Origin: Phycisphaerales bacterium
Lineage (GTDB): Bacteria; Planctomycetota; Phycisphaerae; Phycisphaerales; SM1A02
Length of the DNA stretch: 64,000 bases
NCBI GenBank assembly: GCA_022446885.1
Contig: JAKVBU010000010.1
Span: 1-64,000, forward strand
Direction of reading: 5' to 3'
Below the pieces are notes generated by a model. That model was given only the letters and a program-made list of their open reading frames with translations. It ran no database searches and was not told where the DNA came from. This document shows, one piece after another, positions 1 to 64,000 of this stretch (the stretch's first letter is position 1; each line of letters begins with the position of its first letter). Both the position numbers and the translations under genes were made by a program.

Positions 1-726
<726 letters not shown>

Positions 727-1167
727 TCAGGCGGGTACGTCAGAGTTTGACTCTTTCAGCACAACCCGGAACGTGACCGGTCCGACGCTGACCTCGTCAT
801 CATGGGCCAGCGGCGCTTCTGAGATCACCTGACCGTTGAGCAGGGTGCCCAGATCTTCATCGCGGCTCAGAAGCGTGGCTCGCTTGTTCTCCAGCACGAT
901 CTCGCAGTGCCTCGGGGAGATCCGGGGCAGGGCGATTCGAACGTCGCAGCGACCATCCCGGCCAATCGTGGTGCGGCCCTCACGCAGCGCAAACACGCGG
1001 TCTACGGCCCCGCCCGATTGCATCACGAGGTCGGCCTGCAGCGACCCCATGGCCTCGGAACTGGCTCCGGGCATTGCATTCGGGTCGTGCATATCGCCTT
1101 CCCCACGTACCATGGTCTCGTCGCCAAGTCGCCGCGACGCCGCCGCATCCATGTGCTCCCGTCTCAC
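727..1167 (-). CDS. FHA-domain protein
   Basis: A 146-residue protein with one forkhead-associated domain at about residues 55-142. The hallmark pattern is present: GRTTIGRDGRCDVRI, then PRISPRHCEI, then a glycine-poor version of the NG turn (LLNGQVI). FHA domains bind phosphothreonine peptides, so the protein probably acts in cytoplasmic Ser/Thr-kinase signalling; the partner is not visible here. The first 50 residues are low in structure and have no membrane segment. The start is GTG at 1167. A TATCAT hexamer 8 nt upstream (1176-1181) and no Shine-Dalgarno fit a leaderless message. It lies directly upstream of purA on the same strand and diverges from hemW. Confidence 0.85.
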   Translation of the reverse strand: MRREHMDAAASRRLGDETMVRGEGDMHDPNAMPGASSEAMGSLQADLVMQSGGAVDRVFALREGRTTIGRDGRCDVRIALPRISPRHCEIVLENKRATLLSRDEDLGTLLNGQVISEAPLAHDDEVSVGPVTFRVVLKESNSDVPA

Positions 1168-1175
1168 AGATGACC

Positions 1176-1181
1176 ATGATA
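1176..1181 (-). promoter_or_regulatory. -10 hexamer of the FHA gene
   Basis: TATCAT on the minus strand, 8 nt before the GTG start at 1167. The expected +1 is at or within a base or two of the start codon, which is why this start was preferred over internal ATG codons. Confidence 0.5.
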
Positions 1182-1264
1182 TCGCCTCCCAGACGATTGT
1201 GGAGGCGGCCCGCAGCAGCCTCGAGCAGGCTGATGCAGGCTGTTCGAATGCGTTCCTATCTTCG

Positions 1265-2398
1265 TTGTGTGACGCGATCTACGTACATGTGCCATTCTGT
1301 CGCCACCGCTGTCACTACTGCGACTTCTATACGATTGCGGGTCGAGATGAGGCTCGCGAGCCCTTCGTTTCGCGGCTGTTGCAGGAGGCGACGCACCATC
1401 TTCCTGGCCTTCCGATGCAGTCGCCCTGCGTGTTCATCGGAGGAGGCACACCCACGTGGTTGCCCCCTCGTTTGCTGGAGCAATTACTGGTCGGGCTGGA
1501 GGCATCGATGCCCGCGACCGTTGGAGAGTGGACGATCGAGGCCAATCCGGAGACGGTCGATGCTGACATCGCCCGGGTGCTGATCGACTCGCCCGTGAAC
1601 CGCGTGTCCATGGGCATGCAGAGTGCCCAGCCGAAGTTGTTGCAGGTGCTGGAGCGGCAACATGATCCCGCCAGCGTGCCACGGGCCGTCGAGCATTTGA
1701 GGCGGGGAGAGATGGCCATTTCGCTTGACCTCATCTTCGGCATTCCCGGACAGACGCTCGCTCAGGTGCAGGCTGATCTGGAGGCCGCCTTGGCCCTCGG
1801 GCCGGATCACCTGAGTGTCTATGGGCTGGTGTTTGAGCCCGGTACGCCGCTTCGGCGCAAGCGTGATCAGGGCTTGGTGCAGCAGGTAGACGAGGGGATC
1901 GAAGCCGACATGTACACCCTTGTCCGTCAGGTGCTGGCGGCCGCGGGTTTCGAGCAATACGAGATCAGCAATTGGGCTCGGCCTGGTCAGCGATGTCAGC
2001 ACAATGAGGTCTACTGGACCAATGGCAACTGGTGGCCGCTGGGGCCAGGGGCTGCCGGGCATGTACGCCATTTGCGATGGAAGAACCAGGCTCGGCTCGG
2101 TGCTTGGCTGGAGTCACCCGACCCGGCCCCCATTGTCGATGTGGAGCGTGCCGATCTCGATGGTCAACTCGGTGAGGCCCTGATGATGGGGCTGCGGCTG
2201 CTCGATGGGGTGGGACGTGGTCTGGTGGAGGCTGCTTGCCAGGCGCGGGGGCGAGGCGCCCTGCGGCGGGAGGCCCTCTTCAGGCATCTGGGCGATCTAC
2301 AGGCGGGCGGGGCCCTTCTGGAGTGGATCGATGACCGGCTGCGGTTGACCGATCGAGGCCTGTTGCTGGCCGATTCTGTGATCATCGACCTGCTTTGA
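1265..2398 (+). CDS. hemW: HemW-like radical SAM protein
   Basis: HemW is a radical SAM protein related to oxygen-independent coproporphyrinogen oxidase and is thought to carry or insert heme. The cluster motif is near the start: YVHVPFC then CRHRCHYC, the CxxxCxxC of radical SAM enzymes, followed by the family segments FIGGGTPTWL, IEANPET, SMGMQSAQ, LDLIFGIPGQT and FEQYEISNWARPGQ with the HemW C-terminal domain. The true start is uncertain. The TTG at 1265 gives 377 residues, close to the usual length and with the motif at C12; the in-frame ATG at 1151 and GTG at 1199 would add 38 and 22 residues and overlap the divergent FHA promoter. None has a Shine-Dalgarno site. Confidence 0.9.
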   Translation: MCDAIYVHVPFCRHRCHYCDFYTIAGRDEAREPFVSRLLQEATHHLPGLPMQSPCVFIGGGTPTWLPPRLLEQLLVGLEASMPATVGEWTIEANPETVDADIARVLIDSPVNRVSMGMQSAQPKLLQVLERQHDPASVPRAVEHLRRGEMAISLDLIFGIPGQTLAQVQADLEAALALGPDHLSVYGLVFEPGTPLRRKRDQGLVQQVDEGIEADMYTLVRQVLAAAGFEQYEISNWARPGQRCQHNEVYWTNGNWWPLGPGAAGHVRHLRWKNQARLGAWLESPDPAPIVDVERADLDGQLGEALMMGLRLLDGVGRGLVEAACQARGRGALRREALFRHLGDLQAGGALLEWIDDRLRLTDRGLLLADSVIIDLL

Positions 2399-2515
2399 AC
2401 CATCCGCCGCCCTGGGCTGCTTTGGAAAGAGGCAAGAACCTGCCTGCAGGTGGGTGAAAAGGGGGAATCTGGGGGGCCGTCCAGCCGACTCTACATGCGG
2501 GGGACTGCTCTTTCG

Positions 2516-3379
2516 ATGGCCAACAAGAGTCGATTTCGTTTGCTCCGTCAGTCGTTGGCGCCCATGTTGCGCCCCGTGCTCGAGCACGTGGGGCCGCTGC
2601 GGTTCTTCGCCTCCAAGGTGCTGGCCAGACGCCAGCCCCGTCAGGTGACGCTGGAGGGGCTCCGCTATGACGTGCCTCCGGGCGATTTCGGGGTCACGTT
2701 GGAATTGCTGGGTACGGGCACCTACGAGCCTGGCTCGCTCAAGGTGTTGCTGGATCTGCTGCCGGAAGGGGGCACCTTTATCGACGTGGGAGCGCACGTG
2801 GGGTTGTTCACCCTGCCGGCAGCTCGCAAAGTCGGCCCCGGCGGTCGGGTGATCGCGTTCGAACCCGATCCCGACAACCGGGCCATGCTTGAGGCGAACA
2901 TCGAGCGCAATGGCTTCAGCGACGTGGTCGAGGTGGTTGCTGCCGCCGTCAGTTCCCAAACGGGCACCGCGACTTTGCACCGCAGCGCCTGGAACAGCGG
3001 AGACCACAGATTGCTTGGAGCGCCACGCGGAAGGCGTGGCATCAGTGTTGATGTGGTCGCGTTGGCAGACGTCATCGCTGATCGCGCACTGCAGGTGGAT
3101 GCGATCAAGATCGACGTGCAGGGGGCAGAGGCCAGAGTGCTGCAGGGATTGGGTCAGCCTGATCCACTGCCGGCACTGCTCATGGAGTATTCCCCGTCGA
3201 TGATGGTTGACGCTGGCGATGATCCCCAGGGGCTGCTGGCGGCATTGGAGGCCGGTGGCTGGCAACTGCAGATCATTGACGAGGGAACTGGTGATCTGCT
3301 CGGTGGCGATGCGGCATTTGTGCACCGGCGTTGTCCCTATCGCTCGTACGTCAATCTGCTGGCTGAGGGTGGGGCATGA
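2516..3379 (+). CDS. FkbM-family SAM-dependent methyltransferase
   Basis: A 287-residue class I methyltransferase of the FkbM type, which usually O-methylates sugars or small molecules. The SAM-binding motif FIDVGAHVGLFT starts at about residue 88, with the acidic ribose-binding strand VIAFEPDPDN and the FkbM-typical DAIKIDVQGAEARVL segment near residue 205. The start was placed at MANKSR; in-frame starts at 2450 (GTG) and 2495 (ATG) give longer forms. The stop overlaps the next gene by four bases (ATGA), so the two are translationally coupled. With a GT-C-like membrane protein downstream, a role in modifying a surface glycan or lipid-linked sugar is likely, but that is inference. Confidence 0.85.
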   Translation: MANKSRFRLLRQSLAPMLRPVLEHVGPLRFFASKVLARRQPRQVTLEGLRYDVPPGDFGVTLELLGTGTYEPGSLKVLLDLLPEGGTFIDVGAHVGLFTLPAARKVGPGGRVIAFEPDPDNRAMLEANIERNGFSDVVEVVAAAVSSQTGTATLHRSAWNSGDHRLLGAPRGRRGISVDVVALADVIADRALQVDAIKIDVQGAEARVLQGLGQPDPLPALLMEYSPSMMVDAGDDPQGLLAALEAGGWQLQIIDEGTGDLLGGDAAFVHRRCPYRSYVNLLAEGGA

Positions 3380-4812
3380 GCGCGACAAACTGGCGGGGGT
3401 CTCGGTCCGACGCTGACAGTGCCCTGTGGTGGCTCGTTGGCGTGGGCGTCTTGATCGCCCTCATGGTCGGCTTGCGAATGAGTACCCGCATCGCCGATCG
3501 AGGCCCTGTCTTTGATGAGCGTTGGATCACCCGCCCGATCGCCGAGATCATCCGTAAGGGCTGGTCGGTGCCCACGGCGATCGACTTCCAGGAGACCAAG
3601 GGCCCGGCGATGATCTGGCCCTATGCCCTGTGGGGGCAGCTGTTCATTTCGAATTCGCAGGAAGTGGTGCCCGAAGATGTCTCCGGCGGGGGGCGTGGTT
3701 CGGGCCGACCCGAGGCTTGGACCTCTCCGATACCCGGTGGGCCGGCGCCGGCGCCGCCGAAGATGCTCGCCACCTTGCGCATGTTCTCCATGGTCTGCTT
3801 CGTGCTGGGCGGTGCGCTGGTCATGCTGCTGGCGGGCATGTGCGGGGTGCGTGGTCCGCCTTTGTGCCTGATCGCCGTGCTCTATGCCCTGCTTCCCTAT
3901 CAATTGGTGTTCGGCCAGATCGTGATGGGGGAGGTGTCCTTCTTCATGCTGGCGGCGCTCATGCTGCTGGTGGTGGTATGGGGCATGGGCGATGGCCGCC
4001 GAAGTGTGCACCCGATCGCGGGCCCGGTGTTCTACGCCATTTTGCTGGCCGTCCTACTGCACTCGCGGATACATGCAATCGCCTTCGCACCTGCTGTGTG
4101 CTTCGTGGCCTGGCAGCGACTGGACCTTCGCAGTTGGCCATGGTGGCTTGCCTCTGCACTGGCGGGCTTGTCACGGCTGCCGTTATGGGCTCGCTGGGGC
4201 GGGCCCGTCAGCAGCGATTTTCAGACCGTGCACGGGCTGGGTATTCGTCTTGAGAGCCTCACCTATCTGGGCGCGGCAATGGCTGTGCCTCTGGGTGTGT
4301 TCCTGATTGCATGGCTGATTCGCTGGCGTCGCGAGCCGTTGGGTTGGCTTCCACCGGCGGGCGTGATTGTGGGCCTGCTGCTCTCACTTGTCGCCATGCC
4401 GGACATGTCCGTGCCCGACGCGCTCGACCTGTCGTTAGTGCATGATCGCTTTCAAGGTCTGATCGCCTCGCTGACGCAACTGGTTGCCGGAACAGGCACC
4501 ATGCGAATGGTGCTGATCGCACTGGCCTGCATGCTTGGGCTCGGCGGGCTGGGGGCGCTCTTGACGCTCGCCCATCGATGGCGGGTGACCTCACTGATGG
4601 GCGTGATGCTGCGGATTCAGGCCTTCACACTTGGGGCCGGTTGGCTGCTCTACGCCCTGACACGGGGATTCGTGTTTGACCGGTACCTGCTGGTTTGGGC
4701 CGTGGCGCTTCCGATCAGTTGGCTCGTGCTGCTGCCACGCTGGCTGCTGGCTGTGCAGACGGTGGGCCTGCTTGCGACAGCGGCCATGGTGATCCGCACC
4801 TGGCTTCTCTAA
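3376..4812 (+). CDS. Multi-span membrane protein, GT-C glycosyltransferase-like
   Basis: A 478-residue polytopic membrane protein with roughly ten hydrophobic segments, starting at residues 17-35. The first outside loop carries GPVFDERW and DFQETKGPAMIW, which looks like the acidic catalytic loop of GT-C (PMT/ArnT/GT39-like) transferases that use lipid-linked sugars. A proline- and glycine-rich insert follows at about residues 100-130. It begins with ATGA overlapping the FkbM gene and ends about 80 nt before the convergent DUF1844 gene. The family assignment rests on topology and this loop only; a generic membrane protein cannot be excluded. Confidence 0.6.
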   Translation: MSATNWRGSRSDADSALWWLVGVGVLIALMVGLRMSTRIADRGPVFDERWITRPIAEIIRKGWSVPTAIDFQETKGPAMIWPYALWGQLFISNSQEVVPEDVSGGGRGSGRPEAWTSPIPGGPAPAPPKMLATLRMFSMVCFVLGGALVMLLAGMCGVRGPPLCLIAVLYALLPYQLVFGQIVMGEVSFFMLAALMLLVVVWGMGDGRRSVHPIAGPVFYAILLAVLLHSRIHAIAFAPAVCFVAWQRLDLRSWPWWLASALAGLSRLPLWARWGGPVSSDFQTVHGLGIRLESLTYLGAAMAVPLGVFLIAWLIRWRREPLGWLPPAGVIVGLLLSLVAMPDMSVPDALDLSLVHDRFQGLIASLTQLVAGTGTMRMVLIALACMLGLGGLGALLTLAHRWRVTSLMGVMLRIQAFTLGAGWLLYALTRGFVFDRYLLVWAVALPISWLVLLPRWLLAVQTVGLLATAAMVIRTWLL

Positions 4813-4893
4813 GTACGCTTGAACGTGCCGCAGCCGCGACAGGGCAGCCGATCGCGTCTCCAGGTCTGCCTGCGCTGGGCCTACAGGCCAGAT

Positions 4894-5379
4894 TCAGTCG
4901 GGCATGATGATCTTGGAGGCGCCTTCGCCGGAAGCGGGGGCCGTGCCTGCCGCGGCGTCGCCGGCAGCGGGCGGATTGGTCATCTGCTGGGCCAGCAACT
5001 GCGTCACCTGCACGAAGCGGGCCCGCAACTCTCCCAGTACGCCGGTGAGTTCCTTGGCCTCTTCGTCATCGAGATTGCCTGCGGTCTTCTCTTCGAGCAT
5101 GGCCAGCAGGTCAATGGCGAATTTGGCACCGTCGAGGTCGATCATCACGCCGCGGCCTTGTGGGTCAGGCATGGCTCCGAGCCCCATGACGGCCTGTGAG
5201 GCGAGAACGCCGATAAGCCCCTTGAAGTCGGCCGGGGGCAGTTCCCCCCGCTTGGGTGCGTCTGCGTCGCCAGCGGCCTGTTCCTGTTGGGCGAGTCGTT
5301 CCTTCTCTGCCTGAGCCTGCGCCTTCCAATCGTCATCGATCTGAATCTGGGGCGAGTTGTCGGGGGTGTCTTGGGTCAC
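4894..5379 (-). CDS. DUF1844 protein
   Basis: A 161-residue cytoplasmic protein. The core (about residues 50-125) has the DUF1844 pattern: a hydrophobic LIGVLASQAVMGLG stretch, then AKFAIDLLAMLEEKTAGNLDDEE with the conserved K-T-x-G-N-L turn, and a helix LRARFVQVTQ. The N-terminal 45 residues are charged and rich in Q/E/A, the C-terminus is alanine- and glycine-rich. Function is unknown; the family is common in planctomycetes. The start is GTG at 5379, supported by AGGAGA seven bases upstream, and a TATACT hexamer about 35 nt upstream may be the -10. It diverges from the parvulin-like lipoprotein. Confidence 0.85.
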   Translation of the reverse strand: MTQDTPDNSPQIQIDDDWKAQAQAEKERLAQQEQAAGDADAPKRGELPPADFKGLIGVLASQAVMGLGAMPDPQGRGVMIDLDGAKFAIDLLAMLEEKTAGNLDDEEAKELTGVLGELRARFVQVTQLLAQQMTNPPAAGDAAAGTAPASGEGASKIIMPD

Positions 5380-5435
5380 GGTCTTCTCCTGCCCTTGGGC
5401 GCAATCCAGAAGTATAGGCCTAGTGTCCTGCTAGC

Positions 5436-6677
5436 ATGCCCGCGCCGATGCAAGGATGTCGCATTGTGGCTGTTGTGATGATGGCCGCCCTCGCCGGAGG
5501 GGCGGGCTGTAGCGACTCCACCGCGTTTCAAGGGGCGAGAACCATCTCTCTGGGTGACTTCAGCGATCCCTCGCTGCGTGACATGCCCATTCCCGATGAC
5601 GACGCGGCCCGAGCGGCGCTGCAGGCGGCCGGGCTGACGCCGCCAGAGGTCGAGCCACCGGTTCTGCCACCGGGCGACAATCTGGAGGCCTTCTTCGATG
5701 TGGATGCTCGCCCCGGCGAGCCCGTCGTGGTGGACAGTCTCATTGGGCAGGTGAATGGTCGGCCCATCTATGCCGATGAGGTGATCGGGCCCATCACAGA
5801 CCAGTTGCGGGCCGAGTATGAGCGGATGGCCTGGCAGCAGTTCCAACCTGTCATGGAGCGGCTGGTCATGCAGCGGCTGCAGGAAGTGGTGCTCAATGAA
5901 CTCTTTCTGGCCGAGGCTCGGGCCTCCATGAGCGAGCAGCAGCAGCATGGTCTGCTGGCTTTCATGCGTCAATTGGAGCAAGACCTCGTGGGCAAGAGTG
6001 GCGGTGTGCAGCGCCAGGCTGAGCAGGATGTGCTTGCCGAAGAGGGCCGCACCATTGAGGAGTACATGCAGTTGCAGGAAGAGCGTGTGCTCATCGAGAC
6101 GCTCATGAACGAACGCGTGCGCCCCAAGGCGGTGGTCTCGTGGCGTGATGTAGAGCGTGAGTACGAGGCTCGCCACGATGAGTTCAATCCGGCTGCCCGC
6201 ATTGTCGTTGGTCGAATTCGCCTGCGCACCGAGGGGAATGAAGAAACCATCACTGCTGTCGGGCAGCGGCTCGCTGCCGGCGAGTCATTCGGCGATGTCG
6301 CCGCCGATGTGGGCATGGCTGATCGTGGCGTGTGGGAAACCTTCACGTTGCCTCGCGACGGCATCGAGGGACTTGAGATTGCCGATGTCTACAAGCCGAT
6401 TCTGGAAAAACTGTCCAGCGGTGAGACATCACCGGCGTTCGAACGCGGCAATTACACGATGTGGTTGAGCATGCTGGATCGAACGCAGGGTGAGGCTCGA
6501 AGCCTGTTTGACCCAGATGTGCAGCAGCAGTTGCAGCAGGAACTCTATGGCCGCGAAATGGCGCGAGCGCAGGGTGAGTTCATCAATGACGTGCTGCAAC
6601 GGGGCATCTACGAAGATCTCAACATCATGCATCAGCGGGCGCTGGCGATCACGGCTACGCGATTCCCGCCCCGTTGA
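5436..6677 (+). CDS. SurA/PpiC-like lipoprotein (peptidyl-prolyl isomerase family)
   Basis: A 413-residue envelope protein with a lipoprotein signal: basic start, hydrophobic core and the lipobox LAGGAGC (Cys at about residue 25). After a proline-rich linker, residues about 90-230 resemble the SurA N-terminal chaperone region (DSLIGQVNGRPIYADEV and an acidic helical part), and residues about 250-360 resemble a parvulin fold (ARIVVGRIRLR, LAAGESFGDVA, LSSGETSPAFE, YTMWLSML). Such proteins help fold exported or outer-membrane proteins. The stop TGA overlaps the TTG start of yraN, so the two are coupled. Whether it still has isomerase activity cannot be told from the sequence. Confidence 0.75.
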   Translation: MPAPMQGCRIVAVVMMAALAGGAGCSDSTAFQGARTISLGDFSDPSLRDMPIPDDDAARAALQAAGLTPPEVEPPVLPPGDNLEAFFDVDARPGEPVVVDSLIGQVNGRPIYADEVIGPITDQLRAEYERMAWQQFQPVMERLVMQRLQEVVLNELFLAEARASMSEQQQHGLLAFMRQLEQDLVGKSGGVQRQAEQDVLAEEGRTIEEYMQLQEERVLIETLMNERVRPKAVVSWRDVEREYEARHDEFNPAARIVVGRIRLRTEGNEETITAVGQRLAAGESFGDVAADVGMADRGVWETFTLPRDGIEGLEIADVYKPILEKLSSGETSPAFERGNYTMWLSMLDRTQGEARSLFDPDVQQQLQQELYGREMARAQGEFINDVLQRGIYEDLNIMHQRALAITATRFPPR

Positions 6678-7042
6678 GTTCGCCGCCCAGAGGATCCAGC
6701 AGCCAACGCATCGGGGCTCGGGGTGAGCGTGCCCTGGTGTGGCGATTGCGGCTGCGCGGATGGCGGGTGTTGGCCCGGAATCTACGCATTGGCTACGACG
6801 AATTGGATCTGGTTGCGCTTGCCCCCGGATGGCGAACGCTGGTCGTGATCGAGGTCAAGTCTGCTTGCAGTCGCTGGCCGACCATGGATCGCATTGATGC
6901 GGCCAAATTCCATCGGCTCTGTCGGGCGGCGGCGGCACTGCCGCATCAGTGGCGTGCGGGTCGAAGGGTGCGCATCGATGCGGCGCTGGTTCGGGTGGGT
7001 CGGTTCCGTTGCCAGGTGCGCTGGCATCGGGGCCTGCGATGA
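6674..7042 (+). CDS. yraN: UPF0102 (YraN) family protein
   Basis: A 122-residue protein of the YraN/UPF0102 family, which has a restriction-endonuclease-like fold; its cellular role is unsettled. The family pattern is clear: GARGERAL near the start, WRVLARNLRIGYDELDLVAL and VVIEVKSA, which give the acidic and lysine positions of the PD-(D/E)xK fold (the usual GEID is YDELD here). The start is a TTG that overlaps the stop of the upstream gene (TTGA), because the conserved G-E-R segment lies only about 17 residues in and no later start would keep it. The gene converges with the YpdA-like gene. Confidence 0.85.
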   Translation: MSSPPRGSSSQRIGARGERALVWRLRLRGWRVLARNLRIGYDELDLVALAPGWRTLVVIEVKSACSRWPTMDRIDAAKFHRLCRAAAALPHQWRAGRRVRIDAALVRVGRFRCQVRWHRGLR

Positions 7043-7068
7043 AGCGATCCCGATTGCGATCAAGTTGC

Positions 7069-8106
7069 TCAACTTTCAGGTAGCAGACGCACGGGGTAGT
7101 CACTTTCGCCCGGCGGCGGCCCGCCGGTGATGGCTGAGGTGATACGGGCGGCGTGCACATGGCTGGTCTCGATGTAGACGCGAAAGCGCTGCTGCGTGCC
7201 AGCGGTGGCTGTGCCCGCTACAAAGACGCCCGGCGATGTGGTCTGCAAGGTGCCTTCGTCAAAGGTCGGTGCGTTGGTCTGGGCGTCAACCTCAACGCCG
7301 AACATCTGCAACGTCGAGGCATCTTGTTCGAAGCCCAGTTGGAGCAGGATGTCATCGACCTCGATCTTTTGTGTCTCATCGCAATTGCAGTTCTTCAGCA
7401 GAACCTGCCCGGCTTCAATGCGCTTGACGACAGTGGGCATGAGCCCCCTGATTCGCCCTTCGTCAATGAGCGCCTGCACTTCTGGTCGGAGCCAGTACTT
7501 GACGCGTTCATGCAGGCCTTCGCCGCGATAACTCAGCGTGACGGAGGCGCCCACGCGGTACAGCCGCAATGCCGATTCAATAGCGCTATTGCGGCCGCCC
7601 ACCACGAGTACTCGGCGTCGAAAGAAGCGGTGGGGGTCGCCCAGAAATCTGTGCACGTGGGGCATGTCTTCGCCGGGTACGCCCAGTGTTCGGCAGGTTT
7701 GGGTGCCGCCCGTAGCAAGCACGATGTGGCGGGCGATGAATGTCGATTCGATGCCCGAGGGGCTTCGTGTGTGTACATGCCACACGCCATCCTTGTGGCG
7801 GGCATCGGTGACCCGCTGAAAGGTTCGTACATCCAGAGCAAGCGTGTCGATCACGCTTCGCAGATAGGCCAGATAGGCATCGCAGGTGGGTTTCTCGCCC
7901 GCATCAGAAGGCATCGCGACATTGGCGATGTGCAGGCGTTCAGGTGAGGAGAAGAACCTCGTCTGGTGGGGAAACTGCGTGAAGATCGTGTTGCCCACGG
8001 CCCCGCCATCGAGCACGATCGCATCGACCGAGGCCTGTTTGAGTGCGGCCGCAGTTTCCAGACCGATGGGTCCGGCACCGACAATGACGACGTCAGTGTG
8101 CTCCAT
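7069..8106 (-). CDS. ypdA: YpdA-like FAD/NAD(P) disulfide reductase
   Basis: A 345-residue flavoprotein of the YpdA/Bdr type, the family that reduces bacillithiol disulfide with NADPH in Firmicutes. The FAD site GAGPIGLETA is at residues 9-18 and a second nucleotide site VVGGRNSAIESA is near residue 170. The segment TQFPHQTRFFSSPERLHIAN and the YRGEGLHERVKYW motif are typical of this family. There is no CxxC redox pair, as expected for YpdA. The start ATG at 8106 has a TAGTCT hexamer 8 nt upstream and no Shine-Dalgarno. In a planctomycete the thiol substrate is unknown. It diverges from the secreted helical protein. Confidence 0.85.
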   Translation of the reverse strand: MEHTDVVIVGAGPIGLETAAALKQASVDAIVLDGGAVGNTIFTQFPHQTRFFSSPERLHIANVAMPSDAGEKPTCDAYLAYLRSVIDTLALDVRTFQRVTDARHKDGVWHVHTRSPSGIESTFIARHIVLATGGTQTCRTLGVPGEDMPHVHRFLGDPHRFFRRRVLVVGGRNSAIESALRLYRVGASVTLSYRGEGLHERVKYWLRPEVQALIDEGRIRGLMPTVVKRIEAGQVLLKNCNCDETQKIEVDDILLQLGFEQDASTLQMFGVEVDAQTNAPTFDEGTLQTTSPGVFVAGTATAGTQQRFRVYIETSHVHAARITSAITGGPPPGESDYPVRLLPES

Positions 8107-8113
8107 GGGTGCC

Positions 8114-8120
8114 TAGACTA
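8114..8120. promoter_or_regulatory. Symmetric divergent -10 element
   Basis: The heptamer TAGACTA reads TAGACT on the plus strand and TAGTCT on the minus strand. The minus-strand copy is 8 nt from the ypdA start; the plus-strand copy would start transcription about 23 nt before the secreted protein at 8149. One short site could therefore serve both genes. Confidence 0.45.
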
Positions 8121-8148
8121 CTGTCGTGGTTCTCACTGGATCAGGTGC

Positions 8149-9582
8149 ATGATGGTGTCTTGGGCAACATGGGCAACATGTCTGGCGTTGGTGTCCGTTG
8201 TGCCTGCTGCGCCTGGGGCACCCGATGCCTTCTTGGCCAGCGAGCTGTTGGCGCCGGCCATGCGGGCCTCTGATCTGAGCCGCATTGTCGAGTATCTGGA
8301 TCTCGATCAGGATCAGATAGGAACGGTTCAATTGCTGCTGGAGGATCATCTCGATGACGAGGTGGCCCGAATAGAGTCGCTGCGGGCGCAATTGCGCCAA
8401 GCGGGCGTCGATGACGAAGATGATCTGGCTTGGATTCGAGATCGCCGGGCCGGGCAGTGGAACCCTGAGGCTTTTGCCCCTCACACGCCCGAGGGCCTCT
8501 TTGAGATTCGATCCTTGGTCAGTGATTGGCTTGAAGAGGTTGCAGCGCATCAGCCAACCTTGTCCGGGGCGTCTGGCCTGCTGCAACAGCGCTGGCTCGA
8601 GCGAGGGGCGACGCAGGAGGCCTTGCTCTCAGACATCGGCCTCTTGCTCAATGAGGCCCAACAGGCGCGATGGAATCAGGCCGTTGCGGCGCTGGCCTTG
8701 GCTCGCTCGCCCTGGAGGGCGTTGCTGCCATGGGAGCGAGTGGATCTCGATGCCCAGTTGCGTGACGTGCTGGGGCCGCGGGCCCAGAACAGTGTCTGGT
8801 CGGCTCGTCGCATCAAGTGGCTGGGTGAGATTGCGGCGGCCACGGCTCGTCGAGATGAGGTGCTCGCCGAGACTGAGGGGCCGTTGCTGGATGCCCATCA
8901 GCGTGGGCAGCATGAGCGAGTGTTGCTCTTGACGCGATCCCGGTTGGCGGCCCGCAGAGCGTTCTCCCGCGAAGTTGAGGCGCTGAGCAAGCGCATGAGT
9001 GAGGCGATTGAGGCTGAAGCACCAGTGGCAGGTGGGGGCGGCGAGGGGCAGCAGGTGAGCATGGTGAATGCCTTTCAGCGCGGCATTCGTCAGGCCATGT
9101 CGCCCCGAATCTGGCTGCCAGATGAACTCGATCGCACGGCTGCTGAGGCGCTCAAGATCGAGGGCCTGAGGGCGCAAGATCGCGAGGCCATCATGGCGGC
9201 AGCTGCTCGCCATCGAAGTCGGCGGGCAGCGGTGCAGTCTCATCTGGCCTTGCATGAGTCTGGCGTGGTGGAGCGATCGGTGCTTCGCCCCATCGAGCAG
9301 CGGATGCTCGCTTCGATGTTGGGGCAGCGGGTGTCCCTGATCACACTTGATGAGGCAGACGATGTTCCCGTGGCCGAGACGCGCCGGCTACAGACCCTGC
9401 TGCGTGATGCTCGGCGAATGGGCCGGGCGGAGTTGGATGCGGCCATTCCAGAGGCGCATCTGGGCGAGATTGAACGGCGGGTGCGCCAGCATCTGCAGGC
9501 GCGTCGAGCGGCTGCGGTTGAGGCCGTTCCGGGTGAGGCCGGGATCACCTTGCCGGGGTTCGGCGACGAATCGAAGCCGTGA
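8149..9582 (+). CDS. Secreted alpha-helical protein, unknown function
   Basis: A 477-residue protein that is not recognised. It starts with a signal peptide (WATWATCLALVSVVPAAPGA) and then is almost wholly helical and charged, rich in Glu, Arg, Leu and Ala, with likely coiled-coil stretches around residues 60-110, 240-300 and 400-460. A short glycine run (GGGGEG) lies near residue 298. No catalytic motif is visible. Two adjacent ATG codons at 8149 and 8152 are equally good. The 3' end overlaps the 3' end of the convergent rlmN gene by 38 bases. A periplasmic structural or sensor role is only a guess. Confidence 0.7.
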   Translation: MMVSWATWATCLALVSVVPAAPGAPDAFLASELLAPAMRASDLSRIVEYLDLDQDQIGTVQLLLEDHLDDEVARIESLRAQLRQAGVDDEDDLAWIRDRRAGQWNPEAFAPHTPEGLFEIRSLVSDWLEEVAAHQPTLSGASGLLQQRWLERGATQEALLSDIGLLLNEAQQARWNQAVAALALARSPWRALLPWERVDLDAQLRDVLGPRAQNSVWSARRIKWLGEIAAATARRDEVLAETEGPLLDAHQRGQHERVLLLTRSRLAARRAFSREVEALSKRMSEAIEAEAPVAGGGGEGQQVSMVNAFQRGIRQAMSPRIWLPDELDRTAAEALKIEGLRAQDREAIMAAAARHRSRRAAVQSHLALHESGVVERSVLRPIEQRMLASMLGQRVSLITLDEADDVPVAETRRLQTLLRDARRMGRAELDAAIPEAHLGEIERRVRQHLQARRAAAVEAVPGEAGITLPGFGDESKP

Positions 9583-10579
9583 TCAACTGGCCGCAGGCGC
9601 CGCCGGCCTTGCGACCCAAAGTGGCACGTCGGTGCACGCGCATGCCGGTGTCGGCAACGGCCTGCATGAAGGTGTCGATGGTGGGTTGATCTGGAGCGAT
9701 CCAGTCGCGACCTTCAATGGGGTTGTAGGGGATCACGTTCACGCGGCAGGGGATGTCCCCAAATCGATCGGCCAGCGCCCGGGCGTATTGCGGGTTGTCT
9801 GTCACGCCGGGAATGAGTACCCACTCCAGCAGCAGCGGGCGTCCACCGGCAGCGATCCACTTGCGCAGGGCATCTGCGACTTCATCGAGCCCCCAGCGGC
9901 GCGTGATCGGCATGAGTTCGCTTCGGCGCTCGTCATCGGGGCTGTTGATGCTCACGGCCAGACGCAGTGATCGCAGCCCTCCCGCGGCCATGGCCTGTGT
10001 CAGTCTCTCGATGCCTTCGACATGGCCCACTGTTGAAACGCCGATGTGGCGAGCCCCGATGGCCGGCCCGGCGCCGTCGGTCAGCACCTTGATGGCCTGC
10101 AGAATATTGTCGAAGTTGTCCATGGGTTCGCCCATGCCCATGAACACGATGTTGTCGATGCTCGCCCCCAACTCGTGCGTGGCGCAGTGCCACTGGGCCA
10201 GAATCTCGGCGGTCTGAAGATTGCGATTTCGGCCCATGGTGGCCGTGGCGCAAAAGGTGCAGCCCATGGCGCAGCCCACTTGACTGGAGACGCACAAGGT
10301 GGTGCGGCGGCGACCTGTCTTGCCCACGCCCGGGAGCAGCACTGACTCGGTCTCGGCGCCATCTTCATGTCGCAGTGCGAATTTTCGGGTGTCTTGATCG
10401 CCGACGATCTCGGTGCAGCGGCGCTCATCAGGCTTCACCGAGGGGTGGGCGCCCTCGACCATGAATCCACGCCAGATGGCGGTGGCTGCAGGCGCTGGTG
10501 TGCCCTGGGCCTCGGCTCGCTCGCGAAAGCCCTGCAGCGTGCAACTGAGGCACTCATCAGCATGCCAGGTAGGGTCCAT
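9545..10579 (-). CDS. rlmN: RlmN-family 23S rRNA/tRNA adenine-C2 methyltransferase
   Basis: A 344-residue radical SAM methyltransferase of the RlmN/Cfr family, which methylates A2503 of 23S rRNA and A37 of some tRNAs. The cluster motif CAMGCTFC gives C103, C107 and C110, followed by the GMGEPMDNFDN, GVSTVGHVEGI, LRLAVSINSPDDERR and IPYNPIEGRDW segments; the C-terminal GGACGQL carries the second catalytic cysteine. The N-terminal region before the core is short compared with the usual ~360-390 residues and contains an unusual CLSC. The start was set at ATG 10579; the frame stays open to 10903 but that overlaps the divergent tdh gene. Confidence 0.88.
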   Translation of the reverse strand: MDPTWHADECLSCTLQGFRERAEAQGTPAPAATAIWRGFMVEGAHPSVKPDERRCTEIVGDQDTRKFALRHEDGAETESVLLPGVGKTGRRRTTLCVSSQVGCAMGCTFCATATMGRNRNLQTAEILAQWHCATHELGASIDNIVFMGMGEPMDNFDNILQAIKVLTDGAGPAIGARHIGVSTVGHVEGIERLTQAMAAGGLRSLRLAVSINSPDDERRSELMPITRRWGLDEVADALRKWIAAGGRPLLLEWVLIPGVTDNPQYARALADRFGDIPCRVNVIPYNPIEGRDWIAPDQPTIDTFMQAVADTGMRVHRRATLGRKAGGACGQLITASIRRRTPAR

Positions 10580-10602
10580 CGGGCCATGGTACTGCTGGAG
10601 AG

Positions 10603-10612
10603 GGGATAGACT
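10603..10612. promoter_or_regulatory. Overlapping divergent -10 elements of tdh and rlmN
   Basis: TAGACT on the plus strand (10607-10612) lies 9 nt before the tdh ATG, and TATCCC on the minus strand (10603-10608) faces rlmN. The two hexamers share two bases, so the same melted region could start transcription both ways. Confidence 0.35.
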
Positions 10613-10621
10613 GTGCATCTC

Positions 10622-11638
10622 ATGTCCAGTCCTTCCCGACGCATTCTGCTCACTGGCGCTGCTGGTGAGATCGGCCACGGGCTTGCTCGGGCCTTGGCTG
10701 ACGATCCCGACGTCAAGGTCATTGCCGTTGATCTGCGTGATCCGGGCAAGTCGATCCGCAAGGACATCGATGAACTGCACATGGGTGACATTTGTGATCG
10801 GGGGTTTGTCGATCACATTGTCACCATGCACGAGATCACGGAGATCGTGCATCTGGCGGCGCTCCTCTCCACGCGGGCCGAGCACGTGCCGGAGAAGGCC
10901 CACGAGGTGAATGTCGATGGCACCTTCAATCTGCTGCGGATTGCGGCGGAGCAGGCGCAGTCATTCGGTCGCGTGGTGAAGTTCACCGTGCCCAGCAGCA
11001 TCGCCGTCTACGGTCTGTCGCCGCAGGAGAAAGCCCTGGGAGGCAAGGTCGGCCTCGATGAGTGCCTGCGGCCGGTGACCATGTACGGCGCCAACAAGTT
11101 GTATTGCGAAGCGTTGGGCCGCTACTACGGTCGTCACTATCGCTCGCTCACGAGCGATGGGCCGCCGCCGATTGACTTTCGATGTCTGCGGCTGCCGGGG
11201 GTGCTTGCCGCAGAGACCAAGCCCACCGGCGGCACCAGCGATTTTGTTCCCGAGATGATCCATGCGGCGGCATCGGGCCAGCCATATGAGTGCTTCGTCA
11301 CAGCCGACACCCGCATCCCCTGGATGACGATGCCCGAGTGCGTCGAGGCCACCTTGCAACTGCTGCAGGCAGACTCGGTGGCCCAGTGCGTCTACAACGT
11401 CGCGAGTTTCTCGGCCAGCGCTGGTGAGGTTGAGGCGGCGCTGAAGGCGCACTTCCCTGATCTTCAGGTGACCTACGTGCCCCATGAAGGCCGCCAAGCG
11501 ATGGTGCACACCTGGCCCGACGACGTCGATGTGTCTGACGCCGTGCGTGACTGGGGGTACACGCCGCGTTGGACACTTCAGCAGGCGCTTGAAGACTACA
11601 TCGTGCCCGCGGTTCGCAGGCAGTACGCATCGACCTGA
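10622..11638 (+). CDS. tdh: SDR-type L-threonine 3-dehydrogenase
   Basis: A short-chain dehydrogenase/epimerase-type NAD enzyme. The nucleotide site is TGAAGEIGHGLA near the N-terminus, and the catalytic Ser/Tyr/Lys are in VPSSIAVYG and MYGANKLYCE (YxxxK with spacing Y-G-A-N-K). The context fixes the substrate: kbl follows 14 nt downstream on the same strand, so the pair would oxidise threonine to 2-amino-3-oxobutyrate and cleave it with CoA to glycine and acetyl-CoA. This is the non-zinc form of threonine dehydrogenase. ATG at 10622 was preferred to GTG at 10613 because a TAGACT hexamer ends at 10612. Confidence 0.82.
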   Translation: MSSPSRRILLTGAAGEIGHGLARALADDPDVKVIAVDLRDPGKSIRKDIDELHMGDICDRGFVDHIVTMHEITEIVHLAALLSTRAEHVPEKAHEVNVDGTFNLLRIAAEQAQSFGRVVKFTVPSSIAVYGLSPQEKALGGKVGLDECLRPVTMYGANKLYCEALGRYYGRHYRSLTSDGPPPIDFRCLRLPGVLAAETKPTGGTSDFVPEMIHAAASGQPYECFVTADTRIPWMTMPECVEATLQLLQADSVAQCVYNVASFSASAGEVEAALKAHFPDLQVTYVPHEGRQAMVHTWPDDVDVSDAVRDWGYTPRWTLQQALEDYIVPAVRRQYAST

Positions 11639-11652
11639 GGAGAGTTGCCTCG

Positions 11653-12873
11653 ATGACTACGTCTACCGGTTCGAATTTCATCGCCCGTACCCAGAGCGTT
11701 CTTGATGAACTGGAGCAAGGCGGGCAGCTCAAGCATCTGCAGATGATCGAAGGGCCGATGGGGCCGTCGATCATGCTGCGCGATCGCGGCGAAGTCGATT
11801 GCTTCTGCTCCAACAACTATCTTGGGCTGGCGAATCACCCCGAGGTCGTTGAGGCCGGCATTGAGGGGTTGCGCACGCATGGGGCGGGTACGGCCAGTGT
11901 CCGCTTCATCTGCGGCACGTTTACAGCGCATGAGGCCTTGGAGCAGACCATTGCCGACTTCCTCGGCGTTGAGGCCAGTTACACCTTCGTCTCGTGCTGG
12001 ACGGCGTCTGAAGCGCTCTTTCCGACGCTGTGTGAGCCCGGTGACTGCATCGTGTCGGACGAGCTCAATCATGCCTGCATCATTGACGGCATGCGACTGG
12101 CGGGCGTCATCAAGAAGGGGGTTCGCAAAGCGGTGTACAAACACTCCGACATGGACGACGTGCGGGCCAAATTGCAGGGCTTGCGCAGCGACCCGGAGTT
12201 CACAGGCGAGATCTTTCTCGTCACCGATGGCGTCTTCTCGATGGAGGGCGACATCGCGGATCTGCCTTCGCTGCGTGCACTGTGCGATGAGTTCGGGGCC
12301 TTGCTGATCGTGGATGACTCCCACGGCACCGGTGTTCTGGGGGCAACGGGTCGCGGCACGCACGAACACTGGGGCATGGCAGGCGATGAGATCGATCTCT
12401 TCACCGGCACGCTGGGCAAGGCGTTGGGTGGTGGAGCAGGTGGCTACATCGCTGGCTCCAAGGCCGCCATCGAGATGATCGTGCAGCGGGGCCGCCCCAC
12501 GCTCTTCTCCAACGCGCTGCCCACGACGGTTGCCTGCAGCGCTCGCAAGGCAATCGAAGTGCTGGATGCCGACCCCGGCCGCGTGGCCAAGTTGCATGCC
12601 AACGTCAAGTACGCCCGTGAGGGGATTCGTGATGTGGGCTTCGATGTGCTGGAGAGCCCTACGGCGATCTGTCCGATCATCGTGGGTGAAACGGCCCGCG
12701 CCATCGCCATGAGCAATGCGCTGCTGGACATGGGTACGTTCGCCATCGGATTCGGGTTCCCGGTGGTGCCCGAGGGCACGGCCCGTATTCGGGTGCAGAT
12801 TTCCGCAGCGCATGAGACGGCGCATCTCGATCGACTCATTGAGCATCTGAGAGCGCTCAAGGCGCAAACCTAG
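11653..12873 (+). CDS. kbl: 2-amino-3-ketobutyrate CoA ligase (glycine C-acetyltransferase)
   Basis: A 406-residue PLP enzyme of the alpha-oxoamine synthase family. It shows CSNNYLGLANHP, GTASVRFICGT, the DELNHACIIDG substrate region, LIVDDSHGTGVLG for the PLP aspartate, and GTLGKALGGG with the Schiff-base lysine. It catalyses the CoA-dependent split of 2-amino-3-oxobutyrate to glycine and acetyl-CoA, or the reverse. A GAGGAGAG run about 10 nt before the ATG is a good ribosome site. The gene sits in an operon directly after the SDR threonine dehydrogenase, which separates it from the related BioF and HemA enzymes. Confidence 0.92.
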   Translation: MTTSTGSNFIARTQSVLDELEQGGQLKHLQMIEGPMGPSIMLRDRGEVDCFCSNNYLGLANHPEVVEAGIEGLRTHGAGTASVRFICGTFTAHEALEQTIADFLGVEASYTFVSCWTASEALFPTLCEPGDCIVSDELNHACIIDGMRLAGVIKKGVRKAVYKHSDMDDVRAKLQGLRSDPEFTGEIFLVTDGVFSMEGDIADLPSLRALCDEFGALLIVDDSHGTGVLGATGRGTHEHWGMAGDEIDLFTGTLGKALGGGAGGYIAGSKAAIEMIVQRGRPTLFSNALPTTVACSARKAIEVLDADPGRVAKLHANVKYAREGIRDVGFDVLESPTAICPIIVGETARAIAMSNALLDMGTFAIGFGFPVVPEGTARIRVQISAAHETAHLDRLIEHLRALKAQT

Positions 12874-12890
12874 ATCGCGGGGGGGGGGCG

Positions 12891-13388
12891 GTGCGTGGGC
12901 AGGCTCGAACCATGCCAGCATTGCGGCAAGCCCAAGTGATTGGGCGTGCGTGCAAGTGCGAGGCTCGCCGCAAGCACGAGTCGCGACTTGCCAGAGAACG
13001 GGGCGCGGCTGGCCGTCGAGCTGCTCGATCGAGAGACAGGCGGCCAGTTCTGATCATGCTTGGTTCAATCGCCGTGTGGATGGCGCTGATCATTTCCTTG
13101 GGCGATCTGGCCGCGAGTCACTGGGAGGCGCCGATCTGGCGTCTGCTTGTTCCAGTGATCTGTTGCGTTGACGGCGGATGGATCCGGCTCGACATGGACT
13201 TGTCGGAAGGGGTGGATGTGGTTCGACAGTGGCTGTGGCCATTTCCATGGGACTGGCAGGAGCGATGGGAGAGCTTTCAGATCATGTGGACCACCATGGA
13301 CCGGCCCATCTTCAAGGGCTTCTACATCGCTGCCTTCATCGCCTTGTGGGTCGGCTTCTTTCAACTGCCCGGGATCAGTGGGGAGTGA
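12891..13388 (+). CDS. Small membrane protein, unknown
   Basis: A 165-residue protein that is not recognised. It has a basic, arginine-rich N-terminal 50 residues followed by two hydrophobic segments (about residues 54-72 and 80-93) and a third near the C-terminus (about 145-160). A tryptophan-rich part WLWPFPWDW lies between. The GTG at 12891 directly follows a run of ten G residues that could act as a weak ribosome site; ATG at 13056 is an alternative that would drop the basic part and start inside the first membrane segment. It follows kbl by 17 nt and may be transcribed with it. Confidence 0.5.
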   Translation: MRGQARTMPALRQAQVIGRACKCEARRKHESRLARERGAAGRRAARSRDRRPVLIMLGSIAVWMALIISLGDLAASHWEAPIWRLLVPVICCVDGGWIRLDMDLSEGVDVVRQWLWPFPWDWQERWESFQIMWTTMDRPIFKGFYIAAFIALWVGFFQLPGISGE

Positions 13389-13538
13389 CTGCCCTCAAGG
13401 CACTCGACCCAACGGTGTGGGGACAATTGTCGACACCATGGCGAGGAGCGGATGTGCGGCGCAGCATGCCAGGTTCAGTGAACGTGCCGCGGGGCCGAAG
13501 AGGGGAACTGAATGTCTGCGTGTAAGGGGGGAAGGCGT

Positions 13539-14318
13539 TCAGCGGGCGGCATCGACAAAGCGTTTGACTGCTTCGGGATCGTGGGTGTTGGCCCAATGCC
13601 CATCGATTTTGATCGCTGAGCCAACAATCACGGCGTGGGCTGCAGCGAGTGTCGGTTTGACGGTGGTGGCATCGACGCCGCTGCCCACGATGACGGGAAT
13701 GTCCAGTGCATCGCTCACTCGTCGCACTTGATCGAGGTCGGCCCGACGGCCGGTTGCGGGGCCGCTGAGGATGACGGCATCTGCCCCCATGAAGGCGGTG
13801 CCGTGGGCGAGTTCGACGATGTCCAGATCGCCGGTCAAAGCGTGGGCGCTGTGCTTCTTTTGGACGTCGGCCCAGATTGAGACTTGGGCCCCCAGTCGCT
13901 TTCGCTCGCGCAGCAGTGGGCCGGCGTCTGCTTCGTGCAGGAGTCCTTCGTCGGCGACGGTGGCGTAGGCGAATCCTTCTGCGCGAATGAAAGAGCCGCC
14001 GCAGGCTTGGGCCACGGCGAGGGCGGCCCGATTGGCGCCGGCCAGAATCTGCACGCCCACGGGCACTTGTACGGCGGATCGAACGGCTGCCGTTGCAGCG
14101 GTCATGCCGGCGACGATCTCGGGGCCGACATCGCGGAGCAGATAGGGGGCATCGTGCATGTTCTCCAGCAAGATGGCGTCGAAGCCCGCTTCGTCCAAGA
14201 GCGCCGCTTCTGCGACGGCGCGGTCAGTGATGGCGCTGATGCACTCGCCTCCCAGAGGTGTGCCCGCCAGGGCGCCCACGTGCACCATGCCGATCAGTGT
14301 GTCTCGTTCGACCTGCAT
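13539..14318 (-). CDS. BtpA family protein
   Basis: A 259-residue TIM-barrel protein of the BtpA/SgcQ family. Segments LIGMVHVGALAGTP, DAILLENMHDAPYL, VPVGVQILAGANRAALA, FIRAEGFAY and DAVILSGPATG, VPVIVGSGVDA-type barrel motifs are present. BtpA stabilises photosystem I in cyanobacteria, but many non-photosynthetic bacteria have homologues of unknown activity, so no photosynthetic role is implied. The start lies only 7 nt after the stop of the S9 peptidase gene, so both form one operon. Confidence 0.82.
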   Translation of the reverse strand: MQVERDTLIGMVHVGALAGTPLGGECISAITDRAVAEAALLDEAGFDAILLENMHDAPYLLRDVGPEIVAGMTAATAAVRSAVQVPVGVQILAGANRAALAVAQACGGSFIRAEGFAYATVADEGLLHEADAGPLLRERKRLGAQVSIWADVQKKHSAHALTGDLDIVELAHGTAFMGADAVILSGPATGRRADLDQVRRVSDALDIPVIVGSGVDATTVKPTLAAAHAVIVGSAIKIDGHWANTHDPEAVKRFVDAAR

Positions 14319-14325
14319 CAGTGCA

Positions 14326-16329
14326 TCATCGCTTCAGATAGTGCCCCAGCCAACTCAGAATCTCGCCAAGGCGATGTTGGCGCAGGTCGGCGGGGCCACC
14401 GCGGCTCATGCCGTGGCTGGTGCTGCGTGGGTACCGCACGAAGCGCGAGGGGATGTTGCGAATCTGCAAGGCGGCGTACACCTGCTCGGCCTGCTCTACG
14501 TTGCAGCGCAGGTCACCTTCGCTGTGGATGATGAGCGTTGGCGTTTTCCATTTGCCGGCGAAGCGGATCGGGCTCGATGCCCAGCGGGCCTCGGGATGGC
14601 TCCAAAAGTTGCCGTCGAAGTAGTGCCATGGCTTGTCCATGAAGTCGCTGTTGCCGGCCATGGACACGAGGTTGCTCACGCACCGATCGGTGATGGCGCA
14701 GGCGAAGTCGTTTGTCTGTCCGATGGCCCAGTTGGTGATGTAGCCCCCGTAGGAGCCGCCCATGATGGCCATTCGCTTTGAGTTGACTTCGGGGCGGGTC
14801 ATCATCCAGTCGGCTACGGCTCGGATGTCGGTCCAGTCCGTCGTGCCCCAGGCACCTCTGATCGAGGCGCAGTGGTCGCGGCCGTAGCCCTTGGAGCCGC
14901 GAGGGTTGGAGTAGACGACGACGTATCCAGCGCCCGCCTGACATTGAAACTCGTGGAAGAACGAGCAGCCGTACTGGGCGTGGGGGCCGCCGTGCACCTG
15001 GAGTACGGCTGGCTTGCGGCGGACGTTCTTGAGGTTTGGCGGCGTGAGCATCCACACCTGCACCTTGTTGCCATCGGGGCTCTTGATCCAGTGTGAGGTG
15101 GGGCGGGCGATGTGTCGCTGGCGCAGGAGCGCGTCATTGCAGTGTGTCAGGCGACGGATGTTGGTGCCGTCGGTTGTCATGATGTGCACATCGCAGGGGC
15201 GGGTGGGTGATTCGATGGTGCAGGCCATTCGATCGCCCACGATGTTGGCGTGGTCGTGGATCTTGGCGCCTGATGTGATCGCTTCAGGTGTGCCGCGACC
15301 GCTGCGGGCAAATCGCATGGTATGTACGGCGCCGTGATGGCCGATGCGTACGAGCAGCGATCTGGAGTCGCTTGTCCACTTGAGATTGGGGCTGAACGAC
15401 ACTTCGCTGGAGTCGCCCAGGGTGGCGGCCATGAGGCAGTAGTCGCTCTTGCCGGAGAGCGACTTGGCCCCGCCGGTTGAGGCGCTGCCCACGAAGAGTT
15501 CGAGATTCTCTGTGGAGTAGGTGCCGTCGGTGCCTGCTCGGCCGGCCCATGCCAGCCACTTGCCACAGGGCGAGAAGCATACGTCGGTCTTGGGGCCTTC
15601 GGGCAGGCCGGGCAGGGCCTTGGTCTTGCCGGTGCGCACGTTGAGCAGCAGGAGGCTGGTGTTGCTGTCGAACAAGGCCCGCTTGCTGGTTTGTGTGGTC
15701 AGGGCGATCGTGCGGCTGTCGGGCGACCAATCGAAGGTGAAGAAGCCCAGCGTGTCCTTCTTCCAGAGCGTTGTGATCTTGCCCGTTTCGACATCGACGC
15801 ACCGCAGTTCAAAGCGTCGTTGCTCGAAGTAGCCATCGCCGTCGAGGCGGTACCAAGGTGTATTGATGATGCGTGGTGGTTCGCTGGCGTGGTTGGCTTC
15901 TCGGGCCTTGGCTGCAGCCTTTGTGCGTTGTGGATCTGCCCCTCGCCAGGCGAACGCGATGGACTGGCCGTCGGGGGACCATTTGAAGAAGGTCAGCGTG
16001 CCTTCAGGTAGGTCAGTGATCGTTGTCGACTCGCCGCCGTCGCGATCGATCACGCGAATCTGAGGGCGTTCCTCATCGCGGTATGAGATGAAGGCGATGC
16101 GTTTGCCATCGGGTGCGTGGCGTGCGTGTTGGTCCTTGTCGCCATTGGTCAGTTGTCGGCTGCGTCCACCTGCGGCGCTGACGCCCCAGATGTTCGTGAC
16201 GGTCTGATTGCCTTTGGTGTGTTTGCGGCTGTAGGTGACCAATTCGCCATCGGGCGAGAGTTGTGGGTCGAAGGGAATGGTCAGGGCGGCGAGGTCTTCG
16301 GGTGTGATCGAGGTCTTCTTGGTGGGCAT
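14326..16329 (-). CDS. S9 prolyl-oligopeptidase family serine peptidase
   Basis: A 667-residue peptidase with an N-terminal beta-propeller (about residues 10-400, with TolB-like DGELVTYSRKH, DGKRIAFISYRD and DGQSIAFAWRG blades) and a C-terminal alpha/beta hydrolase. The triad is visible: Ser526 in GGSYGGY, Asp606 in HSEGDLRCN and His639 in STSHGMSRGG. Members cleave short peptides or acylated amino acids. No signal peptide is present, so it is likely cytoplasmic. The start ATG at 16329 has TAGCAT 7 nt upstream and no Shine-Dalgarno. The BtpA-like gene follows in the same operon. Confidence 0.92.
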   Translation of the reverse strand: MPTKKTSITPEDLAALTIPFDPQLSPDGELVTYSRKHTKGNQTVTNIWGVSAAGGRSRQLTNGDKDQHARHAPDGKRIAFISYRDEERPQIRVIDRDGGESTTITDLPEGTLTFFKWSPDGQSIAFAWRGADPQRTKAAAKAREANHASEPPRIINTPWYRLDGDGYFEQRRFELRCVDVETGKITTLWKKDTLGFFTFDWSPDSRTIALTTQTSKRALFDSNTSLLLLNVRTGKTKALPGLPEGPKTDVCFSPCGKWLAWAGRAGTDGTYSTENLELFVGSASTGGAKSLSGKSDYCLMAATLGDSSEVSFSPNLKWTSDSRSLLVRIGHHGAVHTMRFARSGRGTPEAITSGAKIHDHANIVGDRMACTIESPTRPCDVHIMTTDGTNIRRLTHCNDALLRQRHIARPTSHWIKSPDGNKVQVWMLTPPNLKNVRRKPAVLQVHGGPHAQYGCSFFHEFQCQAGAGYVVVYSNPRGSKGYGRDHCASIRGAWGTTDWTDIRAVADWMMTRPEVNSKRMAIMGGSYGGYITNWAIGQTNDFACAITDRCVSNLVSMAGNSDFMDKPWHYFDGNFWSHPEARWASSPIRFAGKWKTPTLIIHSEGDLRCNVEQAEQVYAALQIRNIPSRFVRYPRSTSHGMSRGGPADLRQHRLGEILSWLGHYLKR

Positions 16330-16336
16330 CGAGGCA

Positions 16337-16342
16337 TGCTAC
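16337..16342 (-). promoter_or_regulatory. -10 hexamer of the S9 peptidase gene
   Basis: TAGCAT on the minus strand, 7 nt before the ATG at 16329, so the message would begin at the start codon. Confidence 0.5.
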
Positions 16343-16363
16343 GTTGGTCCGAGGCGGGGAGGT

Positions 16364-16369
16364 ATCCTG
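16364..16369 (+). promoter_or_regulatory. -10 hexamer of the M20 hydrolase gene
   Basis: TATCCT on the plus strand, 7 nt before the ATG at 16377. This spacing was used to choose that start over the longer frame beginning at 16344. Confidence 0.45.
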
Positions 16370-16376
16370 CCTGCCC

Positions 16377-17528
16377 ATGGCGGATCTCGAGCGAATTCAG
16401 GCCTTGGCCGGGGATCTCATCTCCATCGACACCACCAGTGGTCGCTCGCTGGCCTCGTCGCATGGGTGTATCGAGGGGCATGTGGCCCAAACTGGCGTCG
16501 AGGTGGAACGACTGCCTGGTTCGGGTGAAGATCGCCCGTCCCTTTTGCTGCGTCGTGGGCCGCTGGATGCAGGCGGGTTGCTGCTGTGCGGGCATCTGGA
16601 CACCGTGCCGCCGGGTGATGGGTGGAGCGCTGATCCGCTCTCGCTGCGGGCAAGCGATGGTCGCTGGTATGGCCGTGGCAGTTGCGACATGACGGTGTTT
16701 TGCGCGCTTGCGGTGGAGTTGATCAGAGCCATCGATGTTGAGGGGCTTGCGGTCTTGCTGCTGGGTGATGAGGAGTTGGGGGCGCTGGGTGCGGCCGCCT
16801 TTGCCGATGCGTGGGATCGTGATCGCTCTTTGCCGCGGGCGTGTGTGATTGGTGAGCCCACATCACTTGGTGTGATCGGGGCGCACAGTGGTCATCTGAA
16901 GGCCACGCTCACCATCAACGGCGCGACAGGTCACAGTGGCACGCCTTCGAGTGGTCGCAATGCCATATCCGCCATGGGTCGTGCTTTGGCGGCCGTTGAA
17001 TCGTTGCGGTCTGACTGGGCGTCTGTTCAAACATCTCGTGGGGCACTGTTGCCCGTGCCGCATCCGGTCATTGCGCCCGTGGGCGTTGAGGGCGGCAGCG
17101 CCTGGAATGTGATTCCTCACTGCGCGTCGCTTCGCCTTGGAATTCGGGCGTTGCCTGATCAGAACCCCCGGTCGCTGCTTGAGGAATTGCAAGAGGCGCT
17201 GTCGCACGCATTGGCGGGTGAAGACTGGTCGCTTGAGGTGTTCAATGACAATCCGCCATTGGATACGCCTGAAGATGCCGCGGCCCATGCGTGGTTGCTT
17301 GATCGTTTGGGGCAGCCTTCTGCGATGGGAGCGCCGTTCTGCAGTGACGGTGGGCATCTGCGTCGCATCGGCGTCGAGCCGGTGCTCTTTGGGCCTGGTT
17401 CGATCGCGCAGGCGCATCGCCCGGATGAGTTCGTGCCCGTCAGCGAAGTGGTCGCTGCCAGCGAGCATCTTGAAGCCATGATCGATCACTTTTGTGTGGA
17501 GTCGCCGCATGAGCGTCATTCGTCCTGA
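16377..17528 (+). CDS. M20 family deacylase (ArgE/DapE-like)
   Basis: A 383-residue zinc hydrolase of the M20/ArgE/DapE/CPG2 group. Metal and catalytic motifs are visible: CGHLDTVPP (His and Asp), GRGSCDM (bridging Asp), GDEELGALG (catalytic Glu pair), GEPTSLGVIGAHSG, and a late CSDGGHLRR. The dimerisation domain sits between about residues 165 and 285. Members remove acyl groups from amino acids. The 3' end overlaps the start of hutF by 20 bases, so the two are coupled, which points to an N-acyl or N-formyl glutamate substrate in histidine breakdown. That substrate is inference. Confidence 0.85.
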   Translation: MADLERIQALAGDLISIDTTSGRSLASSHGCIEGHVAQTGVEVERLPGSGEDRPSLLLRRGPLDAGGLLLCGHLDTVPPGDGWSADPLSLRASDGRWYGRGSCDMTVFCALAVELIRAIDVEGLAVLLLGDEELGALGAAAFADAWDRDRSLPRACVIGEPTSLGVIGAHSGHLKATLTINGATGHSGTPSSGRNAISAMGRALAAVESLRSDWASVQTSRGALLPVPHPVIAPVGVEGGSAWNVIPHCASLRLGIRALPDQNPRSLLEELQEALSHALAGEDWSLEVFNDNPPLDTPEDAAAHAWLLDRLGQPSAMGAPFCSDGGHLRRIGVEPVLFGPGSIAQAHRPDEFVPVSEVVAASEHLEAMIDHFCVESPHERHSS

Positions 17529-18798
17529 ACTGACTTGGCTGGGTGGTGCATTTCGAGATGGGGCTCAGGTGCACATCGAGGGTGATCGCATCGCGGCGGT
17601 CGTTCCTGCGGATGATGAGCCAACGCACCCTGGCATGGCTTTGCTGCCGGGGTTTGTGAATGCCCACTCGCATGCGTTTCAGTTGGATCTGCGTGGGCGT
17701 GGTGAGGTGTTTCCCAGCAGCGTGGAGTCGTTCTGGACTTGGCGTGAGGCGATGTATGAACTGGTGGAGTCTCGCTCGCCTGATGAGGTGGCTGAGATTG
17801 CCTGGCGTTGTTTCATGGAGATGCGGGGTGTGGGCATCACGTCTGTGGGCGAGTTCCACTATCTGCACCATGCCGACCCGGAGGCCCGAGACTTCGCCAT
17901 GGATGCGGCCGTTTTGGAGGCGGCTCAGATGGCGGGCATTCGCATTGTGCTCTTGCAGGCGGCCTATACCCATGGTGGATTTGGCTCGCCTCTATCAGGT
18001 GGCCAGCGTCATTTTGACACCGGCGATTTGGACACGTGGGTGGCTTCGCTTGAAGCGGCCCAGCGGGCATGTGATGCGCAAACGCAATCGGTCGGTGCCG
18101 TTGTTCATTCGCTTCGTGCTGTAGACATCGAGCAGGCCGTAGCGATTCGGGCTGAGGCTTCCAGGCGTGGCATGGTGTTGCATGCCCATCTGGAGGAGCA
18201 GCCTGCTGAGATTGAAGCGTGTCGCGAGGCCCATGGTTGTACGCCCATGCATCTGGTGAACACTCGGTTGAGTCCTGGTTCGGACATGACGTTGGTGCAC
18301 TGTACGCACACGGATGGGGCTGACATGGCGGCCTATGCAGCCAGTGGTGGTCGGGTGTGTCTGTGTCCGTTGACTGAGGCCAATCTTGGTGATGGCATCA
18401 GTGATCTGCCGGGCATGCTTGCTGGAGGTGTTGAGGTGTCGTTGGGCACAGACTCAAACGCGCGCATCAGCATGCTTGAGGAGATGCGCATGGCGGAGTT
18501 GGGACAGCGGTTGAGTTTGCAGCGTCGTGGTGTTTGTCTTGATGCCCAAGGTCGGGTGGATGCGACGTTGATGGACATGGCCACGGTCAATGGGGCGGGG
18601 GGGTTGGGGTTGGATGCGGGTGTGATTGCGCCGGGCATGCTTGCTGATTTGCAGCTGGTGGATTTGGATTGTGGAGGGCTGGCCTCGGTGGATCAGGACG
18701 ATCTTGGGGCTGCCATCATTCTTGGTTCAGGTGACGATCTCATCGTGGACAGTTGTGTTGGTGGGGTGTGGCTCTCGGAGATGTGTGAGGCGTTGTAG
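17509..18798 (+). CDS. hutF: Formimidoylglutamate deiminase
   Basis: A 429-residue amidohydrolase of the HutF type, which turns N-formimino-L-glutamate into N-formyl-L-glutamate and ammonia. The metal-binding HxH is in FVNAHSHAFQ, followed by the family segment SFWTWREAMYELV; later LHAHLEEQP, CPLTEANLGDGI and LGTDSNARISMLEEMR give the remaining ligands and the substrate-binding part. The start ATG at 17509 lies inside the end of the M20 gene. No hutH, hutU or hutI is in the window. Closest alternatives are guanine deaminase-like amidohydrolases, but the EANLGDGI and SFWxWR motifs favour HutF. Confidence 0.88.
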   Translation: MSVIRPELTWLGGAFRDGAQVHIEGDRIAAVVPADDEPTHPGMALLPGFVNAHSHAFQLDLRGRGEVFPSSVESFWTWREAMYELVESRSPDEVAEIAWRCFMEMRGVGITSVGEFHYLHHADPEARDFAMDAAVLEAAQMAGIRIVLLQAAYTHGGFGSPLSGGQRHFDTGDLDTWVASLEAAQRACDAQTQSVGAVVHSLRAVDIEQAVAIRAEASRRGMVLHAHLEEQPAEIEACREAHGCTPMHLVNTRLSPGSDMTLVHCTHTDGADMAAYAASGGRVCLCPLTEANLGDGISDLPGMLAGGVEVSLGTDSNARISMLEEMRMAELGQRLSLQRRGVCLDAQGRVDATLMDMATVNGAGGLGLDAGVIAPGMLADLQLVDLDCGGLASVDQDDLGAAIILGSGDDLIVDSCVGGVWLSEMCEAL

Positions 18799-18963
18799 GC
18801 AGTCTGGTCCCTGACTCTGCGGCTGATTGCCCTTGAACGCTCGCCCCTCATTCTGCTTTGCGGTCATGTGTGCTTGAGCCATTGGGGCCTGGCGATTGGC
18901 CTCGGCCAGATGGTGGGGGGTGATTCGGGTGTGTGCTCGGAGTGGGCAGGGTGTTGCATCAAG

Positions 18964-18991
18964 TTGACGTGGTGGTGGGGTGCTGTACAAT
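18964..18991 (+). promoter_or_regulatory. Sigma70-type promoter of the initiator tRNA
   Basis: TTGACG (18964-18969), a 16-nt spacer and TACAAT (18986-18991). The predicted +1 is about 6 nt before the mature tRNA 5' end. This is one of the best housekeeping promoters in the window. Confidence 0.7.
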
Positions 18992-19003
18992 GCCTCGTTC
19001 TGC

Positions 19004-19076
<73 letters not shown>

Positions 19077-19077
<1 letters not shown>

Positions 19078-19117
19078 TTGAACAACGCCCCGGCCTCTGG
19101 CCGGGGCGTTGTTCAAT
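19077..19117 (+). terminator. Perfect 19-bp hairpin after the tRNA
   Basis: Arms 19077-19095 and 19099-19117 are perfectly complementary, with a 3-nt TCT loop. The GC-rich inner part is CGCCCCGGCC/GGCCGGGGCG. The first arm begins at the discriminator base of the tRNA. There is no T-tract after it, so it may act as a terminator or as a processing or stability element for the tRNA precursor. Confidence 0.7.
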
Positions 19118-19123
19118 AGCAGA

Positions 19124-19247
19124 GCAGTAGAGCCGGTGAGCAGTAGAGCAGTAGATCCCGACCGAAGCGAGGGATCGGCTGCTCGGATGCCGCCGGCTCT
19201 GCTGCGGTCTACTGTTCTCCTGCTCAACTGCTCTTGAGCGGTCTACT
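19124..19247. repeat. Nested inverted and direct repeat element
   Basis: Outer arms GCAGTAGAGCCGG (19124-19136) and CCGGCTCTGCTGC (19193-19205) pair with one G-U. Inside, GAGCAG/CTGCTC (19146-19151 and 19179-19184) enclose GATCCC/GGGATC (19154-19159 and 19171-19176). GAGCAGTA occurs three times near the left arm, and GCGGTCTACT twice on the right (19204-19213 and 19238-19247). It is non-coding and looks like a folded intergenic repeat; no known family is recognised. Confidence 0.5.
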
Positions 19248-19357
19248 CTCGGCCCTCGCTGCCGCCCCTTCAGGTATGTGGGCGTTGGTCGCTTGCCGGA
19301 AAAAGGTGCTTGCGACACTGAGCTCTCTCGTTTCGGGTGGATCTAAGGAAGGGGTGA

Positions 19358-19462
19358 GGTCAATGGGGGAGTGCGAACTCGCCAGCCGATCTCAATGGCA
19401 ATGGTGTCGTCGAGGTCGGTGATCTGCTGGCACTGCTTGACCTGTGGGGCACCGACTGCTGA
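19358..19462 (+). pseudogene. Orphan dockerin-like C-terminal end
   Basis: An open stretch between an in-frame TGA at 19355 and a TGA at 19460 codes for an end reading ADLNGNGVVEV then GDLLALLDLWGTDC, a single dockerin-like calcium-binding repeat of the type that closes the secreted proteins elsewhere in the window. There is no start codon, signal peptide or upstream body, so it is best read as the surviving 3' end of a lost secreted-protein gene. The 135 nt between it and the lipoprotein gene on the other strand show nothing else. Confidence 0.6.
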
Positions 19463-19597
19463 GCAACATGCATGGCGGCACCACAGGCCGGTTCCCAGCA
19501 AGGTGAGGAGGGTGAAGGGCTGACAGTGGTGGCAAGCCTCCTATGGCAGAGGCCGAGCACGCTGGCGGCGCAGCATTGGTGCGGCCACGGCGATCAC

Positions 19598-20632
19598 TCA
19601 CTCCCCGATTCGAAGCACCGCAGATCCCAGCCCAGTGACTGCATGCAGATCGCCCTTGTCATCGAGCACCAATCCGGTGGGCAAGCCGCACGCCGCATTT
19701 GTCGGAATGTCCATCACGTGATGCCATTGCTGAGTAGATAGGTCGATCACGCCAACCTGTCGCACACTCGGGCAGGTGACCCACAGGCCGCCTTTGCCAT
19801 CCAATTCAACATTATCTGGATGTTGGGGGGTGCCAATCGACGCCCACGGGCCAACTTTGCCGCTTGAGAAGTCAACATCGGCGTGCCAAATACGGTCGCC
19901 GATCATCTCGGCCACGTAGATACGGTTGCCCTGCTCGTCAATCGCCAGCCCATTGGCAAGGCATAGATCGCCGCGGACAATGCGAGGCTCGGAAGATCCA
20001 GCCGGAAGATGCCACAACGCCCCGTCACGCAGCGACGGGTCGCCAAATGGAGCCAGAAGACGATCATGCCCACCCGCTGGCGTCACTTGCGTGCTCTGCG
20101 TGAACCACAGCCCGCCATGGCTGTCGAGCCGGGCGGCATTGACACCAAAGGCATGCTGGAAGAGACGTTCGCCATGCTCGGCGGCTATGTCCACCAGCCA
20201 GATCTGGCCGCCGATGACGTCGGTCAAGATGACCTTGGTTCCATCAGCAGATCGAGTAACCCCATTGGAGAGTGGGGCAGATGTTGTTTCGTCGTACTTC
20301 CATCCCGCGTCGACCAGCGCAGCAAAGGGCCTGTGCGTGCCGTGAGCTGACAATATGCGCAGGCCATGTTCCTTGTCAGCAACGATGAGACGACTATCGG
20401 CAAGCAGTACGCCATCTTCAGGGCGATCGAGCGATGCATCAGCGGGATGGGCGTGGGTGCTGGAACTGTTGACCTCGGCTGGAGGGGTGAACGCACCCGT
20501 CGTACTGGTGCAGCCTGCCAAGAACACGGGCATCAACGCCAGCAACGGCCACCTGTTGGCGTGTCGCCTGGCGATTGCCTTGGAATTGAGACAGCCGCGC
20601 AGCATGAAGGCCGGAGAGAGTGAAGTTCGCAT
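19598..20632 (-). CDS. SMP-30/gluconolactonase-like lipoprotein
   Basis: A 344-residue lipoprotein with a six-bladed beta-propeller of the SMP-30/gluconolaconase/LRE type. The signal has a basic start, the hydrophobic WPLLALMPVFLAG and a lipobox LAGC at about residue 39. Propeller segments include PEDGVLLADSRLIVAD, SNGVTRSADGTKVILTD, LCLANGLAIDEQGNRIYVAE, HPDNVELDGKGGLWVTCP and PTGLVLDDKGDLHAVTG. These enzymes hydrolyse sugar lactones with a bound divalent metal. The start is ATG at 20632; the frame is open further upstream to 20878, but that part has no protein-like signal. Its surroundings on both sides are decayed sequence. Confidence 0.8.
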   Translation of the reverse strand: MRTSLSPAFMLRGCLNSKAIARRHANRWPLLALMPVFLAGCTSTTGAFTPPAEVNSSSTHAHPADASLDRPEDGVLLADSRLIVADKEHGLRILSAHGTHRPFAALVDAGWKYDETTSAPLSNGVTRSADGTKVILTDVIGGQIWLVDIAAEHGERLFQHAFGVNAARLDSHGGLWFTQSTQVTPAGGHDRLLAPFGDPSLRDGALWHLPAGSSEPRIVRGDLCLANGLAIDEQGNRIYVAEMIGDRIWHADVDFSSGKVGPWASIGTPQHPDNVELDGKGGLWVTCPSVRQVGVIDLSTQQWHHVMDIPTNAACGLPTGLVLDDKGDLHAVTGLGSAVLRIGE

Positions 20633-20756
20633 GGGCGCATCATCTTCGCCCTTGCCACATGCGTGCAAGCGATAGTGGCGTATTGTCGATAAACGACAGT
20701 TCAGGGAACGGCGATCCTGAGGCCAGACCCCGATAGATGCCGCTACAGCGTGTGTT

Positions 20757-21020
20757 TCAGCACGAGCCCCAATTCGCCAGCACATACAAAAGGTCGTCGG
20801 CGTCAACAACGTCGTCATCATTGGCGTCCGCTTCGTGGCCGCTTGAGCCCCAGCCGCTGATGATGCTGAGCACTTCATCGACGTTCACTTCGCCATCGCC
20901 ATTGATGTCCGGGCACTCTGTTGCCGGTCCAATCTGGGGAAACTCGAAGAGGCCATCAGCACGAATGCCCAAGGTCCACGTAGGGCCTCGGGTGACGCGG
21001 GCAGCGTTGAACAACACGAT
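20757..21020 (-). pseudogene. Broken end of a dockerin-type secreted protein
   Basis: The last ~85 codons of this frame read like the end of a secreted planctomycete protein: FNAARVTRGPTWTLGI, then two dockerin-like repeats, DINGDGEVNVDEVLSIISGWG and ADANDDDVVDADDLLYVLANWG. Upstream of about 21020 the frame stays open to 21305 but the sequence loses protein character there (Arg/Cys-rich) and has no signal peptide, while the other strand starts to look coding. The 5' part of the gene therefore appears to be lost. Confidence 0.55.
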
Positions 21021-21165
21021 CTGACGGACCAGATCGAAGCCGACCGCTACCTCAACGCCAAGAAGGCAGCCAAGAAGAAGGGGCTCGGGATCAAGATCTC
21101 CCGAGCCATCCCACACGGAACCACCTAACAAGGACGCACGAGCACGGATGCTCAAGCGACTGATC
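21021..21165 (+). pseudogene. Possible phage-like coding fragment
   Basis: From 21021 to the TAA at 21126 the plus strand codes for 35 residues, DQIEADRYLNAKKAAKKKG followed by LGIKISRAIPHGTT, with no start codon of its own. About 20 nt later an ATG at 21148 begins MLKRLINALAAPRR before the reading loses sense. The lysine-rich short protein followed by a basic MLKRL start is reminiscent of the small gene and portal gene order in tailed-phage head modules, but this is a weak resemblance that could not be checked. It abuts the broken dockerin end, so the join may be a deletion scar. Confidence 0.25.
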
Positions 21166-21448
21166 AATGCACTGGCCGCCCCGCGGCGGCACCCACGCGG
21201 CAATCCCCATGCTGCACCCATCGCCCAGTCGGGCGTCGCTCGAAGGTGTCTGCATCGTGGGGCCTGTGCGCAAGATTCTTGCCTCTCAAGTGGCCTCGAC
21301 CGCATGAGAGAGCGGGGGGTGATGGCCGGCGTGGGTAGGCTTGCTAGCAGTTAGTCTTGGTAGGGTGTGCTGGCTGCCTTGAAGTGAGATGATTGACGTA
21401 GGTGGCCCTGCTGGGGCCACGGCAGTGAACGCAAGGAGCAACCGAGGC

Positions 21449-21898
21449 ATGGATCAGTTCTTGAACAGCACAACGATCAGGTGCCTTCCGGGCGAACAGG
21501 TGATCATGTCCTCAAATGGTGACATGCTCATGTTGACCACCCGGCGCGTGATCTATCTGGACTCAAAGATGCACCAGACTACCTGGCACTCGATTTCGCT
21601 GGAGCAGGTGGCCTCGTGCAGCATGCATGCCCGGGCAAACCCAATCCTCCTCGGGTTGGCGGCCATTGCACTCATTGCTGGCCTGGTGTTTCTCTCCAAT
21701 CGAGAGGAGGATGCCGCGGGGATCTCGCTGGGTGCAGCCGTACTGCTGGTGCTTGGCTACTTCTTCTCAAGGCGAGCGACCATCATCATTGCTTCCGCTG
21801 GAGGGGAAGCCATCAGTGTGCCCGTTCGAGGCATGGGCAAGGACAAGGTGCTGGACTTCTTGAACACCGTTGACGCTGCCATCGCACAGCGGCGATGA
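21449..21898 (+). CDS. Small membrane protein with a PH-like domain
   Basis: A 149-residue protein. Residues about 8-55 resemble a bacterial PH-like (bPH) strand set: CLPGEQVIMSSNGDMLMLTTRRVIYLD then TWHSISLEQVASC. Two hydrophobic segments follow (about residues 65-82 and 92-107), then a second strand-rich part IIIASAGGEAISVPVRG and a C-terminal helix. It probably sits in the membrane with the PH-like part in the cytoplasm; the function is unknown. ATG at 21449 is set by AAGGAG 10 nt upstream. Confidence 0.75.
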   Translation: MDQFLNSTTIRCLPGEQVIMSSNGDMLMLTTRRVIYLDSKMHQTTWHSISLEQVASCSMHARANPILLGLAAIALIAGLVFLSNREEDAAGISLGAAVLLVLGYFFSRRATIIIASAGGEAISVPVRGMGKDKVLDFLNTVDAAIAQRR

Positions 21899-22247
21899 CT
21901 CGTTCTTGCCCGCTGATCACGGGCACATGACGGATTGACACCATGCAGCGGGACACCGTGCCGGTAGGCGGTTTGCTCCAGTCAGCCCATGGCTCAGGTG
22001 CAGTAGTGTCACCCCGTCAACAGATCTTGGGGGCATGAGAGACACGGCTGGTTGTCCGCTGCCCTCGATGGATAAACCAGGACCGGCGTGAGAGGCTCTC
22101 CGGTCCGGAGGCACAGGCATGCTTGAGAAGGGCAGCAGCAGGGAGTGCTTGTGATGTCAGTTTCGATCAGGGCGTTGGGCCGCGCTGCATCCAAGATCGC
22201 ACTTGCCCGAGCAAGGCTAGTCTTCTGATTGAGCAAGCACCCCCAAC
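21899..22247. other. Intergenic region with one hairpin
   Basis: About 350 nt with no convincing gene. A stem GGACCGG/CCGGTCC (22080-22086 and 22100-22106) has a 13-nt loop that can pair further (AGA/TCT). It lacks a T-tract. Position between a plus-strand gene end and the end of the minus-strand DUF2200 gene fits a bidirectional terminator. Confidence 0.4.
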
Positions 22248-22613
22248 TCAATCCGAGCGGAGGATCTTCTCCATCTTCCGTCCTCTGGCCAACTCTTCGA
22301 TGAGCTTTTCCATGCGGCGGCAGTCACGCGTGAGGACAGTCTCAATCTCCTCGATGCGGTAGCCGCACACCACACCGTTGATGAGGTGGGCATTGGGGTG
22401 GAGCGTGGCCCCCTCGAAGAACTCGGCGTACGTCGTATCGCCATCGATGTGCTTCTGCAACTGGCGATCGCTGTAGCCCGTCAGCCAGCAGACCACCTGA
22501 CGAAGCTCAGACTCGGTCCGCCCCTTCTTCTCGATCTTGTTCACATAGAGGGGCCAGATCGTTGAGAAGACCATCTTGGCAATGCGGGCATCGTGCTCTG
22601 GGGTGCTCGCCAT
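22248..22613 (-). CDS. DUF2200 family protein
   Basis: A 121-residue cytoplasmic protein that matches the DUF2200 pattern along its whole length: HDARIAKMVFSTIWPLYVNKIEKKGRT-type N-terminus, VVCWLTGYSDRQLQKHID in the middle, HPNAHLINGVVCGYRIEEIE and the C-terminal ELARGRKMEKILR. The family is small, helical and of unknown function. Start ATG 22613 was chosen because homologues begin a few residues before HDARI; the frame extends seven codons further upstream to 22634. Confidence 0.88.
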   Translation of the reverse strand: MASTPEHDARIAKMVFSTIWPLYVNKIEKKGRTESELRQVVCWLTGYSDRQLQKHIDGDTTYAEFFEGATLHPNAHLINGVVCGYRIEEIETVLTRDCRRMEKLIEELARGRKMEKILRSD

Positions 22614-22688
22614 GCTGGGGCCCCTGCGGCTCAAGCGAGCGACGGCCGCGAGGCCATCATAGGTCCTGATCAGCGCTCCGCGATGGGA

Positions 22689-24152
22689 TCACCCTGGCGG
22701 CGAGGCGGCTACATGGCTGCGGTTTGTGAATCGAAACGAATACAGGTCGGCATCACGCATCACAAACCGAACACGAACGAGGCTGCCGGCCAAGGCAGAT
22801 ACATCGCCTTCGCCCCGCCAGGTCACGGCCCGATCAACCTCGTTGCCGATCAATTCGACACAGTCATCGATCCCGAATCCCGGCAGAACCGAGCCCGCTG
22901 CATCGAGCAACTCAACTTGCATGCCGCCAGCAGCCGAAGTGGAAAAATTCAATTCGAGGGTGTCGCCCTCAAACAGCAGCGGCTTTGTCAGCAGCGATCC
23001 GCCCGAAGCATCCGCCCGCACCGAGGCGAGGCCGTCAACTCGCATCGTGTAGCGGCGCAGCTGGGCCGAGGGCTGTGCATAGTGTTGATTCACGTAGAGC
23101 GACAACTCGGTCGGCGAGGTCTGCACGATGTTGAGGGCAGGGTAATTCGACCGGGACACCCAGTGCTGCAGGCCGATACCCGGTCGCAAAAAGCCTTCGC
23201 GAAACGTGCGGTCGTACGTGGTGCCACCACGCGAGGTCATCAGGACGGCGTCGGAGCAGTCGCCAAAATACTTGCCGTCAACGCCCAGCGCCTGAGCCTC
23301 GTCTGAGGTGAGCACCTGGCGATCAGGCATGAAGCGGGCCGCGACGGCCACGTAAACATCTGGCGCCCGGCAGTAGGGGTGCGTTTGATTCGTGTAGATG
23401 TGCTCCATCTCGCCGGGGCCGAACGTCATCTCTTCGGGCGCGCTCCAATTGATGAAGTCGTCGGATGTCGCCCGGCTCACGGATCGAAAGCCGGCGTACC
23501 CCTCGCCGGTCCACGTTCGCAGGTAGCACAGGTACTTGCCCTCGGCCTGCGACCAGAAGGCGACGTTCTGCGAGTCGAACATGCCCTCCGTCAGCACCGG
23601 TTCATCTTGCATGGGCGACCAATGGATGCCATCGGGCGATGCAAAGGCCAGAAGGCCGGAGTGCTCATTGCCCCCGAGGCCTTTGAATCGTTGTCCCTCG
23701 GGCACGTTGGGCCGTGTGTCAAGGAAAGGGCTGAAGTTGTGCGTCACCGGGGCGACGCCGGCCAGCACGACATTGTTGTTGAAAGATCCATCAACCTCAT
23801 GCAAGCCCAGATCGGGCCGGGTGAAGTTGACGCCGTCGTCGCTGATTGCAACGCAGGTCGTTTCTCGATCAGTGCCGTCGCCGCCTGCTCGGGGCAGGCC
23901 CCGGTAGTACAGCAGGAATCGATCGGCGTCCTGAATGATCGTCGAGTACCCGCTGAACGGGCCTTCCCACGGCTTGTCAAAGGTGAACACGGTGCCGGCA
24001 TCAACAGGGCGGCCCAGCTCCAAACGTACGTTGTCCAGCGACTCGATCAGGTGATGGTCCACAAACACCTGTCGGTTTGACCCGATGTTCAGAGGTGTTT
24101 GGCTTTCCTGTAACGACAGTGACAACACAGCCGCGAGTGCCATCAAGAACAT
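22689..24152 (-). CDS. Secreted glycosidase-like beta-propeller protein
   Basis: A 487-residue exported protein with a short signal peptide (MFLMALAAVLSLSLQES) and a fold like the five-bladed propellers of GH32/GH43/GH117 enzymes. Segments such as IGSNRQVFVDHHLIES, KPWEGPFSGYSTIIQD, YYRGLP, CVAISDDGVNFTRPDLGL, HNFSPFLDTRPNVP and GLLAFASPDGIHWSP are typical of planctomycete homologues. The last ~110 residues form a beta-sandwich-like part. Sugar-cleaving activity is plausible but the catalytic acids cannot be named with confidence. A TACCAT hexamer lies 6 nt before the ATG. Confidence 0.75.
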   Translation of the reverse strand: MFLMALAAVLSLSLQESQTPLNIGSNRQVFVDHHLIESLDNVRLELGRPVDAGTVFTFDKPWEGPFSGYSTIIQDADRFLLYYRGLPRAGGDGTDRETTCVAISDDGVNFTRPDLGLHEVDGSFNNNVVLAGVAPVTHNFSPFLDTRPNVPEGQRFKGLGGNEHSGLLAFASPDGIHWSPMQDEPVLTEGMFDSQNVAFWSQAEGKYLCYLRTWTGEGYAGFRSVSRATSDDFINWSAPEEMTFGPGEMEHIYTNQTHPYCRAPDVYVAVAARFMPDRQVLTSDEAQALGVDGKYFGDCSDAVLMTSRGGTTYDRTFREGFLRPGIGLQHWVSRSNYPALNIVQTSPTELSLYVNQHYAQPSAQLRRYTMRVDGLASVRADASGGSLLTKPLLFEGDTLELNFSTSAAGGMQVELLDAAGSVLPGFGIDDCVELIGNEVDRAVTWRGEGDVSALAGSLVRVRFVMRDADLYSFRFTNRSHVAASPPG

Positions 24153-24158
24153 GTGGCG

Positions 24159-24164
24159 ATGGTA
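24159..24164 (-). promoter_or_regulatory. -10 hexamer of the propeller protein gene
   Basis: TACCAT on the minus strand, 6 nt before the ATG at 24152. It lies in the 31-nt gap after the stop of the beta-helix gene, so this gene need not depend on read-through. Confidence 0.4.
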
Positions 24165-24183
24165 CTTCCAGGCCGACTCGAAT

Positions 24184-25752
24184 TCAGCACTCGCCCCAGG
24201 CGCTGATCATCATCAGCAAGTCTTCGACATTGGTTTGGCCATCGCCGTTGACATCGCCCGCATCGCTGGTGCCGAAGGCCGCCAGCAGGGCCAGCAGGTC
24301 GTCTACGCCGACTTCACCATTGCCGTCGAGGTCACCAGGGCAATCGCCGCCGCACGAGACGTCGAACGTGTTGCCACCTTCATCGCTCCAACTGCCGCTG
24401 ATGTGATCGGGCGACGATCCGCAGAAGGTGGAACTGCCGACATTGGCTGCGCCGGTTGATCCGCCGATGTTGATCGCGCCGCCCGCGGTTTCGGCCTGAT
24501 TATTGGCGAAGTCGCATTGGTGGAGGTCCACGCTGCACCAGGCAATGGCCACGCCGCCACCGACCGCCCCATCGCCAGCCGCTGTGTTGTTGGCGAAGGT
24601 GCAGTTCATGTAGTCGCTCGAACCAGCGGTCGTGCTCGTGTGCAAAATGCCGCCGCCGATGTCTGCCGAGTTGTCACTGAACGTGCAGTCACTCAGGACA
24701 TGGTTATCGCCGCGGATCCGAGCGCCGCCGCCGAACTGGGCTGCATTGCCTTGGAAGGTACAGCCGGACATGTTGATGAGCGTGCCGGCTGTGACGTGCA
24801 GGCCGCCGCCATTGATCCCAGTGGCCGTGTTGTTCTCGAATGCGGTACCGCTGATGGTGTTCGTGAGGCCGGACGTGTCGGCCAGATCTACACCGCCGCC
24901 TTCATCTGCCGTGTTTCCTGAGACAGTGCAGCCTGTCATGTTCAGGGGGATCAAACCGCTGTAGATGCCGCCGCCGGTCTGGGCTGCCGTATTGGAATTG
25001 ATCTGGCTACTGGTGATGGAGACCGTCGGGCCATTGCCATAGGCGTTGAGGTACAGCCCGCCGCCACTATCGGAGGCACTGTTGTTGGTGATGATGCATC
25101 CCTCAAGTGAAACTGCGCCTTCGCCATGGAACTGAATGCCGCCGCCCTTGTCCGCGGAGTTGTTCTTGACGATGCAGTCAATGAAGTTGGCTTGATTCAT
25201 CGAGTCGAGGCGTATGCCGCTGTCCAGATTGTTCTGAAAGAGGCACCCTGTCACCGAGGGGAGGTTTCCGCTGAGCACGTAGAGGCCGTGGCCGCCATTG
25301 CCGGTGAACTTGCAGTTCTCAATAGTGAGGCCGACCCAGTCTGCGGTCAGACCATCGCCATCGTTATCTCGAAAGTGGCAGTTGGTGAACGTGTAGGTGC
25401 CGTGGACATTCGCGCCCTGCGATGTGCCTCCGGTGAATACCAGATTCGAGAATTCAAGATTGCAATTGCCCGAGTAGATGCATCGGCTGGCGCCTTGCGC
25501 ATCGAGCGTCGTTGCCGGTTCGCCATTGCCGTCGGTCATGCCTTGGAACGTGAGTGTCTGGGAGTCCAGATAGATGGACGAGGTTGTGTGCGTGCCTGCC
25601 GCAATGAGAATCGTGTCGCCATGGCTTGAGGCATCGACCGCCGCCTGAACGGTTGCATATTGCTCAGGCACCTTCAAGGTGGCTCCGGCCGCGGATGCCG
25701 CAATCGCGGTGGCAGCCCAGAGGGCCAGAACTTGATTGAGGTTGATAGGCAA
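24184..25752 (-). CDS. Secreted right-handed beta-helix protein with dockerin-like end
   Basis: A 522-residue surface or secreted protein. A signal peptide (LALWAATAIAASAAGA) is followed by VPEQYATVQAAVDASSHGDTI, the usual entry to a right-handed parallel beta-helix, and then by repeated coils with N-N-T/S-A-x-x-G-G-G turns up to about residue 460 (for example NNSADKGGGIQFHG, NTADEGGGVDLAD). The end has two dockerin-like repeats, DLDGNGEVGVDDLLALLAAFG and DVNGDGQTNVEDLLMMISAWG. The start is a TTG: it has GGGAGGA about 9 nt upstream and directly precedes the signal peptide, whereas the upstream frame (to 26064) does not look coding. Confidence 0.85.
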   Translation of the reverse strand: MPINLNQVLALWAATAIAASAAGATLKVPEQYATVQAAVDASSHGDTILIAAGTHTTSSIYLDSQTLTFQGMTDGNGEPATTLDAQGASRCIYSGNCNLEFSNLVFTGGTSQGANVHGTYTFTNCHFRDNDGDGLTADWVGLTIENCKFTGNGGHGLYVLSGNLPSVTGCLFQNNLDSGIRLDSMNQANFIDCIVKNNSADKGGGIQFHGEGAVSLEGCIITNNSASDSGGGLYLNAYGNGPTVSITSSQINSNTAAQTGGGIYSGLIPLNMTGCTVSGNTADEGGGVDLADTSGLTNTISGTAFENNTATGINGGGLHVTAGTLINMSGCTFQGNAAQFGGGARIRGDNHVLSDCTFSDNSADIGGGILHTSTTAGSSDYMNCTFANNTAAGDGAVGGGVAIAWCSVDLHQCDFANNQAETAGGAINIGGSTGAANVGSSTFCGSSPDHISGSWSDEGGNTFDVSCGGDCPGDLDGNGEVGVDDLLALLAAFGTSDAGDVNGDGQTNVEDLLMMISAWGEC

Positions 25753-26041
25753 AAGGCTTTCCTCCCACGTTCTCAGTGCACCCTGGCCATGGTTGTCATG
25801 GCGAGGCAGGACTCCATGACAGCGGATATGGGGGCGCTTTGCCAGAGATAAAGGCCAACTTGGATGGTCAATCTGGCGCAGCACGCCCTTCCCTTGTTTG
25901 AGGGGGGCATGCGGTGCGCATGCGGTGGTTTGCGAGAGGGAGGCGAGGCAGTAACTGAGGGGGGGGCTTGAATGAAGCTGAGCCAGTGGAGACGATACGC
26001 GGTTAAAGGCGTGCGGGGGCTTCGCCTGACGGCACTGTGAG
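25753..26041. other. Divergent intergenic region
   Basis: About 290 nt between the beta-helix gene and the mini-dockerin gene. A possible minus-strand promoter (TTGACC near 25865 with a TATCTC about 15 nt on) faces the beta-helix gene. Nothing coding is seen. Confidence 0.35.
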
Positions 26042-26185
26042 ATGAGGATTCTGATGCGAAACAAGTGTGTTTTGACAGCCTTGTTGGCTATTGCAGGCGG
26101 CGCTCATGCCGATCTTGACGGCGACGGCTCGGTGGGTGCGTCTGATCTGCTCATGGTGCTGGCCCAGTGGGGGCCGTGCGATTGA
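26042..26185 (+). CDS. Secreted 47-residue mini-dockerin protein
   Basis: A tiny gene with ATG at 26042 and TGA at 26183-26185. The protein starts with a good signal peptide (basic MRNK, hydrophobic VLTALLAIAGG, cleavage after AHA). What remains is 23-24 residues: one dockerin-like repeat, DLDGDGSVGASDLLMVLAQWG, ending PCD. So the mature peptide would be just the calcium-binding motif that closes the large secreted proteins here. No Shine-Dalgarno is seen. It may be a real small secreted peptide or a gene whose middle has been deleted in frame; both ends are intact, which favours either a clean deletion or function. Confidence 0.55.
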   Translation: MRILMRNKCVLTALLAIAGGAHADLDGDGSVGASDLLMVLAQWGPCD

Positions 26186-26265
26186 TCATGGCGGTGTGCC
26201 ATGTGGGTTCTGGCCTGCCAATCAGATTAGACTGCTGATCATCATCTCTTACGAGGAGGGCTGTC

Positions 26266-26568
26266 ATGCACATGCTCGTCATCAATTTTCAGCTGCACGA
26301 ACTCAGTCACGAGGCCTTTGAGGGGATTGCCCAAGAGGTCGCTCCGGCGTTCGCCGCGATCCCGGGGCTCGTCTCCAAAACATTCCTGTCGAACCCGGAG
26401 ACCAACACCTACGGCGGTGTCTATGTGTTCGAGAACGAGCAGGCCATGCGCGAGTATCAGGCATCGGACTTGTACGCCGGCTTGGGCGCCAACGAGCACT
26501 TTGTGAACATGCAGGTGCGAGACTTCGGCGTGCTTGAAGGACCGTCAAAGATCACGCGGGCGATGTGA
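26266..26568 (+). CDS. YdhR-like monooxygenase-family protein
   Basis: A 100-residue protein of the YdhR type, small dimeric alpha/beta-barrel (ferredoxin-like) proteins. It shows MLVINFQL, then FEGIAQEVAPAFAAIPGLVSKTFL, NPETNTYGGVYVFENEQAM and a C-terminal strand. YdhR relatives may act as cofactor-free monooxygenases on aromatic compounds, but no substrate is known. GAGGAGG 8 nt before ATG is a strong ribosome site, and TAGACT at 26228-26233 may be the -10. Confidence 0.8.
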   Translation: MHMLVINFQLHELSHEAFEGIAQEVAPAFAAIPGLVSKTFLSNPETNTYGGVYVFENEQAMREYQASDLYAGLGANEHFVNMQVRDFGVLEGPSKITRAM

Positions 26569-26589
26569 CGCGACAATCAGGCCTCGTGC

Positions 26590-26898
26590 CTACTTGTCGT
26601 CGTCCATCACGCTAGGCAGCCAGTTCTCGATCACAACGAGGTGATTGGGAGGCCCATCGTCCACGCCCGGCTCGATGGTCCAGCACCGCCCAGTCACATC
26701 AGTTGCGTACGCGAAGGCATCGGAGGAGAACACCCACGGGAAGGATGTCTCCTGGCCCAGCACGATCTGGCCTTCGGTGTCTCGAGAAACCGGCACCATC
26801 CACGCTTGATTCGAGTCATCCAAAAACCACACCGACTCCATGCCCGCATCGTCCACATGCCAGACGTGCCCATTCACCGGACGACGGCTCACACACAC
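26590..26898 (-). CDS. Small hypothetical protein after the helicase
   Basis: A 102-residue acidic protein, rich in Trp, Asp and Val, with no signal peptide, membrane segment or known motif. Short repeated-looking strands (HVWHVDDAGMESVWFLDD, AYATDVTGRCWTIEPG) suggest a small beta domain. The GTG at 26898 lies 4 nt after the helicase stop, so it would be the second gene of that operon; GTG codons at 26892 and 26877 are alternatives. The end converges on the YdhR-like gene 21 nt away. Confidence 0.5.
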   Translation of the reverse strand: MCVSRRPVNGHVWHVDDAGMESVWFLDDSNQAWMVPVSRDTEGQIVLGQETSFPWVFSSDAFAYATDVTGRCWTIEPGVDDGPPNHLVVIENWLPSVMDDDK

Positions 26899-26902
26899 CT
26901 CT

Positions 26903-28963
26903 TCACCCGATGCCTAGACGCTTGGAGGTCCCACGCCGGCTGGAGTTGCTCACCCGGCGGCCGCCGTCGCGCTTGGGCTTTGCCCCTCCTTGTTGGACAG
27001 GTTTGCTGCCATTGGGCTTGCCCCTGTATCCGCCAGACTTGCCCTTGGTGCCGCTGCGAGTATCACTGTCGCTGCGAGCAGTTCGGCTTTCGCCATCACG
27101 CTTCCACTTGGGCTTGAATCCGCCTTCTCGCTTGGGCTTGAAGCCGCCAGCCTTCTTGTGGTCGCCCGCCTTGCCCTTGTAGCCACCACGACGCTCGCCC
27201 CCGTCGCGACCTTCACCATCGCGTTGCCACTTGGGCTTGATTCCGCCTTCTCGTTTGGGCTTGAAGCCGCCGGGCTTGCCCTTGTAGCCACCACGACGCT
27301 CACCGCCGTCGCGACCTTCACCATCGCGTTGCCACTTGGGCTTGAAGCCGCCGGGCTTGCCCTTATAGCCGCCGCGGCGCTCACCGCCGTCGCGACCTTC
27401 ACCATCGCGTTGCCACTTGGGCTTGAATCCGCCTTCTCGTTTGGGCTTGAAGCTGCCCGCCTTGCCCTTATAGCCACCGCGGCGTTCACCGCCGTCGCGA
27501 CCTTCGCCATCGCGTTGCCACTTGGGCTTGAAGCCGCCTTCTCGTTTGGGCTTGAAGCTGCCCGCCTTGCCCTTATAGCCACCGCGGCGTTCGCCGCCGT
27601 CGCGACCTTCGCCATCGCGTTGCCACTTGGGCTTGAAGCCGCCTTCTCGTTTGGGCTTAAATCCGCCAGCCTTGCCCTTGTGGCCACCGCGGCGCTCTGG
27701 CGCTGTTTGCCGCGATGAGCGGTGCTGATCGTTGGCGCGTGGGGTTGCCTGTGCGGGGGCTGCTTCTGGCTGGTCCACCCGCGGCGGGGTCGTCATGGCA
27801 GGGAGTTCCTCTGCGTCAGGCAATATGACCTGCGTGCGGCGTTCAATGGCCCGCAGCAGTTTTGCCTGGTCAGGGCAGCAGAACGTCACGGCTGTGCCCG
27901 TAGCGCCGGCTCTGGCGGTGCGACCGATTCGGTGCACCCAGGTTTCGGGGTCGACGGGCATGTCGTAATTGACCACGTGGGTGACGTCGTCGACGTCCAG
28001 GCCGCGTGATGCAATATCAGTTGCGACCAGGACCCGAATTCGGCCGGACTTGAAGTCCTTCATCGTGGTGTTGCGGGCTGCCTGCGTCTTGTTGGCGTGA
28101 ATGGCATCGGCGCCGACGCCGGATCGAGCGAGCCGCTTCGCTACTTTGTCCGCCCCGTACTTGGTGCGGGTGAAGACGAGCGCTCTCTGCACTCGATCTT
28201 CGGCCAGTACATGCGTGAGCAACTGCACCTTGCGATGAGGCTCGACCATGAACAGCCGCTGTTCGATCGTGTCAAGCGTGGTCGATTCCGGCGCTGTCTC
28301 GACGAGTTCAGGATCTCGCATGAGATCGTCGGCCAGCGTGCGGATGGTGCCTGAGATCGTCGCCGAGAACAGCAGCGTCTGTCGCTGATCGGGCATCAGG
28401 GCCACGATTCGGCGAATGTCGTGCACGAAGCCCATGTCCAGCATGCGGTCGGCTTCGTCAAGTACGAGCGTCTCCACCTGACTCAAGTTGATGATGCCCT
28501 GCTCCTGCAGGTCTTTGAGCCGCCCTGGTGTAGCAACAAGCACGTCAGCGCCACGCCGCAATGCCCGCACCTGGTGATATTGATTGACGCCGCCGTAGAC
28601 CACGCCGTATCCGAGTTTGAGTTGACGGCCGTAGCTCACAAATCGCTCGTGAATCTGGGTGGCAAGCTCACGGGTGGGGCACAAGATCAACGCACGTGGT
28701 GACACAGTGCGACGCTGCCCGCGATTGCGATCGAATCGAGCCGCCTTGCCTTCAAGGCCGCTGTCTGACTCGGCCAAGCGATGCAGGATCGGCAGGGCGA
28801 AGGCGCAGGTCTTGCCTGTGCCTGTCTGGGCTGTGCCCAATATGTCACGGCCTGCCATGGCCGGAGGAATGGCCCCAGCCTGGATATCGGTGGCGGTTGT
28901 GTAGCCTTCGGCGGTCACCGCGCGAACGATGGGCTCGACAAGCCCGAGATCGGCAAAATGCAT
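26903..28963 (-). CDS. DEAD-box RNA helicase with repetitive basic tail (RhlE-like)
   Basis: A 686-residue RNA helicase. The core has the Q motif (TATDIQAGAIP), Walker A AQTGTGKT (45-52), PTRELA, DEAD (169-172), SAT (200-202), the ARG-like ASRGLDV and HRIGRTARAG. An insert with charged residues (about 66-88) lies between motifs I and Ia. After about residue 420 a tail of six near-identical repeats follows, each built from RRGGYKGKAGSFKPK, REGGFKPKWQRD and GEGRDGGE, before a Lys/Ser-rich end. Such RGG/lysine tails bind RNA. Likely roles are ribosome assembly, cold growth or RNA decay. A promoter about 165 nt upstream gives a long leader. Confidence 0.93.
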   Translation of the reverse strand: MHFADLGLVEPIVRAVTAEGYTTATDIQAGAIPPAMAGRDILGTAQTGTGKTCAFALPILHRLAESDSGLEGKAARFDRNRGQRRTVSPRALILCPTRELATQIHERFVSYGRQLKLGYGVVYGGVNQYHQVRALRRGADVLVATPGRLKDLQEQGIINLSQVETLVLDEADRMLDMGFVHDIRRIVALMPDQRQTLLFSATISGTIRTLADDLMRDPELVETAPESTTLDTIEQRLFMVEPHRKVQLLTHVLAEDRVQRALVFTRTKYGADKVAKRLARSGVGADAIHANKTQAARNTTMKDFKSGRIRVLVATDIASRGLDVDDVTHVVNYDMPVDPETWVHRIGRTARAGATGTAVTFCCPDQAKLLRAIERRTQVILPDAEELPAMTTPPRVDQPEAAPAQATPRANDQHRSSRQTAPERRGGHKGKAGGFKPKREGGFKPKWQRDGEGRDGGERRGGYKGKAGSFKPKREGGFKPKWQRDGEGRDGGERRGGYKGKAGSFKPKREGGFKPKWQRDGEGRDGGERRGGYKGKPGGFKPKWQRDGEGRDGGERRGGYKGKPGGFKPKREGGIKPKWQRDGEGRDGGERRGGYKGKAGDHKKAGGFKPKREGGFKPKWKRDGESRTARSDSDTRSGTKGKSGGYRGKPNGSKPVQQGGAKPKRDGGRRVSNSSRRGTSKRLGIG
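27050..27700 (-). repeat. Tandem repeats inside the helicase gene
   Basis: Six in-frame units of about 105 nt (35 codons) or 81 nt (27 codons, lacking the REGGFKPK part). The fourth unit is the short form and the fifth has REGGIKPK; the last has an extra DHKKAGG. Neighbouring copies are almost identical at the DNA level, so the array probably expands and contracts by slippage or recombination. All six frames stay open across much of it, which explains long false frames on both strands. Confidence 0.85.
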
Positions 28964-29533
28964 TGGTCAGGTTCCGTGTTGTCTGCTGGCGTTGCCACGT
29001 GGTGGTGACAGGCCGGGTGGGGGAATGTGAGGGTGCCCAATCGGGCCCCTTTAAGTCGTGCAGACGCCTCCCCCTACGGTGCTTGCGGTGAATCCGCTGG
29101 CCCGTTGCGGCTGCTTGTGAACACAAGATTGTACCAGAACACTGTTGCGGCGTACACGGGTGGGCCAATTGGAGTGGCCCGACAGGTTTGTACTGCCATT
29201 GACAGGACCCGGATGCAGGCTTCTAGGCTGTCCAAGAGGGCCTAGTGGCCGTTGATCAAGGCTTGGTTGTGTGCTTCGTCAATGCGCGATTGGCCGCAAC
29301 TGTTCTCTCTGCAGTTCTCCCAACAAACTGGGCACACATCCCGTTCAGGAGCGCCTAGGGGCTCTTGAGCGGTCTCTTCGCCTCGCTGCCCAGGGTTGCC
29401 AGCGTGTGTGTCATGGCCGTTTGGTTCGAGTCCGGAATTCGCCTGTTCATCGGGTGGGTGCGGGCGCGGACAGACCTGAAGCAGCCCTGATTCCCATCAA
29501 CAACTCTTTGAAACCCCAGACTCGAGGTTCCTC
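28964..29533. other. Helicase leader and divergent intergenic region
   Basis: About 570 nt. The right part next to the helicase is a likely long leader (see the promoter at 29114-29133). The rest, up to the C25 peptidase, has no convincing gene; it contains a 15-nt stretch (29361-29375) shared with the repeat element at 19230-19244. Confidence 0.45.
29114..29133 (-). promoter_or_regulatory. Extended -10 promoter with a palindrome at the start site
   Basis: On the minus strand TGGTACAAT gives an extended -10 (TACAAT at 29128-29133). Directly after it lies the inverted repeat CTTGTGAACACAAG (29114-29127), so the predicted +1 falls inside the palindrome, a good place for an operator. The transcript would have a ~158-nt leader before the helicase ATG, as cold-shock RNA helicase genes often do. 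Confidence 0.45.
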
Positions 29534-31798
29534 ATGCCCGTATCAAACATGCCCCGCACCAATGGCGCCCGCACACTCGGCGCTGCAGTCTTTCTGGCGA
29601 TATGTCCTTTGGCCTTGGCCGATGACGCCCGCCATTGGATCGCGTTCGACAACTCGCCCGCCGGCACCGCTCCGACCGTGGTGTTGATGCCGGATCAGAG
29701 TTCGATCGATGCATCAACCTTCAAGGTCGTCGTGCACGGCATGTGGTCAGAGGATCGAATCGTGCCCGGAACCAGCGACCGACTCCAGGCGCTCTCACTG
29801 CCGGGGCAACATGCGCCAGCGACCAACGCCCTGGGGCTGCCGGAACTGCCCGGCATCGGCCTGCATCTGGCCTGCACCAAACATGGCGCAAACGGCGAAG
29901 GGGCAATCGAGCGAGTCGTGATAGAGCCGGTTTCGCAGATCGCACTCGACGGCCTGGTGCCGTGGCCCGCCCAGCCAGATGACGGCATCGATCGGTCTGA
30001 TGGAAGTGATGGCGCCTTCTATTACGACGCCGACTTCTATCAGCAAGCGTCAGAGCCCTTTCCCCTCGAAGACGCTCGGCTGACGTCGCCGCCATTCAAG
30101 TACCGCGGTGTACCCAGTCAGGCCTGCGCTGCAACCTGCATGCGCAGCATTCCATCCCAGAAGCGACTCATCGTAGACACCACCTTCATCTGCAAGGTGC
30201 AGTTTGCCGGCGAGCGGGCCGATGAAGTGTCACTGACCCCCCGGGCTGCAGTGGCATTCGACATGCGCTATCACAATTCAATCCTGTGGTGGGACCTGTC
30301 GCTGAGCCGAATGAACATGGCGGCGACCGAGGGCGATTACCTCATCGTCACCGCAAACAAGTACATCAACGAGTTGATGCCGCTCATTCGGCAGAAGATC
30401 GAACGAGGGCTGCACGTCACGATTGTGACGACCGAGAGCCTGGGGGCGGGATTCGATGCGACCGACGTCAAGGACGCCATCGCTGACTGGTACGGCGACT
30501 GCCAGAACCAGTTTGAGGCCTACGTGCTGCTCATCGGTGACGTCGATGAGATGCCCATGCATGTTGATCCACTGAATGCACTGCCTTCAGACCACTACTA
30601 CGTGTGCCTTGATGACGAGCTCTATCCCTCGTGTGAGATCGGCCGGTACTCGGTCGATTCAGAGTCTGATTTGGCCGAGCAGATTTCCAAGACGATGACC
30701 TACTCCGAGTCTCCGATGCTCTTTTCCGGCCACTACAAGCGGTCGCTGCTGGCCGCTCACGAGCAGGAGAGCAAAAACTACGTCGAGTGCATCGAAGACA
30801 TCGAGGCCGCCACCTACTGGGGCGTCACCCCTTCCTTCACGATGTACTCGGGCCGTGAGGCCGGGTCTACCGTCGCCAATGTGGTGAATGACATCAGCAA
30901 TACGCACTACGGCTTGGTGATGTACCGCGGCCACGGCTGGCAGCGCAAGTGGAGCGATTGGAACATCGCCAACGAAGACCTGTTCGAGTCAGATGTTGCG
31001 GGCTTGGCCAACGGCGATCACACGCCCATCGTCGTGTCTGTGGCTTGTGGCAACAGCAAGATTGACCAGGCGGAAGATCTCGATGACTGCATCGGTGAGA
31101 TCTGGATGGAAGGGTCGAAGAACGGCGCCGTGGCGCATATTGGCTCCATTCGATCCAGTTACACGACTCCCAATCACGAGTTTGCCAAGTCCTTCCACAA
31201 GTACTACTGGTCTGGCTACAACACCAGTCTCGGCGAAATGATGCAGGATGCCTGGCTCTCGGCTCGACTGGCCGTCTCGGACGCGTCGCGCGCCGAGAAG
31301 AACATCTACATGTCGCAGTTGCTCGGTGATCCAGAGTTGCGTCCGTGGCGTACGTCGCCGATCGGTCTGCGGCTTGAAACACTGCCGCAGTTTGAGGCTG
31401 GTCAAATGGACTACCAGTTCGAACTGGATTTGCAGGACGTGCCCTTTGATCCCTCTGACGTGATCCTGGTGATGGTCGTGAACGACGAGATCCGAGGCAT
31501 GGGGCGCTTCAGCGCTGATGGAGGCCTTCAGCTTCCAGCCGAGCTCGATGCCGATGATCAGGTTGTGATCCGTCTGCACACGGAAGTGGCCAACTCCACC
31601 GACGCCCGTTACGAGTCGGACGTGCAGGATGAGACATCCTGCGTCGAAGATCTCGATGGGAGTGGCACCGTTGATGTCAACGATCTGCTGGTGATGATCA
31701 GCATGTGGGCGACCGAAGCGGGTGATCTTGACGGCGATGGAACGACCAATGTCAATGATCTGCTCGTTGTGCTGGCAGCATTCGGCCCCTGCAGCTGA
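29534..31798 (+). CDS. C25 (gingipain-like) cysteine peptidase with dockerin-like end
   Basis: A 754-residue secreted peptidase of family C25. It has a signal peptide (LGAAVFLAICPLALA), an N-terminal beta-rich pro-part to about residue 250, and a caspase-like catalytic domain. The region DYLIVTANKYINELMPLI and YVLLIGDVDEMP mark its start; the catalytic His467 is in YRGHGW and Cys505 in VSVACGNS. A beta-sandwich part follows from about residue 600, and the end has two dockerin-like repeats, DLDGSGTVDVNDLLVMISMW and DLDGDGTTNVNDLLVVLAAFG. It would act outside the cell on proteins. Cleavage preference (Arg, Lys or other) cannot be told. Confidence 0.88.
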   Translation: MPVSNMPRTNGARTLGAAVFLAICPLALADDARHWIAFDNSPAGTAPTVVLMPDQSSIDASTFKVVVHGMWSEDRIVPGTSDRLQALSLPGQHAPATNALGLPELPGIGLHLACTKHGANGEGAIERVVIEPVSQIALDGLVPWPAQPDDGIDRSDGSDGAFYYDADFYQQASEPFPLEDARLTSPPFKYRGVPSQACAATCMRSIPSQKRLIVDTTFICKVQFAGERADEVSLTPRAAVAFDMRYHNSILWWDLSLSRMNMAATEGDYLIVTANKYINELMPLIRQKIERGLHVTIVTTESLGAGFDATDVKDAIADWYGDCQNQFEAYVLLIGDVDEMPMHVDPLNALPSDHYYVCLDDELYPSCEIGRYSVDSESDLAEQISKTMTYSESPMLFSGHYKRSLLAAHEQESKNYVECIEDIEAATYWGVTPSFTMYSGREAGSTVANVVNDISNTHYGLVMYRGHGWQRKWSDWNIANEDLFESDVAGLANGDHTPIVVSVACGNSKIDQAEDLDDCIGEIWMEGSKNGAVAHIGSIRSSYTTPNHEFAKSFHKYYWSGYNTSLGEMMQDAWLSARLAVSDASRAEKNIYMSQLLGDPELRPWRTSPIGLRLETLPQFEAGQMDYQFELDLQDVPFDPSDVILVMVVNDEIRGMGRFSADGGLQLPAELDADDQVVIRLHTEVANSTDARYESDVQDETSCVEDLDGSGTVDVNDLLVMISMWATEAGDLDGDGTTNVNDLLVVLAAFGPCS

Positions 31799-31830
31799 TC
31801 CAAATCACGGTCAGTGACACCATGTGTGCA

Positions 31831-31863
31831 CAACGCTCGGCCTCCTTGGGGGGCCGGGCGTTG
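31831..31863. terminator. Hairpin between convergent genes
   Basis: A 12-bp stem, CAACGCTCGGCC with GGCCGGGCGTTG, one T-G pair and a 9-nt loop, lies between the convergent C25 peptidase and DUF1080 genes. There is no T-tract; it could end transcription from either side. Confidence 0.55.
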
Positions 31864-31925
31864 GCATGTGCATGATCGCGGTGGTATCTGGGCGCTCTCA
31901 AGTTGGCCCGTGCAGGAGATCTGGC

Positions 31926-32759
31926 TCAGGGCAGTTCTCGAATGCGCAGGTTGCGGAAATCGATGGCTGAACCCTCCGACTCCAGCGCCAGATAGCCCGT
32001 TGCTGGATTGCAGTCGGAGCCGCCAGAGACTTCATGGCCATTGACCCACAAGCGAACCTCGCCGTTGATGGCACGGATGTAATAGTGATTCCACTGTCCG
32101 GTGTCGCGGGTGTGATTTGCATTGGGAAAGGACCTGCGACCGTTGGGTGCCGCTGGCGCAAAGGGCTTCATGGTGCTCTTGCCCACTGGGAAGACGTCGC
32201 CATGGCAGGTAAACCAGTTCGGCTCGCCGTGACCGGCTTTGATGTGGGCGTCTCTGTACCCAAGGTCCAACACCTGACACTCAATGCCCTCAGGAAGACC
32301 AGGGCCCTTCAAACGATCCAACGTCGGCAGTGGAGACCACACGAAGATGCCTGAGTTGCCCGCATCACGCAGATGTCGCCACTGGCAGACGAACTCGAAA
32401 TTGGTGAAGGGCTTGGTGGACCGGATCACGCCCACAGGCTGGCCGGTGCAGTGGACGCCGTCGCCAGACCAGGTCCAGGTGTCTTCATGGCAGTTGACGT
32501 TGACAAAATCGGATTCGCCCATGGTCCGCCAACCCTGCTCTGCTCCAGAGATGCTGGCCGAGTCGACCGGGGCTGGGTCCGACGCGGTGTCTTGGCGAAG
32601 GCCGCCGTGGGCAGACAGGCCCGCGACTGCCGCGCCTGATGCCGCAATCGCTCCGATGGCCCGGCGTCGGCTCAGGTCGCGCTGCGTTGGCGTTGGGTCT
32701 GTGGCCCCGGAGCCGATGATTGGACTGTCCTTTGATGCGCTGTCGTTTGGTGTAAGCAT
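31926..32759 (-). CDS. Tat-exported DUF1080 (3-keto-disaccharide hydrolase family) protein
   Basis: A 277-residue exported protein. The N-terminus has a twin-arginine signal (SRRRAIGAIAASGAAVAGL). The rest is a DUF1080 jelly-roll: WRTMGESDFVNVNCHEDTWTW, IRSTKPFTNFEFVCQWRH, NSGIFVWSP, GIECQVLDLGY, HGDVFPVGK, QWNHYYIRAINGEVRLWVNGHEVS and AIDFRNLRIREL. Family members in planctomycetes and Bacteroidota act on 3-keto sugars or are lectin-like. TAGCAT lies 6 nt before ATG 32759. Tat export suggests it folds in the cytoplasm, perhaps with a bound metal. Confidence 0.88.
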   Translation of the reverse strand: MLTPNDSASKDSPIIGSGATDPTPTQRDLSRRRAIGAIAASGAAVAGLSAHGGLRQDTASDPAPVDSASISGAEQGWRTMGESDFVNVNCHEDTWTWSGDGVHCTGQPVGVIRSTKPFTNFEFVCQWRHLRDAGNSGIFVWSPLPTLDRLKGPGLPEGIECQVLDLGYRDAHIKAGHGEPNWFTCHGDVFPVGKSTMKPFAPAAPNGRRSFPNANHTRDTGQWNHYYIRAINGEVRLWVNGHEVSGGSDCNPATGYLALESEGSAIDFRNLRIRELP

Positions 32760-32765
32760 GCCCCA

Positions 32766-32771
32766 ATGCTA
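32766..32771 (-). promoter_or_regulatory. -10 hexamer of the DUF1080 gene
   Basis: TAGCAT on the minus strand, 6 nt before the ATG at 32759, giving a leaderless message. Confidence 0.45.
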
Positions 32772-32820
32772 GGGCCGCTCAATGGTGGCCGTCGCGAGCA
32801 AACGTGTCCGATAGAATCGT

Positions 32821-33396
32821 GTGGACCAATCCGATCAGCCAACAGAGCCTGCCTCGGCCGTGCGGGGCGGCCCCAGCCGGGAGTTCGGCGCCTCCCAGGG
32901 GGCATCAAGATCCTCACTCATGAGGCGATTTGACCCGGGGTGGTGCTTTGTGCTGTCGGGGCTGGTCTTGCTGGCGGCAGCCTTGCTTGTGCCCGCTTGG
33001 CGAGACGTGCAGACGATTCGAGCGCAGGTCGGGGCGTTGGAACAACAGGTGGCGTTCGCCCGCGCCCGAGAACAGACCGGCCGAACACTGCTGGAAGCCC
33101 TCCGCAGCGACGACCCGGCTGTCTATCAACGGCTGGTGGCCTGGCAATGGAATCTGGTCCCGTTGGGCGATGAGCCCGTGATTCGAGAGCGACACGACGG
33201 CGGCATCAGCAGTTGGGTCGAAGCTCGAACCCCCATACCTGCCCCGGGCCAAGATGCGGTGGGTATGACAGCTCTGGAGCGTGTGCTGCAGGGGCCGTTT
33301 CGGCCTTGGGCGCTGGCACTGGGCGGGCTCCTTCTATTGCTTGGCATCGTGGTGCTACCGATGGGATCGCCCGCTTCACGCACCGCCGTCGCTTGA
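32821..33396 (+). CDS. Small two-span membrane protein, unknown
   Basis: A 191-residue protein, not recognised. It has an N-terminal disordered part, a membrane segment (about residues 42-60, FVLSGLVLLAAALLVPAW), a coiled coil (RAQVGALEQQVAFARAREQ), a loop outside the membrane, and a second segment near the end (ALALGGLLLLLGIVVLP). The shape recalls septum-type or secretion-accessory proteins of planctomycetes. The GTG at 32821 follows a TAGAAT (32812-32817) by only 3 nt; the ATG at 32920 would give a 158-residue form starting just before the first membrane segment. Confidence 0.6.
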   Translation: MDQSDQPTEPASAVRGGPSREFGASQGASRSSLMRRFDPGWCFVLSGLVLLAAALLVPAWRDVQTIRAQVGALEQQVAFARAREQTGRTLLEALRSDDPAVYQRLVAWQWNLVPLGDEPVIRERHDGGISSWVEARTPIPAPGQDAVGMTALERVLQGPFRPWALALGGLLLLLGIVVLPMGSPASRTAVA

Positions 33397-33559
33397 AGTC
33401 AATAGGGGCGTCGCCCCGAAGGCACGCTGAGAAGCTGGGTGGCTGCTGCTTGGTGCCTCGTGGCCCCAAGGCGTCAGTTTGGCCTCCATGACTGCCGACA
33501 TGGCCTGCCTTTGTGCCCGAGTTCGCAGCCGTCCTCAGGTTGCGGCACATGATGCATGC

Positions 33560-34885
33560 ATGCCAACAGAGGACAGCTTTCCCGAGGGGGTCCCGAGCCT
33601 GGGTGGATCTGAAGGGGAGTCGCTCGGGTCTGGAGTTGATGAGCGACGGGCGTGGATCACCATGCTCAGCGCCCGTGGTCTGTCCCTGACTGAGGCCCAC
33701 AAGTTGATTCGCATGCACGGATCACCAGCTGCTGTGTTGCAGGCCTCCGCCGCCGGTGCGCTAACGCCAGAACAGCAGGCGGCCATCAAGGATGTCGATC
33801 TCGAACGGGAGGCTGCTGAACTGATCCGTCTGGGCGCGAGGCATCTCACCCCCTGGTGCGGTGGGTATCCGGTGTCTCTCATCGGGCTGCCTGACCCGCC
33901 GGGCCTGCTCAGGATCCGTGGCGACATTCCCAATGGTCCAGCCGTCGCCATCGTGGGCACGCGGCGGTGCAGCCGTCAGGGCGAGCAAGCCGCGGCCTTC
34001 TTCGCCCGTTCGCTGGCGCATGCCGGGGTGACGGTGGTTTCAGGAGGGGCGCGTGGCGTAGACGCAGCGGCCCATCGCGGGGCGCTCGAAGCCGGGGGGC
34101 TCACCATCGCCGTCATGGGAAGCGGTCTTGCCAATTGCTATCCGCCCGAACACGCGTCGCTCTTTGGCCAAATCGTGGAGGCTGGCGGGGCGCTGCTCAG
34201 TGAGTATGCGCCGGACCAGCGGCCCCGCCCGGGCTTCTTTCCGCGCCGCAACCGGATCATCAGCGGGCTGTCTATCGGCGTACTGGTGATTGAAGCGCCT
34301 CCAAGAAGCGGGGCCATGGGAACCGCCCGAATAGCTGTTGAGTCGCATGGACGTGAGTGTTGGGCCCTGCTCGCAGACCCAACTCGCAGGAGTGCCCGTG
34401 GCGCACTGGAGGCGATCCGGGATGGTTGGGCAAGGCCGGTGCTTGATCCTGCCGACGTACTGGCAGATCTGCCTCGCCTTGGCTTGCTAGCCGATGAACA
34501 GCGTCGCACTGACACCGAATTCACAGACCAGATCGCTTCACGATCAGCAGGCGAGGAGACGCAAACTCACCGGGCAGCCTCAGGTGCCGTGGAGGGTAGG
34601 AGGTGTGCAGGCCCAAGTCACCAAACAACGGGGATTACAGGCACGGGTATTCCGACATGCCGTCTCGACCTGAGGCTACTTGCGGCCCTTGTGGGTCATG
34701 GGCAGGGGCAGTCAACTCAATCGCTGGCTGCTGGATTGCAGGTCGAATTGAGCGATGTCATGGCAACGCTCACCAATCTGCAACTCCTGGGTGCAATTGA
34801 ACCAACTGGGGCCGGATGGCGCACAACTCCGGCAGGCGTTGCCTGGCTAGGGAATGCCCGAGCGCAATTTGAGGCCTCGCGGTAG
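33560..34885 (+). CDS. dprA: DNA-processing protein DprA
   Basis: DprA loads RecA on incoming single-stranded DNA during natural transformation. The Rossmann core is complete: AVAIVGTRRCSRQGEQAA, VSGGARGVDAAAHRGAL, TIAVMGSGLANCYPPEHASLF, GALLSEYAPDQRP, FPRRNRIISGLS and LVIEAPPRSGAMGTARIAVE. The N-terminal part (WITMLSARGLSLTEAHKL) is a SAM-like helical domain and the C-terminal ~70 residues a winged-helix-like DML1 domain, separated by a linker of about 50 residues. The start at ATG 33560 is a choice among several; the frame opens at 33479. The end is 3 nt from the convergent lexA. Confidence 0.92.
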   Translation: MPTEDSFPEGVPSLGGSEGESLGSGVDERRAWITMLSARGLSLTEAHKLIRMHGSPAAVLQASAAGALTPEQQAAIKDVDLEREAAELIRLGARHLTPWCGGYPVSLIGLPDPPGLLRIRGDIPNGPAVAIVGTRRCSRQGEQAAAFFARSLAHAGVTVVSGGARGVDAAAHRGALEAGGLTIAVMGSGLANCYPPEHASLFGQIVEAGGALLSEYAPDQRPRPGFFPRRNRIISGLSIGVLVIEAPPRSGAMGTARIAVESHGRECWALLADPTRRSARGALEAIRDGWARPVLDPADVLADLPRLGLLADEQRRTDTEFTDQIASRSAGEETQTHRAASGAVEGRRCAGPSHQTTGITGTGIPTCRLDLRLLAALVGHGQGQSTQSLAAGLQVELSDVMATLTNLQLLGAIEPTGAGWRTTPAGVAWLGNARAQFEASR

Positions 34886-34888
34886 GCC

Positions 34889-35509
34889 TCAGTCGTATCG
34901 ACGCATGACACCCACAACCACGCCCTGAATGTCGCAGTGATCGACAATGATGGGATCGAAGTCGGGATTGGCTGGCTGCAGTCGAATCCGGCCGTCACTT
35001 TGGCGATAGAGCGTCTTCAATGTCGTCTCGCCGTCTGGGAGCAGCGCAACAACACGCTCGCCGTCGCGGGCATTCGACGCCTGACGAACGATCACGTAAT
35101 CGCCGTCAAGAATGCCCTCGTCTTGCATGGATGCCCCATCAACCTGCAGGGCAAAGGTCGAGGCGGAACTGCCGATCCGTGGGCCAAAGACAGACTCGAG
35201 GTCAAGCGTCTCATCTTGGGCGCACCGTTCGATGGGGTAGCCCGCTGCAATGCGACCCACGAGGGGGAATCGCAGGCCTTCTTGTTCATTGGGCAGGGCT
35301 GCGTGCTCAGCGATCGACAAAGAGCGTGCCTTGTTCGGATCGCGAACGAGTACGCCCTTCTTGACCAGTGCGCCGACGTGTTCGAAGACCGTGACCTTGC
35401 TGACGCCCAGTTCGTCGGCGAGTTCCTGCAAGGTCGGCGAAAAGCCATGTGCGATTCGATAGTCCCGAATTCGCGTTGCGATCTCCAACTGTCGCGGGGT
35501 GAGATTCAT
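34889..35509 (-). CDS. lexA: LexA repressor
   Basis: LexA, the SOS repressor that cleaves itself when RecA filaments form. The 206-residue protein has an N-terminal winged helix (TPRQLEIATRIRDYRIAHGF, then PTLQELADELGVSKVTVFEHV as recognition helix). The latent protease has the Ala89-Gly90 cleavage bond, Ser127 in VDGASMQDEG and Lys165 in ETTLKTLY. The start ATG at 35509 has a strong AGGAGG 8 nt upstream. The recognition helix has TVFEHV rather than the SSVYNHL-type helix, so the operator may differ from the Gram-positive box. No clear operator was found. Confidence 0.95.
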   Translation of the reverse strand: MNLTPRQLEIATRIRDYRIAHGFSPTLQELADELGVSKVTVFEHVGALVKKGVLVRDPNKARSLSIAEHAALPNEQEGLRFPLVGRIAAGYPIERCAQDETLDLESVFGPRIGSSASTFALQVDGASMQDEGILDGDYVIVRQASNARDGERVVALLPDGETTLKTLYRQSDGRIRLQPANPDFDPIIVDHCDIQGVVVGVMRRYD

Positions 35510-36096
35510 GTCGTGCCTCCTGTACGACGGGGCGCGAGCCGCCGCCATCAAGCACCCGTATGCAACTGCGGGTGCGTTGGAATGCCGGTTCGATGCCGGC
35601 GAGATCCGATGCAGTGGGGGTGATGGCTGCCTGCGCGATCATTGCGCGTCGGCCCCGGCGGACGCCCGCCGTCGGACAGGTTCGACGTACCAGCGCTGCA
35701 CCTGTTCGGGCCAGATACTGCACTGCGAAGTCGCCGCCTGGGCCCAATTGCACCAGTGGCTGACGTGGCGCTTGGTTGGAGCGCCCGCCGGGCATCGAGG
35801 TCCGACCCGGGCCCGGCACCAAGACGGCCAGCTCGAAGGCTGCGCCGCCACGGGGCTCGGGCCCGGATTGTCCACCTTCCCGGTTCGTACGAGGGGCACG
35901 CATGGGGCGAACCACTCGATCTGTTCGTAGGGCCAACCAGTGCCCAATCCGCCTCATGGCGGGTATCAGGCCCCAAGATCTACCTTGGGTGGAGGGCTCG
36001 AATACATGATCTTGTGGGTGCCGCATGAGTGTCCTGTCCATCTCGACTGATCGCCTCCTGGTCATTCAGTTTTCATTCGGCCATCGTGTCAGGGAA
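35510..36096. other. Long region upstream of lexA
   Basis: About 590 nt between lexA and a good minus-strand promoter. A minus-strand frame begins at ATG 36065 or 36041 (with AGGAGG 12 nt before the latter) and stays open to 35307, but it would overlap the start of lexA by about 200 nt and its protein shows no motif, so it was not called. An inverted repeat CACCCG/CGGGTG lies about 35560-35580. It may be a long lexA leader or hold a small unknown gene. Confidence 0.3.
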
Positions 36097-36125
36097 AGAT
36101 TAGGGTAACAAGACCCGAATGTCAA
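36097..36125 (-). promoter_or_regulatory. Strong sigma70-type promoter facing lexA
   Basis: On the minus strand TTGACA (36120-36125), a 17-nt spacer and TAATCT (36097-36102). CCGAATG and CATTCGG form an inverted repeat on either side of the -10 (about 36076-36082 and 36114-36120). Transcription would start near 36090 and run toward lexA, nearly 580 nt away. Confidence 0.6.
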
Positions 36126-36177
36126 TTTTTCGTCTCGGATTGCGTTTGGCGGCTTCAGCGGCGATGCTCTGCGACCC

Positions 36178-37377
36178 ATGTCACCGTCCGGGCCTCCCTC
36201 ACCGCTGTCTGCCCCGCTTGGCGATCCACGACGTTGGATGATCGATCCAGCGTGGGCGTTCCTGAACCACGGCAGTTTCGGCGCAAGGCCGCGGGCGGTG
36301 CTCGCCACGCAGCGGGCGTGGCGGGATCAGTTCGAGGCCCACCCGATTCGATTTCTCGACGAGGTGTACAGCCAGCCTCGCATTGAAGCGGCGCTCCGTG
36401 TGTTGGCCCGCTTTCTCAAATGTGACGCCCAAGGGTTGGCATTCCAGTGCAACGTGACTGATGCGGTCGCTGTTGTTCTTGACAGCGTCGAACTCGGACC
36501 GGGTGACGAGGTGCTGACAACAAGCCATGCCTATGGCGCGGTCAAGCGAGCGATCGAAGCTCGATGCCGGCGGTGGGGGGCCAAGCCCCGCATCGTGACG
36601 CTGCCTTGTCCGCTGGAGGGGCCCGAGCAGGTGGTTGAGTTGGTTGCTGCGGCAATCTCAGCGCGAACGAAGCTTGCCATCATCGACCAGATCACCTCAC
36701 CGACGGCGCTGCGGCTACCGGTGGATGCCCTGATCGCGTTGTGTCGGTCCAAGGGCGTGCCGGTGTTTGTCGATGGCGCTCACGCCGGGGGCATGCTGCC
36801 AGCGCCCGTGCCCAAGGGCGCCACCTGGTGGGCGACCAATCTGCACAAGTGGGCCATGGCCCCGCTGGGATGCGCGCTGCTTCACACCAGCCGAGCCTGG
36901 CGTGGCCGAACCCGGCCACTGGCACCAAGCCACGCCCACTTTGGTTCATACACCGATGCATTTGCCTGGCAGGGGACGCGTGATATCTCACCCTGGCTCA
37001 CGGCCCCCGAGTCGATCGATTGGGTCCGCCGCAACGGTGGATGGGCCTCGCTGCGAAGGCATAATGCCCAATTGGCCTCCTGGGCCGGAGATCAACTGCG
37101 CATGGCTTGGGGCACTTGTCTATCAGCCCCTGAGTCGCTGCGGGAAGGCTTGAGTATGGTCACGGTGCGCCTCCCGGCAGATGCCCGAGCGTGGCGTGAG
37201 CCTCTGACGCTGCGAGATGCATTGGCCGATCAGTTTCAGGTTGAGGCGCCCATGTGGGCGACGCGCGGTCGCTGGTGGGTGCGGCTGAGCCTGCAGGCCT
37301 ACTCACGCCCGGCGCATGTCCAGCGACTGCTGGATGGGTTGAACCACCTGATTGAGCAGGGGCCAGCGGACGACTGA
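36178..37377 (+). CDS. Class V aminotransferase, isopenicillin N epimerase-like
   Basis: A 399-residue PLP enzyme. It has FLNHGSFGARPRAV near the N-terminus, FQCNVTDAVAVVLDS, TTSHAYGAVKRAIE, IIDQITSPTALRLPVD, VFVDGAHAGGMLP (PLP aspartate) and TNLHKWAMAPLG with the Schiff-base lysine. This set matches the CefD/isopenicillin-N-epimerase-like group of class V enzymes, which often act as cysteine-type desulfurases or as racemases/epimerases with unknown natural substrates. No beta-lactam genes are nearby. The start is ATG 36178. It converges with the SPOR lipoprotein 6 nt away. Confidence 0.85.
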   Translation: MSPSGPPSPLSAPLGDPRRWMIDPAWAFLNHGSFGARPRAVLATQRAWRDQFEAHPIRFLDEVYSQPRIEAALRVLARFLKCDAQGLAFQCNVTDAVAVVLDSVELGPGDEVLTTSHAYGAVKRAIEARCRRWGAKPRIVTLPCPLEGPEQVVELVAAAISARTKLAIIDQITSPTALRLPVDALIALCRSKGVPVFVDGAHAGGMLPAPVPKGATWWATNLHKWAMAPLGCALLHTSRAWRGRTRPLAPSHAHFGSYTDAFAWQGTRDISPWLTAPESIDWVRRNGGWASLRRHNAQLASWAGDQLRMAWGTCLSAPESLREGLSMVTVRLPADARAWREPLTLRDALADQFQVEAPMWATRGRWWVRLSLQAYSRPAHVQRLLDGLNHLIEQGPADD

Positions 37378-37383
37378 GCCCGG

Positions 37384-38130
37384 TCAGGGCACTCGTACGA
37401 TCAGCAGATCGACATGGGGCGCTCGTTGTCTGGCCGACTCGGCTTGCGCCCGGCTGTCAAAGGCGCCTACATGTACAAGCCAAAGGTCTCGCCCGTTTCG
37501 CGTTGTACGGTGCAGCCGGGCATCGCCGAGGGCGTGACCACGCGATTGTCTCTCGACGCTGCGGCGGTGCGAGTCGGCGCCATTCCTGCTGCGAAACGCG
37601 CCCGCCTGAAGCGTCCAGCCCCCGCTGGTGGGCGCCGCATCAGATCCACTCAGTCGGTGCTGCCACGACTCCATGCCCGGCACGTCACCCGCCGCGCGCA
37701 GGGCTGAAATGGCCGCCTGAGCTGCATTGCGCTGTTGGGCGGCATCGAGGCCCGGCCAAGCCGCTTCATAGTGCCGCAGCGCCCCACGCCAGTCGCCCTC
37801 TCGCCGATCCAGTTCGCCCAACATTGCCTCAGCCCTGGCACGCAGGGAGGGGTCTGTCGACGCTGCGACCTTGCCCAGCCACCTTCGGGCCGCCGGGTGC
37901 TGGGCATCTTGATGCATCGCCGACAGCCCTGCGACCCATGCTGCTTCGTCAGCTTCTCGGCCGCGGGATGCATCCGCTACCGCGCCGGCCATCTGTTGAG
38001 CGGTGGCGTACAGGCCACGGTCGTAGCGGTGAATTGCCTCATCCAGCGTCGGCCCTTGGGGGGCGCAACCTCCCATGAGAAGCAGGGCCGACAAGAGGTG
38101 CAAGCAGACGAGAGTGGGGCGCTCAAGCAT
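37384..38130 (-). CDS. SPOR-domain lipoprotein
   Basis: A 248-residue lipoprotein. The signal LLSALLLMGGC has its lipobox Cys at about residue 22. A helical, TPR-like middle follows (DEAIHRYDRGLYATAQQMAG, WRGALRHYEAAWPGLDAAQQ), and the last ~75 residues are a SPOR domain: GWTLQAGAFRSRNGADSHRR then GRDLWLVHVGAFDSRAQAESA. SPOR domains bind denuded septal peptidoglycan, so the protein likely sits in the periplasm at division sites, although many planctomycetes lack FtsZ. TACTGT lies 10 nt before ATG 38130, overlapping the -10 of the divergent ligase gene. Confidence 0.85.
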   Translation of the reverse strand: MLERPTLVCLHLLSALLLMGGCAPQGPTLDEAIHRYDRGLYATAQQMAGAVADASRGREADEAAWVAGLSAMHQDAQHPAARRWLGKVAASTDPSLRARAEAMLGELDRREGDWRGALRHYEAAWPGLDAAQQRNAAQAAISALRAAGDVPGMESWQHRLSGSDAAPTSGGWTLQAGAFRSRNGADSHRRSVERQSRGHALGDARLHRTTRNGRDLWLVHVGAFDSRAQAESARQRAPHVDLLIVRVP

Positions 38131-38140
38131 CACGAGGAGC

Positions 38141-38150
38141 ACAGTACACT
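38141..38150. promoter_or_regulatory. Overlapping divergent -10 elements
   Basis: The bases ACAGTACACT read TACACT on the plus strand (38145-38150, 14 nt before the ligase start) and TACTGT on the minus strand (38141-38146, 10 nt before the SPOR lipoprotein start). The two hexamers share the central TA. Confidence 0.4.
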
Positions 38151-38164
38151 GCCTCTGCTCGCCC

Positions 38165-39664
38165 ATGCGTCTCGTGCGAACCATCATGCGGAACTGGATC
38201 CGCCACCCGTTTCAGGTGTCAGTCATCGACGATCGGAAACGCTGGCGGGGCATTGCGCTCTGGGTGGCGACCAGACACATCGCACGGGTCATTCGTGAGC
38301 ACAGCGATCAACCGCGAATAGGCGTCATGCTGCCCACCTCGGGTGCGACCATGGCCACGTGCGCCGCAGGTTGGATGCTGGGCCGAACCGTAGTCCCACT
38401 CAACTATCTGCTGGCCCGAGAGGAACTCGAGTACGTCATTGAGCACGCCGGTCTGGATGCGGTCGTTACCGCAGGCCCCATGTTGGAGCGATTCGGCGAG
38501 ATGCCCGAAGGGGTTCAGGCGATCAAACTCGAGGAACAAAAGTTCAAGGGCCTTCCGCCCATGATGCCCATCGCCAAGTGTGATGACGATCACGTGGCCG
38601 TGATCCTCTACACATCTGGAACGTCGGGCCGCCCCAAGGGCGTCATGCTGACAACGGCCAACCTCATGGCCAACGTGCAGCAGGTGTGTGACTGGGTCGA
38701 ATTCACCCGCCGAGACTGCTTCGTGAGCGCTCTGCCGCAATTCCACAGTTTCGGCTTCACCGTGATGACCGTGCTTCCGGCCATGATCGGGTGCCGGGCG
38801 GTGTATTCGGCGAGGTTCAACGCGCCTCGGATTCTCGAACTGATGCGTACTCATCGACCGACCGCATTCATGGCGATTCCATCCATGTACGCGGCCCTGC
38901 TGCATGCCAAGAGCGCCACGCCTGATCACTTTTCATCGCTGCGGTTCATGGTCAGTGGCGGCGAGCCGCTTCCAGACGCGGTGTACGAGGGCTACAAGGC
39001 GCGTCTGGGCGTGACGCTGTGCGAGGGCTTCGGGCTCACCGAGACATCTCCCGTCACGCACTGGTGTCGGCCGCATGAAGAACGCCGCGGCAGCATCGGC
39101 AAACCACTGGGCGGTGTGGAACAGCGGATCGTGGACGAACAGGGCAATGATCTGCCCGCCGGAACAGACGGGGAACTGTTACTGCGAGGCCCCAACATCA
39201 TGGCCGGGTACTACCGCGACGAAGAGGCCACCGCGGCGGCATTGAGTGAAGCGGGTTGGTTCCGTACAGGTGACATGGCTCGTCAGGATGAGGAGGGGTA
39301 CACATCGATCACTGGTCGCATCAAGGAGATGCTGATCATCGGTGGAGAGAACGTGTTCCCTCGGGAGATCGAAGAAGTGCTGGTGCGCCACCCATCGGTG
39401 GCGATGGCCGCGGTCATCGGTGTGCCCGATCCGTCTCGGGGCGAGGTGGCGCTTGGATTCGTGGAATGTGTGCCGGGCGAGACAGTGGAGCCCTCGGCCC
39501 TGCGAACCTTCTGCCGCGATGCGTTGGCCGGATACAAAGTGCCTCGCGAGATCCGAGTACTTGAGGAGCTCCCCAAGGGGGCCACGGGAAAGGTGCTGAG
39601 GCGGGCCCTCAGTGCTGACACAGGTAGTGCCGACCCAGAAATGGTGCAGGAGCAGGCCAAGTGA
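38165..39664 (+). CDS. AMP-dependent acyl-CoA/acyl-ACP synthetase
   Basis: A 499-residue adenylate-forming ligase. Motifs in order: the P-loop YTSGTSGRPKGV, FHSFGFTVM, FMAIPSMYAALL, FMVSGGEPLP, the CEGFGLTETSPV A5 motif, GELLLRGPNIMAGYYRD, GWFRTGDMARQDEEGY (A7) and the late catalytic lysine in PKGATGKVLRRAL. It activates a carboxylic acid, probably a fatty acid, for transfer to CoA or ACP. The FHSFGFT and NIMAGYY segments are close to those of Aas-type and long-chain ligases. It ends 13 nt before mqnD and may be in one operon with it. Confidence 0.88.
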   Translation: MRLVRTIMRNWIRHPFQVSVIDDRKRWRGIALWVATRHIARVIREHSDQPRIGVMLPTSGATMATCAAGWMLGRTVVPLNYLLAREELEYVIEHAGLDAVVTAGPMLERFGEMPEGVQAIKLEEQKFKGLPPMMPIAKCDDDHVAVILYTSGTSGRPKGVMLTTANLMANVQQVCDWVEFTRRDCFVSALPQFHSFGFTVMTVLPAMIGCRAVYSARFNAPRILELMRTHRPTAFMAIPSMYAALLHAKSATPDHFSSLRFMVSGGEPLPDAVYEGYKARLGVTLCEGFGLTETSPVTHWCRPHEERRGSIGKPLGGVEQRIVDEQGNDLPAGTDGELLLRGPNIMAGYYRDEEATAAALSEAGWFRTGDMARQDEEGYTSITGRIKEMLIIGGENVFPREIEEVLVRHPSVAMAAVIGVPDPSRGEVALGFVECVPGETVEPSALRTFCRDALAGYKVPREIRVLEELPKGATGKVLRRALSADTGSADPEMVQEQAK

Positions 39665-39677
39665 GCGCCCAGTTCTG

Positions 39678-40589
39678 ATGTCCGATTCGATCCATCTCGT
39701 GCTGGCGCACAGCCCCGACCCAGATGACGCCTTCATGTGGTGGCCGCTGGTCGGACTGGAAGGCGCAGGCCCTTGTATCGACACCGGGCCATTTACCTTC
39801 ACGCTGGTCACCGACGACATCGAGTCGCTCAATCAGGCTGCGTCGAAAGGGATGCACGACATCACGGCGATCAGCATGGCCCACTATCCAGCAGTCAGCG
39901 ACACCTATGTACTGACAGCCTGCGGCGCCAGCGTTGGCGACGGGTACGGCCCCAAATTGGTCGCAGCCAACGCCATTGATGCCCCATCGCTCGCATCGCA
40001 ACCGAGGCGAATCGCAGTGCCGGGGCTGCACACGACGGCGCTGGCCACCGCCAAGCTTTTGCTTGGTGACAAGCATGCGTGGCCTGTGCTGCCCTTTGAG
40101 ATGATTCCAGAGGCCGTTGCCCAAGGCCAAGTTGATGCAGGTGTCGTAATCCATGAGGGGCAGCTCACATTTGAGTCGATGGGCCTTCACCTGATTGAGG
40201 ATCTTGGGGCCTGGTGGATGCGCACCACCGGACTAGCCTTGCCGTTGGGGGGCAATGTGGTCAAGCGAGATATTGAACAGAGGGCGGGGGCTGGTTCGCT
40301 CGATCGTCTGGCGAGTATTTTGCGCACCAGTGTTGAGCACGCCATGGCCCACCGCGAGACTTCGCTGGAATTCGCCATGAGATTCGGTCGGGGCATCGAT
40401 GAGAAAACAACAGACACATTCGTCGAGATGTATGTGAATCGCTGGACGCTCGACTTTGGCCCAACTGGTCATGAAGCCTTGCGTCGCTTTCTGGAAGCCG
40501 TGCACCGGTCTGGTGGGCGTGATCCGGGGCCGATCGACATCGTCGGCTCTGTAACGTGTGATGCTGGCGACGCGAAGGAGCCCGTGTGA
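39678..40589 (+). CDS. mqnD: MqnD-like 1,4-dihydroxy-6-naphthoate synthase
   Basis: A 303-residue periplasmic-binding-fold enzyme of the futalosine menaquinone pathway. It has the family start LAHSPDPDDAFMWWPL, DDIESLNQAA, DITAISMAHYP, the GDGYGPKLVA loop and AVPGLHTTALATAKLLLG. MqnD forms 1,4-dihydroxy-6-naphthoate from cyclic de-hypoxanthine futalosine. MqnA shares the fold, but the SPDxDDAFM and GDGYGP motifs favour MqnD-type members. No other mqn gene is in the window. The stop overlaps the next gene (TGATG), so the ACT protein is coupled to it. Confidence 0.82.
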   Translation: MSDSIHLVLAHSPDPDDAFMWWPLVGLEGAGPCIDTGPFTFTLVTDDIESLNQAASKGMHDITAISMAHYPAVSDTYVLTACGASVGDGYGPKLVAANAIDAPSLASQPRRIAVPGLHTTALATAKLLLGDKHAWPVLPFEMIPEAVAQGQVDAGVVIHEGQLTFESMGLHLIEDLGAWWMRTTGLALPLGGNVVKRDIEQRAGAGSLDRLASILRTSVEHAMAHRETSLEFAMRFGRGIDEKTTDTFVEMYVNRWTLDFGPTGHEALRRFLEAVHRSGGRDPGPIDIVGSVTCDAGDAKEPV

Positions 40590-41065
40590 TGAGTCAGTTG
40601 CCTCCGGAAACCGCGATGGGCTCGAGTTTCTCCGTTCCGCTGGTGCGGCAGTTCAGCGTCTTCCTGGAGAATCGAGTCGGTCGCCTTGTCGATGTGCTCC
40701 GCTCATTTGATGACGCCATCGATGTGCAGGTGCATGGGCTGGCCGTACTGGAGGCATCCGACTTCGCCGTGGTCCGCTTCATCCCGGACAACGCTGATGC
40801 CACTCGCATCCTGCTGCGTGAGCGAGGCAGCGCCTTTTCTGAGATGGACCTCATCGTGTGTGAATTGGCACCCGACCGAGGCCTGTCGCGCTTGTGTCAA
40901 TTCCTGTTGGGTGCTGAGTTGAACATCCAGTTCATGTACCCGCTGATGGGCGACAACGACGACTACGGTCCCCGCATGGCGATCTGCTGCGACGACAACG
41001 TGTTCGCGGGGGGGATTCTGCTGCGGAAGGGATTCCGCCTCATGGGCGCCGACGAACTGCGTTGA
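40589..41065 (+). CDS. Tandem ACT-domain protein
   Basis: A 158-residue protein made of two ACT-like beta-alpha-beta units: VRQFSVFLENRVGRLVDVLRS opens the first (with the typical N-R-x-G-x-L turn) and ICELAP-type and GLSRLCQFLLGAELNIQFMYPL the second. ACT domains bind amino acids and often regulate enzymes. It is like the stand-alone acetolactate-synthase-type ACT proteins. The coupling with mqnD suggests coexpression but gives no clear role. The GTG at 40586 is an equally possible start. Confidence 0.75.
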   Translation: MSQLPPETAMGSSFSVPLVRQFSVFLENRVGRLVDVLRSFDDAIDVQVHGLAVLEASDFAVVRFIPDNADATRILLRERGSAFSEMDLIVCELAPDRGLSRLCQFLLGAELNIQFMYPLMGDNDDYGPRMAICCDDNVFAGGILLRKGFRLMGADELR

Positions 41066-41092
41066 GGCTTGGGGCTACAGCGCAGGCAGGCC

Positions 41093-42517
41093 TCATGGAA
41101 GCACCGATCGCAGTTCAGCAAGCGACCCATCTTGTGTCAGCACCATTGCGGGGGGCAGATCACTGCCTTGGCGCACGATCCGAATCGACTCAAGCGTTTC
41201 GGTGCCGTCCATGTCTCGAATCACGTCGAGCCCACTGATGACCCGGCCAAAACTGCATCGCACGCCTCGCAAATGCGGCGCCGGAAAGTGCAGAATGTAG
41301 AAGTGACCCTTGGCGGAGTCTTCTCGGGCTGGATCCCGAAGGAGGCACAGTGACCCGGAGAAGTGGTCTCGGTCAGTGTCCGGGTCAAACTCACTTGGGA
41401 GTGTCCAGTTTGATTGGGCACCGACACGATCCGATGGACCGAAGATCGACCGAAAGCCCGAGTGCACGTTGGCGACCTTGCGGCCATCATGGAAACCACG
41501 CTGCGCCAACTCCAGAAATGCAGCGACGGAGTTGGGCGCCTGCTCGGGGAAGAGCTCGCACCAGACTTCCTGCCCGTCTATGACCAGCACGATGAGTGGG
41601 TTGGCTTCTTGGGTCGCATGGGCCAGTCGGCGGGCTTGTTCCCCAGGCCAGTGATGGTCGAGCTGTTTCCGGAGCGGACGCAGATACAGCAGGCGACGGT
41701 GCAGGCCCGGGCGGGAGTCCACGATCGAGGCGGGGTCGATCGCGTGCATCTCTTCTGAGGCATCGCTGAAATCGTGCTCGCCGTAGCAGGTGTCGGAGTA
41801 CAGATAACGCCTGTCGGGGTTGTTTCGAAACGCGGTTGGGAGTCGCTCCATGAGTTGTCGGGCGCGGCCAAACTGATTGGCGCGGCGAGCGATCTGGGCC
41901 TGGAGAAGGATGACGTGTGGGTCTTGTGGGCCTTTGGCAACCAGCGACCTCAAATGCCTTTCGCGTCGCTGAGGATCGCCGCTGCCCATCGCCTGCAGCA
42001 TGGCCGCGGGCCCTTGAAGTGAGTCATCAGACTGTTCAAGCAGCGCTTCAAACCGAGGATCGATGCCACTGGGTGCATGCTCGGCAAGTGCATTGAGTCG
42101 GTTCACATGCAGGACCACATCGCCGGGTCGTTCTTCAAGGCAGGCGTCAAGCACAGCAATGCCGCGGGCTGGATCGCGCTGCAGCCAGGCCGATGCCCAC
42201 GACACAGCAACGCCGGTTTGTTCCGGGTCTGCTGCCCAGCCAGCGGCAAAGGCCTGATCTGCTGCCTCGTGCGCCCCCGCATCCCAGTGCAAGCGGCCCA
42301 GCGCCGCCCAGGCACTTGCGTGGTGTGGATTGTCAGACAGGAATCGCTCATGGGCCGCAATGAGATTGGTCAGCAGGGAGGCGATCTGGTCATCGGTGAC
42401 TTCAGGTCGAGTGGCTATCTGCTGGGCCTTGCGAGTCATCTGTTGCAGCCGGGACCACTCCTGATCAGTGGCATGCAGGGCGGTCAAGGCGAGGGCGAGC
42501 GAGAGGAGCAGGTGCAT
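41093..42517 (-). CDS. Secreted TPR protein with a cyclophilin domain
   Basis: A 474-residue exported protein with a signal peptide (LLLSLALALTALHA), TPR-like helices over about residues 20-290 (for example NPHHASAWAALGRLHWDAGAH), and a C-terminal cyclophilin-type peptidyl-prolyl isomerase domain (about 310-465). The latter shows LIVLVIDGQEVWCELFPEQAP, SVAAFLELAQRGFHDGR and CSFGRVISGLDVIRDMDG. The usual FHRVI catalytic segment reads VANVHSGF here, so activity may be weak. The ATG overlaps the stop of the PTPS gene (TGATG), so the pair is translationally coupled. Confidence 0.8.
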   Translation of the reverse strand: MHLLLSLALALTALHATDQEWSRLQQMTRKAQQIATRPEVTDDQIASLLTNLIAAHERFLSDNPHHASAWAALGRLHWDAGAHEAADQAFAAGWAADPEQTGVAVSWASAWLQRDPARGIAVLDACLEERPGDVVLHVNRLNALAEHAPSGIDPRFEALLEQSDDSLQGPAAMLQAMGSGDPQRRERHLRSLVAKGPQDPHVILLQAQIARRANQFGRARQLMERLPTAFRNNPDRRYLYSDTCYGEHDFSDASEEMHAIDPASIVDSRPGLHRRLLYLRPLRKQLDHHWPGEQARRLAHATQEANPLIVLVIDGQEVWCELFPEQAPNSVAAFLELAQRGFHDGRKVANVHSGFRSIFGPSDRVGAQSNWTLPSEFDPDTDRDHFSGSLCLLRDPAREDSAKGHFYILHFPAPHLRGVRCSFGRVISGLDVIRDMDGTETLESIRIVRQGSDLPPAMVLTQDGSLAELRSVLP

Positions 42518-43305
42518 CAGGTGGACTTCTCGCAGGGGTAGGCAGCCCAGGTCTTTTCCGTCTCCCAAACCCGTACCTGCTGAAGTTCGCCGCCAGCAGA
42601 AGCGATTGGGCCCTGCAGCAGGTCATGACACACGATCGTGATGTTCTCAACGGTGGACATGCGATGGGCAAACTCTGCGCAGTCCACATTGAGATTCCGA
42701 TGGTCGAATCGGTTGATGATCGTCATGTCAACAATAGAGTCCATGATGTGACGATTGAACGGGCCGTCAATGAGCGCCACGACATCAATCTCGATCCAGT
42801 AGTTGTGCCCGTGACCACTTGGGCGACAACACTTGCCGAAGGTTGACTCGTTGGTTGCATCATCCAACTCAGGATTGTGGAGTCTGTGTGATGCGGCAAA
42901 CTGCCAGCGATGGGAGAGCAGTACGTGTTGCATGGTCTTGGTGTGCATCTTTACACTGCACCGGGGATTCAGTTTCAGTTCAATGGACTCGATGCATGGC
43001 GCATCGGATGGTAGATCGTTGAGAAAGTCCGCAAGTACGGCCTGTGCATTCATGCCGTGGGGGGCCAGCGCTGCCGCCAGCCGTGGGGCAAGGTGCGCAC
43101 GCACGAGTGTGTCGAGCCGGTAGATGTTCTCGACCATGCCGGTCGAAGACTGTGGTTCACCTCGGCACTCGACGGTGGCTTCGAAATAGGCCCCCAAGCC
43201 TTCGCAGGCGGGATTGGCTGAGTAGCCATTGGTGCTGGCAACAGGTACGCCGCCAGGGGCGACTTCAAAGCGGGTCGTTCTTTTGAGCGCGCAAGTTGCT
43301 GCCAT
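42517..43305 (-). CDS. Tandem PTPS (QueD/6-pyruvoyl-tetrahydropterin synthase-like) protein
   Basis: A 262-residue protein with two PTPS-like halves. The second half (about 115-262) is complete: WQFAASHRLHNPELDDATN with the first zinc histidine, then CCRPSGHGHNYWIEI with the active-site Cys and the HxH zinc ligands, FDHRNLN and the PT-like STVENIT. The first half keeps the fold pattern (GLGAYFEATVECRG, GMVENIYRLDTLV) but lacks the HGH metal site. PTPS enzymes act on dihydroneopterin triphosphate in folate, biopterin or queuosine routes. Which one is meant here cannot be told. The first half may have become a structural half-site. Confidence 0.82.
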   Translation of the reverse strand: MAATCALKRTTRFEVAPGGVPVASTNGYSANPACEGLGAYFEATVECRGEPQSSTGMVENIYRLDTLVRAHLAPRLAAALAPHGMNAQAVLADFLNDLPSDAPCIESIELKLNPRCSVKMHTKTMQHVLLSHRWQFAASHRLHNPELDDATNESTFGKCCRPSGHGHNYWIEIDVVALIDGPFNRHIMDSIVDMTIINRFDHRNLNVDCAEFAHRMSTVENITIVCHDLLQGPIASAGGELQQVRVWETEKTWAAYPCEKST

Positions 43306-43398
43306 GTCCGAAGATGGGGCTCCATGTCGGGTTGCAGGGGCATCCGGGCACATGCATGCACCCTACGGGCATTGTCGGCGAAATTCCGCCGGGCTGCG

Positions 43399-43426
43399 TT
43401 GACAGTCCATCCCTGAGGGGTAGTAT
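43399..43426 (+). promoter_or_regulatory. Promoter of the candidate small RNA
   Basis: TTGACA (43399-43404), 16-nt spacer, TAGTAT (43421-43426). Predicted +1 is about 43433. The -35 is a perfect match to the housekeeping consensus. Confidence 0.55.
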
Positions 43427-43432
43427 TCGCTC

Positions 43433-43517
43433 GTCGCGGGGTCTTTCCCGCGGACCACTTTCTTTGCCCCCGGAAGGGCTCGGCAGTGAGCTACGCTCCT
43501 GCCGGGCCTTGTTTTTA
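43433..43517 (+). ncRNA. Candidate ~85-nt small RNA or leader
   Basis: A likely transcript starting just after the promoter above. It begins with a hairpin CGCGGG/CCCGCG (43435-43452, 6-nt loop), then a pyrimidine-rich single-stranded part, then a long stem with an intrinsic-terminator tail: arms GGCTCGGCAG (43477-43486) and CTGCCGGGCC (43499-43508), an inner stem GAGC/GCTC with a TAC loop, and TTGTTTTTA after it. The order promoter, hairpin, terminator with T-tract fits a free small RNA; alternatively it is an attenuator leader of the YdjY gene 137 nt downstream. No known RNA family is recognised. Confidence 0.5.
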
Positions 43518-43653
43518 GGACCTTCCCTGTTTGTGGTTCGTGCTTGCCAGTGCTCTGGTCTGACTTGGCTCCAGATCGCGCAGGTGCATGAAGTCATGCG
43601 ATCAAGTGCGCTCGCTGGTGGCTCGAGGAAGTGTCTTGGATAGGCTGCAGTGC

Positions 43654-44301
43654 ATGGCGATCAGTACACGCATCATGATGTTGTCGGCAATGACACTCTT
43701 GGGCGGGTGCGCTGCGTCCGCAACCAACTTCCCGCCAGGCCTGCATGTCTCATCGGGTGAAGTGCACGTTGATGGGCGGGTCTCCATGACTGAGGGTTGG
43801 CTCGAACAGGTGGCGTGCGTGCAGGGCACTCGCGATCACGAGGTGCTCATCACAACGCAGGTGCAGCCATCTCTTGTACATGCGGCGCTGCTGTTGGCAG
43901 GCGCACAGAGCGGTGCTCCGGGCGGCTGGACGTGGGCGTCTGATGCCCTGCACTTGACGCCGCCAAGCGGAGACGTGATCGATGTCCTTGTGTCGGTGGA
44001 TGGCAGGAGCGCAGAGCCCGTCAGCGACTGGATCAAGGGTGAAGCGGGGGAGTCCTTTCCCGATACGCCATGGCTGTTTGCGGGATCAGCGTTCTTGCCT
44101 GGTCGCAACGGGGGAGAAACCTATGCGGCGGATCAATCGGGATCGCTTGTTGGACTGGTGACCTTCGGCGATGAGGTCGTGGCTTGGCGGGAGGTGCTTT
44201 CCGATCAGGTCGGTGTACAGCCTCCGCTATGGCAGGCTCACGGAGCTCATATGCCTCCGCCGGGCACGCCGGTCACCTTGGTTCTGCGACCTCGTCGTTG
44301 A
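43654..44301 (+). CDS. YdjY-domain lipoprotein
   Basis: A 215-residue lipoprotein with signal MMLSAMTLLGGC (lipobox Cys near residue 19) and a YdjY domain. Typical segments: EQVACVQGTRDHEVLI, VHAALLLAGAQSGAPGG, PPSGDVIDVLVSV, SDWI, WLFAGSAFLPG, YAADQSGSLVGLVTFGDEVV and PPPGTPVTLVLRP. The family is frequent in planctomycetes and of unknown function. Start ATG 43654 was chosen to keep the signal peptide compact; the frame opens at 43588. Its 3' end overlaps that of convergent ruvC by 29 nt. Confidence 0.8.
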   Translation: MAISTRIMMLSAMTLLGGCAASATNFPPGLHVSSGEVHVDGRVSMTEGWLEQVACVQGTRDHEVLITTQVQPSLVHAALLLAGAQSGAPGGWTWASDALHLTPPSGDVIDVLVSVDGRSAEPVSDWIKGEAGESFPDTPWLFAGSAFLPGRNGGETYAADQSGSLVGLVTFGDEVVAWREVLSDQVGVQPPLWQAHGAHMPPPGTPVTLVLRPRR

Positions 44302-44767
44302 GTCGCCGCAGCCCGCACAAGGCCAGCGCCAGTGCATCGGCTGCATCTGAGGGCTCGGGTGGGCTCGCCAATTCGAGTTGTGCTGCCACCGCCTGTTGAA
44401 CCTGCGTCTTGTCCGCCCGCCCCGACCCGGTGACTGCCTTCTTGACCTCGGCTGGCGCCAGTTCAATCATCTTGCAGCCTGCGTTTGCGATGGCCAGCAG
44501 GATGACCCCACGGGCGTGCCCCATGAGCATTGCTGTGTGCCCGCGGATGCGATGGGCGAACACCGACTCCACAATGACCAATTCCGGCCTCAGGTCTGCG
44601 ATCAGGGTTCGAAGCGGGCCGTCGAGCGCCGCCAGCCGCTGAGGCATGGGCGCTTTGGAGGGAATGCTCAGCACGCCCGCCTCGATCAGCACATCGCCAC
44701 CAGGCGTGGCTTCGATGCAGCCGTAGCCTGTTCGCTGCAGGCCGGGATCTATGCCGAGCACTCGCAC
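44273..44767 (-). CDS. ruvC: Holliday junction endonuclease RuvC
   Basis: RuvC cuts Holliday junctions as a dimer with RuvAB. The 164-residue protein has the four acidic residues in place: Asp7 in GIDPGLQRTGY, Glu67 in VIVESVF, and Asp141 and Asp144 in SDAADALALAL. The HAR/GVILLAIANAG helix and the K-K-AVTGSGRADK basic loop are also typical. The start is a GTG at 44767 with TATCAT 8 nt upstream. ruvA and ruvB are not in the window. The start is 21 nt downstream of the ABC gene end on the same strand. Confidence 0.94.
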   Translation of the reverse strand: MRVLGIDPGLQRTGYGCIEATPGGDVLIEAGVLSIPSKAPMPQRLAALDGPLRTLIADLRPELVIVESVFAHRIRGHTAMLMGHARGVILLAIANAGCKMIELAPAEVKKAVTGSGRADKTQVQQAVAAQLELASPPEPSDAADALALALCGLRRLNDEVAEPR

Positions 44768-44775
44768 AGGGCGCG

Positions 44776-44781
44776 ATGATA
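44776..44781 (-). promoter_or_regulatory. -10 hexamer of ruvC
   Basis: TATCAT on the minus strand, 8 nt before the GTG start. It sits in the 21-nt gap after the ABC gene. Confidence 0.4.
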
Positions 44782-44788
44782 CGTCCGC

Positions 44789-45499
44789 TCAACCAGGGGC
44801 GTTGCGGCGATCGACATCGATACGGCCGTCACGCAGTTTGACGACCCGTTGGACGCGCTCAGCGATGTCATCATCATGCGTCACCATGATGACTGTGCGG
44901 CCTTCACCGTGGAGCGCTTCGATCAGCTCCATGATCGCCTCGCCAGTGGCCGAGTCGAGATTGCCGGTCGGCTCGTCGGCAAGCAGAATGGATGGGTCGC
45001 CCACGAGGGCACGGGCGATGGCTGCCCGCTGTTGCTGGCCTCCAGAGAGTTGATTGGGGCGGTGGTCCATGCGGTCTGCCAGACCAACTCGCTCCAACTG
45101 GGTCGCGGCACGTTCGTGTCTGCTCGACCGGTGGACACCTCGGTAGAACAGGGGCACTTCGACGTTTTCCAGCACCGTTAACTCCGGAATGAGATTGAAC
45201 GACTGGAAGACGAACCCGACTTCTCGGCCCCGCACCGTGCTCAGGGCCTCGTCGTCAAGTTGGGCAACATCTCGGCCTCGAAGCAGGAATCGCCCACTGG
45301 TGGGGCGGTCGAGGCAGCCGAGGATGTTCATGAGCGTGCTCTTGCCCGATCCACTGGGGCCCATGATGCACACATACTCACCGGAATCGATCCGCAAGCA
45401 GCAATCGTCGAGCGCCCGGACCATGAGACTGCCGTCGTCACGGCAGTAGTCGCGGCGAACTTCCTGAAGCTCGATTACGGCGGTGCGATCGTCGGGCAT
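44789..45499 (-). CDS. ABC transporter ATPase, MacB/LolD type
   Basis: A 236-residue ATP-binding subunit. Walker A is GPSGSGKST, the Q-loop FVFQSFNLIPELT, the signature LSGGQQQRAAIARAL, Walker B ILLADEPTGNLD and the H-loop VTHDD. The EPTGNLDS ending and YVCIMGPSGSGKSTLMNILGCLD are typical of the MacB/LolD/FtsE-like group, which drive lipoprotein release or efflux from the inner membrane. No permease gene is adjacent. Start ATG 45499 was chosen over 45508 because a TACGAT hexamer (45507-45512) overlaps the upstream ATG and lies 7 nt before 45499. It diverges from trpE. Confidence 0.9.
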   Translation of the reverse strand: MPDDRTAVIELQEVRRDYCRDDGSLMVRALDDCCLRIDSGEYVCIMGPSGSGKSTLMNILGCLDRPTSGRFLLRGRDVAQLDDEALSTVRGREVGFVFQSFNLIPELTVLENVEVPLFYRGVHRSSRHERAATQLERVGLADRMDHRPNQLSGGQQQRAAIARALVGDPSILLADEPTGNLDSATGEAIMELIEALHGEGRTVIMVTHDDDIAERVQRVVKLRDGRIDVDRRNAPG

Positions 45500-45506
45500 G
45501 TGAGGC

Positions 45507-45512
45507 ATCGTA
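45507..45512 (-). promoter_or_regulatory. -10 hexamer of the ABC ATPase gene
   Basis: TACGAT on the minus strand, 7 nt before the chosen ATG. It lies only 5 nt from the divergent trpE hexamer, so the two promoters interleave. Confidence 0.4.
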
Positions 45513-45516
45513 GGTC

Positions 45517-45522
45517 TACACT
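45517..45522 (+). promoter_or_regulatory. -10 hexamer of trpE
   Basis: TACACT on the plus strand, 7 nt before the trpE ATG at 45530, giving a leaderless message and no room for a trp leader peptide or attenuator. Confidence 0.45.
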
Positions 45523-45529
45523 TGCCTGC

Positions 45530-47059
45530 ATGTCTCGGGGCGCCGATCTCGTTCCCCGCACTCGCCGGGTGTTCGCAGACCAGTTGACACCTGTTCTGGG
45601 CTATCGCCGACTCGTGTCAGGAGATCAGCGGCTCGCGACGAGTTTCCTGCTGGAGTCGGTGGAGACCGGCGGTCGAGTGGGCCGCTGGAGCTTTGTCGGG
45701 GCCGCACCGGCCAGGGGCATCACTGCCAGGGGGCATACGGTCGAACATCTGGACGCTGCTGGCAGGGGCATGAGCCAGGTCCAGTGCGACGATCCGCTTG
45801 ATGAGGTGAGGGCCGTGCTCAAGGGCGCCACAATTGCCCCGCCGCCGGGGCCCTTCTTCTGTGGTGGCTGGTGCGGGTGGATTGGCTACGACGCTGTCAG
45901 GTGGCTGGAGCCCGAGGCGGTGGGGTTCGCCGGGGCCCCCGTAGACGACCGGGGAATCGCCGACATGCATCTGGGGCTGTATCTGGATGTGCTGGTGTTT
46001 GATCACGTAGACAAGACACTCACGGCAGTGAGCTGGGCTGACCGACGGCAGTCCTCTCAAGCAGAGGCTGAAGCGGATGCTCGCATCGACGCCATGCTCG
46101 AGGCGGTCGAGAGCGATGCTGTGATGATGCCACCGGGGCGGCTCGACCTTGACCCCTCAGGTATGCCTGCCGATCCGGGCGAGTCGAACATGACCCGGCA
46201 GCAATTCGAGGCTGCAGTGGAACGCTGCAAGGACTGGATCCGAGACGGTGACATCTTCCAGGTCGTGCCGTCGCAGCGGTTTGAGCGTCACGGAGAGGTG
46301 GATCCCTTCGCCGTCTATCGAGCGTTGCGAGTCGTCAACCCCAGCCCATACATGCTCTACATGCAGGGGCCCGGGGCGATTCTCATTGCCTCCAGCCCTG
46401 AGATCCTCTGTCGGGTGGAAGGGCGAACACTCACCAGCCGGCCATTGGCTGGCACCAGGCGGCGGGGCGAGGATGACGGGCAGGACAAAGCGCTTGAGAC
46501 CGACTTGCGCGGCGACGACAAGGAGCGCTCAGAGCACTCGATGCTCGTGGATTTGGCTCGAAATGACATCGGCACTGTCTGTTCGCCCGGCAGTGTGCAG
46601 GTAGAGCGTCTCATGGATGTGGAGCGATATCGGCACGTGATGCACCTCTCGTCCACCGTCACCGGCACGTTGAAGGAAGGTCACGACGCGTGGGATGCGC
46701 TGCGGCATTCACTGCCAGTGGGAACTGTCAGCGGTGCGCCCAAGATCCGTGCCATGCAGATCATCGATGAATTGGAGCCCACCCGCCGTGGGCCCTTTGG
46801 CGGCGGAATCGGCTGCATGTCACTGCACGGTGACATGGACATGGCTATTGCGCTGCGGACGATCGTGGTTCCGGCTGACAACCCAGGCCCGCCATGGACC
46901 TATCACCTGCAGGCGGGGGCAGGGATCGTGCTCGACTCGGTGCCGGCCAAGGAGTTCGAGGAGACCATCGCCAAGGCTGCATCGCTCTCAAAGGCGATCG
47001 ATCTGGCGGCTGACGCCTTCGTTGAATCCACTGGCCCCGGTCAGGGTGCGCCCCGCTGA
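45530..47059 (+). CDS. trpE: Anthranilate synthase component I
   Basis: TrpE makes anthranilate from chorismate, the first step of tryptophan synthesis. The 509-residue protein has an N-terminal domain with the feedback-type region (LVSGDQRLATSFLLESVE), GGWCGWIGYDAVRW, and a chorismate-binding domain with QVVPSQRFER, ILIASSPEILCRVEGRTLTSRPLAGTRRRG-type segments, DKERSEHSMLVDLARND, PVGTVSGAPKIRAMQII and QAGAGIVLDSVPAKEFEET. The residues argue for TrpE rather than PabB (LTSRPLAGTRRRG). No trpG or other trp gene is nearby. Its 3' end overlaps the convergent epimerase by 19 nt. Confidence 0.92.
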   Translation: MSRGADLVPRTRRVFADQLTPVLGYRRLVSGDQRLATSFLLESVETGGRVGRWSFVGAAPARGITARGHTVEHLDAAGRGMSQVQCDDPLDEVRAVLKGATIAPPPGPFFCGGWCGWIGYDAVRWLEPEAVGFAGAPVDDRGIADMHLGLYLDVLVFDHVDKTLTAVSWADRRQSSQAEAEADARIDAMLEAVESDAVMMPPGRLDLDPSGMPADPGESNMTRQQFEAAVERCKDWIRDGDIFQVVPSQRFERHGEVDPFAVYRALRVVNPSPYMLYMQGPGAILIASSPEILCRVEGRTLTSRPLAGTRRRGEDDGQDKALETDLRGDDKERSEHSMLVDLARNDIGTVCSPGSVQVERLMDVERYRHVMHLSSTVTGTLKEGHDAWDALRHSLPVGTVSGAPKIRAMQIIDELEPTRRGPFGGGIGCMSLHGDMDMAIALRTIVVPADNPGPPWTYHLQAGAGIVLDSVPAKEFEETIAKAASLSKAIDLAADAFVESTGPGQGAPR

Positions 47060-47940
47060 ACTCGGATCATCTCCTCGATGTGGGTGCGTATGCCCTCATG
47101 TCCGCGGTTGAGCGCCACGCCAAGACCGCGAGCCACGCTTTCGACCTCAAACATGTTCGCCGGACGAGGCGCGGATGCGTGCGTCGTGGGTGTTTCGTCG
47201 CCAAGCAGGGTCCGGGCCATCTCGACCCAGTCGGACCATCGGGCGTAGCAGTCGGCCAGATGGTGGATTTGTACACCGGCGCCACGCCGCTGCGCCCCCT
47301 CCAGCATGCACGATGCGACGTCTTCAACGTGCACGAATTTTCCGCCGCCACGACGATCCCACTGGCGGCCCTCGAGCATCGCCTCGATCATGGGCCAGCC
47401 GATGGTGCGCTCCCGGCGAGGGTCCATGCCGTACACCGCTGCCGGCCGCAGCACTGAGACGTCAATTCCGTGGGTGGTGTGGAGTGCCCAGCAGTGCGAC
47501 TCCAATGCGGCCTTGAGGGCTCCATAGCGATTGCCTGGTCGGGTTGGGTGCATGTGGTCAATATTGCCCTGCCACCTTTCGAGCATGTGGTGATGGACCG
47601 CCACTGAACTCACGAGCACAATGTGGCAGCCCTTGATCGCCGCCGCCTCAAGCAACTCCATGCCTGCATTCAGATTGACGTCCAGATGGCGATGGAGTTC
47701 CGGGGCCTTCACCGCCTCCCAGTCAACTGCGTTGTGGACAAGCACATCTGCGCCATCAAGCAGGGGTTCGAATGCCTCTCGATCGGCCATGGTGCCGATG
47801 ACGTGGTCGAGCTCGAGGGCATCGATGGCATCCTTCCGACCTGGCCGCACGAGTCCGGTGACGTGGTGGCCTTGATCAGACATCTGCTGGGCGGCGGCCT
47901 GCCCGATGAACCCAGTTACACCCGTCAATGCGATGTTCAT
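47041..47940 (-). CDS. NAD-dependent epimerase/dehydratase
   Basis: A 299-residue extended short-chain dehydrogenase. The nucleotide motif TGVTGFIGQAAA is at the N-terminus; the catalytic set is SSVAVHH and NRYGALKAALE (Y-G-A-L-K, YxxxK). The PVDWE-like region and RPAAVYGMDPRR are typical of nucleoside-sugar epimerase relatives. The substrate is unknown. TAGCAT lies 6 nt before the ATG. It diverges from the AsmA-like gene and its end overlaps trpE. Confidence 0.85.
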   Translation of the reverse strand: MNIALTGVTGFIGQAAAQQMSDQGHHVTGLVRPGRKDAIDALELDHVIGTMADREAFEPLLDGADVLVHNAVDWEAVKAPELHRHLDVNLNAGMELLEAAAIKGCHIVLVSSVAVHHHMLERWQGNIDHMHPTRPGNRYGALKAALESHCWALHTTHGIDVSVLRPAAVYGMDPRRERTIGWPMIEAMLEGRQWDRRGGGKFVHVEDVASCMLEGAQRRGAGVQIHHLADCYARWSDWVEMARTLLGDETPTTHASAPRPANMFEVESVARGLGVALNRGHEGIRTHIEEMIRVQRGAP

Positions 47941-47946
47941 AGGCCC

Positions 47947-47952
47947 ATGCTA
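47947..47952 (-). promoter_or_regulatory. -10 hexamer of the epimerase gene
   Basis: TAGCAT on the minus strand, 6 nt before the ATG at 47940. Confidence 0.45.
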
Positions 47953-47968
47953 ATGGCACAGGTGGCTC

Positions 47969-47974
47969 TACAAT
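47969..47974 (+). promoter_or_regulatory. -10 hexamer of the AsmA-like gene
   Basis: TACAAT on the plus strand, 14 nt before ATG 47989. The expected +1 near 47981 rules out the earlier in-frame ATG codons at 47947 and 47953. Confidence 0.45.
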
Positions 47975-47988
47975 CCGGGCTGTTGGGC

Positions 47989-50900
47989 ATGTTGAACTGG
48001 ATCAAAGGCCGAAAGAAAAAGGCGCTGTGCGTGGGCATCGGCGTTCCTTTGGTCGGTGTGCTGCTGATCGGTGCGGTCATCTGGCTGTGGCCGGGGGCGC
48101 TGCGGGGCACGATTGAATCAAGACTGGCAGCTGCCTTGGGCGGTCCTGTCAGCATCGGTGCAATGGAATGGGAGCAGGGCGACCTGCAGTTGTCCGATGT
48201 CTCGCTGCGGGCAGAGGGTCTGCAAGGGCCGGTGGCAGACATCCTCCACATCTCAAGCATGCGCATTGACATCGCCCCTGGTGCGGCATTCACCTCGGAC
48301 TCGATGCTGGAGGCGATCTACATCGAGACTGCCCGCGTGCTGGTTGCTGGCGAGGAAGGGGCGGAAGAAGACCGTCTCAATCTGTCGTGGCTGTCGCCGC
48401 CCGCAGGTGGGTCGGGCGCCGGTGGTGGCGGGGGGGGCTCACAGCCGCCGTCGGTCCGAATCGATCGGCTCGACTTGGAAGTGGGCACCTTCGATGGCGT
48501 GTCATTTACACAGACGGGCAAAGCCGGCTTCAAGGTTGAGTTGCAGGGCGAGCCCGATGGGGGCCTGCGAGGAACGCTGCAGGAACTCGATGTGGCATCG
48601 CCCATGACGCTGCATGCCCACGGCGTGCCGGGCACAGCTTCAGTTGATCTGGAGGCTACGGGGGTGCGTCTTGATGATCGCACCAGGGGGCTCATCCCGT
48701 TTCCCCGGGCGCAGCAGGCGATACAGACGCTGGCGCTGCAGGGGGATGTGCCCATGTTCAAGCTGTCGCTGTCTCAGGCTCGGCTGGTCAGTGGGTTGCT
48801 GGTGCTCGACGACATGTCGCTGAGACTTGACCCCAATTGGTTTGATCTGCCAGGCGGGGCTGATTTCTGGGTTGCCTACGAGGCCGGGCACCTCAGGCCT
48901 GGGTCGGCGGCGCCTTTGATGCGGATCGATGGCGGTCGCATCGAGTTTGAGGATGACCGATTGACAGTGTCCACGCTGAGAGGATCTCTTGTCAGCAAGG
49001 ACGGCTCCAGTACGGCAGTTCCCTGGGCTGTGGATCTGGACATCCACGCCCTCATGGACACGCTTGCTGGGGCGGATGATCTGGAACAGGCGATGCACGA
49101 TGTCGCGTTCGAACTGCGCTTGTCGGCAGACCAGTTCCGTGTGGAGCAGGATGTGCCGGTGGTGCTGCCGGAACGGGCGGCGAGAATTCTCGAGTTGTTT
49201 GGCGTGCAGTCGGGGCTGGCGGGCATCCGGCTGGTTGCTTCGACCAGCGGGCCCGAAGACGCAGTAGACATTTCGGGATTGGTCAACATCACTGATGCCC
49301 GCGGTGCCTATGAGCAGTTTCCCTATCCCCTGACCGGTCTGAACGCCGAGATCGAGTTCGATCTCGATCAGGTACACGTGCGGCGCTTGCATGCCGACGG
49401 CCGACATGGCAGCACGTTGTCCATCAACGGGCAGGTTGAGACTGCTTCGGGCAATGACATCGATCTCGATATCGAAGCCAAGCGTGTCCCCATTGACGGA
49501 GTCTTCTTGAGTGCGCTTCCTGACGTCGCGGGCGACGCGCTGCGAGATGTACTCCCGCCCGACCGCGATCTGCCGCTGGATTCGGGAGCCGTCGGCCTTG
49601 CTTCGGGAAGCCGGGTGCAGGACATCGTCGATCTCGATTTGCATGTGCATCGGTCGGGCGGTGGGGAAGTGGAGATTTCCGGTCGCATCGACTTTGATCA
49701 TCTTGAGGTGCAGTGGCAGGCGTTTCCTTGGCCGGTGCTGCTGGACCGTGGTTGGTTCGATTGGACGGACGGTGTGCTCACGCTGCATTCAACTGCAGGC
49801 CAAGGCGTGGGCTTGCGTACGCCCGATGGTGTCATTGGGCACATCGATGTGATGATTGACCTGCCTCCGCTGGGGGCCGACCCGGAGGAGGCTCCGTTCG
49901 AGGCTCAGGTCGCATTGAACGTTCGCCAACAGCCAATCACCGGAGCGTTACGCGAGGCGGTGCGAGAACTCACGTCGGAAGGTGGTGAACTGCTGCAGCG
50001 AACACAGTTGAGTGGTCTGCTCGATCTTGATGCCGACATACACCTGACAACTGCAGTGCCCTCCACCTTCAATGTTCGCATCGACCTCAGAAACGGCCTG
50101 GCCGACGCTGCCGGGCTGGAGATTGTCGATACGGTGACACTTGCCGATCTGTTGGGTGCAACCGACTGTCACGTGGACGGCACACTGCATGTCCAGCGGG
50201 ACAGCATCCAGTTGGAGCACTTTCGCATTCAGGCTGATGATCGTCTGATCTTGCTCTCAGGCGCCGCCCCGGGGTCGGGCGTGATGCAGGTTGATGCCCG
50301 CGATCTGCATGCTGGTGAGTGGGTGGCTCGATTGCTGCCGCCTCAGAGCCGCACGCAGGGCATGGACATTGCTCACCGGTGGGAGCCTGAGGGCAGGTTC
50401 AGTTTCGTAGGGACGCTTGATGGCGACAACCGGATCCTGGGCGCAGTGACTGACGCTGCTGTGACACTGCATGGGTTTGAGCCGCCAATTTCTCTTCGGC
50501 AGTCGTCAGGGGCGGTCAGGCTCAATGGCCTCGATGTCAGTTTCGACGATGTCCTGATCGGGTCATCGACCCAAGGCCGATCGCTGGGAACGCTTGCTAT
50601 CAACGGCAGCCGAAGTGACGGAGTAGGGGCGCTTCGAATTGTCGGGACGGATGTCGAACTCGCATCCGGGCTCGTGTTCGACCTGGTCCCTGAGTTTGCG
50701 GATCCACGGTTCCGTGAGCTCTGGGTATCGCTCGATTTGGCCGGCACGGTTGATCTTGAGACGAGGTTGACGCCCGACAGTTGGAGGTTGCTCCTGCGCC
50801 CGAAGACAATCGCAGCGACACGCAATGATCGTCGGTTCATGGTGAGTGTGCACAGTGGCGACATCGAGTTGAATGATGCCGGGCTCACGGCATCGGGCAT

Positions 50901-51966
50901 TTCCTGTACCAGTAGCGATGGCGTCAAGGCCTTCTTTGATGGTCGGGCTCAGTGGGAGGGTGGCCTGTTTGAGGGACGATTCCAATTGGAGGGGTCTTTG
51001 CGAAGTGCATTGGTCGGCGCGATGGTCGGGCCTGAGGGCGTGGAGGTGCTCGATGCGATCTCGCTTTCGGATGGTGGTCGCAGCCGAGTCACACAAGGTC
51101 GGATCGACTTGCGTGATGTGGGGAACGCGCCCACCGGACTGGTCGATGCCGACATCAAAGTGACTGATGCTCGCCTCGAGGTCGGTGTTGAACTAGATCG
51201 AGTTGACGCTCGAGCTCGGCTGGAACTCGCCCTTCGTGGTGATGCCCCTCCGGCGTTGTCTCTGAGCCTGCATGAAGCCACTGCGATGTTTGGAACACTG
51301 TCGGTGGACCACCTGCGTGGGCAGGTGACGACGGACAGTGAGGGGGTTGCTCATCTGGAGTCGTTTGGGGGCGATTTTGCAGGTGGCCGCTTGTCGCTGG
51401 AGGGACAGGTGGAGCCGGAGGCAGGGGCCTGGTCGATCGTTGCAGCACTTGCGGGCGCTCGCCTTGAGGCGCTCTCGGCGGGGGCACAAGGCGAGGGCCA
51501 TGTCGCTTCGGGCCGAATCGAGACCACGCTTCGATTGGCTGGTCGCACCGGCTCACCCGAGTCCAGGCGAGGCTCCGGTGCATTTCGGATTGTCGAGGGT
51601 GACTTGGGGCCGCTGCCCGTGGCGGTGGGGCTGCAGCAGTTGTTGCAACTCTCATCGCCCATCGTGGACACCATTGACTTCGCGCAGATCGACTATCACA
51701 TCGACGGTGAGTCGCTCACGATGGACGACATCGTGCTTGAGTCTACCAGTGGGGGTATCGCTGCCTTCTCGATGCGCGGGTCGGGCAAGCTCGATTGGAA
51801 GACACTGGATGTGGACTTGAGACTGCGTCCTCGAGGCGGTTGGCTCGTGATCGGCGACATTCTGGGTGCTCTGCAGGATCAATTGTACGAGGTGAGTGTT
51901 ACCGGCTCGCTGGTTGATCCTGAGATCGACATCGTGCCTCTGCCGGGCCTCACACGAAGCGATTAG
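47989..51966 (+). CDS. Large AsmA-like envelope protein
   Basis: A 1325-residue protein anchored by one N-terminal membrane segment (about residues 12-33, ALCVGIGVPLVGVLLIGAVI). The rest is a very long series of beta-strand repeats in the periplasm, like AsmA/TamB/YhdP proteins, which are thought to form a hydrophobic groove carrying lipids to the outer membrane. The start (LAAALGGPVSIGAMEWEQGD) is typical of the AsmA N-terminus, and the end carries the AsmA C-terminal segment (DTIDFAQIDYHIDGESLTMD, then FSMRGSGKLDWKTLDVDL, ending in PEIDIVPLPG). A Gly-rich loop (GGGGGGS) lies near residue 145. It is followed 12 nt later by the LOG gene. Confidence 0.82.
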   Translation: MLNWIKGRKKKALCVGIGVPLVGVLLIGAVIWLWPGALRGTIESRLAAALGGPVSIGAMEWEQGDLQLSDVSLRAEGLQGPVADILHISSMRIDIAPGAAFTSDSMLEAIYIETARVLVAGEEGAEEDRLNLSWLSPPAGGSGAGGGGGGSQPPSVRIDRLDLEVGTFDGVSFTQTGKAGFKVELQGEPDGGLRGTLQELDVASPMTLHAHGVPGTASVDLEATGVRLDDRTRGLIPFPRAQQAIQTLALQGDVPMFKLSLSQARLVSGLLVLDDMSLRLDPNWFDLPGGADFWVAYEAGHLRPGSAAPLMRIDGGRIEFEDDRLTVSTLRGSLVSKDGSSTAVPWAVDLDIHALMDTLAGADDLEQAMHDVAFELRLSADQFRVEQDVPVVLPERAARILELFGVQSGLAGIRLVASTSGPEDAVDISGLVNITDARGAYEQFPYPLTGLNAEIEFDLDQVHVRRLHADGRHGSTLSINGQVETASGNDIDLDIEAKRVPIDGVFLSALPDVAGDALRDVLPPDRDLPLDSGAVGLASGSRVQDIVDLDLHVHRSGGGEVEISGRIDFDHLEVQWQAFPWPVLLDRGWFDWTDGVLTLHSTAGQGVGLRTPDGVIGHIDVMIDLPPLGADPEEAPFEAQVALNVRQQPITGALREAVRELTSEGGELLQRTQLSGLLDLDADIHLTTAVPSTFNVRIDLRNGLADAAGLEIVDTVTLADLLGATDCHVDGTLHVQRDSIQLEHFRIQADDRLILLSGAAPGSGVMQVDARDLHAGEWVARLLPPQSRTQGMDIAHRWEPEGRFSFVGTLDGDNRILGAVTDAAVTLHGFEPPISLRQSSGAVRLNGLDVSFDDVLIGSSTQGRSLGTLAINGSRSDGVGALRIVGTDVELASGLVFDLVPEFADPRFRELWVSLDLAGTVDLETRLTPDSWRLLLRPKTIAATRNDRRFMVSVHSGDIELNDAGLTASGISCTSSDGVKAFFDGRAQWEGGLFEGRFQLEGSLRSALVGAMVGPEGVEVLDAISLSDGGRSRVTQGRIDLRDVGNAPTGLVDADIKVTDARLEVGVELDRVDARARLELALRGDAPPALSLSLHEATAMFGTLSVDHLRGQVTTDSEGVAHLESFGGDFAGGRLSLEGQVEPEAGAWSIVAALAGARLEALSAGAQGEGHVASGRIETTLRLAGRTGSPESRRGSGAFRIVEGDLGPLPVAVGLQQLLQLSSPIVDTIDFAQIDYHIDGESLTMDDIVLESTSGGIAAFSMRGSGKLDWKTLDVDLRLRPRGGWLVIGDILGALQDQLYEVSVTGSLVDPEIDIVPLPGLTRSD

Positions 51967-51969
51967 AAT
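51964..51969 (+). promoter_or_regulatory. -10 hexamer of the LOG-family gene
   Basis: TAGAAT, 9 nt before ATG 51979; it overlaps the stop codon of the AsmA-like gene. Confidence 0.4.
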
Positions 51970-51978
51970 CTGCGGTTC

Positions 51979-53022
51979 ATGACAGCCCCCGACACACCAC
52001 GCCCGGAAGCACTGCCTGTATCACTTCGCCGCCGCACCGAGGCATTCGTTTCGGAGTTGCTGCCTGAGGTAGATGTGCAGCAGCGTCGGCATGTGGAGGA
52101 TCTTGTCCGTTCTGCCGTACGGCTGGCCCTGGATGGCGCCGACGAGGGCCAGATGCGTCTGGTCAGCCGAGCCGTGCGGGAAATGCGCCACGCTTGGGTT
52201 GTGTTCAATGCTTGGCGGGGGACGCGGAAGATCGCCATCTACGGCTCGGCTCGAACGCCGGAAGACCACCCGGACTACGAGGCGGCAAGGGCGTTCTCGC
52301 GGCTCATGGCAGGGCACGACTGGATGAGCATTACCGGGGCGGGCGACGGGATCATGAAGGCAGGGCATGAAGGGCCCAGTCGATCGCACGCGTTCGGCTT
52401 GCGCATCAGGCTGCCCTTTGAGACGGCGGCAAACACGGTGATTGAAGGCGATCCCAAGCTCGTCTCCTTTCGCTACTTCTTCACCCGCAAGTTGATGTTC
52501 ATGGCCCACGCTGATGCCGTCGCCGTGTGCCCTGGGGGATTCGGCACGCAAGACGAGTTGTTCGAGTGCCTGACGCTTATCCAAACGGGCAAGAGTTCGA
52601 TCGTGCCGGTGGTGCTGCTGGAGGGCGCGGGCGGGCATTACTGGGATGACTGGCTCAAGTGGATTCGTGAGCACCTCAACGACAATGGTTGGATCTCCTG
52701 TGAAGACCTCTCGCTGCTGCACATCGCTCGCACGCCCGAGGAAGCTCTGGAGCATGTGCTGAAGTTCTATCGGCGGTTCCACTCGGCTCGATACGTGGGG
52801 CCGCGTTATGTCATTCGGTTGAGCAGCCCGTTGGGAGACGCGGATCTAGAAGCGCTGCGCGAGACATACGGTGACCTGGTAGATGAGGGCACCATGCACA
52901 CGTCGGGGCCACTGCCAGGAGAGACGGATCATCTCGATCTTCAGCGTCTCGTCTTCGTGCACACCAAGCGTGACTGGGGGCGCATGCGGCAATTGATCGA
53001 CGCGATCAACGCGGTGCCTTGA
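51979..53022 (+). CDS. LOG-family nucleotide-processing protein
   Basis: A 347-residue Rossmann-fold protein of the LOG/TIGR00730 family. It contains IAIYGSARTPEDHPDYE, SITGAGDGIMKAGHEG, the FTRKLMFMAHADAVAV segment and the active-site PGGFGTQDELFE with the catalytic glutamate. Relatives remove the base from nucleoside monophosphates (cytokinin-activating LOG, PpnN). The long N-terminal and C-terminal helical extensions put it with the larger bacterial forms rather than plant-type LOG. Stop and start overlap with the next gene (TGATG). Confidence 0.85.
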   Translation: MTAPDTPRPEALPVSLRRRTEAFVSELLPEVDVQQRRHVEDLVRSAVRLALDGADEGQMRLVSRAVREMRHAWVVFNAWRGTRKIAIYGSARTPEDHPDYEAARAFSRLMAGHDWMSITGAGDGIMKAGHEGPSRSHAFGLRIRLPFETAANTVIEGDPKLVSFRYFFTRKLMFMAHADAVAVCPGGFGTQDELFECLTLIQTGKSSIVPVVLLEGAGGHYWDDWLKWIREHLNDNGWISCEDLSLLHIARTPEEALEHVLKFYRRFHSARYVGPRYVIRLSSPLGDADLEALRETYGDLVDEGTMHTSGPLPGETDHLDLQRLVFVHTKRDWGRMRQLIDAINAVP

Positions 53023-53672
53023 TGTCGCTGCGGTGTTCAGTTCGGGCGTTCGCTGCACTTGTCCTCAGTTTGGCTGGATGTCAGGGGCCAGCCCCTGTCA
53101 CGCCCGAAGTGTTGCCCCCCGGCGTCTACACGGCTTCACCTATCGCGCCGGAGATTCACGGGGCGGGCGTCGAACTGATTCGCGTGCAGGTCGAGGCTGA
53201 TGTGTCGCAGGTGCACGAGGCGCTCATCGCAGCCGGGGCCCAGCGAGACACCACTGCACAGGAGTGGCGTAGCGGCCTGGAGGCCCTCACCATTGACACG
53301 GCTGTGTTCGAGCCGCTGCTTCGATCGCTGCATCCCGTGGGTACGCCGGACGTGACCTGGATGGGCACACCAGTTCGGTGGGTGCGGGTTGGTGGCGACT
53401 CGGCCTGCACGATAAGCGCTCGCGGGTGGCCGCTGAGCATGGAGTCTTCAGCAGTGGGGGTGGTGGATGTGCGCGTCGAGACGAGCGAGCCCTTGCGACG
53501 CGAGCGGCTCGTGTTGCCCGGTCAGATGTTGGTGTTGGTGCCAGGCGGCACCCAGTACCCGCTTTCTACCGGTGGGCAGGTGACGTCTTCTCCCATCACC
53601 TCCTTGTTGACCCGAGGGGGAACGACGGTGATCGCCTTCAGGCCTCGATTCGGCCCGGTCTCGCCCGGATAG
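53022..53672 (+). CDS. Lipoprotein, unknown function
   Basis: A 216-residue lipoprotein with the signal AALVLSLAGC (Cys near residue 20) and a proline-rich linker. The body has about ten beta-strands, with pieces such as VELIRVQVEADVSQVHEALI, ALTIDTAVFEPLLRSL and RERLVLPGQMLVLVPGG. No family is recognised. The ATG overlaps the LOG stop, so the two are coupled. A role in the envelope is likely from the signal alone. Confidence 0.7.
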   Translation: MSLRCSVRAFAALVLSLAGCQGPAPVTPEVLPPGVYTASPIAPEIHGAGVELIRVQVEADVSQVHEALIAAGAQRDTTAQEWRSGLEALTIDTAVFEPLLRSLHPVGTPDVTWMGTPVRWVRVGGDSACTISARGWPLSMESSAVGVVDVRVETSEPLRRERLVLPGQMLVLVPGGTQYPLSTGGQVTSSPITSLLTRGGTTVIAFRPRFGPVSPG

Positions 53673-53782
53673 GCGGGCAAGGCGTGTAGGTCCGCCTCGG
53701 TCCAGGCGTTTTCAGGGGCCTTGGGCAATCTCTCCGTTCACAGGGGTGTTGGGCTGTTTGCAGGGGAGGGAGGATGCGCCTC

Positions 53783-53995
53783 ATGAAGCGATCTTGTCGA
53801 GAGATGGGCCAAGTGATGATTGCAGTGGCCGGGGCGCTGGTCTGGGTAAGGCTGGTCTCGGTGGGGCTGGCCGCAGGCGTATCAGGCGACGAACCCGCTG
53901 GTTTCTCAGCACGATCCGTCTTGTTCGGATCCAGCCCGTGGCGTCACGACCATGCCCTCCTCGATGCTCGATCAAACACTGGGGCGATGGCCTGA
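53783..53995 (+). CDS. Possible small exported or membrane protein
   Basis: A 70-residue open frame with a basic start (MKRSCREMG), one hydrophobic segment (VMIAVAGALVWVRLVSVGLAAG) and a short Ser/Asp tail. A GGGAGGGAGG run ends 9 nt before the ATG and is the main evidence that it is translated. No similarity is recognised, and it may be spurious. Confidence 0.35.
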   Translation: MKRSCREMGQVMIAVAGALVWVRLVSVGLAAGVSGDEPAGFSARSVLFGSSPWRHDHALLDARSNTGAMA

Positions 53996-54191
53996 GCATG
54001 ATGAGGCTGCCCAGCAGGCGTAGGCCTGTGATTGCCACTGCGAGCCATCTGGAGACGTACGTCTGCTTGTGCCAACAGGCACTGTGAGTTGCACCGTGTT
54101 GGAGAGGGCTTTGATCACCTGGTGATGGCTGCGTGGTCGCCGCTGTGATGCACGGCGTCACGATTGGGGCCTTCTCGGCTAGAATCCCCCG
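53996..54191. other. Region before pssA
   Basis: No convincing gene. A minus-strand frame spans 53781-54368 but is Arg/Pro/His-rich and overlaps pssA. The pssA -10 lies at the right end. Confidence 0.4.
54180..54185 (+). promoter_or_regulatory. -10 hexamer of pssA
   Basis: TAGAAT, 6 nt before the ATG at 54192, with no Shine-Dalgarno: a leaderless start for the pssA-gltX-unknown-fahA operon. Confidence 0.5.
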
Positions 54192-55154
54192 ATGCGCTTG
54201 CGTCAGGACATGGATGATCCAGCGACTCAGTTCGGGGGGGACGACCCCTCCGAGCGGGGCGGGCGGCGTCGTTCGCGTCGAATCCGCCTTCGAAAACTTG
54301 GGCCTACCGGCGTCTGGCCGACGCTGTTCACGCTGGGAAATCTGGTTGCGGGCTTTACGGCGATTCATTTTGCGGCCAAGCCAGTCATTGCCGGAGAGGC
54401 TGTGGCCGGTCCGTGGGGCTGGACGTCATTGACAGTCGCATCGGTGCTGGTGCTGCTTGGTGCGTTCTTCGACTGTATTGACGGGTCGGTGGCCCGTTTG
54501 ACGGACGGCGTTACTGAAATGGGCGGGCAACTGGACTCGCTCGCGGATCTGGTCACGTTTGGGGTGGCCCCGGCCTTCATCACGCTGCATGTGGCCAGCC
54601 AGTACATCGGGGTCGAGGGCATCAGTTCGATCGTCAATCCAGACACGGCGACCACGCTGGGCAAGATCAGCTGGGCCATCGCCGCCATCTTTGTCTGCTG
54701 CGCCGCCCTGCGGCTGGCGAGGTTCAATGTCGAGACGGCCAGCGGGCGATTGGGTGACACGCTCTCCTTCCGGGGCTTGCCCACACCGGGCGCTGCTGGG
54801 GCTGTAGTGGGCCTGGTGCTGATGCACGAACATCTCGCCGTTGTGGCCGGCAACAATCCTGAGGGCGCGATGTCGATCGTGGTGGGTCTCATCGCCATTG
54901 CATTGCCATTTGTTGCACTGCTCGCGGCGATCATGATGGTGTCCACGGTGCCGTACCGCCATCTGGCCAACCGATACCTGCGGGTGTCTCGATCATTCGG
55001 CTATCTCGTTCGGGTCGCGGTGCTGCTGTGCCTTGCGGTGCTGTGGTTGCAGGAGACAATTGCAGCCGTCTTCCTGCTCTATCTGTGCAGTGGTCCTGTT
55101 GATGTGCTGCTCAATCGCGGGCGAGTCGGCCGCGAGCAGGATGTTGCGGCATGA
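54192..55154 (+). CDS. pssA: CDP-diacylglycerol-serine O-phosphatidyltransferase
   Basis: A 320-residue membrane enzyme that makes phosphatidylserine, the precursor of phosphatidylethanolamine. The CDP-alcohol transferase motif is complete: Asp97, Gly98, Ala101, Arg102, Gly111, Asp115 and Asp119 within FDCIDGSVARL and GGQLDSLADL. About eight membrane segments follow the basic N-terminus. The start ATG at 54192 is leaderless by the -10 spacing. It is the first gene of an operon with gltX (overlap ATGA), an unknown gene and fahA. Confidence 0.92.
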   Translation: MRLRQDMDDPATQFGGDDPSERGGRRRSRRIRLRKLGPTGVWPTLFTLGNLVAGFTAIHFAAKPVIAGEAVAGPWGWTSLTVASVLVLLGAFFDCIDGSVARLTDGVTEMGGQLDSLADLVTFGVAPAFITLHVASQYIGVEGISSIVNPDTATTLGKISWAIAAIFVCCAALRLARFNVETASGRLGDTLSFRGLPTPGAAGAVVGLVLMHEHLAVVAGNNPEGAMSIVVGLIAIALPFVALLAAIMMVSTVPYRHLANRYLRVSRSFGYLVRVAVLLCLAVLWLQETIAAVFLLYLCSGPVDVLLNRGRVGREQDVAA

Positions 55155-56806
55155 TTCGAACACGATTTGCACCCAGCCCGACTGGAGACTTGCATGTCGG
55201 CGGGGCACGTAGCGCGCTCTTTTGCTGGGCCTTTGCGCGGCACGAGGCAGGGCGATTTCTGCTGCGCATTGAGGACACAGATCAGAAGCGATCCTCTGCC
55301 GCTGCGGGGCTGGGCTTTCTCGAAGCCCTCGACTGGCTCGGTATTGACTGGGATGAGGGGCCCGAGCACGGCACAAGTGGCGGCGGCAATACCGGGCCGT
55401 ACTTCCAATCGCAGCGATTGGAGATCTATCAGGCGCAGATGCAGCGTCTGATCGATGCGGGTGTCGCATACAGAGCCTTCGAGACGCCTGAAGAACTTGC
55501 CCAGGCCCGGGCCGGGGCCCGCCAGCGCAAGGAGGCCTACCGCTACGACCGCGCTGCGCTCTCGCTCGATGCCGACACAGTGCAGCAATATCTCGACGAG
55601 GGGCGGCCGCACGTCATTCGATTCAAGGTGCCTGATGAGCCGGTGGTGGTGGTTGATGCCGTGCTTGGAGAAGTTCGGATTGAGGCGGGGGAGTTGGAAG
55701 ACTTCGTTATTCGCAAGGCTGACGGCTTCCCCACATATCACTTCGCCGTTGTCGTGGATGATCAGTCGATGGGTGTGACGCATGTGCTGCGTGGTCAGGA
55801 ACATCTGGCCAACACGCCCAAGCACGTGCTGCTGCAACAGGCACTGGGGTACGACACGCCTGTCTATGCCCACGTGTCCCTGATCTTCAATCCAGATGGC
55901 TCAAAGATGTCCAAGCGCGACAAGGACAAGGCGCTGCGGGCTGCGGTGCGTGAGCGCGGTCTGGATGCGCCACCTGCAGGTTGCGGCATCGACACAGATG
56001 CGTGGAGCAGTTGGCTGTCGGACAAGACCACCCAATTGGGCCATGAGCAGGCCGAGGCGCTCGCGGGCGTGCTCGATATTGAGTTGCCCGAGATCAACGT
56101 GTCGGACTTTCGGCGGGCGGGCTATCTCCCCGAGGTACTGCTGAACTATCTGGCGCTTCTTGGTTGGTCGCCAGGAGACGATCGTGAACAGTTCGACAAG
56201 GCATTCCTTGTAGAGCACTTCTCGCTGGATCGAATCGTCAAGAGCCCGGCCAAGTTCGATCGGGCGAAACTCAAGGCGTTCAATCTCGATGCAATTCAAG
56301 CCATGGATGCGGATGCGTTCACGACGCGGCTGCGGGCATTTGCCCAGCAATTCGAGGGCGCCTTCCTCGAGGCCATGACGCCCGAGCAGTTTGAGACCTT
56401 TGCAGGGGCGAATCACGAGCGGTGCAAGACGCTTACGGATCCATTTGATCAGGGGCGGTTCTTTGTCATGGCTGACGATGAGATCACTTGGCCTGATGTC
56501 AAAGGGCTCCGCAAGGCCCTGTGCAAAGGGGATCCCACCGGCTACGAACGCCTGGAGGCGATTCGCCCGATGCTGGAAGGCCTGAGCGACTGGAGTGCTG
56601 CCTCTCTGGAGTCGGCGATTGGTGACTGGGCCAAGTCCAACTGCGAGGGCAATCTCGGCCGCATTGCCCAGCCGCTGCGCGTCGCCGTCAGTGGTGGCAC
56701 CGTCAGCCCGCCGATCTTCGACACGCTGGAGATTCTGGGGCAGGCGGCCGTCCTGCGTCGGATCGAGCGTTGCCTGGCCCACCAATTGAACACCGCCACC
56801 TCCTGA
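55151..56806 (+). CDS. gltX: Glutamyl-tRNA synthetase
   Basis: A class I tRNA synthetase that charges tRNA-Glu (and possibly tRNA-Gln in a two-step route). The HIGH-type signature is in APSPTGDLHVGGAR (residues 8-21), and the KMSKS-type loop is KMSKR at 253-257. Between this loop and the conserved GYLPEVLLNYLALLGWSPGD lies an extra piece of about 60 residues (GLDAPPAGCGIDTDAWSSWL and a helical part), making the protein 551 residues, longer than the usual ~470-500. ATGA overlaps the pssA stop. No catalytic residue is missing. Confidence 0.93.
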   Translation: MIRTRFAPSPTGDLHVGGARSALFCWAFARHEAGRFLLRIEDTDQKRSSAAAGLGFLEALDWLGIDWDEGPEHGTSGGGNTGPYFQSQRLEIYQAQMQRLIDAGVAYRAFETPEELAQARAGARQRKEAYRYDRAALSLDADTVQQYLDEGRPHVIRFKVPDEPVVVVDAVLGEVRIEAGELEDFVIRKADGFPTYHFAVVVDDQSMGVTHVLRGQEHLANTPKHVLLQQALGYDTPVYAHVSLIFNPDGSKMSKRDKDKALRAAVRERGLDAPPAGCGIDTDAWSSWLSDKTTQLGHEQAEALAGVLDIELPEINVSDFRRAGYLPEVLLNYLALLGWSPGDDREQFDKAFLVEHFSLDRIVKSPAKFDRAKLKAFNLDAIQAMDADAFTTRLRAFAQQFEGAFLEAMTPEQFETFAGANHERCKTLTDPFDQGRFFVMADDEITWPDVKGLRKALCKGDPTGYERLEAIRPMLEGLSDWSAASLESAIGDWAKSNCEGNLGRIAQPLRVAVSGGTVSPPIFDTLEILGQAAVLRRIERCLAHQLNTATS

Positions 56807-56818
56807 GGATGATCGCCC

Positions 56819-57727
56819 ATGCCCGCCTTTGAAGCACTGCTTGATGGTCTGGTTGATTACGCCGGCCTGTATCCCCCCGCCTCGCTGGACATGCCTGCGA
56901 TGGTCGAACAGTACGCCATGGCGCTTGCTTCGGAGGAGGCCTGGATGGTGGGCCGGGTCATCGTGCCGGTGTCTGGCCTTGATGACTTCGAGGATGCCGC
57001 AATAGGTGCATTGCCCGGTCATGAAGATGACGACCCCTGGGTGATCAGCGCTTTGGTGAATGCCGATCAACTCGAGGCCGATCTGGATCGAGTGCTTCGA
57101 TTCAATGAAGTTCATGCTGAACCGGGCAATGGGCTTGCGCTGATCGACGCTGTTGAGGTGAAGGCCTCTGATGCCGCCGGCATCGAGTCGATTGCGGCGG
57201 CGCTGCCCGAGGGCCTCTTCGCTTTCGTCGAGATCCCTGTCGATCGGGATCCACGAGGGTTGTTGGCTCAACTTGCCGGAGATGAGTTGGCGGCCAAGGT
57301 GCGCACCGGGGGGATCGAGCCGCATCTGTATCCCGACGTGGCCGACGTGGCGGCCTTCATCGTGCATGCTGCTGCGGCCGAGGTGCCATTCAAGGCCACG
57401 GCAGGGATGCATCATCCGCTGCCTAACGACAACCCAGCCGTGCCAGCTCGGCAGTTGGGGTTCGTGAACGTCTTTCTAGCGGCTGCACTCGCGCAGCATG
57501 AGGGTCTTGATGCTGCCGCCGTGGCGCAGGTGCTCGAACTCGACGACCCGGGCAAGATTGGCTTTGACGGGGCAGAGGCTCGTATCGGCGACCATGTCAT
57601 CGATGCGGCGTGTATCGAAGAATCAAGACTGACCTTCTGCACCAGTTTCGGCTCGTGCAGCATTGACGAACCGCGTGACGATCTCGCCGCGCTTGGCTGG
57701 CTCGAGGCCCAAGGCCTGCTGGAGTAG
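56819..57727 (+). CDS. Conserved hypothetical protein next to fahA
   Basis: A 302-residue cytoplasmic protein. It has a strongly patterned sequence: LLDGLVDYAGLYPPASLDM at the N-terminus, FAFVEIPVDRDP, the motif KVRTGG (about residue 162), FKATAGMHHPL (about 195) and GFVNVFLAAALA. Such K-x-R-T-G-G and K-A-T-A-G-x-H-H-P motifs look like the phosphate- or carboxylate-binding turns of a TIM-barrel enzyme, but no activity is known. It lies 12 nt after gltX and 4 nt before fahA, so a role in aromatic amino-acid breakdown is possible. Confidence 0.65.
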   Translation: MPAFEALLDGLVDYAGLYPPASLDMPAMVEQYAMALASEEAWMVGRVIVPVSGLDDFEDAAIGALPGHEDDDPWVISALVNADQLEADLDRVLRFNEVHAEPGNGLALIDAVEVKASDAAGIESIAAALPEGLFAFVEIPVDRDPRGLLAQLAGDELAAKVRTGGIEPHLYPDVADVAAFIVHAAAAEVPFKATAGMHHPLPNDNPAVPARQLGFVNVFLAAALAQHEGLDAAAVAQVLELDDPGKIGFDGAEARIGDHVIDAACIEESRLTFCTSFGSCSIDEPRDDLAALGWLEAQGLLE

Positions 57728-57731
57728 CACA

Positions 57732-59003
57732 ATGTCTGATCACGTGGCCCGCAGTTGGGTTGAATCCGCCAATGATCCAGCCAGTGATTTCCCGCTGGCC
57801 AATCTTCCCTGGGGTGTCTTTGCCGGGGCTGATGGCCTTGGTCGCATCGGCGTGGCCATCGGTGATCGAGTGCTGGATGTACGACGAGCCATCGAGCAAG
57901 AGGCGTTGCAGGTGTCACCTGCGACGGCATGTGCCCTGAGCGCCAGCACGCTCAACGCCCTGATGGGGGCGGGGCAGCCTGCGTGGCGTGAGGCCCGACG
58001 GGCGGTGCGTGATCTGCTGGCCGATGGTGCACCCGTTCGCAGCGAGTTGCTGCATGAACAGTCGCTTGTCGAGATGTTGCTGCCGGCAACCATCGGTGAC
58101 TACACCGACTTTTATGCCGCTCGCTGCCATGCAACAAACGTGGGTCGCATGTTCCGCCCTGATGGCGATCCGCTGCTTCCCAATTACCTACATCTTCCCG
58201 TGGGGTATCACGGGCGTGCCAGCAGTGTTGTGGTTTCCGGAACCGACATCATTCGGCCCCATGGGCAGCTCAAACCCGATGACGGGCCGCCCGTGTTCGG
58301 CCCGTGTCGACTGCTGGATCACGAATTGGAATTCGGAGCCTTCGTGGGCACCGGAAATGACATGGGGGCACGCGTCTCGATGTCCGAGGCGATGGATCGG
58401 CTGTTTGGCATCGTGATTCTCAATGATTGGTCGGCTCGCGACGTGCAGAAGTGGGAGTACCAGCCGCTTGGCCCGTTCAACGCCAAGAACTTCGCCACGA
58501 GCATCTCGCCTTGGGTCGTGACCATTGATGCGCTGAAGCCCTATCGCCGCAGCGGCCCGGCCCGAGAGGACGGTGATCCGGCAGTGCTGGAGTACCTGCA
58601 GCCGGTCACGGAGGACGTGCTCGATGTGCGGTGCGCCGTGACGCTGGCATCGGCCGACATGCGTGCATCGGGCACGGCTCCGATGCGAATCTCAGAGGGT
58701 TCACTGGCGGATCTAACGTGGACCTTCAGCCAGATGCTCGTCCATCACACCAGCACGGGCTGCCCGATGCGCCCGGGTGATCTGATGGGGTCGGGCACGA
58801 TCAGTGGCCCGGACAAGTCGGCTCGTGGGTGTCTGCTTGAATTGACTTGGCGGGGCACTGAGCCCATCGACTTGCCAGATGGAACGCAGCGGCGATTCCT
58901 GCTCGATGGCGATGAGCTCACCATTCACGCTTGGTGCGAGCGTGAGGATGCACCTCGCATCGGGCTTGGGTCTTGCACCGGCGTCATTCAGGCCGCCAAG
59001 TAG
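57732..59003 (+). CDS. fahA: Fumarylacetoacetase
   Basis: Fah cuts fumarylacetoacetate into fumarate and acetoacetate, the last step of tyrosine breakdown. The 423-residue protein shows VDDF-like ground plan with DYTDFYAARCHATNVG, the metal and catalytic region LPVGYHGRASSVVVSG, LDHELEFGAFVG, NDWSARDVQKWEYQPLGPF, KNFATSISPWVV and the C-terminal GSGTISGP and LELTWRG. These are full-length eukaryote-type FAH features, not the short FAH-like hydratases. No other tyrosine pathway gene (hppD, hmgA, maiA) is in the window. Start ATG 57732 follows the previous stop by 4 nt. Confidence 0.94.
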   Translation: MSDHVARSWVESANDPASDFPLANLPWGVFAGADGLGRIGVAIGDRVLDVRRAIEQEALQVSPATACALSASTLNALMGAGQPAWREARRAVRDLLADGAPVRSELLHEQSLVEMLLPATIGDYTDFYAARCHATNVGRMFRPDGDPLLPNYLHLPVGYHGRASSVVVSGTDIIRPHGQLKPDDGPPVFGPCRLLDHELEFGAFVGTGNDMGARVSMSEAMDRLFGIVILNDWSARDVQKWEYQPLGPFNAKNFATSISPWVVTIDALKPYRRSGPAREDGDPAVLEYLQPVTEDVLDVRCAVTLASADMRASGTAPMRISEGSLADLTWTFSQMLVHHTSTGCPMRPGDLMGSGTISGPDKSARGCLLELTWRGTEPIDLPDGTQRRFLLDGDELTIHAWCEREDAPRIGLGSCTGVIQAAK

Positions 59004-59037
59004 GGGCCGTCAACGAGAGGCTGGCTGACTGTGGGCA

Positions 59038-62000
59038 TCACGGGGTGTCGTCGCAGGCGCCCCAGTTGGACAGTGGCACCAGCAGATCGTCGATGTTGAC
59101 AACACCGTTTCCATCGAAGTCTCCGGTGCACGAGCTGCACACGCCCCACTGACTGAGCACGATCAGCAGATCGTCGATGTTGACCACGTCATTGCCGTCC
59201 ATATCACCGACGCAGGGTTCCGCCGAAGCGGGTATCGAGGCATTGGGTGTTCGTGACAACTGGGTGGACGTTCCTCGCAGGGCGTCAGCGCCGTTGATCG
59301 ATACGACATCTTCGAGCCCGTCGCCATCGAGATCGCCGGCGCCCAGGAGCAGGGGATTGGCGCCCAAATCGACGCTGATGCCTTCGGCGAGAAGCAGTTG
59401 CTCAAAATCCGTCAGGTTGGAGTCGTTTCGAAGCAGCATGCCCGAGAACTCGCCGTCTTCGGATGCGCCCAGCATCAGGATGTCGTTATCGCCGTCCTGA
59501 TCAAAATCAACCATCAGCGGAGCAGCTGCGGCATCGGCTGCGTCCAGCAGCACGGCCGGCGCAAGTTGGCTTTCGTCATCGACCAGCAAGATCGAGACGG
59601 TGCCGTCAGGGCCCGTGAAGACGAGATCAGTCATGCCGTCAGCATTGAGGTCTCGGGTCGAGAGGCCGTTGGGAATCGTGCCCACAGGCGTCTCGCTTGC
59701 GACAGCCCAGCCGCCACCACCCGTGCGCATCAGCATGCCGCCACCACCCTGGGTCGTTCCAAATGCCACGCCGAACCAGTCCTTCTGATCTTCATTCTTG
59801 GATGGATCGATCACTATTGGAGGGTTGGTCAGGGGAATGGTCAGGCTGTCACGGTCACCTCGCAGCGAGAGATTCCAGAGGATCGTGATGGTCGAGTCTT
59901 CCAGATCGCCAACGAAGATCTCTGCAGATCCATCTTCATCCGAATCGAGCATCGTCAGGCAACTCGGGCTCGAGCCCGTGGCATGGCTGATAGCTGCGCC
60001 AAACGTGCCGTCACCGATGCCTGACAGCACGCTGATGCCACCGGCGAAGGCATCCGCAGTGGCCAGATCCACATCGCCATCGCCATCGATATCACCGGCG
60101 GCGATAGCAACTGGCCCATCGCCAACTGTGATCTGCTGGGCAGAAGAGAACCCACCGGCGCCATCATTGAGCAGTACAAGCACCGATCCGGACCCGGTGT
60201 CCGGCAGCGTGAGCGCCACATCGGCCAAGGCGTCTCCGTCAAAGTCTTCAACCACAATGGCATTGGGTTCGCCGTCCAGATCAATGCTGTCGGGATCGCC
60301 GAAACCAAGGATGTTCTCAAACTCGTCCACTTGGACAGAGATGACGCTTCCATCGCCGCGGGCCTGCCCGGGATACACAAGTTTGGCGAATCGATCTTCG
60401 CCCAGAATCGGCATGAAGGCGACGTCGAAGCGGCCCCCGATGTCGTGTGCCTGAAGGCACAGGAACTCATCGCCGCTTTGGGGTGACCAGCCGTCCTGCG
60501 CGACCACTCGAAGCCCGCCGCTGAGCAAGGCGATTCCCTCCACCCTGAGCATGTCCTGTCCGGTCGGAGCAGCATCGATTCGAATCAAGCCGGCGGTTGA
60601 CCCCATGCCGAACACGTCCGCGACCTGCTCAAACTGGCCTTGAATGACCAGTTCTCCCGACAACCGCGTGTCCGCATCGCCAGGATCAATCGTACCGAAG
60701 TTGTAGACATCAGACTCAATGGTTCCGCTGCCGCTCAGTTGAGCGTCCTGGAAGAGTGCAGTGCCCAGCACACCTACATCCAGTGTGGCGCCTGCTCCGA
60801 TTTCGACTGTGCCGTTGTCAACCAGCATGAAGAAGGGCACCGACAGCCTGGAACCACTGCCTGAAACAAGAACGGAGCCCGAGCCAATGGCGGAATCGCC
60901 CACGACGAGATCTCGGGCAATGCAGGTGCCGCCACCAACGACGCTCAACTGTCCGGTGCCACCGAGGCCGACGGTGAGACCACGCTGGAATGTGGCCAGC
61001 GCCTGCTCCCCGATCGTGAGCGAGCCGGCTGTGCCGATCCCTTCGCCCAACATGCCTGCCTGCGCATCCAAAGTGCCATTTGTGAACACGAATGCGGCGT
61101 TGTCATCGTCGTCACGTCCAATGATCAGTGACTCGGTGACGTCAGAATTGAGTTCAAGCGCGTGCCCATCGGCATCGAGGCTGAGTTCGCCAGTTCGATG
61201 TTCCAGTCGCAGGCCAAAGCCGTCCGTGTCCATCGTCACATCAACCTCACCATCGTGTTCGAAGATGATGGTGCTGGCTGGTCCTGGAATGGCCGGGAAC
61301 CAGTTGAAGATGTCGCCCCACAGGCCGTCACTGCCGACCCAGAAGCGATCACCAGGGCAGGTCGGGCAGGCCGGCACTTCCAGTGGACCGATGTCAACGA
61401 TGTAGGGGTAGCCAGGGGCGGCTGTACCCATATCCGGAACGGTCTCAACATCGACGAAGCGGTAGTTCATCGCCAAATCAAGTGATAACAACTCGAAAAG
61501 ATCTCCATCTCCATCAAGATCATTTCCGTCGATGAGAACGTACTCGTTGTTACCTCGATCAATACATGGTGAGCCCTCACCAAGGCGATAGTCTTCGTCG
61601 CCGGTGCCTGCAATGCCATCTGCGCCGAAGGGGTTCATGAGTATCGGATCAGCGTCTAAACAATCCACGACCGGGAAGTAACCGAGCGGTCCTGCAGTTC
61701 CGTTCTTCATGCCATCGATCAGGCAACTCTGAATCTCACCTGGATACCAGTTGCCCGAGCCGGAGCGGCAAACTGAGTTGCCCCAAGCGCCGGCGACTTC
61801 GTCGTCGCGACCATCATTGCCCCAGATGATGCAATTGAACAGAGTGCCATTATTGCCCAATTCCACCCCGCCACAGCCGATCTCCCCAGGGGGGTCGCCC
61901 ACCTGATCCTGTGTGTAATTACCAAACACGAGGCAGTTCGACGCAATCGCCCATCGGTCTGCCCAGTCGCCGTCCCCGGAAGTAAGTCTGAACCCCGCAC

Positions 62001-63081
62001 CGGATCCTGCTGAATTTCCCGCAAACACACAATTGTTCAGGCGGACTTTCCCATGAAAGTGATGTGCCGGAGACGCCGTTCCGCCACCGTAGCGAACGTG
62101 GTTGTCGAGAAATCGGCAATTCGAAATCTGGGTGCCCAGCCGCCATTCGTAGTTTTCATCGGTGCCGCCATCTTGTCCGTTGACGTAGATCGCCGGGCTT
62201 GCGATCTTGTGATCCGGCCTTCCGTTCCGTGCCAGCGTGCAATCGTGCATGAAGCTCGGCGTGCCAGGATTGCCTTTGAAGTACACGATCCAGCCTTCAG
62301 CCCAATTGTCAACGATGTCAACACGCTCGAAGGTCACCGGCAGATAATCGGTCGCGACGATTCCGCCGCGGCTTTCGTTGCCAGGATAGTCAGCGAAATT
62401 GTCCTCAATGACACAATCGGTCACGGTGAGGCGATGCTCGATCCAAGCGTCGTTGGTATGTGACTTGATGGCCACGCCATCTGCTCTGCGCCAACACGTG
62501 GAACCATCGGAGTCGTTGTGGCCACCCCGGATCGTGAGTCCATCGAGCACGATCGGCCCCACAACAGCGAGATCGTCCGGGTCGTGGTTGTCGCACGTAC
62601 CCCAACCTTCCAAGCTCAGAAGGAACAGTACATACGCGTTGTCCTGTCGATTCTGCCAGTTGGGCAGGTCATTGCCCTCGAGGTCGCCGCTGATGATGGT
62701 TGGGTTCGCGACAATATCACGCTCGTCGCGTTGTATCTCCCAGCCACCGAATCCGCCGTAGACCTCGACATTGCCACGTGGCACCAGTACGACAGCGCGA
62801 GGGTTGTCGCCGTCTTCCCCGAAGGACGGGTCCTCGTCCATACGATAAGACGGGAGGTACGTGCCACCACGCAGCCAGATTTCGTCGATGGAATCGCCGT
62901 TGTCACGAGCAGCATCGAAGGCGTCCTGCAACACGTTGAATGCTGCGGCCCATGTGGTGCCGTCACCACCATCAGGCGCGGAGGCATCAACCCGGAAGAT
63001 GTCAGCCTGTGTTGATGTCGCGGTAAGACCGATCAGTAGGAAGCCACAAAGTCGCCTTTGTTTGAACATGTTCATCCCCAC
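59038..63081 (-). CDS. Large secreted beta-helix/FG-GAP protein with dockerin-like end
   Basis: A 1347-residue surface protein. In order: a signal peptide (LCGFLLIGLTATSTQA, to about 27); a parallel beta-helix (about 28-560) with DIFRVDASAPDGGDGTTWAAA and coils such as NCRFLDNHVRYGGG; a PEP-CTERM-type/autotransporter-like strand repeat region (about 580-900, SGSGTIESDVYNFGTIDPGD); a seven-bladed FG-GAP/VCBS-like region with D-x-D-x-D-G turns (about 960-1290, AAGDIDGDGDVDLATADAF); and two dockerin-like repeats, GDMDGNDVVNIDDLLIVLSQWG and GDFDGNGVVNIDDLLVPLSNWG. Calcium binding and surface adhesion are likely. The GTG at 63081 follows the VPGP protein's stop by 15 nt; AGGA is 9 nt upstream. Confidence 0.88.
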   Translation of the reverse strand: MGMNMFKQRRLCGFLLIGLTATSTQADIFRVDASAPDGGDGTTWAAAFNVLQDAFDAARDNGDSIDEIWLRGGTYLPSYRMDEDPSFGEDGDNPRAVVLVPRGNVEVYGGFGGWEIQRDERDIVANPTIISGDLEGNDLPNWQNRQDNAYVLFLLSLEGWGTCDNHDPDDLAVVGPIVLDGLTIRGGHNDSDGSTCWRRADGVAIKSHTNDAWIEHRLTVTDCVIEDNFADYPGNESRGGIVATDYLPVTFERVDIVDNWAEGWIVYFKGNPGTPSFMHDCTLARNGRPDHKIASPAIYVNGQDGGTDENYEWRLGTQISNCRFLDNHVRYGGGTASPAHHFHGKVRLNNCVFAGNSAGSGAGFRLTSGDGDWADRWAIASNCLVFGNYTQDQVGDPPGEIGCGGVELGNNGTLFNCIIWGNDGRDDEVAGAWGNSVCRSGSGNWYPGEIQSCLIDGMKNGTAGPLGYFPVVDCLDADPILMNPFGADGIAGTGDEDYRLGEGSPCIDRGNNEYVLIDGNDLDGDGDLFELLSLDLAMNYRFVDVETVPDMGTAAPGYPYIVDIGPLEVPACPTCPGDRFWVGSDGLWGDIFNWFPAIPGPASTIIFEHDGEVDVTMDTDGFGLRLEHRTGELSLDADGHALELNSDVTESLIIGRDDDDNAAFVFTNGTLDAQAGMLGEGIGTAGSLTIGEQALATFQRGLTVGLGGTGQLSVVGGGTCIARDLVVGDSAIGSGSVLVSGSGSRLSVPFFMLVDNGTVEIGAGATLDVGVLGTALFQDAQLSGSGTIESDVYNFGTIDPGDADTRLSGELVIQGQFEQVADVFGMGSTAGLIRIDAAPTGQDMLRVEGIALLSGGLRVVAQDGWSPQSGDEFLCLQAHDIGGRFDVAFMPILGEDRFAKLVYPGQARGDGSVISVQVDEFENILGFGDPDSIDLDGEPNAIVVEDFDGDALADVALTLPDTGSGSVLVLLNDGAGGFSSAQQITVGDGPVAIAAGDIDGDGDVDLATADAFAGGISVLSGIGDGTFGAAISHATGSSPSCLTMLDSDEDGSAEIFVGDLEDSTITILWNLSLRGDRDSLTIPLTNPPIVIDPSKNEDQKDWFGVAFGTTQGGGGMLMRTGGGGWAVASETPVGTIPNGLSTRDLNADGMTDLVFTGPDGTVSILLVDDESQLAPAVLLDAADAAAAPLMVDFDQDGDNDILMLGASEDGEFSGMLLRNDSNLTDFEQLLLAEGISVDLGANPLLLGAGDLDGDGLEDVVSINGADALRGTSTQLSRTPNASIPASAEPCVGDMDGNDVVNIDDLLIVLSQWGVCSSCTGDFDGNGVVNIDDLLVPLSNWGACDDTP

Positions 63082-63096
63082 TAGTCGTGTTCCTGA

Positions 63097-63846
63097 TCAG
63101 TTTCGTGCCCGGCGTCTCCCCACGATCATCAGACAACTGAGCAGTGGCAGCGTGGCTGGTCCCGGCACGGTTGTCAGATCAATGGTCCATCCCAGATGAT
63201 GTGTCACATTAGGATTGGCGAGGAAGGTGCCCCAGTAATACCCTTGGTGATTCATGGCGAGACTCGTGCCATCGGTCATCGCCAATCGAGAGGGATCGGA
63301 TGGGTCGGTCCACCAACTGGATCCCCATTCCTGAGCATCGCCACCAAAATTATAAAAATCAGTGATGTAGCCAGTGGGTGTTTCGTGATGATCGAAATTG
63401 AAACTCGCATCGGTGATGAAGCCGGATGTCGCAGTCAGGATGTCAAACGTATAGCCACTGAATTCGCAAGGCAAGGAGGCCAGCCACATCCCGTCATACA
63501 GGTGATTGGTGTAGTAGATGCCCCAACTGATGGAGTCTTCACCAATGTCGATGTAACCGTTTAACACAGCGCTCACTTGATCATCATCGGGATCGTCGGC
63601 ATCCCCGTAATCCCACACGGTTTGGCTGTAGGTGTACTCCACACCTTCACCAGCAACAAACTCGCCGATATCTTCGTTCTGCCCGTCCGGCCACCAAGGA
63701 TTCGCGGTCATGTACTTTGTGACCGACACCGTATGTCCGTACAGACTGGCCTCTGCCACTGTGGTGGCGAGTGCGGTGATTCCTGCGGCGATACACATTC
63801 CGCGAACGCGGCTTAGTGGCGCACGGTGAACACGCGGTCTGATCAT
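63097..63846 (-). CDS. Secreted protein with VPGP-CTERM-like anchor
   Basis: A 249-residue exported protein with a signal peptide (CIAAGITALATTVAEA) and a beta-rich body rich in Trp, Tyr and Asp. Its end has the tripartite layout of a PEP-CTERM sorting signal: a VPGPATLPLL motif, a hydrophobic stretch and a basic RRRARN tail. This signal class directs export and cell-surface or exopolysaccharide retention through an exosortase. The start ATG 63846 has AAGGA 9 nt upstream. It is the first gene of an operon with the giant beta-helix protein. Confidence 0.8.
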   Translation of the reverse strand: MIRPRVHRAPLSRVRGMCIAAGITALATTVAEASLYGHTVSVTKYMTANPWWPDGQNEDIGEFVAGEGVEYTYSQTVWDYGDADDPDDDQVSAVLNGYIDIGEDSISWGIYYTNHLYDGMWLASLPCEFSGYTFDILTATSGFITDASFNFDHHETPTGYITDFYNFGGDAQEWGSSWWTDPSDPSRLAMTDGTSLAMNHQGYYWGTFLANPNVTHHLGWTIDLTTVPGPATLPLLSCLMIVGRRRARN

Positions 63847-64000
63847 CAGGAGTTTCCTTCTCTTCTCTTCCGAGATCACCTGACATGACCTCCCCTGCAT
63901 TTCTAAGGCATCTGGAGGGTTGGTTCCAGAAAAATAGCCCAAATCAAGGATCAGACGTGTTGAGGTCTGCTTTCTGGCCTGTCAGGCCGTTTGCGCCAGT
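63847..64000. other. Leader region at the window end
   Basis: Short upstream region of the VPGP-CTERM gene up to the window edge. A ribosome site is visible next to the gene; a promoter is not clear. Confidence 0.3.

Follow-up and report, generated by a model that had tools for sequence, protein, structure and literature searches.

Locus and reading frame

The window analyzed here is a stretch of 64,000 nucleotides from a Phycisphaerales bacterium and belongs to a 2.87 Mb draft genome of 108 contigs. It contains a short ORF on the plus strand, which lies between a divergent gene for a beta-helix protein and a gene for a YdhR-like monooxygenase. The ORF and the features that bear on it are listed by position.

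19358-19459, plus strand: loose dockerin 3' end, a 34-codon frame without a start, GQWGSANSPADLNGNGVVEVGDLLALLDLWGTDC
24184-25752, minus strand: divergent beta-helix protein with two half-repeats; the likely start is TTG 25752 and the listed ORF extends to 26064
26042-26185, plus strand: short ORF, 47 codons counted from the first ATG, MRILMRNKCVLTALLAIAGGAHADLDGDGSVGASDLLMVLAQWGPCD
26044-26048, plus strand: GAGGA, a likely ribosome-binding site as read from the sequence, five bases 5' of ATG 26054
26054-26110, plus strand: predicted signal peptide MRNKCVLTALLAIAGGAHA (crude rule), starting at the second ATG
26106-26113, plus strand: junction ATGCCGAT..., where DNA similarity to other half-repeats starts in the best matches
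26111-26182, plus strand: one dockerin half-repeat DLDGDGSVGASDLLMVLAQWGPCD, the entire predicted mature product; Pfam Dockerin_1 scores below cut-off
26266-26568, plus strand: YdhR-like monooxygenase, the right neighbor; anchor common to sister genome G002 at 90% identity

The sequence-only reading had described a 47-codon ORF that encodes a signal peptide and one dockerin-like repeat, and this ORF is confirmed at 26042-26185 on the plus strand, with the signal peptide called by a crude rule. An in-frame TGA at 26027-26029 closes the frame on the upstream side. Since GAGGA lies five bases ahead of the second ATG, translation probably starts at 26054 and gives a product of 43 aa. This form consists of a 19-residue predicted signal peptide followed by a 24-residue half-dockerin. 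Codon use has a mean log-odds of 0.213 in the frame of the ORF and of -0.504 to 0.127 in the other five frames, values that come from a short sequence. A promoter and terminator scan found none specific to the ORF, and the repeats around it amount to one 10-base pair.

The signal peptide was called with a crude rule of the authors' own and not with SignalP; the rule is satisfied at residues 1-19 of the 43-aa form. With any start codon and a slack of up to 4 codons, it is satisfied at 323 of 127,754 window positions, and with ATG and no slack at 64 of 127,754; these positions cover both strands, with the ORF and the other secreted genes counted in. When the intergenic stretch was shuffled 100 times, the corresponding counts were 110 and 15 of 78,200. 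Such a signal peptide is seldom found at random positions. Searched against the genus, the DNA of the 5' part (25752-26107) gave, apart from the self match, nothing better than E 0.23, so no surviving parent copy is apparent elsewhere.

The half-repeat and known dockerin families

Calcium-type dockerin loops have acidic residues at positions 1, 3, 5 and 12. The mature part of the short ORF has a single loop, DLDGDGSVGASD, which carries acidic residues at all four of these positions and thus appears to be of the calcium type. A half-repeat alone is without the partner half of the known dockerin fold. The match to dockerin type I (Pfam Dockerin_1, PF00404) is weak and of half length, covering residues 18-39 (22 residues) with an E of 0.00098 and a score of 19.7 bits, under the cut-off of 22.9. 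Since two long proteins of the window also score under 22.9 (18.2 and 17.4 bits), the low score does not set the small ORF apart.

NCBIfam returned no family for the short ORF at E <= 1. The half-repeat has the same acidic loop, hydrophobic helix and terminal WGxC as the GC-type dockerin domain (NCBIfam NF041540), a two-half model of 67 positions with a cut-off of 29 bits. However, the short ORF has a single half and no passenger protein, and does not match the model at E <= 1. The long window proteins at 24184 and 29534 reach 22.1 and 17.6 bits against this model, below the cut-off, and the 1347-aa window protein has no match to it. Two half-repeats are present in each of the window's three long dockerin proteins, compared to one in the short ORF. 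The half-repeat of the short ORF is 75% identical to the one that closes a 710-aa frame elsewhere in the genome (C23). The gene at 29534-31798 on the plus strand encodes a dockerin-tailed protein of peptidase family C25, which has low-score similarity to the type IX secretion sortase PorU.

A cohesin partner is expected for a type I dockerin, but none was found in the genus of the short ORF. Cohesin PF00963 matched in 0 of the 3 genomes of the genus, which are drafts, and in 14 of 101 family genomes. A cohesin/dockerin "planctosome" is proposed for freshwater Planctomycetes (PMC6461901). The proposal likewise concerns dockerin-tailed secreted planctomycete proteins, not in cellulose breakdown; in contrast to the genus of the short ORF, it includes cohesin-bearing partners. 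The literature search returned no stand-alone half-dockerin in the titles and abstract openings of the papers listed, and nothing under the term "GC-type dockerin".

Occurrence of half-repeats and relatives of the ORF

In the search of the genome for half-repeats, 150 of 198 candidates were scored and the best 150 of 174 matches were used, so that divergent halves were missed. The best 150 of 174 matches group into 104 places, of which 46 have two half-repeats and 58 have one. The open frame at these places has a median of 521 aa and is shorter than 100 aa at seven of them (25, 31, 31, 51, 52, 66 and 69). The sequence-only reading had noted that such repeats elsewhere end long proteins, which agrees with this median among the matches listed and with the proteins of 626, 754 and 1347 aa in the window.

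The two sister genomes, which make up the rest of the three-genome genus, have no match to the short ORF at E <= 1e-8. In 180 other family genomes there is no full-length counterpart among the matches listed. The best of the listed matches outside its own genome has an E of 8.3e-10 and lies in a 484-aa open frame, compared to 6.4e-25 for the self match. Some match at E <= 0.001 occurs in 179 of 181 family genomes, which makes dockerin repeats nearly universal in the family. The family search generally scored 40 candidates per genome and gave at least 150 matches, a depth at which a very divergent short relative could escape. An open frame of less than 100 aa was found for 9 of the 150 family matches listed, one of which is the short ORF itself. 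Other stand-alone genes with a signal and a single repeat were sought by reading the remaining eight short frames by eye, together with frames of 117 and 138 aa, and none qualifies. These ten frames lack a start and signal, hold two halves or are near a contig end; at least five of the short family frames are close to a contig end. When the two short ORFs were aligned (the second is described below) and used to scan named genomes, five relatives were obtained, and in all of them the match is preceded by at least 124 open codons. A conserved small-protein family is rejected, with no relatives among the matches listed for the two sisters and the 180 family genomes.

Neighboring genes and the junction

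The DNA similarity to G002 begins at 26251, past the stop of the short ORF. In G002 the gene to the left of ydhR encodes a DPP-IV-like peptidase, on the opposite strand, and this side holds no half-dockerin ORF. To the right of ydhR, ahead of the helicase gene, an opposite-strand frame of 82 codons terminates in a single half-repeat and resembles a beta-helix gene's 3' end. In the second sister genome, G001, ydhR is without a match at E <= 1e-12. The DPP-IV gene of G001 adjoins the DEAD-box helicase gene, with no dockerin from one to the other among the listed ORFs of at least 70 aa. The genome of the window has a DPP-IV relative that is 25% identical only and located elsewhere, and neither sister genome yielded the 487-aa gene that lies left of the short ORF. 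Since DPP-IV is the left neighbor of ydhR in G002 and adjoins the helicase gene in G001, with other genes at this place in the window, the locus of the short ORF is a variable one that turns over. In genome G036 the ydhR gene is 73% identical, and the upstream gene on the same strand encodes a 421-aa protein in which no dockerin repeat was seen by eye. An arrangement with a long gene inserted between both flanks was not found; G002 shares the right flank only.

The DEAD-box helicase of the window (26903-28963, minus strand) has a long C-terminal tail of near-identical repeats (FKPKWQRDGEGRDGGERRGGYKGK...), and similar repeats are present in G002. Another contig of the window's genome, L127 (G000:C45:1-5406), also ends in a helicase gene. 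The final 141 bases of this gene are identical to the helicase tail found at the contig end of G002, and the longest match to the window's own helicase tail is 21 bases; contig C45 is therefore probably a misbinned piece of the sister organism's genome.

The best DNA matches of the short ORF to other half-repeats start at about 26106, at ATGCCGATCTTGA, the final residues of the signal peptide. For a region of 511 bases, the DNA matches listed outside the window are confined to its bases 340-448, which are the half-repeat and a few flanking bases. The repeat common to other genes is about 75 bases long, with 70-80% identity in most of the matches listed. The junction appears to fit codons that are common to the ends of signal peptides (xAD) and the starts of half-repeats (xADLDGDG).

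A second short ORF and loose gene ends

The same genome contains a sibling ORF of 49 codons, MRSTSPIAALTAAALSSVTLAATWTVDDDGGVDVGDLLEVIANWGLCDS (G000:C25, L002:1460-1609). Its layout is a signal peptide, then ATWTVDDDG, then one half-repeat GVDVGDLLEVIANWGLCDS. The segment TWTVDDDG is the opening of beta-helix proteins, and a complete gene in G001 (a 309-aa frame) contains a signal, DTWTVDNDGSADFDTIQAAV, a beta-helix and two half-repeats. Since a beta-helix-type start is fused in frame to one half-repeat, the sibling looks like a gene minus its middle. The segment TVDDDGGVDVGDLL of the sibling is in register with DLDGDGxVDVGDLL, which places its join on D-x-D-G codons, in frame. The right neighbor of the sibling has no relative in 100 other genomes.

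The search with the N-terminus of the sibling returned the complete gene and two 5' fragments at E 1.1e-4 to 0.55. The fragment in G001, a 54-aa frame, breaks off after TWTVDDDGAADFDNIQAA, and the fragment in G002 is a 50-aa frame with a TTG start and ATWTVDDDGADKPDAD.

Other dockerin ends were also observed. The loose 3' end at 19358-19459 lies about 280 bases past a tRNA-Met gene (19004-19077). A 182-aa frame at 20757-21305 on the minus strand has two terminal half-repeats, no signal peptide and an odd-looking upstream sequence, and overlaps a 426-aa frame at 19598-20878 on the same strand; it is perhaps another broken dockerin gene. At L008 1415-2026 (G000:C1), a half-repeat ADFNGDGLVGASDILLVLSAWGPC lies within a 203-codon frame of which the rest looks non-coding, and this is perhaps another displaced dockerin end.

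Discussion

The short ORF is probably the remnant of an in-frame deletion in a larger secreted dockerin-tailed gene. The part encoding the signal peptide, at the 5' end, would have been joined to the last half of a C-terminal two-repeat dockerin with the loss of the middle. The join probably occurred at a putative microhomology, for example the Ala-Asp codons found both at the end of many signal peptides and just ahead of many half-repeats. Such joins tend to stay in frame, since these genes repeat their acidic DxDG-type codons in one and the same frame. If the ORF is transcribed, its product would be a 24-residue half-dockerin without a known partner, and the remnant is most likely without a selected function.

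The sequence-only reading had raised the possibility that an in-frame deletion joined the two ends of a larger gene. This proposal gains indirect support from the C25 sibling, the complete gene in G001 and the loose gene ends, which include 5' ends in G001 and G002 and 3' ends beside the ydhR gene of G002 and at 19358-19459 of the window. As in other remnants of in-frame internal deletions, two ends would be joined and the middle gone, as the sibling suggests. The undeleted allele on which a direct demonstration would depend was not found, nor was the parent gene, and because of this the deletion is argued from the sibling case. Three observations count against a remnant. Pure decay would not long preserve an intact frame, ribosome-binding site and good signal peptide, all of which the ORF has. 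The occurrence of two such ORFs in the same genome could be a hint of selection. Lastly, a single half is not rare, since one half was counted at 58 of the 104 places (best 150 of 174 matches, with divergent halves missed).

The ORF could also be a chance fusion, in which a loose dockerin 3' end landed downstream of a signal peptide or start codon of unrelated origin. Such 3' ends are common in the window and in G002, and the part of the locus left of the ORF is not shared by the sister genomes searched, both of which are consistent with such an event. However, a fitting signal peptide occurs by chance at about 0.02 to 0.25% of positions; therefore, two cases in seven listed short frames are unlikely without the gene's own 5' end. 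A chance fusion is considered rather unlikely.

Also unlikely is a functional secreted mini-dockerin, a free half-repeat that would occupy the receptor of many dockerin-tailed proteins, perhaps as a calcium-bound dimer held by its single cysteine. The intact frame, the ribosome-binding site, the signal peptide by the crude rule and the complete acidic loop all agree with a working gene, as does the second short ORF of similar design. However, no relative is present among the matches listed for the 180 family genomes, cohesin is absent from the three genomes of the genus and found in a minority of the family, and in the sibling the loop is chimeric, with a beta-helix start. The structure model of the 43-aa protein has two helices and is of low confidence (mean pLDDT 61.6). 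The suggestion in the sequence-only reading of a free secreted ligand or competitor thus found no positive evidence, given the lack of a full-length relative among the matches listed, the cohesin result and the missing half of the fold. In a more elaborate version, the short ORF and the C25 sibling would be a selected pair of secreted half-dockerins that dimerizes, perhaps via the terminal cysteine, into a passenger-less dockerin capping or competing for the surface receptor of about 100 dockerin-tailed proteins; this is quite improbable.

An assembly artefact, in which two contigs of a metagenome-assembled genome were joined over repeated dockerin DNA, is very unlikely. The genome is a draft of 108 contigs and at least one of them seems to come from a sister organism, but a repeat of about 75 bases at 70-80% identity (in most matches listed) is short for an assembler join, and the short ORF is interior to a contig of at least 152 kb.

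The least probable explanation, that a dockerin first half has worn down and happens to resemble a signal peptide, is largely ruled out by both comparisons with true first halves, despite a PDB match to the xylanase Y dockerin (2ccl_B) that starts at query residue 8, inside the signal, and the many listed family matches that start at residues 5-13 of 43: the segment has a mean of -0.84 against 43 true first halves, which score 40.2 to 95.8, and lies inside the range of 11 other signal peptides and N-termini (-9.81 to 8.16), while its position-weight score of -1.41 is below two signal-peptide controls (0.64 and 0.69) and the median of true halves is 16.8.

If the ORF is a real mini-dockerin, it would offer a handle on the receptor of the dockerin-tailed proteins of this genus, where the search found no cohesin. 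If it is the remnant of a deleted gene, as is favored here, then the large set of dockerin-tailed genes in these bacteria would be quickly gained and lost. Short readable gene ends would persist in this process, and gene finders may call them secreted peptides.
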